Shown: positions 1 to 64,000 of the stretch, piece after piece
How the letters are laid out: each line of letters opens with the position of its first letter
Numbering within the stretch: the first letter of the stretch is position 1
NCBI GenBank assembly: GCA_034620365.1
Contig: JAQGEQ010000146.1
Coordinates: 62,001 to 126,000, forward strand
Reading direction: 5' to 3'
DNA length: 64,000 nt
DNA from: Pegea sp. RAD2-039
Lineage: Eukaryota > Chordata > Thaliacea > Salpida > Salpidae
The notes under the pieces: generated by a model
Told to the model about the DNA's origin: nothing
Databases searched by the model: none
What the model saw: the letters and a program-made list of their open reading frames with translations, nothing else
Position numbers and translations under genes: made by a program

Positions 1-969
1 AATTCATCTTTAATATTCAATTTCTTATATTTATTCTTGTAATTTTGATGTATGCATGTCTATGTTATCTGCTTGAAATACAAATATTTTGGTTATGTGT
101 GTTGAAAATTGTTTAGATCATTCCATTAAATTGAAGTAAATTTCAATCATGATATAGAAATTATCTTTTGTATATATAAAGAAGAAATTGTTTTGAAATT
201 TTCTTTCAATAAGCGTTTAATAAACATAAAAATTTTCATTTTTTAGATATTTACTTTAATATCTTTTTCATTGTCAGGAAAAATTCCACAAATTTATCAT
301 CAATATTTTAGCTTAAAAATTCTTGATTAAAACAAAATATTTTCAAACTTGTGTCTGGTTATCAAATATTTATTTATTCAAATATCATTTAAATTCATTA
401 ATAACTAACTTCATTTTCAGTGATTTAAAAAATGATTTTCTCAATAAAATTTGAAGGACTTTTATCTAATCTTTATCTAAAAAATGTCAGATGAGTCACA
501 CAACAAAGTTTTCTCATAAGCTAGATAGCTGGTTGACAATTTGTTTATATTCAAAAAGCAAATAAAGAAGATTTGAAAATTTATTTGACAAATATTTGAG
601 AAAGTGAAAATAGTTTAAACGCTGAATTAGTCAAAATAAATAAGTTGAAACCCACCTACTGTATCTAAGCTGCTATTTCTAGGTAGAAAGGAACAAAATT
701 TAACTTCATAAAACACAAAGCAATATTTACAGTGATTAAAATATTTGAAAATCGGACGAAATAATGACCAGCAGTTGATGGCTTATACAGATTGCCATAA
801 AAGTATATTTGGCAGAAGTATATTTACAAAATCATAAAAAGAACTGCACGAAAGATATTTTGTGATATTTGATAATCTTATTTCTTTACTAAAAACTCAA
901 ATATATTTGAAAATGATTAAACAAAAAAAAATTTCACAGTTTGAATGCAAAAAAAGATTTTATAAGAAG
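1..969. other. AT-rich left flank, no gene seen
   Basis: Very AT-rich sequence with frequent stops in all frames. I found no exon with plausible splice sites and no RNA gene. It lies downstream of the minus-strand STMND1-like gene and probably holds its 3' UTR and intergenic DNA. Confidence 0.5.
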
Positions 970-2760
970 TTATCTCAGATACAAATCATCTGAATCTTTA
1001 TCTTCTGTTCCGTTAGTGATTGACATACCATCCTCTAAACTACTGAGTTCATCATCAAAGTTTGTTGAGATTCTGTTTGATGAAAGATTGGAAGACGCTT
1101 GTGTCCTTGTTGGAAGATTTGATTGAGGTAAGGGTGGAAGAGATCTTGTATTAATCTTCAAATAAATGATTTAAAATTAAATTAATTGTATTTCGACAAC
1201 AACTCAACTAACCAATCAGAAGCTTTTAAAATTTAATTTTAATTGAAACTTTTTTGAGATAAACTTTTAGAGTCTTTAGAAATCGTAAAAATGTGAATTA
1301 GATTGAGACTTACACTTCCTTCATCAACTTCTTTAGAACGAGCAACATGAGCAGCCAGCTGAGATGCAATCTTACTTTTCGACTTTTCAATCTTATTCTA
1401 AAAACATTTAAAGATTTACTAAAAAGTCTGAAGCAAAGATCTTTCCACTTACTCTACGTTCTTCAGCGGCTTTCATCTTCTCATCCAGTTCTTGTTGAGT
1501 GATTAATCTTTTTCCACTTTTTAAACGCTCAAGACGAGCTGGGGGTCTTTTTATAGGAGCTAAAGGTTGTAATTTCGGATTTGATTCAAGGTTTACTTCA
1601 AATGCTGCTCCACCAGAATGGACTTTTCCTCCTTCAGAAAATTACTAAATGTAATTTAAACCTAATTTGCATATTTCGCAAACCTTGTATTAAGCCTTCA
1701 GCTTGTAATTCTTCTAAAATTGTTTTTGATTTCATTCGGTTATAAGATGTCTTAGTGTTAGGAGCTAGAAGATGAAATAGATTACAAGAGTTATTCAGCA
1801 GCTACTTTGTTCGCTTTTTTGGTATTTGAACAATTTAGTTTTAAGAAATAAATATTCTTTGAATTTTATAGATTAAAAAATGGAATTAAACTTGTTGATA
1901 TTAAAATAAACAGTTGTCAAAACAAATTCTGTTTATCAACTTGTAAAAACTTGTTCTGAAATCAAGTGCTAGCATGTGAAGATAGAAAACTCTTTAAATA
2001 CTTAGTGGGGGTCATTTTGTGGTTTTGTTGTAAACAAATTAAAAATATTTCGATGAAAATGTCTTACCCAAAAGCTCATTGCTTCGGACCATGTTCGGAT
2101 CAGAATAATTGGTATAATCCTGAAAAAATATTTGTAAGTTTCTGAATCAAACTTTTGTAAAAAAATTATGTTAAAAGCAACAAAAATCTAATTTTTGAAA
2201 TTAAAAACAAATTATTTGAGAATAAAAACGAATAATTAAATTTATTTTTTATAAAACCAAAAGTGAAAAAGCCTTAATTTATCAAACTAAAATTAATAAA
2301 AGATTTTTTTTTATGAACTATTTACAGTTAATATAAAATTTAATAAAAATTTAATTTAATTATCTGGATTTTGCAAAAAATTTAGACAGTATCTCTCAAT
2401 GACGAATCTAGAATTTTCAACTTAATTAAAATTAGAAGTAGATTTCACCATTTCTTGGATACCGCTATCTCTACTTTTAGCAGAAGTTGTTTTTGTATGT
2501 TCTAAGTCATCATCTAAAGAAATCCTTCTCGTCTTTTTTGATGACTTTTTTGTCTTCTAAAATTAAATTTAAACTTTAATGTAATTACAAATTACGATTT
2601 TTTAGAAAACATTTTGATTTAATCAAATTACGTTGCTTCATTAAAAGAACTAAAGTTATAATAATAAAATTTTCTAATTTTAAATTAAATTTTTGCTAAC
2701 TAATGTTCCATTTTCGATTTCAATTTCTTCAACAGCTGTCTTAGACGCGGAACACCCCAT
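970..2760 (-). CDS. STMND1: Stathmin domain-containing protein 1-like (STMND1)
   Basis: Seven exons: 2760-2701, 2556-2449, 2119-2068, 1764-1684, 1631-1453, 1397-1314 and 1155-970; 750 nt, 249 aa, all phases consistent. The protein starts MGCSASK, an N-myristoylation/palmitoylation signal like the MGC start of vertebrate STMND1. Residues KTILEELQAEGLIQ match the KSSDILEELIVQGIIQ region of human STMND1. Later RPPARLERLKSGKR and ELDEKMKAAEERR match its stathmin-like segment, and the end DDLYLR parallels its acidic tail. Family knowledge: stathmin domains bind tubulin, so a membrane-tethered tubulin-binding role is inferred, not shown. The start is the first ATG and encodes the acylation motif. 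The exon 7 acceptor (TTTGAAG) is the weakest junction. No neighbour suggests an operon. Confidence 0.82.
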
Positions 2761-5376
2761 AATTTGAGATTACACCAAAATAATTCTTTAAAAATTTTCA
2801 ATTAAAACAAAATAGTTAATTTATTGATGGTTATTTTTACTAATAATTTCAATTTAATTTTTTTACATTAGCAATATTTTGTAGATTGATTTGAGTGGTT
2901 TTTTATAAATAATAACTAATTTTATAAATATAATCTTTTATTAAGTTTCAATAATTTCATTACGAAATAAACTAAAATATTTTTGTAACAAATTATTTTG
3001 TTAGCAAAAAAAAAAGTTTATAAAAACGTTTTTTAACTACAAAACTTTAATTTTCAAAAAACTTTGTTGATAAATAACTAATTAATTATTAAAAAAATAA
3101 CTAAATAATTAATTTAAAACATTTTTATAACCTAATTAGATACAACGCAAATATAATAATTTCAAATAAGCATGATTAATTAAAGAGCATATAACTTTTC
3201 ATAAAAACTAAAAAAATATTTAATTAAAATTTATTAAAATCTGAAATATTTTAATTATAGACATTAAACGAAAACTTTTCTTAACTAAACGTTTGAATGA
3301 CAAACTACTGACTTTAAATAATTTTCTGTCACAGCATCTTGGTAGTCAAGGCGTCACTAAGGCCTTTTTAAATAACTAATGAAGCATGAAAAACCACAAG
3401 TAGGATGGAGAAGATATGTTTAAGATATCTTAAAAAGAGAAGTAATAAAAGGTTTATTGATTTCCGGCAGAAAAGCCTATTTATGATAATAATGGTGTGA
3501 ATAAGAACAACAAATGAATTGATGTCTTATTATTAAAACTAATTTTTAAAAGAATTATTTGTTCAATAATGTTTTAGGAGTTTTTGGTTGATTTTTAATA
3601 ATGAATTAAACTTTTATATTTTAAAAGTTAAAAGTGATTGTTTTAAATTATATAATGACATAAACTTAAACTATTTTGCAAAAACGGATTAATGTTGCAA
3701 AGTTTTAGTTTTATAAATTATAAAATTTGTAATTTTTCCCAATTCAAGTTATAAGAAAACTAAGTTTTCAAAATTAAAATTAATACAAAAAATTATTTTG
3801 ACGGAGTAGGTTACAGATACTTTTTTTTTTATAAACTTTGAGTATTAATTTGTCTTTCAACTTTACCTTTGCGCGAATCTGATTGACAAAAGTATCTATT
3901 CGAGAAACATCTATTTTGGTGATCACCAAAGCTGTATGTTTCGTGTTTAATTTAAACTTTCTGAATAAAATAAACTATCTTGTTCTTAAAAATTGAAACT
4001 TGAAATTTTTTGTGTGAATTTACTAAGAGAAATGATAAAGTTAGTTTTTAGCCAGAAAACTTTACTGAGAAAGAAAATATTGTTTTATTATAGAAACTTA
4101 CTAATATAGCAGCTTAATAAGTAAAAAAAAGTTGAAAGTTTCTCTTTTATTTTTGAGATAATTTTTTGAATAGAATTAAGTTAATTTATTCCGATATATT
4201 AAATATTTTTTGTAGTTAAATAATTTGATTTTAGAGAAGTCAGAAATTTTCTAAAAAGATCTTCGAAAAGAAACCCAAAATTTATTTGTGAATAATTTTT
4301 TTTTTTTTTTGGTACTTTCTAGCTGTTTAATAAAAAGTTTTCTGCTTATATAATGTTCTATATTTCTTCCATTTCCTAAGCAATCTATTACATAAACAAA
4401 TTATAAACTGTTTTAAGTAAATATAACTAAAAAAATTAATTTTGTACAATAAATCTATATTTCTGCTACTTTTGCATTTTGCCTTAACTGTAAATATTAT
4501 TCATAATTTTCAATTCTTTCTCAAGAAAGCTTTTTCTCATATAAAAAACTGACTATTTATTGATATGGTTAAATCAGAAGAAAAGTTATAAGCTGGTGGA
4601 AGCTTAAAACAAGAAGCTTATCTTTCTAGTCTTTCTAGCTTATGTTTGTTTAAAATTAAGTTTATAAGAAAATAATAAAATCATTAAAAAAAACGATAAG
4701 CTTATATATAAAAGTAAATTATAATACTATTACGGATCATAATTTTTGCATCTTTAAGACAAATTTTTGTGATAGAAATTCAATTCTATTAATTAATTTT
4801 GAGCTTTGTAAGTACATCTGTTAAATAATCGAAAATATTAGAAAATGACATTTTAATAATTATTTAGTTTTTAGTTCGGGGAATTTTTTTCTTATATTTA
4901 GCAACTTGTACCTAAAATAGAGATCTGATATACTGCTAATAAATTTTAATATTATCTAAAATATTTTAGTAAATATTTTTTAATATTAATTACTGATTTA
5001 ACTGCGGCCGTTTGTAAATAGTTAAAAATTAAATATACTTAAAATTTAAGCTTATTTTAGTACAGGTAGTTATTAATAATTTTTTTATATGAAACATTTA
5101 AACTTTATTTTGTTTGATTTATTGAACCTTTACAAATTATTCGTATTAAATTCTATAAATATTTATTCAATAGATTTTTATACTTTTTAAAATGATATAA
5201 AATAATAAATTTGTTAATTTACTTTTAAAATATTTTATTTTATATAGTTTATATCTAATAAAAAGTTTATTAATTACAAATTTTTATTTAGAAATTTCTG
5301 TTTTCTCCAAATTTTTTCATCTTTTATATCATCTAAAATTTGTTCTTTAGCTCATTAGAAATTGTTTTGTATAAAA
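2761..5376. other. AT-rich intergenic region
   Basis: About 2.6 kb between the divergent STMND1-like and kanadaptin genes, full of A/T runs. It should contain both promoters. I see no CpG-rich island, no TGACGTCA motif and no further coding exon. A short less AT-rich patch at about 3330-3430 has no recognisable identity. Confidence 0.5.
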
Positions 5377-8300
5377 ATGAGTGAAGCAAACCCTGAGCTC
5401 GATTCTAAAGATTCTGAGCTTGATTTAAAGGATTCTGAATTTGATTCTAAAGATTCTGAAGTCTATTTAAAGGATCCTGAAGTTGATTCTAAAGATCCTG
5501 AAATTGATTCTAAAGATTCTGAAGTTGATTCTAAAGCTTCAGTTTCTCTAAATGAAGCTTTTAAGGCTCCTATAATTCCAAAAATAATTTCATCCAAAAA
5601 ACTTGTTGCTCTTAATCCTGATAATGAAGCTCCTAAGACATTAGAAAAAAATAAATTGATTTATACATCAAAATTAAGAGCAATTCCAGCTTCTATTTAC
5701 AAACCATATCAACCAAAAATTGTGTCAAAAAATGTTAAAAAAGAACAAAAAAATTATGAAAATGGCCAAACAGAAAATAAAAGATCAGAATCTTCTGAAT
5801 CAACGGATTCAAAAGAAGATGAACAATCTAATAGGAAGAAGAGTGCTCCTCTTAAATTGAATTATGATGCTCCAAGCTGGAGTAAGATTGCTGAGAAATG
5901 TGAAGAAGAGAAATCTTATTATTTGGAAGTTTTAAAAGATGGAGCTATTATAGATCAACTAAAACTTGTTGATAAATGTTTTGTAGTCTTTGGAAGATTA
6001 AGGACTTGTGATTTTGTTCTGGATCATCCTTCAGTGTCAAGGTCTTATAAAATTTAAATATTTATAAATTCAAATTTTCAATGCATCTGTAGATGACAGA
6101 TTAAACAGCTCTTAAAGCAAAAAAAAATATTAAAAGTTAGAAAATATTGTAAATAGTTTAAATTATATCATAATTATATTATTTATTACTTATTTGTGAG
6201 AATATGTGTGTTAGCTCTTTTCAGGCACCTTCCTTCACGTTTATTGTAACTTAAATATTTTTTAAATATAATTTTTAAAGAGGTTATAGGTTTTGTTTTA
6301 GTTATTTTGTTAACAAGTGAAATATGAATTTACTTTCTTCAAGTATTATTTAGTTTTATATTTATAAGCAATGTTCTTTTTTAACATTATTTTTTCATCA
6401 TTAACAGCTCTTTTAGTTTTTAAACAATCTAATTTCATGAAAAGTATCACTTTAATATAAATTGAATAAAGTAGAAATTTCCTTTAAAGTGATTGATTAT
6501 CTGTTGATTCAATTTTTTATTTTTAGAAATCATTGTGTACTTCAATATGGATCACCTAATGAGTCTGATCAAGTGGAACTACAAAAAGATGGAAGTTCTG
6601 GTTGGTACTTGTACGACCTCAAAAGTACACATGGTAGTTATGTAAACAAGGCTAAAGTGAAAGCACAAACATACTACCGGATAAAAGTAGGACATATGAT
6701 TAAGTTCGGGACCAGCTCACGTATTTACATTCTACAAGTAAGTCTGTCACAAAATCTTCCTGTTTTTAATTGATTTAATTAGGGTCCTGATGAAGATCAG
6801 GAAGAAGAAGCAAAAGAGACTGTCACTGAATTACAAGAGAAAGCCAGGTTTTTGGTAGAAGTGTGTTTATGTGTTAGATAAAAAAGATCTTTCAGAGCAA
6901 GAAAGCTACAAAGAGAAGCTCTCATTCGGAAGATGATGGGAGAGGACAGTAGTAGTGATGAAGATGAAAAGATCACTCCTAAAAAAGAGGATAAAATGAA
7001 AGAGTCTTCTGGTATCAGTTGGGGAATGCGTAAGTCTTGATGAAGATTTGAAAGACTCTAAAAAAGTGTTTTTTAGTTGAAGATGCTGTTAATGATGATG
7101 AAGATGATAGTAGTGATGAAGAGAAAGTCACAGATAAAGATCTTTTAGCTCATTTAGATAAAGATCGGTTTTATAATAAAGATCCTCATAAAGCTTTGAA
7201 ACACTTTCACGATAAAGAAGGTCTTTGCCGACTTCAACTAAAAATTTAAACTAATTCAATTGAACCAAAGGAATTGAAATCAATTTTACATGTACTGAAA
7301 GACGACCAGGGCAGTGGTTAACGAGGTTAGAGCTTCCAATCACAAACTCAAATGGAAAACCAGTCGTAGCAGAAGCGACTGTGACAGGAAAGCGTTCTCA
7401 ATCGATGTATGAATGTGCACTAGAGGCTTGCCAGTTGTTAGATAAACACGGCATGTTTAATCGAGAAGGTTTGTTACAATTTTCTTGTCAATCAAACATT
7501 TAAATTGGTGATTAGAGAGCACAAAAAGAAAGAAGAAAGAATGGGAGAAGGAAGACTTCTATGATAGTGATGAAGATGGGTATTTGGATCGTACTGGAGA
7601 TCTTGATGTGAAGAGAAGGAACAGAGCTCTTCGTTTTGGGAAGAAGTTTTTACAAGAAAAAGCTGAGACATATGATTCGTTGGTGAGTGGATGTTGTTGA
7701 TGATTGAAAGATCTTTCATCAATCACATCTTCAGACTTCAAAGATCAAACTTCATGAAGCAGAGATCAGTGAGATTGAATTGAAGTTAGAAAAAGATCGA
7801 AAAGGTGAAGATGAGGATACTTCTGCTCAATTATAACTATTTGTGTCTTTAGTAACTAAAGTAGAGGAAGATTCTGAAGACTCTTTACAAGTTTTCATGA
7901 GAAATATCAAAGAAGGAAGAACTTTGGATTCCAACACGAGATCGAAGCTGAAAATCCGACTTCTATCGCTCCGGAAATCTTTACTTCGACTCAGCGAACT
8001 TCAGCAAGTTGCCAAGCCAACCAACATGCCCGCTCTTAAGTCAGTTGTTTAAAACAAGGTCCCAACTAACTCTTCTTCATTTGAAAGATCTGACTCCAAG
8101 AAAATGTCTTTGATGAGCCGGATGTTGCAGAATAGAAGACTTCAAGCCTTTCAGAACAAAGTCGGTGTGTCTTCAAGATGTAAGATGATAGAATTATTTA
8201 TCAACAGAAACCGAATCCTCCAAAACAATCTTCCTCGAATGAGATTGAAGAAGAGGAGGAAGAGGATGAAGATCAGCTCTCTGATCTTTCTAGATCTGTA

Positions 8301-8877
8301 AAAGATGAAGAAGCTAAAGATCTTCTGAAGAGTCAAGATCAGTTTAAAGAACCTGCCCAGCCTGAGGAGAGAATTAAAAAAGATCAGACTCTGAAAGAAG
8401 ATCAAAAAAAGGAAGATCAGAAGAAGGAAGATAAGGAGGAGGAAGATCAGGTTCACAAAGATCCAAAAGAGGAAGATCGGAAGCAACCAAATTTGCGAAT
8501 AGGTCCGACTATATCAGATGAACTAAAACGGAAGTTAGCGGATGTGAGCGTCACGGGTGAGTGAACATCTTCACGGGTCAGTGAACACATCGAGATTTTA
8601 TTTGTTGATAGAAACTGATTCAGTTGAAAGTCAGAAGCGGAAAAGAAAAAGAATCAAAAATAAAAAAGTAAGAATCAGGATTTTTATGAAGTGATTCAAA
8701 TTGTTGAATCTGTTTTTAGTTGGTTGATCTCAATGAACCGGACAGTGAGCTGTTTGCTGGTTGGATGCCACCTGATTGTAAGTTTCTTTCTACTTCTCGT
8801 TCCTTGTTTCGATTGGTTTGTTTCTAGCTCAATGTGGAGATGGAAAAACGAAATTAAATGAAAAATTTGGATATTAA
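5377..8877 (+). CDS. SLC4A1AP: Kanadaptin (SLC4A1-adaptor protein)
   Basis: Fourteen exons: 5377-6041, 6527-6737, 6783-6847, 6896-7029, 7077-7220, 7271-7468, 7516-7682, 7735-7804, 7853-8039, 8088-8160, 8208-8556, 8612-8667, 8720-8777 and 8828-8877; 2427 nt, 808 aa (human protein about 796 aa). The N-terminus is an acidic D/S/K repeat (about residues 7-60). An FHA domain follows across exons 1-2, with VFGRLRTCDFVLDHPSVSR and DLKSTHGSYVN carrying the usual Gly-Arg, Ser-Arg and Thr-His-Gly residues. Family-diagnostic segments are KDPHKALKHFHDKEG, DFYDSDEDGYLDRTGDLD and the C-terminus CGDGKTKLNEKFGY. Exon 11 encodes an E/K/D-rich region. The protein is nuclear/cytoplasmic and linked in the literature to phosphopeptide recognition and RNA processing; the precise role is uncertain. 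Introns 2-13 are 45-55 nt; intron 1 (485 nt) contains a LINE tail. The start is the first ATG of the reading frame. Confidence 0.95.
6189..6252 (+). repeat. 3'-end fragment of the local LINE family
   Basis: The stretch with gagaatatgtgtgttagc, then gctcttttcaggcacc, then ttccttcacgtttattgta resembles the 3' UTR ends at about 39561-39620 and 40775-40850, downstream of a retrotransposon reverse-transcriptase fragment. It lies in the only long intron of SLC4A1AP and looks like a heavily 5'-truncated insertion. No target-site duplication was established. Confidence 0.65.
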
Positions 8878-8918
8878 AATGAAGCTGATGAAGAAATTTT
8901 TCTATTCGAAAATTTCGT

Positions 8919-8953
8919 AATAAAATTAAAAAAACTATTTGATGAAATTTATT
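8919..8953. terminator. Convergent poly(A) signals of SLC4A1AP and NIF3L1
   Basis: AATAAA occurs on the plus strand at 8919-8924, 42 nt after the kanadaptin stop. It occurs on the minus strand at 8948-8953, 43 nt after the NIF3L1 stop. Only 118 bp separate the two stop codons, so the two transcripts probably overlap at their 3' ends. Confidence 0.55.
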
Positions 8954-8995
8954 TAATTGCAAAGCCACCATAAAATGATTTAAAGACGAATCACA

Positions 8996-10015
8996 TCACA
9001 TAATAGTCAAAGGATCTTTATCAGCTTCAGACACAAATATCTCCAAGATAGGATTATCCAGTTGATCATCAAGATCCTTTTTCAATTGATGAAGATAACC
9101 TCTTTCTGAATTACTATGTTCACAAAGAACTACAGAAATTCCTGAAGATGTAGCAGCTAGTACTTCATGATGAGACATCTCACCAGTTAAATATAAATCA
9201 CAATCAACATCAGCTAGAATAGAATGACCAGATCCCGCACATAAGGCGACTGTTTTAATTGGGTCATCAATAGATCTATTTTCAGCAACAGCAACTCTTA
9301 AATGAGGTATTTGAATATGAGATTTGATCTTTTCAACAAGACTTCTTAGACTGGTGTTTTTTTCTAACAAACAAATTCTTCCCATTCCATCTTCCTTCTC
9401 TTCATCTGCTGAGCAAGAAATTTGAAACTCATATACATCTGTAAACTCATCACTGATTTGTTTCAGAAATTGTGAAATAGATTCGGTGGTGACTTTGACT
9501 GAACATCTTTCTTCTTCAACATCATATGAAGAAATTTGTTGATTAAATCGACAAAAACTTTCTTTGCTTTCTTTACTTAAATTATTTACAATAATTTCAA
9601 ACTCAACAACTTTTTTACTAAAAACAGAAGGTTTTATCGGATAGCAAAATTTTAAAAGACCTAACGATTTAGCAAGCCAGTCATTGACTCCACCTTGAAC
9701 CGCATCACAGCATGTATGTGGAGAGTAAATAGCGATTCGATTCTCTATCGCGCGAGTAATTATTCGTTGTTTAGGATTTTCCCAAACTAGTTGTTTAAGA
9801 GGTCGAAATATAGGAGGGTGATAAGATATAATCAATCCAACATTTTTATGTTCTGCTTCCTTCATCACGGTCTCAGTGAGATCATTTGTCAGAAGGATTT
9901 TGGTGATTGTATGGGGAGGGGAGGGCTCCACTAATAATCCAACATTATCCCATTTTTCTGCCAATTTTAATGGGGCAATATTTTGAAGGGTTTTTGTAAT
10001 ACTTTTTAAATTCAT
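8996..10015 (-). CDS. NIF3L1: NIF3-like protein 1 (DUF34/NIF3 family)
   Basis: One uninterrupted exon of 339 aa. Family hallmarks: KLAEKWDNVGLLVE near residue 20; the metal-site region LIISYHPPIFRPLK (about 61-74, His66); a second ligand region around IYSPHTCCDAVQGGVNDWLA; and the C-terminal half CAGSGHSIL, DLYLTGEMSHHE and CEHSNSERGYL. The NIF3/DUF34 fold binds two metal ions and is found from bacteria to humans; the reaction is not firmly established. The vertebrate protein is reported to be cytoplasmic and mitochondrial and to bind transcriptional regulators. The start ATG fits the family N-terminus. It is intronless, unlike most neighbours, as is the next gene upstream. The 3' end converges with SLC4A1AP. 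Confidence 0.95.
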   Translation of the reverse strand: MNLKSITKTLQNIAPLKLAEKWDNVGLLVEPSPPHTITKILLTNDLTETVMKEAEHKNVGLIISYHPPIFRPLKQLVWENPKQRIITRAIENRIAIYSPHTCCDAVQGGVNDWLAKSLGLLKFCYPIKPSVFSKKVVEFEIIVNNLSKESKESFCRFNQQISSYDVEEERCSVKVTTESISQFLKQISDEFTDVYEFQISCSADEEKEDGMGRICLLEKNTSLRSLVEKIKSHIQIPHLRVAVAENRSIDDPIKTVALCAGSGHSILADVDCDLYLTGEMSHHEVLAATSSGISVVLCEHSNSERGYLHQLKKDLDDQLDNPILEIFVSEADKDPLTIM

Positions 10016-10311
10016 TTTGATTTTAAATCAATCTACAAAAAAAAGCAAAAATTTATTTGAAAATTACTTCTATGAACATTTTCGGATATTTTTAGAGGTT
10101 GTTGTGACATTGAAATGCAAATTTTTTATATACAAATTTATATGAAAGCTCAAAAAATATCATCACAGCTTTACAAAAAAGAATCTTTAAAATCTAAAAG
10201 CAAATAAAATGAACTGATGACAAAGTTAGTTGAAAACAGTGAAAAAAAAAAGAAGTTTTTCGACAAAGAAACTTAAACTTGAAGAAGACATACTGAAATT
10301 GAATTTCTAAT

Positions 10312-13617
<3,306 letters not shown>

Positions 13618-15568
13618 TTACATCAAATTTGGTCTATGTTTTCGATTGGGCGAAATGTTTATAATAGAATCGAAAAGTTTATTTCGAGGTCTTGTAACTT
13701 GATAAATGCGAAGTTTCAGAAGCCGAAGATAATCAAAAGCAGATCTCAGAGGACGCTTCCCATTCTTGTAGCAATCACTAGTATCACGCCAAGGAGGGTC
13801 TTCAGATGTAAAATGAGGAAAATGCTCAAATATAATATTTAAATCAAATCTTGTGAAAAGTCTTTCAGAGTCATAACATGAAATTGTGTTTGGAAAAATA
13901 ACAAAAGTTTCAGAGCTTTGCAAAGCCAGCCTGACTTGCAGTTCAAATAAGTGATAGGGTTGTCCTGATAAATCAATAATATTCACTCTACATGTCCTTA
14001 TATTAGAAGGGGAATCCACAAGATCAGAGAGACTAGCAAGGTGTCTAGGAGGCATATATGTCCGGTAGTAGATGAAGGTTAAGTTACAATTAGAAGCTTC
14101 TTTCCCACGGTACCAGCTACTTTCATGGTCTTGTATGATATTGTGAATATAATCAAGTGATGGAATAACTCCGCCTTGATGAATGATCCCAAAAGCAAAA
14201 AAGAAGATTATATTAAATGATGTCCAGATGAATAAGAAGGATTTGTGTTCTGTGATATCTTCAAAGCTTGTAGCAGTTAAAACTACTAAAGGTACAATTA
14301 AAGGTAGAATATAACGAGGTTCTTGATGAGGGAGCAGTGAAAGTATGACAAGTGGTAACAGAAAAGAGATTACTAAGATAGATGAAGAAGATTTGAAACT
14401 TAAATATTGTTCCATTTTCTGCCACGTTAAACGCGGGCATTGAAAAAAGAGAACTAAAACTAAAGGGCCAAATAATAGAGGAATATTTGCCAGAGAATGG
14501 GTATAAAAGGGGTGTAGACCATGTGCTTGGAGTTTTGAGATATTAGTGTTATAAAGAATGTTATTAAATGGAGTGAAAGTAGCTTTCTTTATCCAAGAAA
14601 AAAGTTTACTTTTTATTGTAGAGTTGTTAGGAGTTAAAAGTTTTATGAAATGAACTGGATTATGATATGCTGTGTCTATTAGAATAAAAATAATCGCCCA
14701 GAAAAAAGAATAAGTAATCAGCTGAAAAGTTTTATGAAATAATCTTGTGGTTGATGAAAATTGAGTGATGTTATCTTTTAACAACCATAGGAGAACTGGA
14801 AAAAATGCAAATGCAGCAAAAGATGGTCGAATAAAGAAACCAATAATCACCAAAAAAGAAATATAAAAACTATCTTTCAAACTATAATCAGAATCTTTTT
14901 TATTAACAGGTAAAGTAAAATATAATAGAACTACAAAAAGTAGTGTTTCTGTGGAGTTAGAGAAAGTTCTTGTATGATAAACCCAGGTTGTATAAGATGT
15001 ACTAAACAAAATCATTGCAACCAAACCATAATTAGAATTTCGAAAAGCTCGTAAAGAAAGTTTATAAATAAAAAAATCAATTAATAAACTTTTTAAGGTC
15101 ATCCAAATTCTTGGAATTATTAAAATGTTAAATGGTGTGATGAATTTTTTCAAATCAAAATTATCATTTAAACAAATGAACAACTTGAATGGAATTCCAG
15201 AAGACAAAAATGGGAAAATAATAGATCTAAAATGTTGTGTGGGTTGCCATTCCCAAGTCAGATGATGTTTAACACCAAGAATATCTCCTAAAAAATTTCA
15301 GTATATTACAACACTTAATAAAAATATAATATTTTTCTATAAAAAAGACTTTCTTAAAACATTTTTAAAAAATAAATTTTACTTTAAACAATTTTTTTAT
15401 AATTAAAAAGTTAGAAATCAATTTTAAAGAGTCATTACCTGCCATAACTTCAGAAGATTGGAAAAATTCATCTGGAAATATATATCCTGTTTGAGGTAAT
15501 AAACAAAGCATGAACCTCAACAACACCAAGTTCAACCAAAAAACTTTCAGCATAAATAAAGCAGACAT
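13618..15568 (-). CDS. PIGZ: GPI mannosyltransferase 4 (PIG-Z / Smp3, GT22)
   Basis: Two exons, 15568-15439 and 15287-13618; 1800 nt, 599 aa (human PIGZ about 579 aa). The joined start reads [20 protein letters not shown], then [15 protein letters not shown], the family N-terminal signature with the acidic DE pair expected at the luminal active site. Further on [10 protein letters not shown] matches the conserved HTRTFSNT segment, followed by many hydrophobic transmembrane stretches. The enzyme is an ER-membrane dolichol-phosphate-mannose-dependent transferase that adds the fourth mannose to GPI-anchor precursors. PIGB is the nearest alternative, but the N-terminal signature favours PIGZ. The exon junction is supported by GTAATG donor, TTTTTTAG acceptor and matching phase. 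Start chosen at the first ATG; Met6 is possible. Confidence 0.9.
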
Positions 15569-17755
15569 GGCTATATATGGAAGGTTAAAAATAATTAAAT
15601 ATATACTAACTGCATCTAAAAAGAACTAATATAAACGTAATAAGTTTGGTATTAATTTGTTGTAAGTTTTTATAAATTTAGTTAAAAATAATCAAGCTAT
15701 TAAACGGCTTGAAAATATTGAAAAATGCTTTAGAATGTCTTTTAGAACTTTATAAAAGTAAAAACATAACTTATTTTAGATTTAAGTAAAAAAATATCTA
15801 TAAAATCAAAACTATAACCAAGTATAAAACAAAAACTTCAAAGTTTTAATCTAGAAATGTAAGAAGTTTTTCAAAAAAATTATAGATATACAACTAAGCA
15901 TGATTAATTGCAATTTTTATGATCAAAACAAATCTATCATATAACTAACTTATAAACAAATGCAAATTTTTAGAATATTCAGTTTTAATATCAACATGTT
16001 TATGATATTATAACGTTCACTATAAAATAAAATATTTAAGTAAATAAAAAGATCATAAAGTAAACCCTTTTAAAGAAAATGCAAATTTATCTGCAAATAA
16101 ATAAATTTAAAAACAAATTATTATACAGTTATAAACGTACAAGTTGCTTTAATCTAAACAATTTTTACAAAGGCAAGTTGAATGAAACATTTTGACCAGA
16201 ATCTGCAAATGCTGTTTAACGTTTAACTAATTTTGCACACAATTTTGAATATGCAATATTATTTTTTTATTTAATTTGTAAGTTGACAGAATTTAATATC
16301 TAAAAGCTCAAAATAAAGTTGTTAATTGAAGTACTATGTTTATTGATAAAAGATTTCTTTATTTAAACAAGCTTAAATTTAGCTCAATTAACTTTTAATA
16401 TTAGTTTCTATTAATTATTTTAAAACAAGTTTAGCTTCTTATAATCATTTTTTACCAGACTTTTTTCTTAAGTCAAAGAGTTAAAAAAATTCTTGATAAA
16501 AACTTTAGGACATATTTAGAACTAAGAATTTAAACTTACAAATAAGTCAATGATTATTTAAAGAAATTAAAAAAAGCGTGCTCAAGTCAAAGTTAAAATT
16601 GGTTGAAGAAATAAGAGATAAAAGTTTGAAAATATCAGAAAAATGAGTTATTACATCTTTACTACTGATTTCAATAATTACTGATGCCGATAAACAAGTT
16701 TGAACCTATCTCACTGAAAAATCATGGAAATCAATAAAGTTATATTTTCAACTGCAAACGAAAAGAAAACTTATTGCAGATACAGAAAACTTCACTGAAA
16801 AGTACTAGTTTAAAAGACTAAAAGTTAATTATTAAAGCTATTCTCTATCTAAACATGTAAAAAAAAGCTAAAGTATTTGCAAGCATGAAATTGAAGTCTA
16901 TCTTATGTTAGCAAGCTTTAACAGTTAATGCTGAGTGTATAGACAGTTGATTTATTTCGAGGGTACAAAAGAAACTGCAAGTACTGATGCAGCTTTAAAT
17001 TTAGCGCCTCAGGGTGAATTTTGTGATAAAAGCAGCAAATAGTTTTTACACATATCAGTTTATCCATTTACTTTAATTACTTTAATAAATTTTTGTTAAT
17101 TTACAAAACGTAATTTTTCAGTTTTGGTGATTTTTCAATTTTATTTTTTCTTTCAATCATAACAAAGTTTTTTTTGTTTGTTTTTATTACTTATATTTAG
17201 AATAAATGAAAAAAGAAATAATGATTTGTATTTTGCAAATTTTTTAGTTAAGTAGATTTCAATTATAAAACTAATTGTAAATTTTAAACTTAATTTGAAT
17301 GTAGACTAACTTTAATTCAATATTTAGATTGAATTAAAGTTAAAATTATTACTGTGACTCGAAGGCAAATTTTAGTTCAATGATAAATTTAAAGAAGTTA
17401 TTATCATCATATAAAAATTTATCTTTTTGTGAAGAATTGAAAAATAGCATTTAACTAAATGTATCTAATTATTTTTATAAAGATGAAAATGTTGTTTCAT
17501 TATATATTTATACAGATGTTTAAATTTGATAACAAAATTTTCTTTTGAATTTTCAAATTGCTCATTCTACTTTTATTTAAATAAAATTCAACTTTATATA
17601 TTTCTAATTAATATAACCTTTTATTATTCACTTTATCTAGAAACTTATTTTATGACTCAATTAAAAATCAAAGTTTATTTATATAAGCAAACTTCTTAAT
17701 ATAATCAGATGATTAAGAATTCATTTTATATTTTTCAGATATTTTAGGCCATAAA
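15569..17755. other. Divergent intergenic region between PIGZ and CYP20A1
   Basis: About 2.2 kb of AT-rich DNA between divergently transcribed genes, presumably with both promoters. I recognise no exons, tandem arrays or RNA genes. A slightly less AT-rich patch at about 16930-17050 has no identifiable content. Confidence 0.45.
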
Positions 17756-19980
17756 ATGGTTGAAGTCCATTTTAGTATCACTGCGATTGCATTATTTGCT
17801 TTAACATTCACAATTGCACTTGTTATTTTACTAATCTATCTTTCACCTGTAAGTTGTAATTCTTATTTATCAGTTATAAAAACAAATAAATTATATCTAA
17901 ATCATAATTTAGGGTTCGAAAAAGATTACAACCATACCAGGACCTACAATTGTGGACCATGAGTAAGTTTATAGTTAACAACAACATTTTTAATCAGAAT
18001 TAAACTATAATAGAGACGGTAACATCAATGATATTCAAAATGCTGGTTCCTTACATCAATATCTTAAACAAATTCATGGAAAGTTTGGATCTCTTGTGTC
18101 TTTTTGGTACGGAAGACAGCTTATTATTTCTAACTCTAACTTGAAAAGTTTTGCTCCAAGAAGTCAAGTGTTTGAAATACCAGGTGAGTTTAATGGGAAG
18201 TTTGAAAGATTTTTCACAAATTAGAGTTTAATGATCTGATTTTTAAAGAGTTTTTATTTGAAAACTGGAAATCATGTGTTGGAAAAGAAAGTTTTATCTT
18301 CTGTAAAGACATCAGTATCTTCCAAAGACGAGAAAATCTTGAATTTCATCTCAACGCTAAGATCAAAGAAAAATATGCTCAAATATTTCAATCAGTTAAT
18401 CTCCAGAAAATCTTCTCTTTTATCTTCAACTGGTTCATTTACAGCTTACTAAAGAACTCATTCAAAAGTGGAAAAGCCAACCTGATGGTGAACATATCCC
18501 TTTGACGAGGCATATGCAAATACTTGCTATGAAAGCGATCAGTAAACTGGTTTTTGGTGATTTTTTTGACACACCTAAAAACCTTGTTGGTTTGCACAAT
18601 TACTATGAAAGGGTTGGTTGCTTTCACAAATAGCGATCAGCAAATTTTTGTGATAATTTAATGTTTCAAAATTTGTTATTTTTTTATTTTTCGTCAAACC
18701 ATAATTTCTAGATTTCTAGTTATTCGGTTTTCTAGATGTTTGGTTTGAATTACAACTCACAAAACTGTTTGTTTCTAACAGTGTTGGAGCCAAGTAGTCA
18801 GCAAATCAAATAATGGGCCTACAAGGTCGCCAGAAGACATAGAAAAAGGTTGGATTAACTCTCTACTCACATCTAGTGTTATCAATATCTTTTAGACAGC
18901 AAAAACCTTCAAGAAATTATACAAGAAGCGATAGAAGCGAGATGGAAAGATAAAAAAGCTTTACCTGTACTAATTGATGGACTATTAACTGCATCTAACA
19001 AAAATCTAACCCATCAACAACTTGTAGCTGATTCTATAACTTTACTGACTGTTGGCATTCAATCATCAGTTTCAAGTAAGTCCTAACATCATCTGTTAAA
19101 ACTTCTCAAGTTTTATGAAGATTAGTCTGTAAATATCATCAAGTTTTTGGTAAAGTTTCATTTTAATTTCAGTTTTAACTTGGATGATGTTCTATTTGAT
19201 CGAAAATGAAGAAATTCAGGAAAATTTGCGGAAAAAATTGAATGAAGTTCACTCGCTAGATATCATGTCAGAAACACTCGTAGATCAAAAGTACCTCTGA
19301 TTAAAATCATATTTTCTGGTCACTAACTTCTAGAAAATTAAAAGCTTCAGTTTTATTTCAAGCTTCTAAATTCTATTTTTCACTAAAATAATTCTGTTCT
19401 AAGATATCTTCGAAGTATTATTAAGGAAAGTATCAGATGCGGAGAGATATTTTCGTGGTGTGGAAGGAAGCAGGATTTAGATGTTGTTCTCGATAAACAT
19501 TTGATCCACAAACAAGTACATCACTTCTATTTGAATATTTAGATTTTAGCAACTGAATTACAGACAGCAATCATCGAATCAATTGCCGTGTCTCTTCATA
19601 ATACTTGTGAAGATCCACAGAGGTGAGATAGTGTCCTTGTAGACACTTTAATTGGTTGTTTTGTTCTTAGATTCAACCCTGATCGGTTTATGAATGATGT
19701 AGAAGCAGACCCGATGCAATTTATACCTTTTGCGTTTGCTACAAGTCGCTACAAGCCAGAAAAGAGGTAATTGAAAGATGAAGTTGGCATTTTTCACAAA
19801 TTTTGTTTGTTTTGTAGTTTGGTTTATCTACTTGTTGCTATATGTGTTGCTTCAATAACTAAAGAATTTAAATTCAAATCACCAACTTCTGATTTGTTGA
19901 GTGATTCTGGTAACTATGACAACCTAACATCGATGCCTAGCAACGAAGATATTTGGATAGTTGTTGAAAAATCAACTTAA
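17756..19980 (+). CDS. CYP20A1: Cytochrome P450 family 20 (CYP20A1-like), axial Cys apparently replaced
   Basis: Twelve exons: 17756-17848, 17913-17962, 18014-18183, 18249-18394, 18445-18612, 18782-18848, 18896-19075, 19173-19290, 19404-19515, 19564-19622, 19671-19766 and 19818-19980; 1422 nt, 473 aa (human 462). Exon 1 is an N-terminal membrane anchor. Then IPGPTIVDHEDGNINDIQN and SFWYGRQLIIS match the orphan family CYP20. ELIQKWKS, RHMQILAMK and the K-helix ExxR (KESIRC) follow, then NPDRF. The heme-binding segment reads FAFATSRYKPEKSLVYLLV, where human CYP20A1 has GFSGTQECPELRFAYM, so the axial thiolate Cys aligns with Lys416 (AAG at 19753-19755). All junctions are in phase and no stop is seen, so this is not an obvious pseudogene. 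Substrate unknown. The exon 4/5 junction and long introns 5, 7 and 8 are least certain. Confidence 0.88.
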
Positions 19981-20273
19981 TCTCATAAGAAGACTGATGA
20001 AGAACTTTGTGAATGAGATGTTTTTATTAGTTTCTTTTTTTTGCATAAATAACAACCAGTAGTAGATAGTAACCAACATTTATATTTTAACATCATGCTT
20101 GTCGTGAAACACATAATAAAAAGACATCTTTTTGTCATTGATTCGGTTCTAGTGATTTGAAAATCTGTTTAAATAAGTTGGAATAAATTAGAGATTGTTC
20201 TGCTGTTGGAATGCAACTGCTAACTGGTTGCTTGTTAATTGAAACTTGAAAAAGAAAATTTGGCTAAAGATTG

Positions 20274-22695
20274 CTAGAAACAAGGATGCCTTTCTAAGAT
20301 CATAGAATGACCCTGAAAACAAGATCATTAAGAAGATTAGAGATGAAGAAAACAACTTACAATTCCACCAGCAGCACAAGCAGCTAGTAACGCAAACTTC
20401 CCATCTTCTTCTTGAAGACGATTAGCGCAAGTGATTGCTAATCTGTTACCAGTTGCCCCAAAAGGGTGTCCAATAGATAAAGATCCGCCCCATAAATTGA
20501 ATTTCTCCATAGGGGGAGCCCCTACCTGTTACAAAGATCTTTATGCAAATAATCACAACTGTAGAAGACTCACTTTGCAAGATCTGTTCATGTGATTTTG
20601 AGCAAAGTAATCAGATTCTAAAGCAGCGAGATTAGCGAGGATTTGACCCTAAAGTTGAAGCAAATGAAGATCTGGGGAGTGGATTCAGGTGACTAACCGC
20701 AAATGCTTCGTGAAACTCAAAGACGTCGATGTCTTGTAAGGTCAGTCCTGACTTGTCTAGGACAATTGGCATTGCATATGCTGGTCCTAATAAAAGCTGG
20801 TCCTTTGGGTCTTGGGACACAAAAGTATAATCTCTAGAAAAATTAAAAAAGATTTCGAACTTTGAATTCAAACTTTCAAATTAATGAATACCTGATGTAA
20901 GCTTTTGGTGTTAGTCCCATATCCAAAGCTTTTGATTCACTCATGATCAAAGAAGCACTTCCTCCGTCGCTCTAAACATCAAAACACTTCAACAAAGAGA
21001 CTTACAAATGAAGAAAAACTTACAAGAAAAGAAGCATTTGCAGCAGTCACTGTTCCATGTGGTTTAATAAAAGCAGCTTTTAATTTAGCCATTTTCTCCA
21101 TAGGTGTTGGTCTGATTCCATTATCAGCAGTGACTACTTCAGCCACACCTGACCAGCAACTTTCAAAGTGTTGTTGAAAACACGTGACTACTACTCACCA
21201 GGTACTTTAAAGTCAAGCCGATCTCTCAGTTTTCCTTCATTAGTGGCTTTCTGTGCGAAACTATGAGAACGGAAAGCAAATTCGTCTTGAGCTTGACGAG
21301 ATATTCCAAACGCTGCAGCTAATCTATCAGCAGAATGTCCCATAATTTCATTGGTTGAAAACTCAGCAATTCCAGGTAGCTACAGATGATAGAAGTTAGT
21401 AGAAGTCACGTGATCGGAAACAAACCTCAGGTGAGAAGTACTTGACGGGGCTAGCTAGGATTTTACCCACGTGACCAAGCATGCCTGCTGTAGTCTTTGT
21501 CTAAAAATACATTTTTTAATTTATTAAAATTTGAAAAGTATTTTTTACTTTGTTCATTTGTAGCATTCTACTTCGCATCTTTCGGTTATATTTTATTGGA
21601 ACATCAGACATAAAATCAACACCTCCAGCTACGACTGTATCAGCTTGTCCTGACTTGATCATATTCACAGCTAAACACATTTCCTTCAATTATTAATTGT
21701 ATGCGTGAAATAGTAAAAGTACCAGATGCAATTGCTTGGTTTGATGAAACACATGCTTGTGTTACAGTATGGCAAGGAGTTTTATTAGATATCCCGGCAC
21801 CTAGTGCAGCTTCTCTAGCAATGTTAGCTGTCTTAGTCTCCTATAGAATCAATCTAATTAGTAAAAAATATGAATTTGATGAGTATTTACTTGTATAACA
21901 GTTCCGCATATCACATAATCAATTTGATCTTTCGGTAATCCAGTTTTTTTAAGTAAACCTTTTATAGCTTCACGTTGAAGGTCATGCGGCATCAAGTTCT
22001 TGTATCTTTAAAAAAGATCTTTAAAATTTCATGATATGTAAATGAAGTCCCATCACTACATCAAAATCTATTTCACTAAATTTAATTAATTTGACTGTGA
22101 TACTTCTATCATCTGAAATTTCTATAATTTGCAGCCATCAGTTGAAATAAACAAATAAGTTTAAAAAGAGACCAAAGAAACTTTACAATAAATTATTTAA
22201 AAAGGCAAATTATAAGAGAAGAAATATCTTACTGAGTCCCAGACACTAGGAAAGGGGTCCTAGCTCCTTCTACTATCACAACTTCATTTGATTCCAGTTT
22301 TGATCCACTAAGACTTAAAGATCTTACAGCAACTAAAAATTTCATTAAATTATTTTATAATTTATTTTCTTAAAATTATTTACATTTCATTTAATTTATT
22401 TCTTATATCTTAAAATATTAGAAACTATATATAATTTATTATTTTTATTATACTTTAAAATTTCTTTCTATAAAATGTTTAAAACTAAAACAATTTTGTT
22501 GTTTAATCAAACATATAAGTTTTTTATATTAATAATAATTTGTTGTTTTTATTATAAAAATAATTAAAGAATAATTTTATTTTTTCATCTGATATAAAGC
22601 TTATAAAAAATAATATCCAAGATTCTGATCAACTTACTATTTAAAGATCCTCTTCTGGAGATCAGCTCAAAGCTTCGTTTATAAATTCCATACAT
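20274..22695 (-). CDS. HADHB: Trifunctional enzyme subunit beta, mitochondrial (3-ketoacyl-CoA thiolase)
   Basis: Thirteen exons: 22695-22638, 22332-22233, 22005-21891, 21840-21723, 21670-21549, 21500-21426, 21379-21199, 21148-21024, 20971-20892, 20833-20698, 20648-20574, 20525-20361 and 20312-20274; 1389 nt, 462 aa (human 474). The N-terminus [15 protein letters not shown] is a basic presequence fitting mitochondrial import. Thiolase residues are all present: nucleophile Cys in [11 protein letters not shown], His in FEFHEAFA, His in IGHPFGATG and the second Cys in [25 protein letters not shown] and [15 protein letters not shown] are diagnostic for HADHB. It performs the last step of long-chain beta-oxidation as partner of HADHA, encoded head to head 810 bp away. 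Confidence 0.96.
22045..22095 (+). repeat. Short dispersed repeat, copy in HADHB intron 2
   Basis: The stretch aagtcccatcactacatc followed by aaaatctat closely matches 47637-47663. Part of it also resembles 24134-24190, where aatagagtaaccaa (shared with 47608-47621) precedes a similar catcacattgaaatctatca. These look like remnants of a small dispersed element; boundaries and class cannot be set from three partial copies. Confidence 0.35.
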
Positions 22696-23505
22696 TTTCA
22701 GCAATTTTATGAAAATAAATTAATAAGCTGTGAATAAAAATGTGAATAAATCCTAATCTTGTAAATTTGTGTTAAGTTATGTAAAAAATAAATTAATTAT
22801 ATAAGATTAAAAAGCTTTTTTATGATTTATTATTTTAAAATAATTCTATTTGAGAACCTTTAAAAAAAGAAAAAAAACTTTTCAAGTTCAAATTTATTTA
22901 TAATTTTATAAGCAAAGAAACTTTAAAAAAAATAGACAGATTCGATTTTTTCTCAATTAATTGTTCTCTAATTTTTGTAGTAAATTGATCTAAATGATTT
23001 TATTGCTCATAAAATTTATTTATTCTTTAAAATTTTGGAAAGATTTTATATTTTTAGTTAAAGTAATGAATAAATTTTGCATTTTTGTTTGTATTTTTAA
23101 AATACTTTAAATTTGTTTTTTTTTTGTCACCAAAAATACTTGGTGTTGCAATTGCCAAAAAACAATTTTTTGTTTTTAAATATTTTTTTGTTTTTAAAAC
23201 AAATTTTATTTGATTATTATTTATCTTTATCATTTATTTCTAAGCAATTTATATTTTAATTAAAATTAAAAAATTACATTTTTTTATTGTGATATTTTGG
23301 ATATTGAAATAATTTAAGAAAAAAATATTTTAAGTTTTTTTAAAATATAAAAATTTAATATAGTCTTAAATTAATTTAACAAATTTAGAAAGTTTTTAAT
23401 GTTTCATCAATTTTTTTATTGATTAATAAGAAATTATCAAGATTTTAATACAAATATTTGTTCAGTAGAAATTATTTATTTATTTGATTTAAGACTTTTA
23501 TCAAA
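22696..23505. promoter_or_regulatory. Shared HADHB/HADHA divergent promoter region
   Basis: 810 bp separate the two start codons of the trifunctional-protein subunits. The head-to-head pairing, known also in vertebrates, suggests a bidirectional promoter for stoichiometric expression. The sequence is extremely AT-rich with long T and A runs. I cannot point to a convincing TATA box, CCAAT box or CRE, so the promoter assignment rests on arrangement only. Confidence 0.55.
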
Positions 23506-26500
23506 ATGTCGAATTTGTTTCGAGGTATCAATATAATTCGAAAATCGAATATTTTGACTTCTGGAATAAGTAATTAACAATTTTTAATTATTATCATAAA
23601 TTTATGTAACTTTAGTTTGTTATAACCTTGAAAATAATTATGTAATTATCAAAATAATCAACAATTTTTTTCATTGACAATTTTTTTTATCTCATTTTGG
23701 TTTTGATGTTATCAAAAGAATTAATTTGGAACTTGTTCTTTTATTTTAGGGATCTCTGAGCGATTCCTATCTATATCATCACTAAGAGGTACAACATTTT
23801 TTTATTAAGAAAAGTATAAAATAGATTTTTTTATTTGATAATTATTAGAAAAACAAAAATTATTTCCAAATTCTCAAATCTTTTAAGACTAAGAATATTT
23901 GGACATAAACTCTACATCACATACATCCTTTCCAAATAAGAGTTTGACTCCTCTGTAGAGTCCTCATCTTATGAAAGATCTTAAAGCTTGAATCCGTCCA
24001 AAGATCATTCCTTAGATGTGAACCCTTCTCATGAGAAGACCTTTTCTATCAGCTAAATATAAAATCCGTATCTTCATAGAATAATTTAAAGATTGCAATC
24101 TTTTATGTGTCCTTAGAGGTTTCATTCGAAATTAAATAGAGTAACCAAAGTTAATCCAAATTCATCATCACATTGAAATCTATCATATCTATATAAAAAC
24201 TAATATTTATAAACTTTTGAAATTAATTTGTTTTAACTTTATATCAGACTTTCATCAAATTTGAATTATTTTTAGCTTCACATATTAATGTGGATATTAA
24301 AGATGAAGTAGCTGTGATAAGACTTGATAAAGAAAATTCAAAAGTAATTTTCAGCTGAAATTTTCTACAATTTCAAAACTTATTTTTATTTCAAAATTTT
24401 TCAGTTAAATTCACTAAATGAAGAAGTTATGTTTGAATTTGAAAAAGTTTTATCTGACGTCCAATGTAACGATGATGTGAAAGCTGCTGTCTTAATTTCA
24501 GGGAAACCCTCTGGTTTTATTGCTGGTGCTGATATAGAGTAAGTAGAGATCTTATCTTTCAATCACAACTTAATCCGTGTCTGGATGCAGAATGTTGAAA
24601 TCGGGAGGTAGTGCTGAAAAAACGAAAGCGATTTCACAGAAAGCTCAACAATTATTTCAAAAGGTTGAAAACAGTAAAAAGCCTTTTGTAGCTGCAATAC
24701 ATGGAAGCGCTCTTGGTGGTGGTTTAGAGGTCTTAATATCTTCTCGTCAAATCTTTTAAAAACTCAGAAAATATTTCAGATTGCTTTAGCTTGTCATTAT
24801 CGAATTGCAACTAATTCATCTTCAACAAACCTTGGATTACCTGAGGTAATGCTTGGTCTGTTACCAGGTTAGTTGCTACAAAAACTCACCCACATCATCA
24901 TAAAACCTCCAAAAAAGGTGCTGGTGGAACTCAACGACTTCCCAAACTCATTGGAGTTCCCGCCGCTCTAGACATGGCTTTAACAGGAAAAAACATCAAA
25001 GCAAAAAAAGCGAAAAAGATGGGGTTGATTAATCAGATAGTAGAACCTTTAGGTTGGTTTGTTTTGATCACTTTTTCTATCCTCATCTTGATAATGTTTC
25101 AGGTCCTGGACTACAAGATAGTATCACAGGAACTATGAGTTATTTAGAATCAATCGCTGTTGATACAGCTAAAGGATTAGCTGATGGAAGTATAAAAAAG
25201 AGTTCAAGAAAGCAATCAGCAATGGATAGTAAGTAGGTGATGAAGATGATGAAGATTTTATTGAGTTTATTTGTAGAGGTCATGAACTCTGCTCTTGGAG
25301 TTCAAAAAATCCGAAATTTATTTTTTGATAAAGTTATCAAAGCTAAAGTGATGAAGCAAACAAAAGGTTTATTCCCGGCTCCATTAAAAATCGCTGATGT
25401 AAGTATACTACTCTCTGATTGGTTCAAATCTGATCTTCATCACTTGATCAGGTGATTAGAACAGGAATTGCAAAAGGACCAAAAGCTGGATATGAAGCAG
25501 AAGCTGAAGGTTTTGGTCAACTATCAGAAACAAGCCAATCAAAAGCTTTAATTGGTTTATATGATGGTCAGACCCATTGTAAGAAGAACCGATATGGGAC
25601 TGCATCTCATCCAGTCAAGTGAGACCCTCTCTCTTCTACATCAGTTGCTGATTGGTTGTTGTAGAAATGTAGCAGTGTTAGGTGCTGGTTTAATGGGAGC
25701 TGGAATTGTTGAAGTGAGTCTTCCTAAAGGATACAATGTGACTATGAAAGATGCAACAACACAAGGTCTTGCTAGAGGACAAGAACAAATTTATAAAAAT
25801 TATAATTTATCGAGCAAAAAGAAGAAGATCACAACGTAAGTGAACACTAAGTGGTGGTAGAGAGCTAATTAAAGTTTGTTGAAGATTTGAACGTGATTGT
25901 TTGATGTCAAGTCTTGATTCCACTCTTGATTATCAAGATCTTTCAAACGCTGATATGGTGATTGAAGCTGTATTTGAAGATCTGGATCTAAAACATCGAG
26001 TAATCCGTGAAACTGAAGATGCAATCCCAGAACATTGCATCTTTGCTTCTAATACATCTGCTCTTCCCATCAAAGATATCGCCAAAGCAAGCAAAAGACC
26101 AGATAAGGTATCAATTCCTGATCCTCATCACTTCCTGATCCTCATCAATTTTCATCACTTCCTGATCCTCATAACTTCCTGATCTTCATCACTTCCTGAT
26201 CCTCATCACTTCCTCATCTTCATCACTTCCTGATCTTCATCACTTCCTGACCCTCATCACTTCTTCATCACTTCCTGATCTTCATCACTTCCTATCTTCA
26301 TCACTTCCTGATCCTCATAACTTCATCTTCCTGATCCTCATCACTCCCTGATCTTCATCACTTCCTGATCTTCATCACTTCCTGATCTTCATCACTTCCT
26401 GATCCTCATCACTTCCTGATCTTCATCACTTTATGATCTTCATCACTTCCTAATTTTCATCACTTCCTCATCTCATCACTTCCTGATCCTCATAACTTCC

Positions 26501-28245
26501 TGATCCTCATCACTTCCTGATCCTCATCACTTCCTGATCCTCATCAATTCCTGAACCTCATCACTTCCTGATCTTCATCACTTCCTAAACTTCATCACTT
26601 ACTCATCTTCATCACTTCCTGATCTTCATCACTTCCTGATCCTCATCACTTCCTGATCTTCATCACTTCCTGATCCTCATCACTTCCTGACCCTCATACT
26701 TCCTGATCCTCATCACTTCCTGATCTTCATCACTTCCTGATCTTCATCACTTCTCATCTTCATCACTTCCTCATCTTCATCACTTCCTCATCTTCATCAC
26801 TTCCTCATCTTCATCACTTCCTGATCTTCATCACTTTATGATCTTCATCACTTTATTTTCATCACTTACTCATCTTCATCACTTCCTCATCTTCATCACT
26901 TCCTCATCTTCATCACTTCCTCATCTTCATCACTTCCTGATCTTCATCACTTCCTAATTTTCATCACTTCCTGATCCTCACTTCCTGATCCTCATAACTT
27001 CCTGATCTTCATCACTTCCTGATCTTCATCACTTCCTGATCCTCATCACTTCCTGATCTTCATCACTTCCTAAACTTCATCACTTTATGATCTTCATTCT
27101 TGACTTTCTATATGCAAATGTAAATCGCGTTTTCGCGTTGCAGGTCATTGGTATGCATTACTTCTCACCCGTCGACAAGATGTTACTTCTAGAAATTATT
27201 ACAACTGACCAAACGTCCCAGGACACAATCGCATCTGCTGTCCAAGTAGGCTTGAAACAGGGCAAACTGGTCATCGTGGTCAAGGTACTATGTCCTTTCT
27301 ACCACTGACCGTCTTTTTGCTGACCACTTGTCCTATTAGGATGCCCCTGGCTTCTACACGACCCGAATTTTGGGGCCCACAATGAGTGAAGTTTTACGAG
27401 TACTTCAGGAAGGCGTGGACCCCAACAAATTGGACAAATTGACCAAAAACTTTGGTTTCCCGGTCGGTGTGGCGACCCTGGTTGATGAGGTTGGGGTTGA
27501 TGTGGCCCAACATGTTGCTGGATATTTGGGAGGAGTTTTTGGTGAGAGGTTCTCAGGTGGTGATGTTCGTGTCCTTCAAGAACTCGTCAACGCCGGAAGT
27601 GCTGGTCAGTCGTCACGCATGAGTGAACACAAGTGACCAGATTCGTTGCAGGTCGTAAATCGGGTAAAGGTTTGTTTGTGTATAGCGATGCAAAAGCAAA
27701 ACAACGACCCGTCAATCCTGAAGCTCTTGAAATTATCAAGAAGTACTCCAAACAGCCTGTTGCTGCTGTGTAAGTTGCTATGACAACCGCTTGCTGGTTG
27801 CTATGACAACCGCTTGTTGCTAACTTGTGGCTAATTTGGTTGCAGTTCCAGTGATGAAGATATTCAAATGAGGTTGATCACGCGGTTTGTCAACGAAGCG
27901 GTCATGTGCTTACAAGATGGCATCATCAGTGACCCGGTAAATCACGTTGCACTGACGTCATCAGTGTTGTGACGTCATCATTGTTTTTCAGCTTGAAGGT
28001 GACGTAGGAGCAGTTTTTGGACTTGGTTTCCCGCCAAATCTTGGAGGTAAGATTTCCGCTAGATGTCACTGTTGATATTATCAATGACGTCATCAGGTCC
28101 TTTTCGTTACGTCGATTTGTATGGAGCTGATAAGATCGTGGAAGCGATGTATCGATACCGTGACGCGTACGGCTGCGCTTTTCAACCATGTGACTTGCTT
28201 ATCAAACATGCAAATGATCTCTCACTCAAATTCCATTCTTCCTAA
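23506..28245 (+). CDS. HADHA: Trifunctional enzyme subunit alpha, mitochondrial (enoyl-CoA hydratase / 3-hydroxyacyl-CoA dehydrogenase)
   Basis: Eighteen exons: 23506-23569, 23750-23788, 24276-24343, 24405-24538, 24591-24729, 24780-24867, 24918-25052, 25103-25228, 25277-25398, 25452-25618, 25665-25835, 25885-26107, 27144-27284, 27340-27604, 27652-27769, 27846-27936, 27992-28046 and 28097-28245; 2295 nt, 764 aa (human 763). A basic N-terminus fits mitochondrial import. The hydratase half has [40 protein letters not shown] with both catalytic Glu positions. The dehydrogenase half has the NAD-binding [10 protein letters not shown] and catalytic-His segment [12 protein letters not shown], then [19 protein letters not shown]-terminal [12 protein letters not shown] is typical. 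With HADHB it oxidises long-chain acyl-CoA at the inner membrane. Most introns are 46-61 nt; intron 12 (1036 nt) holds a minisatellite, and the last intron ends in TGACGTCATCAG. Confidence 0.97.
24134..24195 (+). repeat. Short dispersed repeat, copy in HADHA intron 2
   Basis: The sequence aatagagtaaccaa followed by a catcacattgaaatctatca-like stretch resembles 47608-47670 and partly 22045-22095. It lies in the 487-nt second intron of HADHA, one of the few long introns here. Possible MITE or SINE remnant; termini not identifiable. Confidence 0.3.
26113..27098 (+). repeat. 17-bp minisatellite filling HADHA intron 12
   Basis: About 58 head-to-tail variants of cttcctgatcttcatca, with c/t and single-base indel variants such as cctcatca, cttcctcat and ctttatgat. 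The array fills nearly all of a 1036-nt intron between a GTATCA donor at 26108 and acceptor at 27143. The sense strand is pyrimidine-rich, and the monomer resembles the 3' end of HADHA intron 9 (ctgatcttcatcacttgatc just before its AG). Confidence 0.93.
27776..27817 (+). repeat. Tandem pair of X-box-like motifs in HADHA intron 15
   Basis: GTTGCTATGACAAC, an imperfect palindrome matching the RFX X-box pattern, occurs twice about 21 bp apart with the same flank (cgcttg) inside a 76-nt intron. A third copy lies at about 28395-28410, downstream of the gene. Binding is inferred from motif shape only. Confidence 0.4.
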
Positions 28246-28530
28246 TCCTCATCTTCTGGTTGGATGTTGCTACTAGAAACGCGATGACGTCATCATTACG
28301 TTGATTTGTTTTTCATTGAATATTTATCGCGACGATACAGTGACGTCACAAACCCCTGAACCCTATCAGATTCTTATTATGCAACAAGGACAAGTAGCGT
28401 TGCTATGACAACAACGCATCAACCAATCACGTGTCAGCGCCAACAACCAATCACAGTTTGATATTCCAAATTCGATATTTCAGTTTCTTTTCGAATTAAA
28501 CCAATTTGTCACGTGACTAGCTATAAAGTG
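28246..28530. promoter_or_regulatory. HADHA downstream cluster of CRE, X-box, CCAAT and E-box motifs
   Basis: Within 285 bp after the HADHA stop there are two TGACGTCA palindromes (28285 and 28341), an X-box-like GTTGCTATGACAAC (about 28395), CCAATCACGTG (about 28421), another CCAATCA (about 28445) and GTCACGTGAC (about 28508). The segment is clearly less AT-rich than the DNA to its right. It overlaps the likely HADHA 3' UTR, so enhancer function is inference. Confidence 0.4.
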
Positions 28531-30649
28531 TAATGAGAAGAAGATAGAGTCGATGAGTTTTAGATATTATAAATAATATATAAATATTATAAAATTAGAT
28601 TTATTTTAAATAGAATATTTTCATTTTAAATATTTCAGATTAATTTTTTTAAATCTCTGATCAAAAAATTATAAAAATCAAAAAAAGTTTTTAGAAATTT
28701 AAAATAAAAATCAAAAAATAGTTTTAAAGTTGAAACATTTTTATATTTTTTTAATGAGAAATTTCGTTTTGTTTTTGGTAAATCACAAGATCACATGTGA
28801 TCCAAACCACAGAAATGCGGAAACTTCCTTTTAAATTAAAAACTATAATCACTAGAATTTCAACAACATTACATTTTTCTTTTTACTGAAAATAAAATTT
28901 TGAATGAAAGAATGTTAATCTAAAAATTATAAATGGTTTTAAAAGCAACTGAAGTTGTTTTCAATTAAAATAAACATTTGTCATAAATTGATTAATGACG
29001 CAAATATGTAGAGAAGACATTTATTTAATTCAGTTATTTTTATACATTTCAAAGGTCATTATGATACTTGATTAAACCACTAGCTGGTGTAAGAGAGCAG
29101 CTGCCTAAATAGTTTAGTTTTTAGATTAGAGAAATTGAAACACGTGTAAATTTGTTTAAACAATATTTATCTGTCATTAATTGATAATGGAAAAAGATTT
29201 GTGATTTTTTTATCATAGTAAATAAACTATTGTCAATAAAGTAAACTTTTTAAAAATATTCCATTAGTCAATAAAAAATTGAACATAAACAGCTTTTAGT
29301 TTCTTGAAAATTTTCAAATTTAATTTGCAATAATGTTGTTGCCAAAATAGATTTTGAAAATTATTAAAAAAAGAACTATAGAGAAATATCTGATAAAAAT
29401 ATTTCTAAAATCAATTTTCCTAATAGAATAGAAGGAACTAGAATATTTGAAATTATCTTAGAGTATTCATCTATAAAAAATTTACTTTCCATTTAAAAAT
29501 GAACCCAAAAATTGAGATGTGACCCAAAAATTTTGAGATAAATTATTTCCACACATGAGCAAATGTAGTGTAAGAAGCATGTTAAAGTCATGCTATTAAC
29601 ATGTTACCACTGAAGTTGATTTTTACACGAGACTGTCTACCATCGATAAAAATCAGTCAAGCATTGCTGACTGACTTAGTTCTGGTTGTACGTGACAAAG
29701 CTAAATTGATGATTTCAAAACTAATTGTAGAACATTTTTTAAGCGGTTTTATGACTACTTCTTTAAGTAAATATTTTTAATAAACATCTCTCTGTCAATA
29801 TTGACGACTTTAATAGTTTTTGTGAAATTATTCTTTAAGAGAATTTCAACTTAAAAATTATAGCAACTAAGTATCTTAAAAAGAAAGATCTTCACCGACA
29901 TCTTTTGTCTGAGGAAACATCTGTTGATATTTAATTTTTTACTGATTTAAATGATTTTTATTAAATCTATTTTTACAGTTTGAACTAGAGCCACTTTAAA
30001 CTCAAAATTTGACATTTATATTGATGGCCATAAATTTTTTTTAAAGTGATTTTTAAACAGGAAAGTTGAAGATCAGAGAAAATATTTTCTTTTTCATCAA
30101 AATTATCCGTTTAAAAATTAGATTTAAATTTAGAAAGAACATTTATAAAATTATTAAAACCATTTCTTATGCTAATTACTTTCAATAACTTTATAATTTT
30201 ATAGCAAGTATTTGAATTCTTAATTTATATACTTGTAATAGTTAAAAGTTTGTTTTTGTGTTTTAATGACTTTCAACAACATTATCATAAAAATAGTTTT
30301 GGAAAAGTTTGCTTTTAGCAAAAGTGCTAACTCATAATCTGTTATATTTGATCAGTAAATATAGTAGTGATAAAGAAGAAGCCACACTGGCTACAAACCA
30401 AATTGTTTGTTCTTTTGTGAAGTTTATGATTAGAATTATTTATTTAAAAACTTTAAAAGAATAAATAATCTTTAAATAATTTCAATATTCAAATTTTCTA
30501 TGGTACAAGCCTCATTAAAATTTCTACAAATTAAAAATTAAATTTATAAAAGTTAGAAAAAAAGCGAATAAAAATTAAAAGAATTCTTCGAGGTTGCCAT
30601 GACGATTTCAAAACTGAAGATACAAAAGTTACGAATAACATCTAAGATC

Positions 30650-30790
30650 ATGTGACGAAATAAACCACGCCCGAGAAAAGTACTGCGAGTACAAAGTTCT
30701 GAATGACGTCATGAACGCTAAGCGTGATGAAAGCATGTACAACTCATGTACGAGGGTAGCCGTGATCGGCGCACGTGTTATCACTAACTT
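30650..30790. promoter_or_regulatory. GC-richer island with palindromes and a CRE
   Basis: About 140 bp of balanced composition in a very AT-rich desert. It contains the short palindrome gtactgcgagtac, one TGACGTCA (30704-30711), the direct repeat catgtac-aact-catgtac (about 30733) and gcgcacgtgttatcac at its end. No open frame or tRNA/rRNA signature. Candidate enhancer or small ncRNA locus by composition and motif content only. Confidence 0.3.
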
Positions 30791-32184
30791 CAAAATTAAC
30801 TTTAATATCCTTAAAATTGTTTTGGCTCAAAATATTTTGTTTTTGAAATGATTTTTCATTCAATAACAGCTGATATTATGTAAGATATTTGCATAAATTG
30901 AAATTGAAAATAGTTAAAGTTTGTATACAGGAAATAATTTTATGTAAACTGATTTGTACTTAAATTTTTTCTGATATTAACCATTTAATCTTTTAATAAT
31001 AGATAAATAACAAATATTTACTGAAATTTTCCAAAATACTTTGGAGAAATTTGTAAATAGATATTTTAATTTGATAAATTCATGAAGTATTAAAAATTGT
31101 TAAAAAGTACAAGTTACTAATAAAGCAACATTTTAAACCAATTAACCGATTTTGAAGAGACACTTAAATAGTAGTTTTAAAACAAGAAGAATTTGTTAAA
31201 GTGTTCTATTTTGTATAAAAATTTATTGTTCAAAGTCATAAATGAATTTAAAAATTCAGTTTGTTTGCTCTACAACTAAAATTTCCTTAAATTTTATTTT
31301 AATTTTTTTGTAAAATAAAGTTTTGAAATTAAAGTTTTAATAATTTACTTTTATTAATTTAATTCCAAATGTCATATTACTGTAATCATCAAATTTACTT
31401 TGTTATGTTTGTTAAAAAAGGTTTTTGAAGAAAATATTATTTTTAGATAAAAACTAAATTAAAAATAAACATTTAAAAAATAATTTGGTTGGAAAGCTGG
31501 AACTTTCTCATAGTGGGAAATATTATCTTTGTTTATTTCTTGAAAAAAAACTCCTAAACATAAAAACTATTTGAAATATGCAACTTTGTAAACTTAACTT
31601 CATGTAAATAACTGTTTGGTGTAAATCACTTTTTATAAAGTTAAAAAATAATATTTCAGTTTATAGAATAAAGTTTAAATATCACCAAAAACAATCATAA
31701 TATTAAATTTTGAATAAACATTATCTCAATAATGAGAAAAACGTTATCTAAATTTCTTTTTCTCAAATAGTTTAATTAAAAATAAAAACTTTTAGACACA
31801 AAAGGTCCTGTTTGAGTTCAATAAATAAAAATCTCAAGGACATTACACGATTATATGCAATTGTTTTAAACTATTGGTGTCATGAACTTAACTTTTTTCA
31901 AAAAAATATTTAAACTAAATTCTTTACCTTAGCAGAATTAAAATGATTTTTTGACTAATTACAACATATTGTGAAATATGAACGATTATAAAAGTATGCA
32001 AGGTCTTTTAAATTTGTAAAAATCCAATTGAAACAAGAATATTTTATTTCTACGAAATTATATTTAGTTAAGTTTTATAAAAGTAAATTTTTAATTTATA
32101 AAAGTAGTAATTAAAAATTTCATGAATGATTTTTAACTACTATATAGTAACAGACTTGATTAGATTAAAAGAAAACTTTAGATG

Positions 32185-32275
32185 GTCATGCATCACTGCG
32201 TCAATAAACTCATCGACTACAACGACTGCTGTTCTTATCGCTGATTGGCTGATTCAACCACTCCCATTTCTCAAT
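32185..32275. promoter_or_regulatory. Small GC-richer island with inverted CCAAT
   Basis: A roughly 90-bp patch of higher complexity containing gctgattggctgattcaacc, which has an inverted CCAAT box. It is isolated in AT-rich DNA about 2.7 kb from the KLF10/11 3' end. Regulatory role is inference; no gene is visible beside it. Confidence 0.22.
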
Positions 32276-35002
32276 GTTTGAAAACAATATTTTTTAGAAT
32301 TTTGCTTTTCAAAACCAATGAAAGTATTTTGAAGTTTTATTATTTACGTTTTTTTTATGTCAAAAAGTATTTATTTACATAATCTTTAATAATTTCATTC
32401 ATGAAAATAATATAATTAATAAGATAATTTCAAATATAAAGTTGCAAAGAGAAAATATAAAATTTATTTTTGTTTTTTGAGATTAAAATTAATTCCACTT
32501 CAAAGCTTTGTTTTTAATTTTAAAAAATGAAATTAAAAATATTCAGATCTTAAAAATTTGATGATTAATTTAATTAAAAAATCTTAGAATTACTTTTTGC
32601 TGTAGTAGATGTTAGTTGTAAAACTTACAAACAAATTGTTGAATCAAATATTTAAAACTAAGATAAATAACTAAAATATTATCTTAAACGTTTAAAAATG
32701 AAATTAATCAGATTGTCATATCAACACCTTTGGAAAATATTTTTGATATAAATCATAAAAAGAAAACTACATAAAGTAATTTGCATTTAAGTTATTACAT
32801 AACTTAGTTATATAAGTTTTAGTTTTTACAAAATGAAAAATTTGGTATGTTTAGAGCGTATTTCGTAATAAGATATTTTAGTTAAGCTTTTACCTAATGT
32901 TTCTTTTAATAACTTTATTAAAAATTCTTTGAATGCTGGTTTGATGACTACCAAATGAAATCACTAATAAGAGGTGTGCAACTAGTGAAGTTATTAACCA
33001 ATGAAAAAGCTTCTTTTTCAGCACTTATAGTTTGTAGTAAATTATTACAAACTGAATTATTCAAACTTAAAAACTATTTAATATAAAATATTTTCTTCTT
33101 ATTCACAACAATTTGGAATACTTAAATATCTAATAATAAAAGTTAATTGTTTTAAATTGACACGAGCAAGACGCTTTTCAAAGAAATAACTTCTTATTTA
33201 TTAAACCAACACTAAAGTTTAAATAACTTTTACATTTTTAAAATTAGTTTTAAACCTTTTGTTTCAAGTTTAAAAAATTTATTTTATTTGAATAATTCTT
33301 TTATTTAAAAGTTGTTTTGACTTAGAAAATGAATTAAATTTTTATATTCACAAATTAGTAAGAAGTTCTTATCAGAATAAAAGTAATTTTTAAATTTATA
33401 ACAGATATTTAATTTATTTTACTAATCTAGATAGAGAACAATTACAATTTCACAAAATAAAATGAGAAAGTTATTTTAAAAATGAGTTTGAAATAAAATA
33501 GTTTCAAGGAAAAATATTTAAATTGAATTATCTTCAAATATATATATCCACTATTTTTTCAAAGTTTGTTTAAAATATTTTTTTTTATTTATAAAATGAT
33601 TAATTTTAAAAATTTGTTGAGACTTTTCAAATTTTTATACCATTTGTCAAAAAATAGAATAATATTTCACTAAATAAAACTTTTTAAGTTTTAAGAAATT
33701 ACGATTAAAAATTTGTTCAGTTAAATTCTAAATCAGAAATATTTGACTAAATCAAATATATTTAAAATACAAAATTAAGTCTAATATAACAATTTTTCCA
33801 AAAATTAATTTGAACTTTATCATTTGCAATAAATAGAAAAATAATTATATTTTTTTGTTTTGAAATACTTTAAAAAATTATAATTGAGAACAGTTTTATT
33901 TAAAACAACATAAATTGTAATTAAAACATTAAAAGTAGTTATTAAAATAAATAAATAAGTTAAAATAAAGTTAGTAGAAATCATTCAGTTCTAGAATATT
34001 TATTTGACGACTTTTTGAAAACATTTTCATTTAAACGTGGAATAATATCTTTAAACTTTTGGTAAATTTAATTTTTAGTAAATATTAAAGAAAAGTTACA
34101 CACTCCTTTAATATCTATATAAATTAAATTTATTTAAAATGTTTAAATAATTTTTATGTTTGTATTTTGGGTGAAAGCTTTTTTGTGTAACTAACACAAC
34201 TAACTAATTTTAGATTACTGCAAAAATTTCATCTTCAAATTTTTCAATTTATAAATAGAGTTTTATTAAATCTATCCAAAACAAAATTATAAAAGAATAA
34301 AATATATATTTCGAATTTTTCAAAAATGATATTTTTATTGCAACATTAATTGTCATTAAGTTTTGTCATTAAATTAATTTTTTCTTAAATCTAAAATACT
34401 TTGATAAAATATTATCAGGAAAGTATATCAGTGGAATTAGTTTACTATTTTCTTTGTGGAGTAAATTAATCTGGTAAACTTGCTTGCCGTAAATAGATAG
34501 CTTTAGCAGATTAACTTTCAGAAGTAAACCAACTCCAAGATAAATTTACGAAGTTGTTTACGAAAACAAAAAGAGTTTTTCAAGTTCTTTGTTTTGAGTT
34601 ACTTAACATAAAAAATATTTGTCAATTTAGAAAAACATTTGATTGTTTATTTAAAGAATTTATATGAAAATTTTAATTTATTTAAAAGATTCTGTAATCT
34701 TCTAATAATTACCTTATAGGTCTACCCTTAGAAAAATCATCTCAAATTTTCAAACGATAAAAAATTCTTTTTTTAATGTTTATTTTCAAAAACTAAATCA
34801 TTACTAAGCCAAATGGCAAGTAGAAAAAAAAAAATAGATGAAAACAGCGGCGAGAAAATATGAGGATGAAGACAATAAAATAAAAAACTTTTAGAGATAG
34901 ATGTAAGCGATGAGATATTGCACCAAACGGTTCATCGCTCAAAGTTCTTGGTCTAAATATTTCCATCAAAAGATCACTTGAAAGATGCAGAGGTCAAACA
35001 AC

Positions 35003-37049
35003 TCATGGAAGAGCAGAAGAAGTTTTAGAAGGACCTTTAGGTGCAATCTTAACTTGATTTTTCGACATGATCATATTAAAACTGTTGGAAGATGAGTTTT
35101 GAGAAGTCTCAGAGGAAGACTGACCAGTGAGCATTTGATGCGGAGGACATTTTAAGATTGATTGGTTGACGTTAGCGTGAAGTTTATTGACTTCTTTTTG
35201 CCAATTAGGGATTCTTCTATTTGTCTGATGACGTTTCATATGTTTAGTTAAATGATCACTTCTCATAAATCGACGTTCACATAAGGAGCAAGCAAACTTC
35301 TTCTCACCAGTATGTGTCCTTCGATGTCGTGATAACTCATCACTTCTCGCGAAACATTTTTCACAACCAGGCCATTTACAAGCAAATGGTTTCTCACCAG
35401 TGTGAGTTCTCAAATGAGCTTTCAGATGACTGCTCTTAAAGTAAGTCTTATTACAATTCTCATAATTACACACATGTGTCCGTCTACGGATTGGATCTGC
35501 TGGTTTTGATGACGTAGGCTTCTTTCCAGCGGCGCTAGCGATAAGAGTGTGTTGAGAATTGGGTTTGATTTGAACCTGAGGAGCTAACATCAGCAAATTG
35601 GCGGAGTTTGTGATCTGAGTTTGATTCTGAGGATTTATCATCAACAGGACTGCATTTCCACTCCTTTGGATTGCCTGAGTACCTCCCATTATCATTATCG
35701 GCATCGTCTGTATCCGTGTGTTTCCTTGGATTGGTTGAAACTTATTCTCATTGTAAGGAAGAACAACTCTCTGTACTGATCTGAGATCGAGATCTTTGGG
35801 CTTTGGGATCGTAGGGACTTGAATATTTGCAAATTGAGGAGCAGGTGATGCTGTAAATTGGATTGGTTCATCTACATCACTTTCACTGCTACATCCAACT
35901 TGAATATATTCATTTTCATTCCTTCTTCTCTTCTTTAGATTAGGTTCTTGAGAAGTTTGATCTTTACCACGTGGTGGGGTTTGATTATACCAGGATTCTC
36001 GACTGTTCTGATTCGAATCTTCATACCCAGAGTCGTGACGCTCGCGTTTTGACGTCATACAGTCTGGTGATGACGTCACTGCTCGACTGACGACGGTTGT
36101 TAGGTTGGTCAGTTTGGTCTTTTCTTCATTTGAAGTTGATTGCTGAAAAAATAAAAAAATAATAAAAATTTGGAATAACGAATATTAAAAATCGAATCTT
36201 GAATTTGACTTACTTTAGGGGATTTCCCCGAATGTGATTCCAATAAAGTCTCATATCCAGAGTTCTTATAGCGAAGTCTGACCGGTAATTGATGCTTTTT
36301 AGTGTTTCTAAACTTCATTGTTGATGAATCAGCAAAAGACATCATTGGATTAGAGGAGCTCAGAGACACTAAGGCATCGATCGCGTCGCTTTCATCTTCA
36401 TCTCGATGGAACATGTTGCTGCTTCGCGCGTTTGTATCAAAGTATGTAGGTGTTGTCTACATAAACAAGAAAATCATGACGTCATACATCGAAAGTAGAA
36501 GCGAGAAGAAACGCCCACTACGACTAGCCTCATAACCATGAAGCGATCATGCCTCAGTCACGCGCAAAACATTTATTAGGATGATTTAAGCACGTTGAAA
36601 CTGAGTTTGTTGTGATAAAAACAATTTTTCATTTCAAGTTTTACGATGATAAAAAATATAAAGTTTACATAAAAAGCTTTTTAAAAAATTAGATTTTATT
36701 TAAAAATATTTTATAAAAATAAAAAAAATTATTTTTTTTAAATTGTCGACATTAAATTAATTGATTCAGTAAAAGATTAACTTTTTTTAAAATTGATTTA
36801 AATTAAAAAAATATTTTTCAAATTATTTTTTGATACGATAGAAATATTTTATTTATAAAAAATTAAATTTAAAAATTAAATAATCAAAAATCTCAATTTA
36901 ATAAAAAGCCAAATTCACCATCACCAAAAATATTAGATAAAATCACAAAAAAAATATTTAACGAATAAAAATTATAAAATAAATATTTAATAAATAATCA
37001 CCTCTCTATTTTCAACTGCTGTAGAGGGAGATGTTGTTATAGATCTCAT
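35003..37049 (-). CDS. KLF10: Krueppel-like factor 10/11 (TIEG-type) transcription factor
   Basis: Three exons: 37049-37002, 36456-36214 and 36142-35003; 1431 nt, 476 aa (human KLF10 480). N-terminal [12 protein letters not shown] matches the EAVEALMSMS Sin3-interaction (SID) helix of KLF10/11. A hydrophobic segment with [19 protein letters not shown] parallels VFMGTQVPKGAVMF of KLF10. Three C2H2 fingers occupy about residues 320-402 (CNYENC, CKWPGC, CSLC) with the KLF linkers THTGEKPF and THTGEKKF, followed by [11 protein letters not shown], the KLF10/11 post-finger motif. It should bind GC/GT boxes and recruit Sin3/HDAC; KLF10/11 are TGF-beta-inducible repressors. One orthologue preceding the vertebrate KLF10/KLF11 split is likely, so the symbol is approximate. 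Exon 1 is short and inferred from phase and splice signals. Confidence 0.9.
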
Positions 37050-37084
37050 TTTATTAGAATATCAGAATTTTATTTAAACTAAAC

Positions 37085-37223
37085 TTTATATAGTAGTTAA
37101 CCATACAAGTGCATAGGAAGACTAATTTAATATCTAGGCCTACAATCAGTTTTAACAATGATTTCAGTAATAGTATTCGAAAAAGGCGTCGCTTGTGGGC
37201 GGGTAAATTTCTCAGCCAATCAG
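37085..37223 (-). promoter_or_regulatory. KLF10/11 core promoter: TATA, GC box, CCAAT
   Basis: Upstream of the KLF start codon (37049), the minus strand has TATAAA at 37090-37085. A GC box gtgggcgggt lies at 37195-37204 and agccaatcag at 37214-37223. Spacing suits a minus-strand core promoter with a very short 5' UTR. The GC box is the kind of site a KLF binds, so autoregulation is conceivable but not shown. Confidence 0.5.
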
Positions 37224-37259
37224 ATCGCTTTCCGCTTTAAACACCAACATGAAATGAAA

Positions 37260-39479
37260 TAATAACGGTTGATACCAGTGTGGGTGAACGCATGGCAAAA
37301 GCATGATCAAAGGCATGATTTGTTTCATTAAATCGTTTTTAGATATTGGTTTGAACGTGCTTTTATTAAAAATTCGTTTGTATTACAAATATTGTTGGAA
37401 TATTTTTGTTCATTCATCATATAATTTTATGATGTGATTTTTTTTTTGCTTTTCATTAAAAAATGAATTTTTTTTTAGCTTGAACTGAATTTATTAAAGA
37501 TGGAAAATTTTCTACTTTTAAAATATTTCTAATTGTCCAAAATATTTCTATAAACAGTTTTTTTTGTTATTGTAAAAAGTTTTAAATATTTTTGCAAACA
37601 ATTTTCTTTGTAAAACTTGAAACTAAAAGCTAGAAAATCATTTTTTTCAAGATAAGATGTTTATTGAACCATGAATATAACTTGCAAAAACTATAATTCC
37701 AAAAATAAAATTTTGTTTGTACTATAAGTTGAAAATTATATAACTACAAGTTAAATAACAAAAAAGTTCTTTTTTAGATAGTTGCTTTTTGTGTGAAATT
37801 TGTTTAAAAAACAAACAGAAATTACAGAAATAAAAAACTTTTTAAAAAAACACCTTTGTTTTGCAATTAATATAAGAATTGAAATATTGAAAACAATAGA
37901 TAAAAAAAAGTAGTAAACAGAATAGATTTATTAGAAACTATTTCAATTAACAACATATTTAAACTTCTATCTTAGAGATGAATTTATTGAAATATTTTGA
38001 ATTATAGATTTGTCTATTAAGTAAAATAAGAATTTGATGATTTGTCATTTTTTAGTAGACACAATTAAGACTCTATTATCTTATTAATTCTTTATTGTTA
38101 TCAAATTTAGATCCGTTCTGTAATAAAAAAAATGTGGTAATAAAAAATATTTTTAGCTATTTAATAATAAGAATGTTATTTGAAAAATTTTTAAACAAAT
38201 TGAAATAAAAATTTTGCTGATTATATAAGTACTGATTATATAATGAATGAAAATGGCTAGACTTGAGATAAAAAAAATCATCAAAAAAATGATTGAATGT
38301 TATTTGAAATAAATGTTCAAGTTATAAAATCTTAAAATTCCTATAAAAAAATTTGATTAATTAAAATTATTATTTATGTTTTGTATTAATTATTTCAAAC
38401 TAAGATTATTTTTATGGCATCCAAGTTTATACTTTTTTGGAAGGTAAACACTAATCTAAAATAGTTACTTTCTTTTAAAACATTAGTCATAAGCACCTTG
38501 TAACGTCAAGTACAAGGGCATAAAAAATTTTATGAAACAAATTCTTTCAGCCAAAGTATTTTGTAATTCAAGGTGATGAATAAGAAATGCTTTAAACTAT
38601 TTATGCTTACATTAAAATTGTGAAATAGTTTGTTGAATGTAATTAATACGGTAATTTTGCAATTTAAAGTTAGTAATTGATAAAGAATGTCGACTAGATA
38701 AGGTTCTTTGAAAAACATTTAGATTGATTTTGATATAAATTTTAAAATCTAAAAAGTATTTGTTTGCTTTTAAACTTTTTGTATGAAACTAAAACATATT
38801 TATATTAACATAACTAAACAGTTATTAATCTGATTGTCTTTTGATGTAAAATATATTGAAGTTATTTAAGTTCAAAAAGAACTTGGAAAAACTCTTGTAT
38901 TTATTCTAGGTTTTGTCTCCACAATCTCCAGAATGAATACTTTTTAGTTTCACCGACTCTACAACAAAATACTCTAAGCTTTTTTAAGATTTAACAAACT
39001 AAGAAAGATAAACAAATTTTAAAAAAATATAGAAAAACTCTTTAAATTTTGTTTAACGTTTATAGAACAAGTTTCTTTTACAATCTAATTTAAGTTTTGA
39101 ATTTTAGTTATGTAAACGCTTCTTGTTTTAGAGATTTGAAATAGAGAAAAGAATTTAGAGTTTTGCTATTTCTTTTAATAGTTGTGAATCAAAATAATTT
39201 AAAATTTGAAAAGATTAATTTGAAATATTTTAAGAACCAATTTTGCTCTGCAATTTCTGTTTTTAAAGCAATTTTTCTATGATTTAATTTATTTTTTATA
39301 AACATTAAATGATTTCTGATTCGCTACTTGAATCAATAAAATTAAAAGTAACCTAACACGGACCAATAAAGCAAGAAGTGCCCCAGAGTTGGCTAGTGGG
39401 ACAAAGAAAAGACTTGAAGGACATTTGGTTTTATAATAGATTAGAGAGGTTCTTCGACGTAAAGGTTGTGAGTTACCAA
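37260..39479. other. AT-rich intergenic region
   Basis: About 2.2 kb of A/T-rich DNA with no supportable exon, RNA gene or tandem array. The small minus-strand open frame at 38530-38718 has no family resemblance or coding composition and is treated as chance. Confidence 0.45.
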
Positions 39480-40900
39480 ATTAACAATCCATCTCGAAAT
39501 AAAAGTCCAAGACGGCAATTTATTTACATCTTTTACTTTCTATATTTTTGACTAAATAGATGTTATTTGTGAGAATGTGTGTTAGCGGGAGCTGCTCTTT
39601 TCAGGTACCCTCCTTCAAATTTATTGAAATAAATAAATGACAATAAATAAGTTGACTATTGATAGGAATAAAAACTGAATTCCTGAAATGCTTCAACAAA
39701 GGAAATGGATTTAAAGCTGCATTCGTATATGCTCAAAAATCCCAGTGAAACCAGAGACAAGGAAGAAGGCAACAGCTGAACACAAACCACCGCTGTTCCA
39801 GGGCACTAAATATTATTTGTTACTTGAATACGTTTGAATATCATTCACAATCATATGATGAGTCATTTGATGGAATACCAACTAACATCTGATGTCAAGC
39901 ATGGCTTTATGAAACGGGTCTATGAGCTGGTAGCTCAGAATCCAGCCCATAACCAGCTGCAACAACGTAAATGCTGCAAATTCCTTGAATCAATTCTCCA
40001 TCAATGGATTTATTATTCAACGAATATCTTCGGTCTTAGACCTTGGCATTAATCTATCATCTGACTTTAAATGGCGCAATTATGTTTCCAAAATCTTTGG
40101 AAAATCAATCAACCTTGTTTTCCTTATTATAAAGATCTTTAATTCTAATTACCCATGCTTTTTTATCAATCTTTTCAAATTGTACGTACCTCCAATTCTT
40201 GAATACAATATTAGTGCATGGATGCCATATCAAGTTGGTGATATCAAAAAAATCGAATCTGTTCAGGCGAAATTTACAAGATTAGTATGTAGGAAACTTA
40301 ATATTAAATATGATAGTTATAAACATCATCTCAGTCTTTTCAATTTAGATACTTTGGAAATTCGAGGGATTAAATACGACTTAATTATTATTTTTAAAAT
40401 TATTCACAATTTAACTGACTTTCAGTTTGATGACTTCTTTTCCATTAGTCCTTCCCTCAAGTTATACCAAATCAGACGACTCACATTACATCTTAATAAG
40501 CCTATATCACCTAGTACATTGGTAAGAGCGAATTTTTTCTCATACCGGACAATTAATACATGGAATTAGCTGCCATCAGACATTGCCATGTTGAAATCGC
40601 TCGCGTTGTTCAAAAAGAAGTTGAACTGTTATATATTGCCAACATTATCATTTCTAAACTGTGATTTTTTTCTCTTTTTTATACTATTAACATTCTATGT
40701 TCACGGTTATATGCTTTGAGTGATATCGAAATACCATTTGTTACATCTTTTGCTTTCTATCTTTCTAAACTTAATAACTGTTATTTGCGAGAATATGTGT
40801 TAGCGAGAGGTGCTCTCTTTAGGCACCCTCCTTCGTATTTATTGTAGTTAACAATTTATCTCGAAATAAAAGTTCAAGACGACAATTTATTTACATGTTG
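39480..40900 (+). mobile_element. Degenerate CR1/Jockey-type non-LTR retrotransposon remnants
   Basis: At 39834-39900 the frame MNIIHNHMMSHLMEYQLTSD continues into KHGF, the finger-region signature of LINE reverse transcriptases. The catalytic core that should follow is missing. The frame at 39985-40569 has the C-terminal RT/thumb signature: LDLGINLSSDFKW, VPPILEYNISAWMP, IESVQAKFTRLV, DTLEIRGIKYDLIIIFKII. It is followed by the family 3' UTR (about 40720-40850). A second 3' end lies upstream at about 39500-39640. The 47-bp stretch beginning about 39483 recurs at about 40849. The locus is thus several truncated, partly tandem LINE fragments. Exact clade (CR1, Jockey or related) and copy boundaries are uncertain. 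Confidence 0.8.
39985..40569 (+). pseudogene. LINE reverse-transcriptase C-terminal fragment
   Basis: An open frame of about 194 residues corresponding to the part of non-LTR retrotransposon ORF2 after the YADD catalytic region. It lacks the RT active site and endonuclease and cannot support retrotransposition alone. It ends at IRR-LTLHLNKP, then FFSYRTINTWN and a stop where family members normally continue with LP and a C-terminal tail. Confidence 0.75.
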
Positions 40901-41124
40901 CCAATATATGAGGTTAACAAGAAGTTTCTACATTTAGCTTCTCGTCGAAGTAAACTGCTTAGTGAAATTTAGTAAAAATAACGTTCTTAATCAAGATTAA
41001 TCAATTAAATTATATTTTACTAAAAATTTTTAGTTTTTTTAACACTATCGTTGAGAATTGTCCAAATTTTATTTCATTTAAAGAATTTGATTAGAATATG
41101 ATTAAATAAAATAATTCAAAAGTT

Positions 41125-42298
41125 TTATTTCACAATATATACAAAGAAATCTGTAACTTCCTGATAATCTTCAATTAATTCAACCCATTCATCTAAAGAT
41201 GAATCCATCTAAATCAAATGATTTCAATCAATAATTGAAATGTTGTAAAAGAAGTAACCTGAAATCTTTCAAATGATTCTGATAAACTTGGATAAGATAT
41301 TATAATTTGTCCTTTTTTTGAAATACATTCCATAATAAACTTCCAAATATCAGCAAGTTGATCAGGTTGGGTAAAATACTCAAAAACATTGTTAAAAAAG
41401 ATAATATTAGCTGAAATAGGAAAGAATTAGATTTAAAATGAAGTAACTAATGATTACCTCTTTGTAAGATATCTGAACATTTCATCACATTTTTATTGAT
41501 GATAGAAACTCGATTATTCATTTGAAATTGTTCACAAATTTCATTTTGAATCTTACAAAGATCTTTATTCATTTCTATACCGATAATATCATCACATTCA
41601 CTATAGTAGAAACACTAAAATAAGATTTGATTAAAAATACAATTCAATAAACTTCAAAAATTTTACTGAATATAAAACAACTCCAAGTCTAGATCCAACA
41701 TCAACAAAAGTCTTCTTTTTCATATCTGGGAACATCTTCTGGAAAATTGGTATCAACTCATCTACTGAAGATGAATGCGAGATAAAATCTGGAATCCAAT
41801 ATTTAAGATTTATTTGTAGAAACAATTTTGTATTTACCAAATGGTGTGGTTTTGTTTGAGCCACAATCAAGACAATAATTTCGACTAAATTTGCCAGCAT
41901 CAACTAAATCGTTTATATAATCATCATCATACAGGAAGTTATCAACAGTTAGAGCTTTTTTAGCATCTCCCTGAATAAACAAGTTGATATTTATTAATAA
42001 TAGTTTAATAATAATATTTTTAAAGTTGATTATTTGATAAATTAAAAAAACTAAATTAAAAAATCTGATTTTGAAACACCTCTGAAGATTTAGGTACAAA
42101 TATCTCTTCACTAGAAGCTACTGCGTCTTCAGGTAATTTGTTTCTTATTATTTCAGCAATTTTTAACATTTCTACTTCCTCTTTTTCCTTGTTGTTGATG
42201 AAGACTTCTTCAATCCAACTTAAGAAGGAAGATCTTGAAGAGTCCTTGACATCTTCAACTAACTCTGAGAACTTTTTCTTTGCAGTTTCAAGATCCAT
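41125..42298 (-). CDS. SAM-dependent methyltransferase-like protein, unassigned family
   Basis: Six exons: 42298-42080, 41970-41838, 41788-41667, 41614-41458, 41410-41259 and 41208-41125; 867 nt, 288 aa, all in phase. The N-terminal 70 residues are charged and helical. DDDYINDLVDAGKFSRNYC and LDCGSNKTTPF (a Cys-x2-Cys pair) precede the catalytic region. Motif I is FVDVGSRLGVVLY (Asp147, Gly149, Gly153). The following acidic strand is DIIGIEMN, and ANIIFFNNVFEYF fits motif IV of class I Rossmann methyltransferases. The C-terminus ends with strand-like GQIIISYP and FFVYIVK. I recognise the fold but not a named orthologue, so substrate is unknown. It lies alone between LINE remnants and AT-rich DNA. 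Confidence 0.72.
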
Positions 42299-45103
42299 TT
42301 TTTTTTAATTCTCTAAATATTCAGAAAAATTAAATTTTGATTTAAAATTTTAAGAAAAAATTTCAGAAGAGAATATCAAACTTATTAAAAAATCATTTTT
42401 ATAAAACTTACAACTTTATAAATTTAAAACATTTAAATTAAAATAAAAACAACAAAATATTAAATAAGATAATTTTAAAATCTTTTTAAAAATCAAAATA
42501 TTTAATTATAAAATTTCATGAATAGATAAATTCAAAAATAAATAATAAAACTTCCAAAATAGGAATATTTTTTAAAATAATTAATCTTAATAAAACCTAA
42601 AGAAGATTTTGACATATGTTACATTTAACAATATAAATAAAAGCTAAGATACAAATGTTATTTAAATTAGAAAATTTAAATTTTGAATTTTGAATAAGTT
42701 TAAATATTAAATAAAAAATCTAATCTATTTCTACACATGTTTTTACGTAGAATGTTAAAAGCAACTAGTCAGTTTTCAAAACAGATTGTCCGAAAATGGC
42801 TTTATGCAAAAGCAGGAAAATTTGATCTAACTCAATTTTAACATCGCTTCAAAACCAATAATAATAAAAAAGTTTTGAAATTGTTTGTCTTTGCTTTTTA
42901 ATAATTGATATTTCTAATTGATATTTCTAATGACTGTTTAATTCTCCAGATAAAAAAACCTTATCTTGAATGTAATGTTTATCTTTAACTGGTTATTAAA
43001 GAAAGGATTCTTATAAACCTAACTGTAGGGCTGACAGTTTAAAACTTTCATCACACCAAAAAAGAAACTTATGCAAAAACATAAAAGGTCATTTAGGTTT
43101 TTTATAAACTTTTTGATAGTAACAGAAACTGATGAATATTTTATTTTATAAATAAATTCTTTAGAAATTTAATAGTAAAATCATTTATTAAAGACTCTTT
43201 TTATTGTTGGATCACTACACAGTAGGATATTCTATAAAAGATTATTATTAAGATCAAAACAATCATAGTTCAACATAACTTTGTAAATTGTAAAAATCAT
43301 AAGTTTAGTGAAGTATTTATCTAATTTATTGATTTAACAAAGCCTAAACTGTCATAGAGCTGTAAAAATGGTTTTGTATTGATTATATTAGCAGTAATTC
43401 AATGTCTGAGAAAAAAAAAGTGAAGTAACTGCAGATATTAGAATAAAAAGCATTAAGAAGTAGCAATATAAAGAAGGATATACAAGTTGGTGTATTGATT
43501 AATATTGTATTGATTACTGCCGTATTTGACTTAAGCGGTTAAGAGACTATCAAAACGCCTATCTAATTTACTTATGACTATCTAAGAGCCTATCTAATTT
43601 ATACAGAATTTGTAGACAAATTACGTCGATAATAGATTATTATTGTTAGTAATTACAAACTTAACAAATTTTTGCTATTATAATGTCATATTTAAAAAAG
43701 TTGGTTTCTTTGTATTGCGCAACAAAAAGGTTAAAAAAAAGAAAAATTTATATAAAGCCGTATTGATATTGTCATAAAATTAAATCAAAGTTGTTTACAA
43801 ATGTATTAAAAGTTATCAAATACTAACATAGTAACTATTTAGTTCATTAAAATAGCGAAATGTTGTTTAGAGCAAAAAATTGTTTTATATATCTTCAAAT
43901 CAATTTTACTTACTAAATTGGAACTTTTCATAGATAGTTTACTTCTACCATCATAGGATAAAGCATTATTATACTTAATAATAGTTTAAACGCTCCTAAA
44001 AAATAATTTCTTATTCACATACAAATTTGAAATTTCAGCATTTAATTATTTGAGCCATGTACTAATAAAAGTTTCGTTTTAGGGGATTATTTTTAAGTCT
44101 AGTTTCAGACTAACTCGTGCATTTTAACTTAATTTTATTTTAAGTTAATTTCTTAGTTTATCTTTTTTAAACTGTTTATATTTTTGAACAAGTTTGTTTG
44201 ATATGAAAAGATAACTTCTAGAATGTCTATTTTTCATCATTTAATATTGATAAAGTATAATGATTATAGTTCCATTCTTAATATCAGTTTTAAAATATTT
44301 TATCTTTTTTTTTTGTTTTATTGTATGTTCAAAATTTGTTTTGTAAATGATTTCATCAAAATTTATTTTAACTTTTTTAATAATCAATTTTTCTTTAATT
44401 TTCCAAATTGAAATGTTTTCCAATTGAATATATCTTTAGTTTGTAGTTTTATTTTAAGAATTTTTTCTTATGAATTGATTTAGAACGAGAAAACTGATAT
44501 TCAGTAAAAGTAAAATGGTTCTTAATTTGTTCAGAAAAAGAAACTAATATAAAATTTGAAAAACTTTTAAAAGTATTTTTCGTAAAATTAAACTCTTTTC
44601 TAGTTACTACTATTACTATTAACTTATTATTTAACTCATACAAACACTTTCAAATAAGTATAATTTATTTTGTATTCTACTTAAAATTTATATTTTTGCC
44701 AAACATGAATTATTTTATGAGTAATTATGGAAATTTATATTGATAGAAATTAACATATTATTTGATTTATTTTATTCCAACTTAACTGGCAGGTAATTGT
44801 TGATTAATAATTATTTATTTATTGTTTTAGTAAATTATTATTTTATCTTTTAAAAGAGCAATTTAAGTTTAACTTTGCACCAAGGAACATAATTTCTATC
44901 AAACTTTTTTTAGTAGGTTCAAAAGTTTTACCAAAAACTTATTCTTCATTCTATTAATTTTTTTGCTTTACAAAAGTAATAAAATATTTTCTTCAAGCTC
45001 TTACCATAAGTTGTAAACTAGAATTAATTTCAATTCTTCTGATTAATTAACTTTCAGTGGAAAAAGTAAAATATTTTTATTTCAGAAACATAAGAAATTA
45101 AAT
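42299..45103. other. AT-rich intergenic region with one possible micro-ORF
   Basis: About 2.8 kb of A/T-rich DNA. A 34-codon ORF at 42737-42841 encodes RKWLYAKAGKF, faintly like the start of the complex III subunit UQCRB (RKWYYNAAGF), but it stops at once and no continuation is found. Other open frames (44223-44411 and antisense neighbours) are low-complexity F/N/K-rich and look non-coding. Confidence 0.4.
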
Positions 45104-45556
45104 ATGAAAGTTAAATCAAAAAAAGGATTATCTAAAAACCTGATGCAAATGAAGTTTATGCAAAAAGGTATATGTGATGAAGAGAAGGGAGAATGTGATG
45201 AAGAGACGAGCGAAAGTTGGAGAATAAAGATCACTGCATACCCTGAAAAGATCATAAAATATTCTTATGCTGATTATACAACTTTTCTACCTATGGCTTA
45301 TGGAAGAATGTGTTTTGGAGGGTTTAATAAACCAATAGATAAGTTGTTAAAGCAAGAAGTGGTTGAAGAAGTTGGTGAGATCAAAGAAGAAGTCTCAATT
45401 GATGATGCTGAGATGGCTGAACATTATTCCTTATATGGAACAGTGGGAAAGAAGTTTAAAACAAAATCAGAATTATCAAATCAAAGAGCTACAAAAAGAA
45501 AAAAGGTTAATGATGAGGATCAGAAGAAGATGAAGTTCCTGAAACCAACTCTTTGA
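45104..45556 (+). CDS. MPHOSPH6: M-phase phosphoprotein 6
   Basis: Single exon, 150 aa (human 160). N-terminal LSKNLMQMKFMQKG matches the MPP6 signature LSKNLLRMKFMQRG. YGRMCFGGFNKPIDKL matches YGRMSFRGFNPEVEKL. GTVGKKFKTK and the terminal KKMKFLKPTL match the GTIGKKF and FLKP end. MPP6 binds the RNA exosome and MTR4 through this N-terminal region and helps 3' processing of 5.8S rRNA in the nucleus. The start ATG is the first in frame, directly before the conserved region. Intronless. It is separated from its neighbours by kilobases of AT-rich DNA. Confidence 0.93.
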   Translation: MKVKSKKGLSKNLMQMKFMQKGICDEEKGECDEETSESWRIKITAYPEKIIKYSYADYTTFLPMAYGRMCFGGFNKPIDKLLKQEVVEEVGEIKEEVSIDDAEMAEHYSLYGTVGKKFKTKSELSNQRATKRKKVNDEDQKKMKFLKPTL

Positions 45557-46694
45557 AATTAAAAAAAACTTTTTTTAATGACTTTTGGTGAACTCATAAC
45601 TTTGTATTTATTTTAGAGAAAAATTAGTTTTGTTTTATCTATTATTTATAGTAATTTAATTAATTATGGTTATTATTATAAATAATTAGAATTTTTTTAT
45701 GGTTTAGAGTAAATTACAAACAATTAAATTTAAATAAATTAACAAAATAAAACGAATTACAAAATGTTTTCAAATTTTATTATTTAGTTTTATTAGCTTT
45801 TAAAAAATTTAAGATGAAATAAACTGATTTAAAAAAGATTCTGATCTAAGTTAGATTAATTTAAGATGTTAGTATTAAATCTTAACAACAAAAATAAAGC
45901 AAAAGCCAGTTGATAGAAATATTAATTAAAAAACTTTTTGTTTAAAATTTAGATTACTTGAAAAGAAAGGATAGTTTCATAAATAATGAAACTTAAACCT
46001 CCAACAGTTTCTACAAAATCTGATTTCATTAAAGATAAGTTCTAATCGAAATCTACTTAAAAGTACTCATAGTGATTTAGAAGAAAATAAATTATCTCCA
46101 ACATTTGCTCCTTGAGTTTAGTCTGAAACTATTCGATAGAAAATTAACTTTAGAAAATTCCAAAAATAATTCTGATAATTTCATTGATTATTTAGACTAT
46201 CAAAGTTTTATTTCCTGGATGACCTTAGATTCAACATCGCCATGAAACCTTCATCTGCATCAGGATTGTATTTTTTAGGGTTGAAGATCTATCAGAGATT
46301 TCAAATGCTTCAGATCAGGTTTATCTTGATTTTTCTCACACAATAACCGAGAAAACAAAGCTCTTCTGCTCTAAACACTTTTTATACTCGCTTGATATCT
46401 TTTTTGTCTCCGACGGATTTTAGAAAGCTTTTGTAATTCATCCAATGAGTTGCCTTCAATACATCCAAAATACATCCAGACTGTTTTAAAGCTTTTCGCT
46501 TTCTACCATTTCTTTCTTTATTCTACTTTATTAGAAGAAAGTTGGAAATATGAGTAATATATAATAGTTAGCTAGTCATAGAAGTTGTCTTAATTTTTTG
46601 CTGATTGGAATTTGTTATTTTGTATTTATTAACCCTAATACAATTACCAATTTTTTTTTCGATTTTTTTACACTTTTTTCGATTTTATAATAAA
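45557..46694. other. MPHOSPH6 3' flank with a decayed duplicate segment
   Basis: The interval contains the MPHOSPH6 3' UTR. Near 46287-46347 it has a stretch encoding RVEDLSEISNASDQVYLDF in one frame, closely parallel to RTEDLSEVSTAQDQAYLDL at 46840-46900. The surrounding sequence is interrupted by stops, so this looks like a decayed relative of the ORF at 46695. Confidence 0.4.
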
Positions 46695-47075
46695 ATGATT
46701 TTTTGGTGTGAAGAAGAAACCCTGAAATTCCAAACTTCCTTGCCTGAGTTTTCAGATGAAAATTATAATTTTCCGAATGGAAGTGGTTGTAGAAGAAAAG
46801 GACATAATAACTTTCCAATTGATGTAACTACTTTGCATCTTTTGAGGACTGAAGATTTATCTGAGGTTTCAACTGCTCAGGATCAGGCTTATCTTGATTT
46901 AACAAGGAGAGAGAGAAGAGTTGATGTGAGTCGACGCCTAGGAGGAAATTATTGCTGCCCTTTCTTTCGGATGAAACTAAAAAATGTCAACACCTCGAAA
47001 TTCGTAGTCCATAAACAAAATAAAAAAATGATCAACAAATTCTTATTGTGTTGGGTTCGTTTCAAGGTATTCTGA
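46695..47075 (+). CDS. Hypothetical protein, possible lineage-specific or decaying gene
   Basis: An open frame from ATG 46695 gives about 126 residues starting MIFWCEEETLKFQTSLPEF. It has a charged middle (LTRRERRVDVSRR) and a basic, Cys-containing end. No family is recognised. The parallel with the interrupted copy at 46287-46347 suggests the sequence was once duplicated. No splice partner, signal peptide or promoter is evident. It could be a real small gene, one exon of a larger gene, or a repeat-derived frame. Confidence 0.3.
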   Translation: MIFWCEEETLKFQTSLPEFSDENYNFPNGSGCRRKGHNNFPIDVTTLHLLRTEDLSEVSTAQDQAYLDLTRRERRVDVSRRLGGNYCCPFFRMKLKNVNTSKFVVHKQNKKMINKFLLCWVRFKVF

Positions 47076-49393
47076 GACCTCTGGTTTCGTTAAAATTTAT
47101 TTTAGTTTTTATGATGTTTTAAATTAACTTTCTTTTTATAAATTAGATTCTTTATAAAAGAATTTGAACTCAAAATTCCAAGCTAATATTCAAAAGATGT
47201 TCATATAAACATGCAAAAGCTAATCTCTAAAATAATTAAAACAATTCAAAGAAAAAAGCAAAAATGTTGTTACAACCAAATAACCATTTATTTTACAGCA
47301 AGTAAATTTTTGTTAATTTAAAACTGCCCAAAAGTTTACAAATAAAATCAAATTATTAAAGATTTAATCTAAAGAAACTTTTAAGATAATCAAAAAATAA
47401 ACATGTAAAGTTACATGTAACCTTTTATCAGTTTTGCTAATACATTTTTACAAAGAAATTTTAACTAGCGTTTAAGATATTCTTTTTATTTAGTTTAGTG
47501 TTTTAGGTTTATCGAATTTATAATTTCAATTTAATTTAATAAAATTAGATATTTTTACTAACTAAATATCCTAACCATTATTATTATTTTTATAAAGTTT
47601 TTTAATAGAGTAACCAAGGCTTGAAGTTGTCTTCCCGACTCCATCACTACATCAAAATCTATCACTTTTTATCATCTTTTAGAGTAATATTTTTCGATAA
47701 CTTTCACTTTCTCTATTTCATTGTATTTCTAGTTTATTTATAATTTGCCTTTGTGTTTGCTTATCTATAAATTTTATCTTTTTTTCTAGAAAACTTGAAA
47801 ACAATATTGAACTGTCAAACTATTATTTTTCTTTAGATATATTGTTTTCTGTTTCCCATAAAATACAATTTATTATTAGCAGCCATAAAGCAAACAAACA
47901 AATGTTTTCTTCAAATCAAAAATTTTCACTTAGAAAAATTCTACTGTAAAAAAAATTTCTTTAAAATTGTCTCATGTTTTTTTTCAGGGTTTAAATAAGT
48001 TCTTTTTCGAATTTTTGTTAAAAAGAAAATTTAGTAATTAATTTTGTTTGCATAATACAAGAATTTTTTTGTATTTAAGCTTAGATAATAATATTTTCAT
48101 CGATAATAATGTTACTTGTAATTTTAGGACAAAATATTTAAAGATATTTTATAAAAAAATTCAAATCGATATCTAGATACACTAAATTTTTTTTTAAAGA
48201 TTTTTATTTTAGATGTTTCAATAAATTAATTTCAATTAAATAATCTTTAAATTCTTTAAATTTCAATTATTTAAACAAATTATTAAAACCATTCTTTTTG
48301 AATTTTAAAAACTTTATAGAAATTTTCAATTGTTTTTTTTTTACTTTGAAGTGAATTAACTTTAATAAAATAACTATCTAATTGATTCTGAGGCAATTTT
48401 TTAGATTATTTTTTATAAAAACTGAACTTCCTTCTTATTTCCTGTGATCAAATATCATTTCTGAAGCATAGACATAAACTTACGACATAAAATTCATCAC
48501 AAAACAAACATAGAAGCTTTTATCTAAATTAAAAATCTTAAAATGTTTTTTTTAAGGTTTCAAATTATTTGTTGATTTCTAGAAAATTCTTCTGAAGAAA
48601 TTTTAGCATTTTTAAAATTCAGCAAATTTATAGATTTTAGGCAAAACTTGTATTGATTCTTTAAAACATAAAATGATGAATTAATCACCCAATAAAAGCT
48701 ATAAGATGTCAACTAAAATGGTTTTTTACTTCTTGAAACTTCAATTTTTAATGTAATTGCTTTTTTTTTGGATTGATATTTATAAGTTTCTTATTTTGAG
48801 AGTTATATATTGATCTTAAAATTCTTTTGTTAATCTTAAAAAGCTTCAAAGAAAAAGAAATAGAAAAAAGGGCCAAATCTATTTCCTATTGACAACTTAG
48901 GTTGAAGCCAATTAAAAGATTAATTGGTTTGTTTGGCAAAACAATTTTGTTTATAGAAAAAACATTAAAATAAAAATAATTTTCATCTATTTTTTGAAAT
49001 TGCAACGATTTGTCCACTAGGTGACAGCAGAAGCAACAGGAAAAATTAGTTTCATTTGAAAAAAGTCAAATTTCAGACTAAGTTGATCACGTGAAAGATT
49101 GGCTGAACAGTTATTTGTTTGATTATGATATTACAAATCATTATTGAGTTTAAATGACTTCCTTTTCAAATCGAAGTGAATTTTAACAAGTTCGTTTTCA
49201 TCAAAGTTATTTATTAAGAAATTAGTTTGGAAGTTAGATGGAAATCAGAATGTTTACAAGAAGTGACTTTGTGTATGAGATGCAATAATTTGATGCCACA
49301 AGATGTACCAAATATATCAAAGAACAAAAAATGATTGAACTTCTAGATATACTAATTTGCATAAACCGATTAAATGATGTTTGAGTTGAAAGA
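47076..49393. other. AT-rich intergenic region with one dispersed-repeat copy
   Basis: About 2.3 kb of A/T-rich DNA without supportable genes. At 47608-47670 the sequence atagagtaaccaa and catcactacatcaaaatcta recurs from HADHA intron 2 and HADHB intron 2. AATAAA on the minus strand at 49210-49215 is a likely poly(A) signal for the DOCK gene, about 180 nt past its stop. Confidence 0.45.
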
Positions 49394-52300
49394 TCAGGCT
49401 GCGGATGAGTCCTCAACTGCTCCACTAATTTGGCTTTTTTGTGTCATACTATTCGAGATGTAATCAGTTCCTGTTGTGGTTACACTCATCGTATCATCCT
49501 CATCAAATTTCAACTTAAAAAATGTCTTTGTTAACATCTGATCTTCATCTGAAGATCGACTCACTATTTCATTCATGATAATCGATAAGTCATCCACTAA
49601 TTGATTGTAACTACTGACAAGGAGTTGATGATGCTCAAACTGATTGGCTAGCTTCTTCACTTCGTTTATACGAAGAGCTCTTCCACAAAGATCAACAAAC
49701 TTCCTGAAACAAATCTTTATCAATAATCACAAAAAGCGACATCTAGTGTTATCTTCGGCAAACGCCCCAGAGATCGACAAGGAGCAAGTTTGAGTGATCA
49801 CGCGACAGTGACGTCATCACGTCGTGATCGGATGATTGAGATCTTTTTCAACTAACCTGAAAATTCTCCTAAGTTGCTCTTTATCTTGTTCTAAATATAA
49901 AGAAGATTTGCTCTCATCAAGAAATGATCTCGCATATACAAGAGGTCCCGCATTCACCTGTCATCAACCAATCAGAAGAGAGCTTAGAGTAGATTTAACT
50001 TACCTGAGCGTTCACTGATCCTTGGAGACGGAGTTGCAACTTCTTGATATCGATGTAATCAGCTGAGATCAACTCTTCTAACTGATCACATTTACTTTTC
50101 ATCTCTTCTGTAGCAACCTCGATTGGTTTCATCTCAAAACTTTTCATTGAAATGATCTCAATCCTCTTCTTGATGTAAGGGAAGGAGTAAGCCGCTGAAG
50201 ATGAAGATTATTAGTTTGGTCACTAGGTGGAGATGTCTTGTGATTGGTTTGAGAGATGGAGAAAACCCAAAGAGAGAACTGGGGCAAATACGACCCATAA
50301 GACCAGTTGGGCGGTTAGTCTAGGACAGGGAAATTTCTTTAAGGTCCCAGGGCACCAAGAGTTGGGGTTGTTCAGCATACGCTGCTATCCACAATTACCA
50401 AAGCGCATGCGCAGAAGGAAGAGTGGATGTCGGATCAACTCAATTTTACAAATAGCTGATCGAGGGTCTCGACGTGGTGACGTCATCAGTATCTTGGGAC
50501 TTACTCGTGCAGATAGTCTTCCTCTTCCACTGTTCATCAACTTCTCCTCTTGCTTTACCTCCCGGAGTAAAAGGAGTCTCGAAGCAGAAGTGTTTGATGT
50601 TGTGATGACGCTCGAACCCGGTGACGCGATGTTCCTGTTCCGTTTCATCAAAGTAGGGATACACAAAAGTGACTTGGACATAAGCGCGGTCCACATCCAG
50701 CTTTTTGCGGTCAACCTGTCAGGGTAGAGGTCAGCAAGTAGGACAGAGGTGGACAGGGGACATACTTTCCCTGATTCTTGGATTAAGGACACTTTATCAG
50801 CTCCAAACTTCTTTGTGAAGATCTTTTCGAGTCTTTGTGAGATCTCCGACAACTGAGTCACTTTTGGCTCCTTTAAAACATCGAGTAGTCAGATGACGTC
50901 ATCAACGCGCGACGGAGCACCTTGTAGATAAACTCTTTGCCGTCCTCTTCACCGAAAAACTTCTCGCCGAAGAATGAAACGCGAAAGTAAGTGGCGAGAA
51001 GTCGTTTTCCGTTCCGGTTGACTTCCACAACCTTCCGATAACTCTTCATCATTCGCTCATGAATCCTCGCCAACTCCTGATGATCAAAATCACTCTCACG
51101 CCACCTAGTGGCCAATTCTCACCGTATAATTCCTCTGCTTTCGAAGAGACGGGATCACCATCGCGTATACGTCATGAAGAAGTTCGTATCGCTCCGCCTT
51201 CTCGAATAACTCCGCGCAGTTGATCAGCAAATCATTGAGGACATCCTAGAAGATAGATGAGTGATGACGTCATCACTTCGCGATCCTCACCTCATTGTAT
51301 GTGTATTCATCTAATTGCTCTTGATCTTCTGACGTCACTTCATCTTTCACGATGTTCTGAGAGATGTTGTTAAAAGGAAAATCTTCACTTTGGATCGCAT
51401 CTAAAGATTAGAAGATTAAGAAAGATCAGATTTGGGATCAACTTACTACTCCTTGAAAGATGCTCAACTAGAAGAGCGGAAATATGACAGTAACACATCG
51501 CCGCCTGTAAAAAAACATCTTTATCTGATCCCTGCATCTTCATCTGATCCCTACTAACCTCTGAGAAGTTATCAACGCTACTATGAGTCCTTGCCATCGA
51601 CTCCAACCAAGTCTTCCTCAACTCAGGAGAGCTTGAGTAGGAATTTGCGAGTTTATGTTGGAGATCCATGATCATTTCAGGATCATTTTTGTGTCTTGTC
51701 ATCCCAGCTGTCGACATCAACACTGTTCTGATCTTCTTGATCAGATTTCCAATGTCTTTTGGGAAGGATTTGCCCTGGAAAGATCTAGGTTGAAAATCGA
51801 GAGAGACGAGAGAAGCGGTTAAAAGAAGAATCAAGTTGAAAATAAAATATTAAAAATTGGAATAATTAAGACGAAGCAACAAAAATCATGTAGCTGCTGG
51901 CTGGTTGGCTGCTCGTGCTTCAGTTGCATTCGTCAAAGTTCTGTTTATTCTTGTTTATAAGAAACGTAAACAAGAATAAATAGTTTGACAATTTTAGACT
52001 AATATATAACTTTGTTTAAACATTTTACCAAAAGTTTAAGAAATAAGTTTATAGTTTAGTAATAGATTTGCAGGTAAGTTAGTTTGTAGAAATTAAAGTT
52101 TTATATTTTCGAGAAAAGTTCGATTTTTTTATTATTAAATCTTAAAAAAGTTTTGAAAAATTGTCAAAATGTTTTTTATGAAATCAACTTTTAAAGTAAA
52201 GAAAGTGAAAATGATTTATTTATTAGTTTTCAGATTGAAAATTGAATAAATTTAGAAAAAAAAGAAGTTGCAAGTAGTAGACTGCTGTGATTACAATTTT

Positions 52301-55300
52301 ATGAAAATTTATTTTCAGATTTGAAGTTTTAATAATGGAAGAAACTAAGGAATGGTTTACAGAAAGTTTTTGTGAAAGTTTAAACCATCTTGGTAAAGAA
52401 TATGATGAATTAATTAATAGTTTTGATACAATTAAAGTGAGTACCCCAATTATTTGATGTAATAACCAATAAATTTCAAATAAATTAGATTAAAATATCG
52501 AAAAAGTCTTAGAATATCCCGGAAGATTGCTTCAATCCATTTTATTGACTTTAAAACTGTAATTCGTCTTCATCTTTCCACTTGTGGACCTTTTCTGATG
52601 TCTCCTGAGAGATGGTCCACATCACCTCCAGTCTAGACATCATCAGATAGGTGGTCCACAAGTAGTTGACTTCAGGGACTGTCAAAAACTTCTTCTTCTT
52701 CAGACATTAGAGCTTTTGTCATCCAAGAACCTCTATAATCCATCATAAGACCCTCTCTTCAATCTAAATCTTTTCTTCGCCCTCTCTGGGGCACTTCTTT
52801 AATTTATTCGAATCTTCATTCAATTAAACAACTTCTTTTGATCTTTAGGAAGAAGAGTTGCTGATCATACAAGATGTGAAAGAAGAAAAGAAAGATCAGA
52901 TTCCGAAAAAGGAGCCTGTGAAACTGAAAAAGTCCCAATCTTCAACATCACGAGTCAAAAGAAAATTCTCTACAATCCAACCGATCTCTAGGATCAGAAA
53001 AAGCTCCTTAGGAGCCGGGAAGACTATCTCAATGTCCAGTGATCACATCAACAACATGAAAAAAGATGAAAGCTCTTCCAAGAACACAGATCACTTTTCA
53101 GTGTCCACCATCTGCCGCAGATTCACTAAACTGACCACCTCTAGTAAGTCCCTGGTCAATTTAGAGCCCTTCCCTGTTCCTGTCGCGTCAGTGACGTCAC
53201 AATCAGAGGATAAGAAACGCTTCCATATGTTGACACCTCCAGTTTTGATGGATGGACAAGTTGTGAGTGATTATCAATATTTATCTTTGAAGAAGAAGCA
53301 ACAAATCTTTGAAGAAGTTGAAGATGAAGGAGGTAGAATCTCAAATGTAGTCCGTGCAATCCGAGAGAAAGTCCCAACGTCGCCTCTCAAGATCTTTCAG
53401 AAAGAATCTTTGCATAAAAACAACAACAACAACAGCGCGCCCTGTCTTTCGTCGCTAGCCCCCTAGTGGTCGTTTTCCCAAATTTGCCGAATCCTTCGAT
53501 TTTCTAATTTCATGTTTAATAAAACGAAAAATAGAAAGATGAGTGAATCTTTGAAAGCTCTTGAAGAGGAAGATACAGGTAGGGAACAAAATATATCTTC
53601 GAGAGGTAGAAGTGAATAGTTGCTAGGCAACAAACCTTCATGCCCTGATCACTGATGGCAAAGGAGTTGATGACAGAAAGTGATCCTTGAAAACGAGAAC
53701 TTCCGATCCCAACTTGCTCACTGATCAATTGAGATACAGATTTGATCATCTGTTGAAGATGAAGATAAGAAATTTGTTTATTTTGAAGATTATAAATAAA
53801 ATTTATAGTTTCAATCTGACAACTTCAACAAATTTATTTTTCAAATAAAAATTTGATTTTACATTTAATTTCAAGAAAAAAAAATTAAAAAATTAATTTA
53901 AATGAAAAATTTATAATTTTAAAACCACCAAACAGAAGATTTGTTTGTGAGACAAGTTATTATTGACTTGGTGTTGGTGGTCGAGGAGTTTTTACAAGTC
54001 AAGGTGCTAGAAGTAAGTGAGCCTTTAGCACCTTCAACCACCAAACACAAGATTTGTTTGTAAGACAAGTTATTATTGACTTGGTGTTGGTGGTCGAGGA
54101 GTTTTTACAAATAAAGGTGCTAGAAGTAAGCGAGTCTTCAGCACCTTCAACCACCAAACATAAGATTTGTTTGTAAGACAAGTTATTATTGACTTGGTGT
54201 TTGTGGTCGAAGAGTTTTTACAAGTCAAGGTGCTAGAAGTAAGTGAGCCTTTAGCACCTTCAACCACCAAACACAAGATTTGTTTGTAAGACAAGTTATT
54301 ATTGACTTGGTGTTGGTGGTCGAGAAGTTTTTACAAGTCAAGATGCTAGAAGCAAGTGAGTCTTCAGCACCTTCAACCACCAAACACAAGATTTGTTTGT
54401 AAGACAAGTTATTATTGACTTGGTGTTGGTGGTCGAGGAGTTTTTACAAATAAAGGTGCTAGAAGTAAGCGAGTCTTCAGCACCTTCAACCACCAAACAT
54501 AAGATTTGTTTGTAAGACAAGTTATTATTGACTTGGTGTTTGTGGTCGAGGAGTTTTTACAAGTCAAGGTGCTAGAAGTAAGTGAGTCTTCAACACCTTC
54601 AATCACCAAACACAAGATTTGTTTGTAAGACAAGTTATTATTGACTTGGTGTTGGTGGTCGAGAAGTTTTTACAAGTCAAGATGCTAGAAGCAAGTGAGT
54701 CTTCAGCACCTTCAACCACCAAACACAAGATTTGTTTGTAAGACAAGTTATTATTGACTTGGTGTTGGTGGTCGAGGAGTTTTTACAAGTCAAGATGCTA
54801 GAAGCAAGTGAGTCTTCAGCACCTTCAACCACCAAACATAAGATTTGTTTGTAAGACAAGTTATTATTGACTTGGTGTTGTCGGTCGAGGAGTTTTTACA
54901 AGTCAAGGTGCTAGAAACAAGTGAGTCTTCAACACCTTCAACCACCAAGCACAAGATTTGTTTATAAGACAAGTTATTATTGACATGGTGTTGTTGGTCG
55001 AGGAGTTTTTACAAGTCAAGATGCTAGAAGCAAGTGAGCCTTTAGCACCTTCAACCACCAAACATAAGATTTGTTTGTAAGACAAGTTATTATTGACTTG
55101 GTATTGTTGGTCGAGGAGTTTTTACAAGTCAAGGTGCTAGAAGTAAGCGAGTCTTCAGCACCTTCAACCACCAAACATAAGATTTGTTTGTAAGACAAGT
55201 TATTATTGACTTGGTGTTGGTGGTCGAGGAGTTTTTACAAGTCAAGGTGCTAGAAGTAAGCGAGTCTTCAGCACCTTCAACCACCAAACATAAGATTTGT

Positions 55301-58300
55301 TTGAAAGACAAGTTATTATTGACTTGGTGTTGGTGGTCGAGGAGTTTTTACAAGTCAAGATGCTAGAAGCAAGTGAGTCTTCAGCACCTTCAACCACCAA
55401 ACAGAAGATTTGTTTGTAAGATAAGTTATTATTGACTTGGTGTTGGTGGTCGAGGAGTTTTTACAAGTCAAGATGCTAGAAGCAAGCGAGTCTTCAGCAC
55501 CTTCAACCACCAAACAGAAGATTTGTTTGTAAGACAAGTTACTATTGACTTAGTTTTGGTGGTCGAGGAGTTTTTACAAGTCAAGGTGCTAGAAGCAAGT
55601 GAGTCTTCAGCACCTTCAACCACCAAACAAAAGATTTGTTTGTAAGATAAGTTATTATTGACTTGTTGTTGGTGGTCGAGGAGTTTTTACAAGTCAAGGT
55701 GCTAGAAGCAAGTGAGTCTTCAGCACCTTCAACCACCAAACACAAGATTTGTTTGTAAGACAAGTTACTATTGACTTGGTGTTGGTGGTCGAGGAGTTTT
55801 TACAAGTCAAGGTGCTAGAAGCAAGTGAGTCTTCAGCACCTTCAACCACCAAACACAAGATTTGTTTGTAAGACAAGTTATTATTGACTTGGTGTTGGTG
55901 GTCGAGGAGTTTTTACAAGTCAAGGTGCTAGAAGCAAGTGAGTCTTCAGCACCTTCAACCACCAAACAAAAGATTTGTTTGTAAGACAAGTTATTATTGA
56001 CTTGGTGTTGGTAGTCGAGGAGTTTTTACAAGTCAAGGTGCTAGAAGCAATTGAGACATATGATCTTAAAAGTGATGAAGAATAATATTTAGGAAGATGA
56101 AACGTGACTGACTTGTTGTTGTGATCTTGTGAAACCATGGCAACTGTTTAAAGTATAATTCTTCCTTAGTAACAAGTAGAGTAAGGCACAAGCTTCACTT
56201 CGTGTAGATGCTAATTGTGAATTGCATGATTTGAGGGTCTGGTAGATAAAACTGCTACAAATGTGATGTGATCCACGAAAAAGAACATTTGGAAACTGAA
56301 ATAATCCTAAAGATGAAGATTCAGTGATGTAGAGATCAAGTGATCACTTTGCCGATGACTAATCGAAGCGACGCAAACGCTTCTTGCAAGGTTCGCTCTG
56401 ATTGGTTGATTTGAAGGAAGTTTAATAAAAGTCCTATGATCCTCATCATCATCTTGTTGTCAGGCTTGTTCAGTTGTTTCTATGGAAACAGGTGATGACG
56501 TCACCATGAAGTTGCAATGGGTCGTATGTACCTTAAAGTATCTTGTGTAGTCAGAGATCACATCTAAGATGATTAATCCAATTTGTGAAGATAAATTAGA
56601 TAATAGAAGAAGTTCTTTTTCATCATCTGACTCGTTGGTCACTGAATCACAAACGTCACGTGATCTGATCTTTCAGATTCGGGGAATTACCTGATCCATA
56701 AGCATCTGCTATAATCTTCAAATTTTTGTTGTAATTGGTTGATGACGTCATCTTCACGCGAACCGGTAGTGTTCTTGCCTTCGTCGTTGAACTTAGTGGT
56801 CTGTAGATGTCGATTGGTTGCTAGGTAACGACGATAAAGACACAACTTACTTGACGACGTTTGAATTTTTCTTTTTACTTTTATATTGAAATTGTTTCAA
56901 CGAAATTCTGCAAAATATCGACGACTTAGCAGCTCCACCTAGCGGACCACTTTACTTACTCGAGAACTTCGATGAAATCAGCGATTTCTGAAGACGTTGA
57001 ATTCTTCCAGAAGCTCCAAAGAGCATCCACCGGAAGATTTTCGACAATTTGAAGAAAACAAAGAAGCAAATTTTGAATTTCAAAAAGTTCACATTTATCT
57101 TGATGTTCTATAACTATCATTGAAGAACTCGCAATACTCGGCGTCGCACTCTGTAACAACGATGACGTCATCAGTGACGTCATCAACTACATCATATCAC
57201 GTACTTTGTTGTAGAAAGAATCGATGCTAGGTGCAAACGAACCGCGATTGCCACGAAGCATCAAACTTGACGAAGGGTTTGCTAAAATGATGATGACGTC
57301 ATAAATCTGTTGCTACTAGCAACCAAGCTACTTACCAATCGCGTTTTTGACGTAATTATCGACGGTTTTTTTGAGTCGTAGACTCGATTGAAGAGAATTA
57401 GTCGAATCATCAATTCCCTAGCAACAATAATAACAAGTTGCTTAGCAACAACAATAATAACAAATTGCTTAGCAACAACAATAATAACGATTTGCTTAAC
57501 AACAACAGCAATAATAAGTTGCTTAGCAACAACAATATTAACGAATTGCTTAGCGACAACAATAATAACAAACTGCTTAGCGACAAGAATAATAACGAAT
57601 TGCTTAACAACAACACTAATAACAAGTTGCTTAATAACAACAATAATAACAAACTGCTTAACAACAGCACTAATAACAAATTGCTTAACAACAACAATAA
57701 TAACGAATTGCTTAACAACAATAATAGCAAATTGCTTAGCAACAACAATAATAACGAATTGCTTAGCAACAACAATAATAACGATTTGCTTAACAACAAC
57801 AGCAATAATAAGTTGCTTAGCAACAACAATATTAACGAATTGCTTAGCGACAACAATAATAACAAACTGCTTAGCGACAAGAATAATAACGAATTGCTTA
57901 ACAACAACACTAATAACAAGTTGCTTAATAACAACAATAATAACAAACTGCTTAACAACAGCACTAATAACAAATTGCTTAACAACAACAATAATAACGA
58001 ATTGCTTAACAACAATAATAACAAATTGCTTAGCAGCAACAATAATAATGAATTGCTTAGCAACAACAATAATAACAAATTGCTTAGCAACAACAATAAT
58101 AACGAATTGCTTAGCAACAACAATAATAACGAACTGCTTAGCAACAACAATAATAACAAATTGCTTACCAACAACAATAATAACAAATTGCTTAGCAACA
58201 ACAATAATAACAAACTGCTTAGCAACAACAATAATAACGAATTGCTTAACAACAACAGCAATAATAAGTTGCTTAGCAACAACAATAATAACAAGTTGCT

Positions 58301-61300
58301 TAGCAACAACAATAATAACAAATTGCTTAGCAACAACAATAATAACAAATTGCTTAGCAACAACAATAATAACAAACTGCTTAGAAACAACAATAATAAC
58401 GAATTGCTTAACAACAACAGCAATAATAAGTTGCTTAGCAACAACAATAACAACAAGTTGCTTAGCAACAACAATAATAACAAACTGCTTAGCAACAACA
58501 ATAATAACAAACTGCTTAGCAACAACAATAATAACGAATTGCTTACCAACAACAATAATAACGAATTGCTTACCAACAACAATAATAACGAATTGCTTAG
58601 CAACAACAATAATAACAAACTGCTTAACAACAGCACTAATAACAAATTGCTTAGCAACAACAATAATAACAAACTGCTTAGCAACAACAATAATAACGAT
58701 TTGCTTAACAACAACAGCAATAATAAGTTGCTTAGCAACAACAATATTAACGAATTGCTTAGCGACAAGAATAATAACGAATTGCTTAACAACAACAATA
58801 ATAACGAATTGCTTACCAACAACAATAATAACAAACTGCTTAGCAACAACAATAACAACGAATTGCTTAGCAACAACAATAATAACAAATTGCTTAGCAA
58901 CAACAGCAATAATAAGTTGCTTAGCAACAACAATAATAACGAATTGCTTAGCAACAACAATAATAACAAATTGCTTAGCAACAACAATAATAACAAATTG
59001 CTTAGCAACAACAATAATAACAAATTGCTTAGCAACAACAATAATAACGAATTGCTTAGCAACAACAATAATAACAAATTGCTTACCAACAACAATAGTA
59101 ACGAATTGCTTACCAACAACAATAATAACGAATTGCTTAGCAACAACAATAATAACAAACTGCTTAACAACAACAATAATAACGAATTGCTTACCAACAA
59201 CAATAATAACAAACTGCTTAGCAACAACAATAATAACGATTTGCTTAACAACAACAGCAATAATAAGTTGCTTAGCAACAACAATATTAACGAATTGCTT
59301 AGCGACAAGAATAATAACGAATTGCTTAACAACAACACTAATAACAAGTTGCTTAATAACAACAATAATGACAAATTGCTTAGCAGCAACAATAATAACG
59401 AATTGCTTAGCAACAACAATAATAACGAATTGCTTAGCAACAACAATAATAACGAATTGCTTAGCAACAACAATAATAACAAATTGCTTACCAACAACAA
59501 TAATAACGAATTGCTTCGCAACAACAATAATAACAAATTGCTTAGCAACAACAATAACAACGGATTGCTTAGCAACAACAATAATAACAAATTGCTTAGC
59601 AACAACAATAATAACAAATTGCTTACCAACAACAATAATAACGAATTGCTTACCAACAACAATAATAACGAATTGCTTACCAACAACAATAATAACAAAC
59701 TGCTTAGCAACAACAATAATAACGAATTGCTTAGCAACAACAATAATAACAAATTGCTTAGAAACAACAATAATAACAAACTGCTTAGCAACAACAGCAA
59801 TAATAAGTTGCTTAGCAACAACAATAATAACGAATTGCTTAGTAACAACAATAATAACAAATTGCTTAGCAACAACAATAATAACAAATTGCTTAGCAAC
59901 AACAATAGTAACAAATTGCTCAGCAACAACAATGATTACGAATTGCTTAGCAACAACAATAATAACAAACTGCTTAGCAACAACAATAATAACAAATTGC
60001 TTACCAACAACAATAATAACAAACTGCTTAGCAACAACAATAATAACAAATTGCTTACCAACAACAATAATAACGAATTGCTTAGCAACAACAATAATAA
60101 CAAATTGCTTAACAACAGCAGCAATAAGTTGCTTAGCAACAACAATAATAATATTAAATTGCTTAACAACAACAATAATGAAAAGTTGCTTAGCAACCTT
60201 GCTTAGTTACCATTTTGATTTCATTTTCTTTGACGTTACGAAGAAGGTCGATATTATCGAGAAGTATTCGAAGAAATGGAAGATAAAGTGAAGCGATTCG
60301 CGATTTCTTCTCTTTTGTTTGATATCTAATTCAAAATAACTTTTTTTATTTTTTCATTTTTTTTTATCAACTCAACCTGTCATCAAATATATGCTTCGCG
60401 AGAATATCGCGGAATGTTTCTATAGCAATCCATCGAATATCTGGTGACGCATGTAGCGCTGATGACGTATGTTGTAGAAGTAATCCAACAATAAAATGAT
60501 TTCGACAAAAACTATCACTCATTGATAAATGATAATCTGAAAATTTAAAATTTCATCCGCTAGAAGTCGCTAGAGAGTTAAAACAAACCAGTTTTGGAGA
60601 CGGGGGCAAGCGGAAGGTTTAGAGGGATGTAATGCTCATGACTACAAATAATTCGAAAAAATTTGAATTTGCATTCAAATAGCGTCTAAAAGAAAAAAAC
60701 TTTTCGATTAGCAACCTTTGAACCTTTCATTTATTATTAAAACGCCTCAGCCAGATGTCCACACGTTTAATTATTAACAGTGATGACGTCATCGTGCTAA
60801 TGACGTCATGTAGTGTAATAGCGCAGCAAATAGCGATGTGCAGAGAAGCAACAGGTGCTTCTATTATCCGGAATTATTTTTAAGTTTCCAATTTTAGCTT
60901 TTTTGTGGTATTTCCAAAATTTACAAGAAAGTACTTGATGGGTTTTCGAACCTTTGGATCATTTGAGGAAAAAAAGGAGAGATAGATGTTGATGAGTTTG
61001 AAGATGAAGCCTCTGTCAAGAAGATTGAAGCTTTGTTTGAAGAGTGTCGCGAGACTTTCATTCGCATTTGAAGTTTCTTTCACCAAATTCTAAAAAAACA
61101 AATAAAAAAAAATTCCAAACTTTTTTTCAACAATTTTGTTTTTCAACAAATTTTTTTGTTTCTTTTTTATTTCAGCGAATAGCGGAAATAGCGCTTATGA
61201 CGTCATCGAATCAGAGCACTGATGTCATCGAATTAGTGCTCTGACGTCATAATCGATAAAGACTCGATTACTGGTTGATCGGTGAAAGCAGGCAAGTTAC

Positions 61301-62150
61301 GACTTGTTGGAAATTCCATCAAACAAACGCGACGGTTGCTAAGCAACGAAAATCGCGTTTTGGGCGACGAAAGGTCGCGAAATGGGGTACCTGCCAACTG
61401 GTCACTATTCGGCTACTGATTATTTTTGTTAATTCCAATAAAGTTTGATTGAAAGATCTTGGAAACCTTTTATTCCGTTCTTCCTTGATTCTATGACAAA
61501 AAACTGATGACGTCATCATCGCTCGAGTGGTGATGACGTCACACTCACTTGCCGGTGAATACGAGATGTTGCGAGATGCTCTTGATGATGATGTCAAAGA
61601 AGAAAGAGCAATGTTGGATAAGCAACTTATGGACCAGGTCATTGGCTGGTCGACTTAGGACCGCTGTCATGGCTGTCAGGACTTCTTCATGGACAGTCTT
61701 GCTATCATATCCGTCCCATTGTGACGTCACAAACACGACCTGATCGATTTGAAGATGAGATGACGTCATCAGTGATGATAGTCATACCTCGATGTAGTGA
61801 TGAAGTTCCTTTTGATGGTTACAGCCGTGGCAAAGGGCCACAATGTGGACCAGTTGGACCAGACATTCATTTTGACATTGACTTGATAATCGAGGTTCAG
61901 TCAATAAGCGAAAAATCGCGTTTAAAACAACGGGAAGAAAGCGAATCGTCACGCTTTGTTGCACATCAGTCAGTTTACTGAGAGTCTTGATAAGATCTGA
62001 GTCAGAAGTTGAAGATCCTGAAGTGAATCGTTGACAGCAGTCAAAGAAACTGTGTAAGTTCGAATCAGATGTAACCAGGGACGAAACGAGATTCAGCCGG
62101 ACTTGAAAGAGCGGACGCCCGCCATCTACCCATCGAACGTCCGATGTCTG
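49394..62150 (-). CDS. Dedicator of cytokinesis, DOCK-D/zizimin (DOCK9/10/11), C-terminal 1258 aa; 5' part outside window
   Basis: Twenty-six exons: 62150-61788, 61739-61549, 61490-61391, 61089-60952, 60685-60589, 60536-60372, 60311-60211, 57417-57336, 57281-57205, 57150-56960, 56907-56851, 56800-56691, 56641-56532, 56464-56348, 56295-56113, 53749-53636, 51774-51559, 51504-51447, 51400-51291, 51245-51123, 51076-50921, 50870-50766, 50715-50505, 50194-50004, 49957-49857 and 49703-49394; 3777 nt in phase. Early exons match the DOCK9 core ([19 protein letters not shown]-like [31 protein letters not shown]). [17 protein letters not shown] leads to the DHR2 GEF domain: [18 protein letters not shown]-like [40 protein letters not shown]. 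The VNAGPL loop is the nucleotide sensor. DOCK-D proteins activate Cdc42 (DOCK10 also Rac). PH and DHR1 exons are not seen and must lie beyond the right edge if the gene is whole. Confidence 0.92.
52335..53466 (+). CDS. Nested two-exon gene of unknown function, opposite strand to DOCK
   Basis: Exons 52335-52436 and 52849-53466 give 239 aa, with a GTGAGT donor and tttag acceptor in phase 0. The gene lies wholly inside the 1.86-kb DOCK intron 53635-51775. The first exon encodes an acidic helical segment ([20 protein letters not shown]). The second begins acidic, then turns basic and Ser/Lys-rich ([17 protein letters not shown]), and has a C-terminal block [20 protein letters not shown] followed by [13 protein letters not shown]. 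It looks like a nuclear, phosphorylatable, mostly disordered protein. I do not recognise the family. The alternative is a non-coding antisense transcript, but 206 uninterrupted codons in a mixed-composition exon favour coding. Confidence 0.62.
52580..52663. ncRNA. Candidate hairpin in a nested intron
   Basis: The arm ACTTGTGGACC plus TTTTCTGATGTCT (52580-52603) pairs with AGACATCATCAGATAGG plus TGGTCCACAAGT (52635-52663). There is an 11-bp perfect base, two small bulges and about 10 more pairs, closing a loop of about 31 nt. It lies in the intron of the nested plus-strand gene and antisense in a DOCK intron. Size and shape fit a miRNA precursor or a structured intronic element. Expression is unknown and a chance inverted repeat is possible. 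Confidence 0.35.
53923..56050. repeat. 113-bp satellite array in a DOCK intron
   Basis: About 18.8 tandem copies of a 113-bp unit. Landmarks in each unit are ttcaaccaccaaacacaaga, ttgtttgtaagacaagttat, tattgacttggtgttggtgg, tcgaggagtttttacaagtc and aaggtgctagaagcaagtga. Copies are mostly over 90% alike. A three-unit (339-bp) higher-order repeat is seen: the block with acaaataaaggtgctag at about 54107 recurs at about 54446. It occupies most of the 2363-nt intron 56112-53750. Open frames of about 60 codons on the minus strand repeat every 113 bp and are periodicity artefacts. Confidence 0.95.
57418..60202. repeat. 27-bp minisatellite filling an entire DOCK intron
   Basis: About 103 copies of a 27-bp unit made of aacaacaataataac then aaattgcttagc (variants gaattgc, aagttgc, aaactgc, gcttacc, gcttaac). 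Blocks of about 294 bp are duplicated at the left end (start about 57487 and 57781). Because 27 is a multiple of three and stops are absent, three frames stay open for 840-967 codons; these are not genes. The array abuts the DOCK splice donor (60210) and acceptor (57418) within a few bases, so the 2793-nt intron is almost entirely repeat. Confidence 0.96.
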
Positions 62151-62679
62151 CTGCAACATATAATGTGGTTAAAACTGTGAGATTATTGGCGCGTGACGTC
62201 ATAAACGCGCTTCCTTTTGCGCAATTGCAGTTCAGATAGCTTCCGTGTTAGAGGTGAAAGTCACGTCACGTGACGTCAGTAGCGATTAAGGAAGAAGTAA
62301 GCAGAAGTTGAAATACTTTGAAGCTGACCATGACGTCATGAAGTCGAGATGACGTAGGCGAGAAAGTAGAGAAGAAAAAGGATTTGATGAAAGCAAATAT
62401 TTGAAATGTGGCCAGTCACGTGACCCTTGCTTTTAATGGAAAAATTTTTCTTCTTTTTTCACAACAAGAATTTGACTTGAACCACAAATATTCGAAGAAT
62501 CGCGGAATGAACGCGAAAAAGAGTTTTTTGAAAAAAGAGAAAGTCGCGAATAGCGAGAAATAGAATGAAGTGAGTAGGTAGTTAGTGGTTATAAAGAGAT
62601 GACAGCGGTTAGCTCAGTTAGTAGATGGCAACGTTTTAAAGACAAGCTGCTGATAAAAGACGACAAAAGCAAGTGGATG

Positions 62680-63312
62680 GTTGTTAGAAGCAAGTATATG
62701 GTTGTAGATGGTGTTAGATGGTTGTAGATGGTATTAGATGGTTGTGGAAAGTATTAGATGGTTGTAGATGGTGTTAGATGGTTGTGGAAAGTATTAGATG
62801 GTTGTAGATGGTTGTAGATGGTGTTAGATGGTTGTAGAAAGTATTAGATGGTTGTAGAAAGTATTAGATGGTTGTGGAAAGTATTAGATGGTTGTGGAAA
62901 GTATTAGATGGTTGTAGAAAGTATTAGATGGTTGTAGAAAGTATTAGATGGTTGTGGAAAGTATTAGATGGTTGTAGAAAGTATTAGATGGTTGTAGATG
63001 GTGTTAGATGGTTGTAGATGGTGTTAGATGGTTGTAGAAAGTATTAGATGGTTGTGGAAAGTATTAGATGGTTGTGGAAAGTATTAGATGGTTGTAGAAA
63101 GTATTAGATGGTTGTGGAAAGTATTAGATGGTTGTAGATGGTGTTAGATGGTTGTAGATGGTGTTAGATGGTTGTGGAAAGTATTAGATGATTGTGGAAA
63201 GTATTAGATGGTTGTGGAAAGTATTAGATAGTTGTAGAAAGTATTAGATGGTTGTAGATGGTGTTAGATGGTTGTAGATGGTGTTAGATGGTTGTAGATA
63301 GTGTTAGATGAT
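62680..63312 (+). repeat. 20-bp minisatellite upstream of the collagen-like gene
   Basis: About 31 copies of a 20-bp unit in two interspersed forms: gtattagatggttgtrgaaa and gtgttagatggttgtagatg. The order of the two forms is irregular. It lies between the last DOCK exon in the window and the collagen-like start codon. If DOCK continues rightward, it is another array in a DOCK intron. Confidence 0.95.
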
Positions 63313-63475
63313 GTCGTTTGTTTGTTTTTGTCAACAGTAGCAATTACTAGCAAGCTGCAAATATCAACCAATCAGCTTTCTAGTTTTATTTGATCAGCTG
63401 ATTTAATTTGTAAGTTCGATTTAAGCAAATGAACTTCACCAATGTTTTCATAAAAGCCAACTACAATTATGTGGT

Positions 63476-63560
63476 TGATGACGTCACCAATACTTCGATG
63501 ATGACGTCATTTAATACCTCGATGATGACGTCATTCAATACCTCGATGATGACGTCATTT
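63476..63560. promoter_or_regulatory. Four CRE palindromes upstream of the collagen-like gene
   Basis: Four TGACGTCA sites at about 24-25-bp spacing. The last three share flanks of the type cgatgatgacgtcattyaat. They end about 45 bp before the ATG at 63606. The arrangement fits a bZIP (CREB/ATF)-responsive promoter created by tandem duplication. TGACGTCA is widespread in this half of the window, so the specific regulatory role is uncertain. Confidence 0.5.
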
Positions 63561-63605
63561 AATTGATACAATTACTTTTTTTTCAGAAGTTAAAAACCAA
63601 TAAAA

Positions 63606-64000
63606 ATGAAATTGTTGAAAATATTGTTGGTGATCATCTTCATCGCGTTTCTTCCCGCGGATTGTGTCGATGAAGAGACCACTAATGTGGTCGTTATCAA
63701 AGAAAAACCCCAATACATGTATCTGCCCGATAGTGACACGGTCCCACCTCAGGAAGACACTTCAGTAGAAGTGAAAAGTGAAAAAGAAGGTGATGAAGAA
63801 TGTTCAGAAGATTGTGGAGATCAAGATGAGATCTGTACGGATTCAGCTCCTATTTGCTCTTCATCTTGCAATTCAGGACTTTCTCAATTGATGGAAGTTG
63901 TAAATCGCGTCAATCGCGGTCCAGCTGGTCCACAGGGCATTGAAGGACCTCCTGGGGTTCCTGGGATGCATGGAATTTCCGGTCCACCTGGTCCAGTTGG
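63606..64000 (+). CDS. Secreted collagen-like protein, 5' part only
   Basis: An open frame from ATG 63606 runs off the window (131 codons seen). A hydrophobic signal peptide comes first (MKLLKILLVIIFIAFLPADC). An acidic linker with Cys pairs follows (EECSEDCGD, SAPICSSSCNSG). A short helical stretch (LSQLMEVVNRVN) could act as a trimerisation segment. Gly-X-Y triplets then begin (GPAGPQGIEGPPGVPG) and continue to the edge, interrupted once by a Met-His-containing triplet. The chain should be extracellular. Class (fibril-associated, collectin/C1q-like or other) cannot be decided without the C-terminus. No intron is apparent in the visible part. Confidence 0.85.
   Translation, partial: MKLLKILLVIIFIAFLPADCVDEETTNVVVIKEKPQYMYLPDSDTVPPQEDTSVEVKSEKEGDEECSEDCGDQDEICTDSAPICSSSCNSGLSQLMEVVNRVNRGPAGPQGIEGPPGVPGMHGISGPPGPV

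Follow-up and report, generated by a model that had tools for sequence, protein, structure and literature searches.

A CYP20-type cytochrome P450 gene in the salp Pegea sp. with lysine at the position of the heme-ligating cysteine

CYP20A1, referred to as the "last human orphan P450", is described as occurring even in early-branching animals such as sponges and as having no known endogenous substrate (PMC8669017). Published CYP20A1 heme loops read FGFAGKRKCPG in Hydra and PFGFGKRKCLG in Capitella, and published identities are 34% to human for a damselfly CYP20 and about 40% to other CYP20A1s for the Capitella protein. Across the 57 functional human CYPs, four sites are reported as invariant, namely Phe, Cys, Glu and Arg. 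We analysed a window of 64,000 nucleotides from Pegea sp. RAD2-039 (contig JAQGEQ010000146.1), in which a first-pass annotation had noted a CYP20A1 orthologue with Lys in place of the heme-thiolate Cys.

The forward strand at 17756-19980 contains 12 exons that can be spliced into a stop-free open frame of 481 residues. The 11 introns of this CYP20-type gene are 41-169 bases long, all are GT-AG, and their phases are consistent, so that the open frame and consistent splice phases claimed in the first-pass annotation were borne out over all 12 exons. Exon 1 (17756-17848), which aligned to human CYP20A1 (throughout, in a working version of its sequence), carries the start codon and, by eye, a hydrophobic N-terminal anchor. 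Exon 2 (17913-17962) covers the IPGP region, exon 3 (18014-18183) reads DGNINDIQNAGSLHQYL...VSFWYGR and matches human residues 40-80 at 51% over 41 residues, exon 4 (18225-18394) covers the C-helix region, and exon 5 (18445-18612) has a weak donor at its 3′ end. Exon 6 (18782-18848) comes from the gene model only and is the least certain exon. Exon 7 (18896-19075; start at 18900 in the spliced alignment) contains the I-helix motif VGIQSS at 19051-19068 and is followed by exon 8 (19173-19290), exon 9 (19404-19515), which carries the ExxR motif as ESIR at 19426-19437, just as had been claimed, and exon 10 (19564-19622). Exons 2-5 and 7-12 were obtained from both the spliced alignment and the gene model. 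Exon 11 (19671-19766) contains the meander motif FNPDRF (19672-19689) and the heme loop FAFATSRYKPE (19729-19761) and ends with ...FAFATSRYKPEK at its 3′ end, and exon 12 (19818-19980) opens with SLVYLL and encodes the L-helix and C-terminus, ending in the stop codon TAA. A possible polyadenylation signal, a match to the AATAAA/ATTAAA pattern only, lies at 20115-20120 on the same strand, about 135 bases past the stop.

Spliced alignment of the DNA to human CYP20A1 required no frameshift when frameshifts were penalised at 25 and at 60 (score 467.6). At a penalty of 15, a path with two frameshifts was preferred for the same protein (479.5 vs 467.6), and the frameshift-free alignment placed exon 6 at 18720-18766; either version of exon 6 keeps the frame. 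Because of the two-frameshift path and the differing exon 6, exons 5-7 are the least certain part of a gene structure that is otherwise firm on sequence grounds, and exons 8-12, with the ExxR motif and the heme loop, were identical across all alignment runs. The donors of introns 4-6 are weak. Two other readings of the 5′ half were dropped: an exon 3 start at 17998 yields no open model, the acceptor at 18014 having been taken from the spliced alignment, and a resemblance read out of frame in exon 4 (NHVLEKK) had raised the suspicion of a pseudogene until the in-frame reading was found to align without a frameshift. With the acceptor at 18014 and exon 4 read without interruption, the apparent phase breaks disappear.

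The product belongs to the P450 superfamily by its match to Pfam p450 (PF00067; E=8.3e-28; 97.8 bits, cut-off 22.8), which spans residues 50-417 and ends short of the Lys, by ExxR and by the meander motif. It aligned with human CYP20A1 at 26.5% identity over 475 residues (200 bits), compared with 43.9 bits for CYP3A4, the best PDB chain. When human CYP20A1 was compared with 52 loci of the Pegea genome, which were unspliced and thus handicapped, the best locus outside the window reached 84.3 bits (residues 190-437); among the matches listed, no other locus covered human residues 40-80, where exon 3 of the window gene matches. The best full-length match is therefore to CYP20 over other P450s, which places the gene in the CYP20 clan by similarity to the human sequence. 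P450 nomenclature applies a rule of about 40% identity for a family name, and the identity to human falls below it for CYP20A, as it also falls below the published damselfly and Capitella values. Because of the latter, we read the gene as a CYP20-clan orthologue; the relationship asserted in the first-pass annotation stands over the full length of the protein.

In the heme loop, the axial Cys position is occupied by Lys424 (AAG, 19753-19755, forward strand). The Lys is in register with the Cys of the Hydra loop, both being eight residues after the first Phe, and the codon reported in the first-pass annotation was correct, with its residue number changing from Lys416 to Lys424 in the full 481-residue model. 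Relative to the Hydra loop, both Phe residues, Ala, Arg and Pro are kept, Cys and Gly are changed, and the Gly four residues before the ligand position is Thr. By this placement, three of the four invariant human CYP sites are retained and the fourth, the axial Cys of a catalytic heme-thiolate P450, is lost. The loop scored 19 against the Hydra loop in BLOSUM62, a score reached or exceeded in 9 of 20000 shuffles of the 11-mer; residues 114-124 of the same protein score equally, so that the 11-mer by itself does not fix the placement, which is supported instead by the whole alignment and by the motif order. The alignment to human had been described as free of gaps from PDRF onward; this holds from the loop FxF as far as the start of exon 12, but two extra residues lie just after PDRF.

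It is very improbable that the Lys stems from an assembly error at this codon or that a transcript outside the model brings the Cys back. The locus is represented by one assembled copy only, which leaves room for an error, but none of the three bases of AAG agrees with TGT or TGC, so three consecutive wrong bases would be needed, and the long neighbouring frames are open. The first-pass annotation had named another exon restoring FxGxxxC as a way in which its claim could fail. The introns flanking exon 11, of 48 and 51 bases, are too short to hold another exon, the other two forward frames of exon 11 are closed by stops, and no Cys-bearing heme loop was seen when 19560-20300 was translated in all three forward frames.

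The neighbouring frames of 343, 498 and 559 codons encode NIF3, katanin p60 and an Alg9-type mannosyltransferase, respectively, the last at 13618-15297 and of note here only as a neighbour. Thiolase exons at 20632-20880 and 21191-21379 on the reverse strand, with Thiolase_C and Thiolase_N matches, are convergent with the CYP20 gene. Elsewhere in the window, a 211-codon open frame at 39934-40569 resembles the tail of a retrotransposon polyprotein by eye and has no Pfam match. A 113-base tandem repeat occupies 55000-56055 (9.3 copies, 96%), in a scan that began at 55000, so that the array may start earlier, and a 27-base tandem repeat at 57422-60197 (103 copies, 88% match) has high AT skew and keeps frames of 841-974 codons open on both strands. 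GC content is low, 24 to 39% per 4 kb, and no telomere-like pattern was found within the 64-kb window.

The CYP20 locus is single-copy in the genome: there was no second copy by DNA, and protein matches elsewhere were distant P450s of at most 43.9 bits. A scan of a collection of genome contigs with six 8-residue patterns from the whole protein, which address close relatives only, confirmed none. A set of 35 other P450 heme regions was taken from the Pegea genome, and all 35 keep Cys, in 29 by pattern and in the remaining six by eye in the following exon; these regions were chosen among 91 p450 profile matches and include several near-identical copies. The profile matches do not include the window gene itself, and other divergent P450s may be missing from them too. 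Near-identical P450 stretches occur in pairs, one between C30 and C18 and the others at two places each in C258, C80, C34 and C1; the pairs are either recent duplicates or unmerged haplotypes. In another gene family of the same genome, matches to the nuclear-receptor DNA-binding domain recur every ~4.15-4.17 kb within contigs C138, C150, C288, C291, C294 and C326, as if a receptor gene were arranged there in a tandem array; other matches to this domain are single and on small contigs, and the zf-C4 profile gave 100 matches. In this genome of 105.7 Mb, COX1 had no match, although it matched in 8 control genomes; Chitin_bind_4 and innexin likewise had none, but they also matched in none of the 14 controls, so that these two zeros are no sign of absence.

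The first-pass annotation held that the protein looks maintained, and the stop-free 481 codons and intact splice dinucleotides, in a gene in which one codon has changed at all three bases, agree with this, although the backing is indirect. A stop would result from 214 of the 4329 single substitutions that the coding sequence allows. Under free drift, 3.6 stops are expected when 5% of sites have changed (probability of none, 0.028) and 7.1 when 10% have changed (probability of none, 0.0008). As low divergence would seldom alter all three bases of one codon, constraint is favoured, not proved, and the orthologue is probably maintained; if selection on the gene had ceased recently, a single event changing several bases, followed by a short time, could also leave an intact frame with a changed codon. 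Such early decay, in which function was lost recently and the frame is still unbroken, would account for the missing heme-ligating residue, for the weak donors of introns 4-6 and for an identity to human below that of other published CYP20s, and loss of the gene may be tolerable, since zebrafish cyp20a1 nulls are reported to grow and reproduce with few defects (PMC8669017). We nevertheless consider decay unlikely, as the 481 codons have no stop, the splice dinucleotides are intact, exon 12 past the loop still aligns to its end, and three base changes in one codon are not expected at a divergence that permits an unbroken frame.

We consider it somewhat probable that the gene encodes a maintained, non-catalytic protein with a P450 fold. 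The single-copy CYP20 orthologue has lost the cysteine thiolate of the heme iron but keeps an open frame, its splice sites and the core motifs of P450s, and its product would be a membrane-anchored P450 fold now without P450-type oxygen activation. Its action, if any, may be the binding of a hydrophobic ligand or a protein partner, as in bacterial Cys-less P450 homologues. Expression, maintenance, loss of catalysis and a binding role are what we infer for this protein. The retained hydrophobic N-terminus, ExxR and meander motif are consistent with a folded P450 body. The thiolate ligand is required for P450 oxygen activation, and therefore ordinary monooxygenase activity of the Pegea protein is very unlikely. 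Against a maintained non-catalytic protein count the weak donors of introns 4-6, the differing exon 6 and the two-frameshift path at penalty 15.

A further point against it comes from two arginines, R422 and R360, at positions that we take usually to contact the heme propionates, and for which an apo protein would have no evident use. They bear on an altered heme protein, in which the pocket heme would be ligated by Lys424 or another group and the protein would sense, carry or react in a manner unlike that of P450s. The human protein, in the working version of its sequence, has Gln at both positions, and we count this in favour of an altered heme protein. R422 precedes the ligand position by two residues, an arrangement shared with the Hydra and Capitella loops, R360 is kept and aligned with an Arg of CYP3A4, and the loop Phe, ExxR and meander motif are also kept. 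On the other side, Thr replaces the loop Gly four residues ahead of the ligand, further loop positions differ, and the propionate roles of the arginines are presumed ones; we regard an altered heme protein as improbable. That the protein may fail to bind heme in the way of a P450, as the first-pass annotation suggested, is what established P450 chemistry implies, but a loss of heme itself need not follow, given that R422 and R360 are kept.

It is conceivable, though we would put it among the less likely possibilities, that CYP20 has an old role independent of heme-thiolate chemistry, carried here by a Cys-free protein that would function with Lys-ligated heme or, without heme, as a receptor of P450 fold. 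In that case, the lack of a substrate for human CYP20A1 may reflect a main function that was never catalytic. An intact Cys-less orthologue, if common to relatives of Pegea, would separate the retained purpose of the gene from P450 catalysis and would suggest a role in binding or structure that is open to direct testing.

Compared with the CYP20A1 proteins of human, zebrafish, Capitella, Hydra and Aurelia, the Pegea protein has ExxR, meander and heme loop in the same order and spacing, but differs in Lys for the axial Cys, Thr for the loop Gly and lower identity to human. Its I-helix motif is non-canonical, as reported for cnidarian CYP20s; the corresponding motif of Capitella CYP20A1 is AGFHTT. 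Searches for CYP20 among open-licence papers brought up no Cys-less CYP20, and a paper on Capitella P450s notes that exceptions to the axial Cys are documented, citing Sezutsu 2013. Like the Pegea protein, EryCII and DesVIII, which activate glycosyltransferases, are described as P450 homologues without the heme-ligating Cys (PMC3391682). By contrast, they are described as soluble proteins of bacterial antibiotic clusters, in which an extra N-terminal helix binds a known partner glycosyltransferase (PMC3391682), and they are related to CYP20 through the P450 fold only. The oomycete CYP5619D sequences are closer in being eukaryotic members of the P450 family, and six of them are reported to be without the conserved Cys; CYP5619D is a P450 fusion family, and its kinship with CYP20 is at the superfamily level only (PMC5919972). 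From these published descriptions, Cys-less P450 homologues are already known elsewhere.
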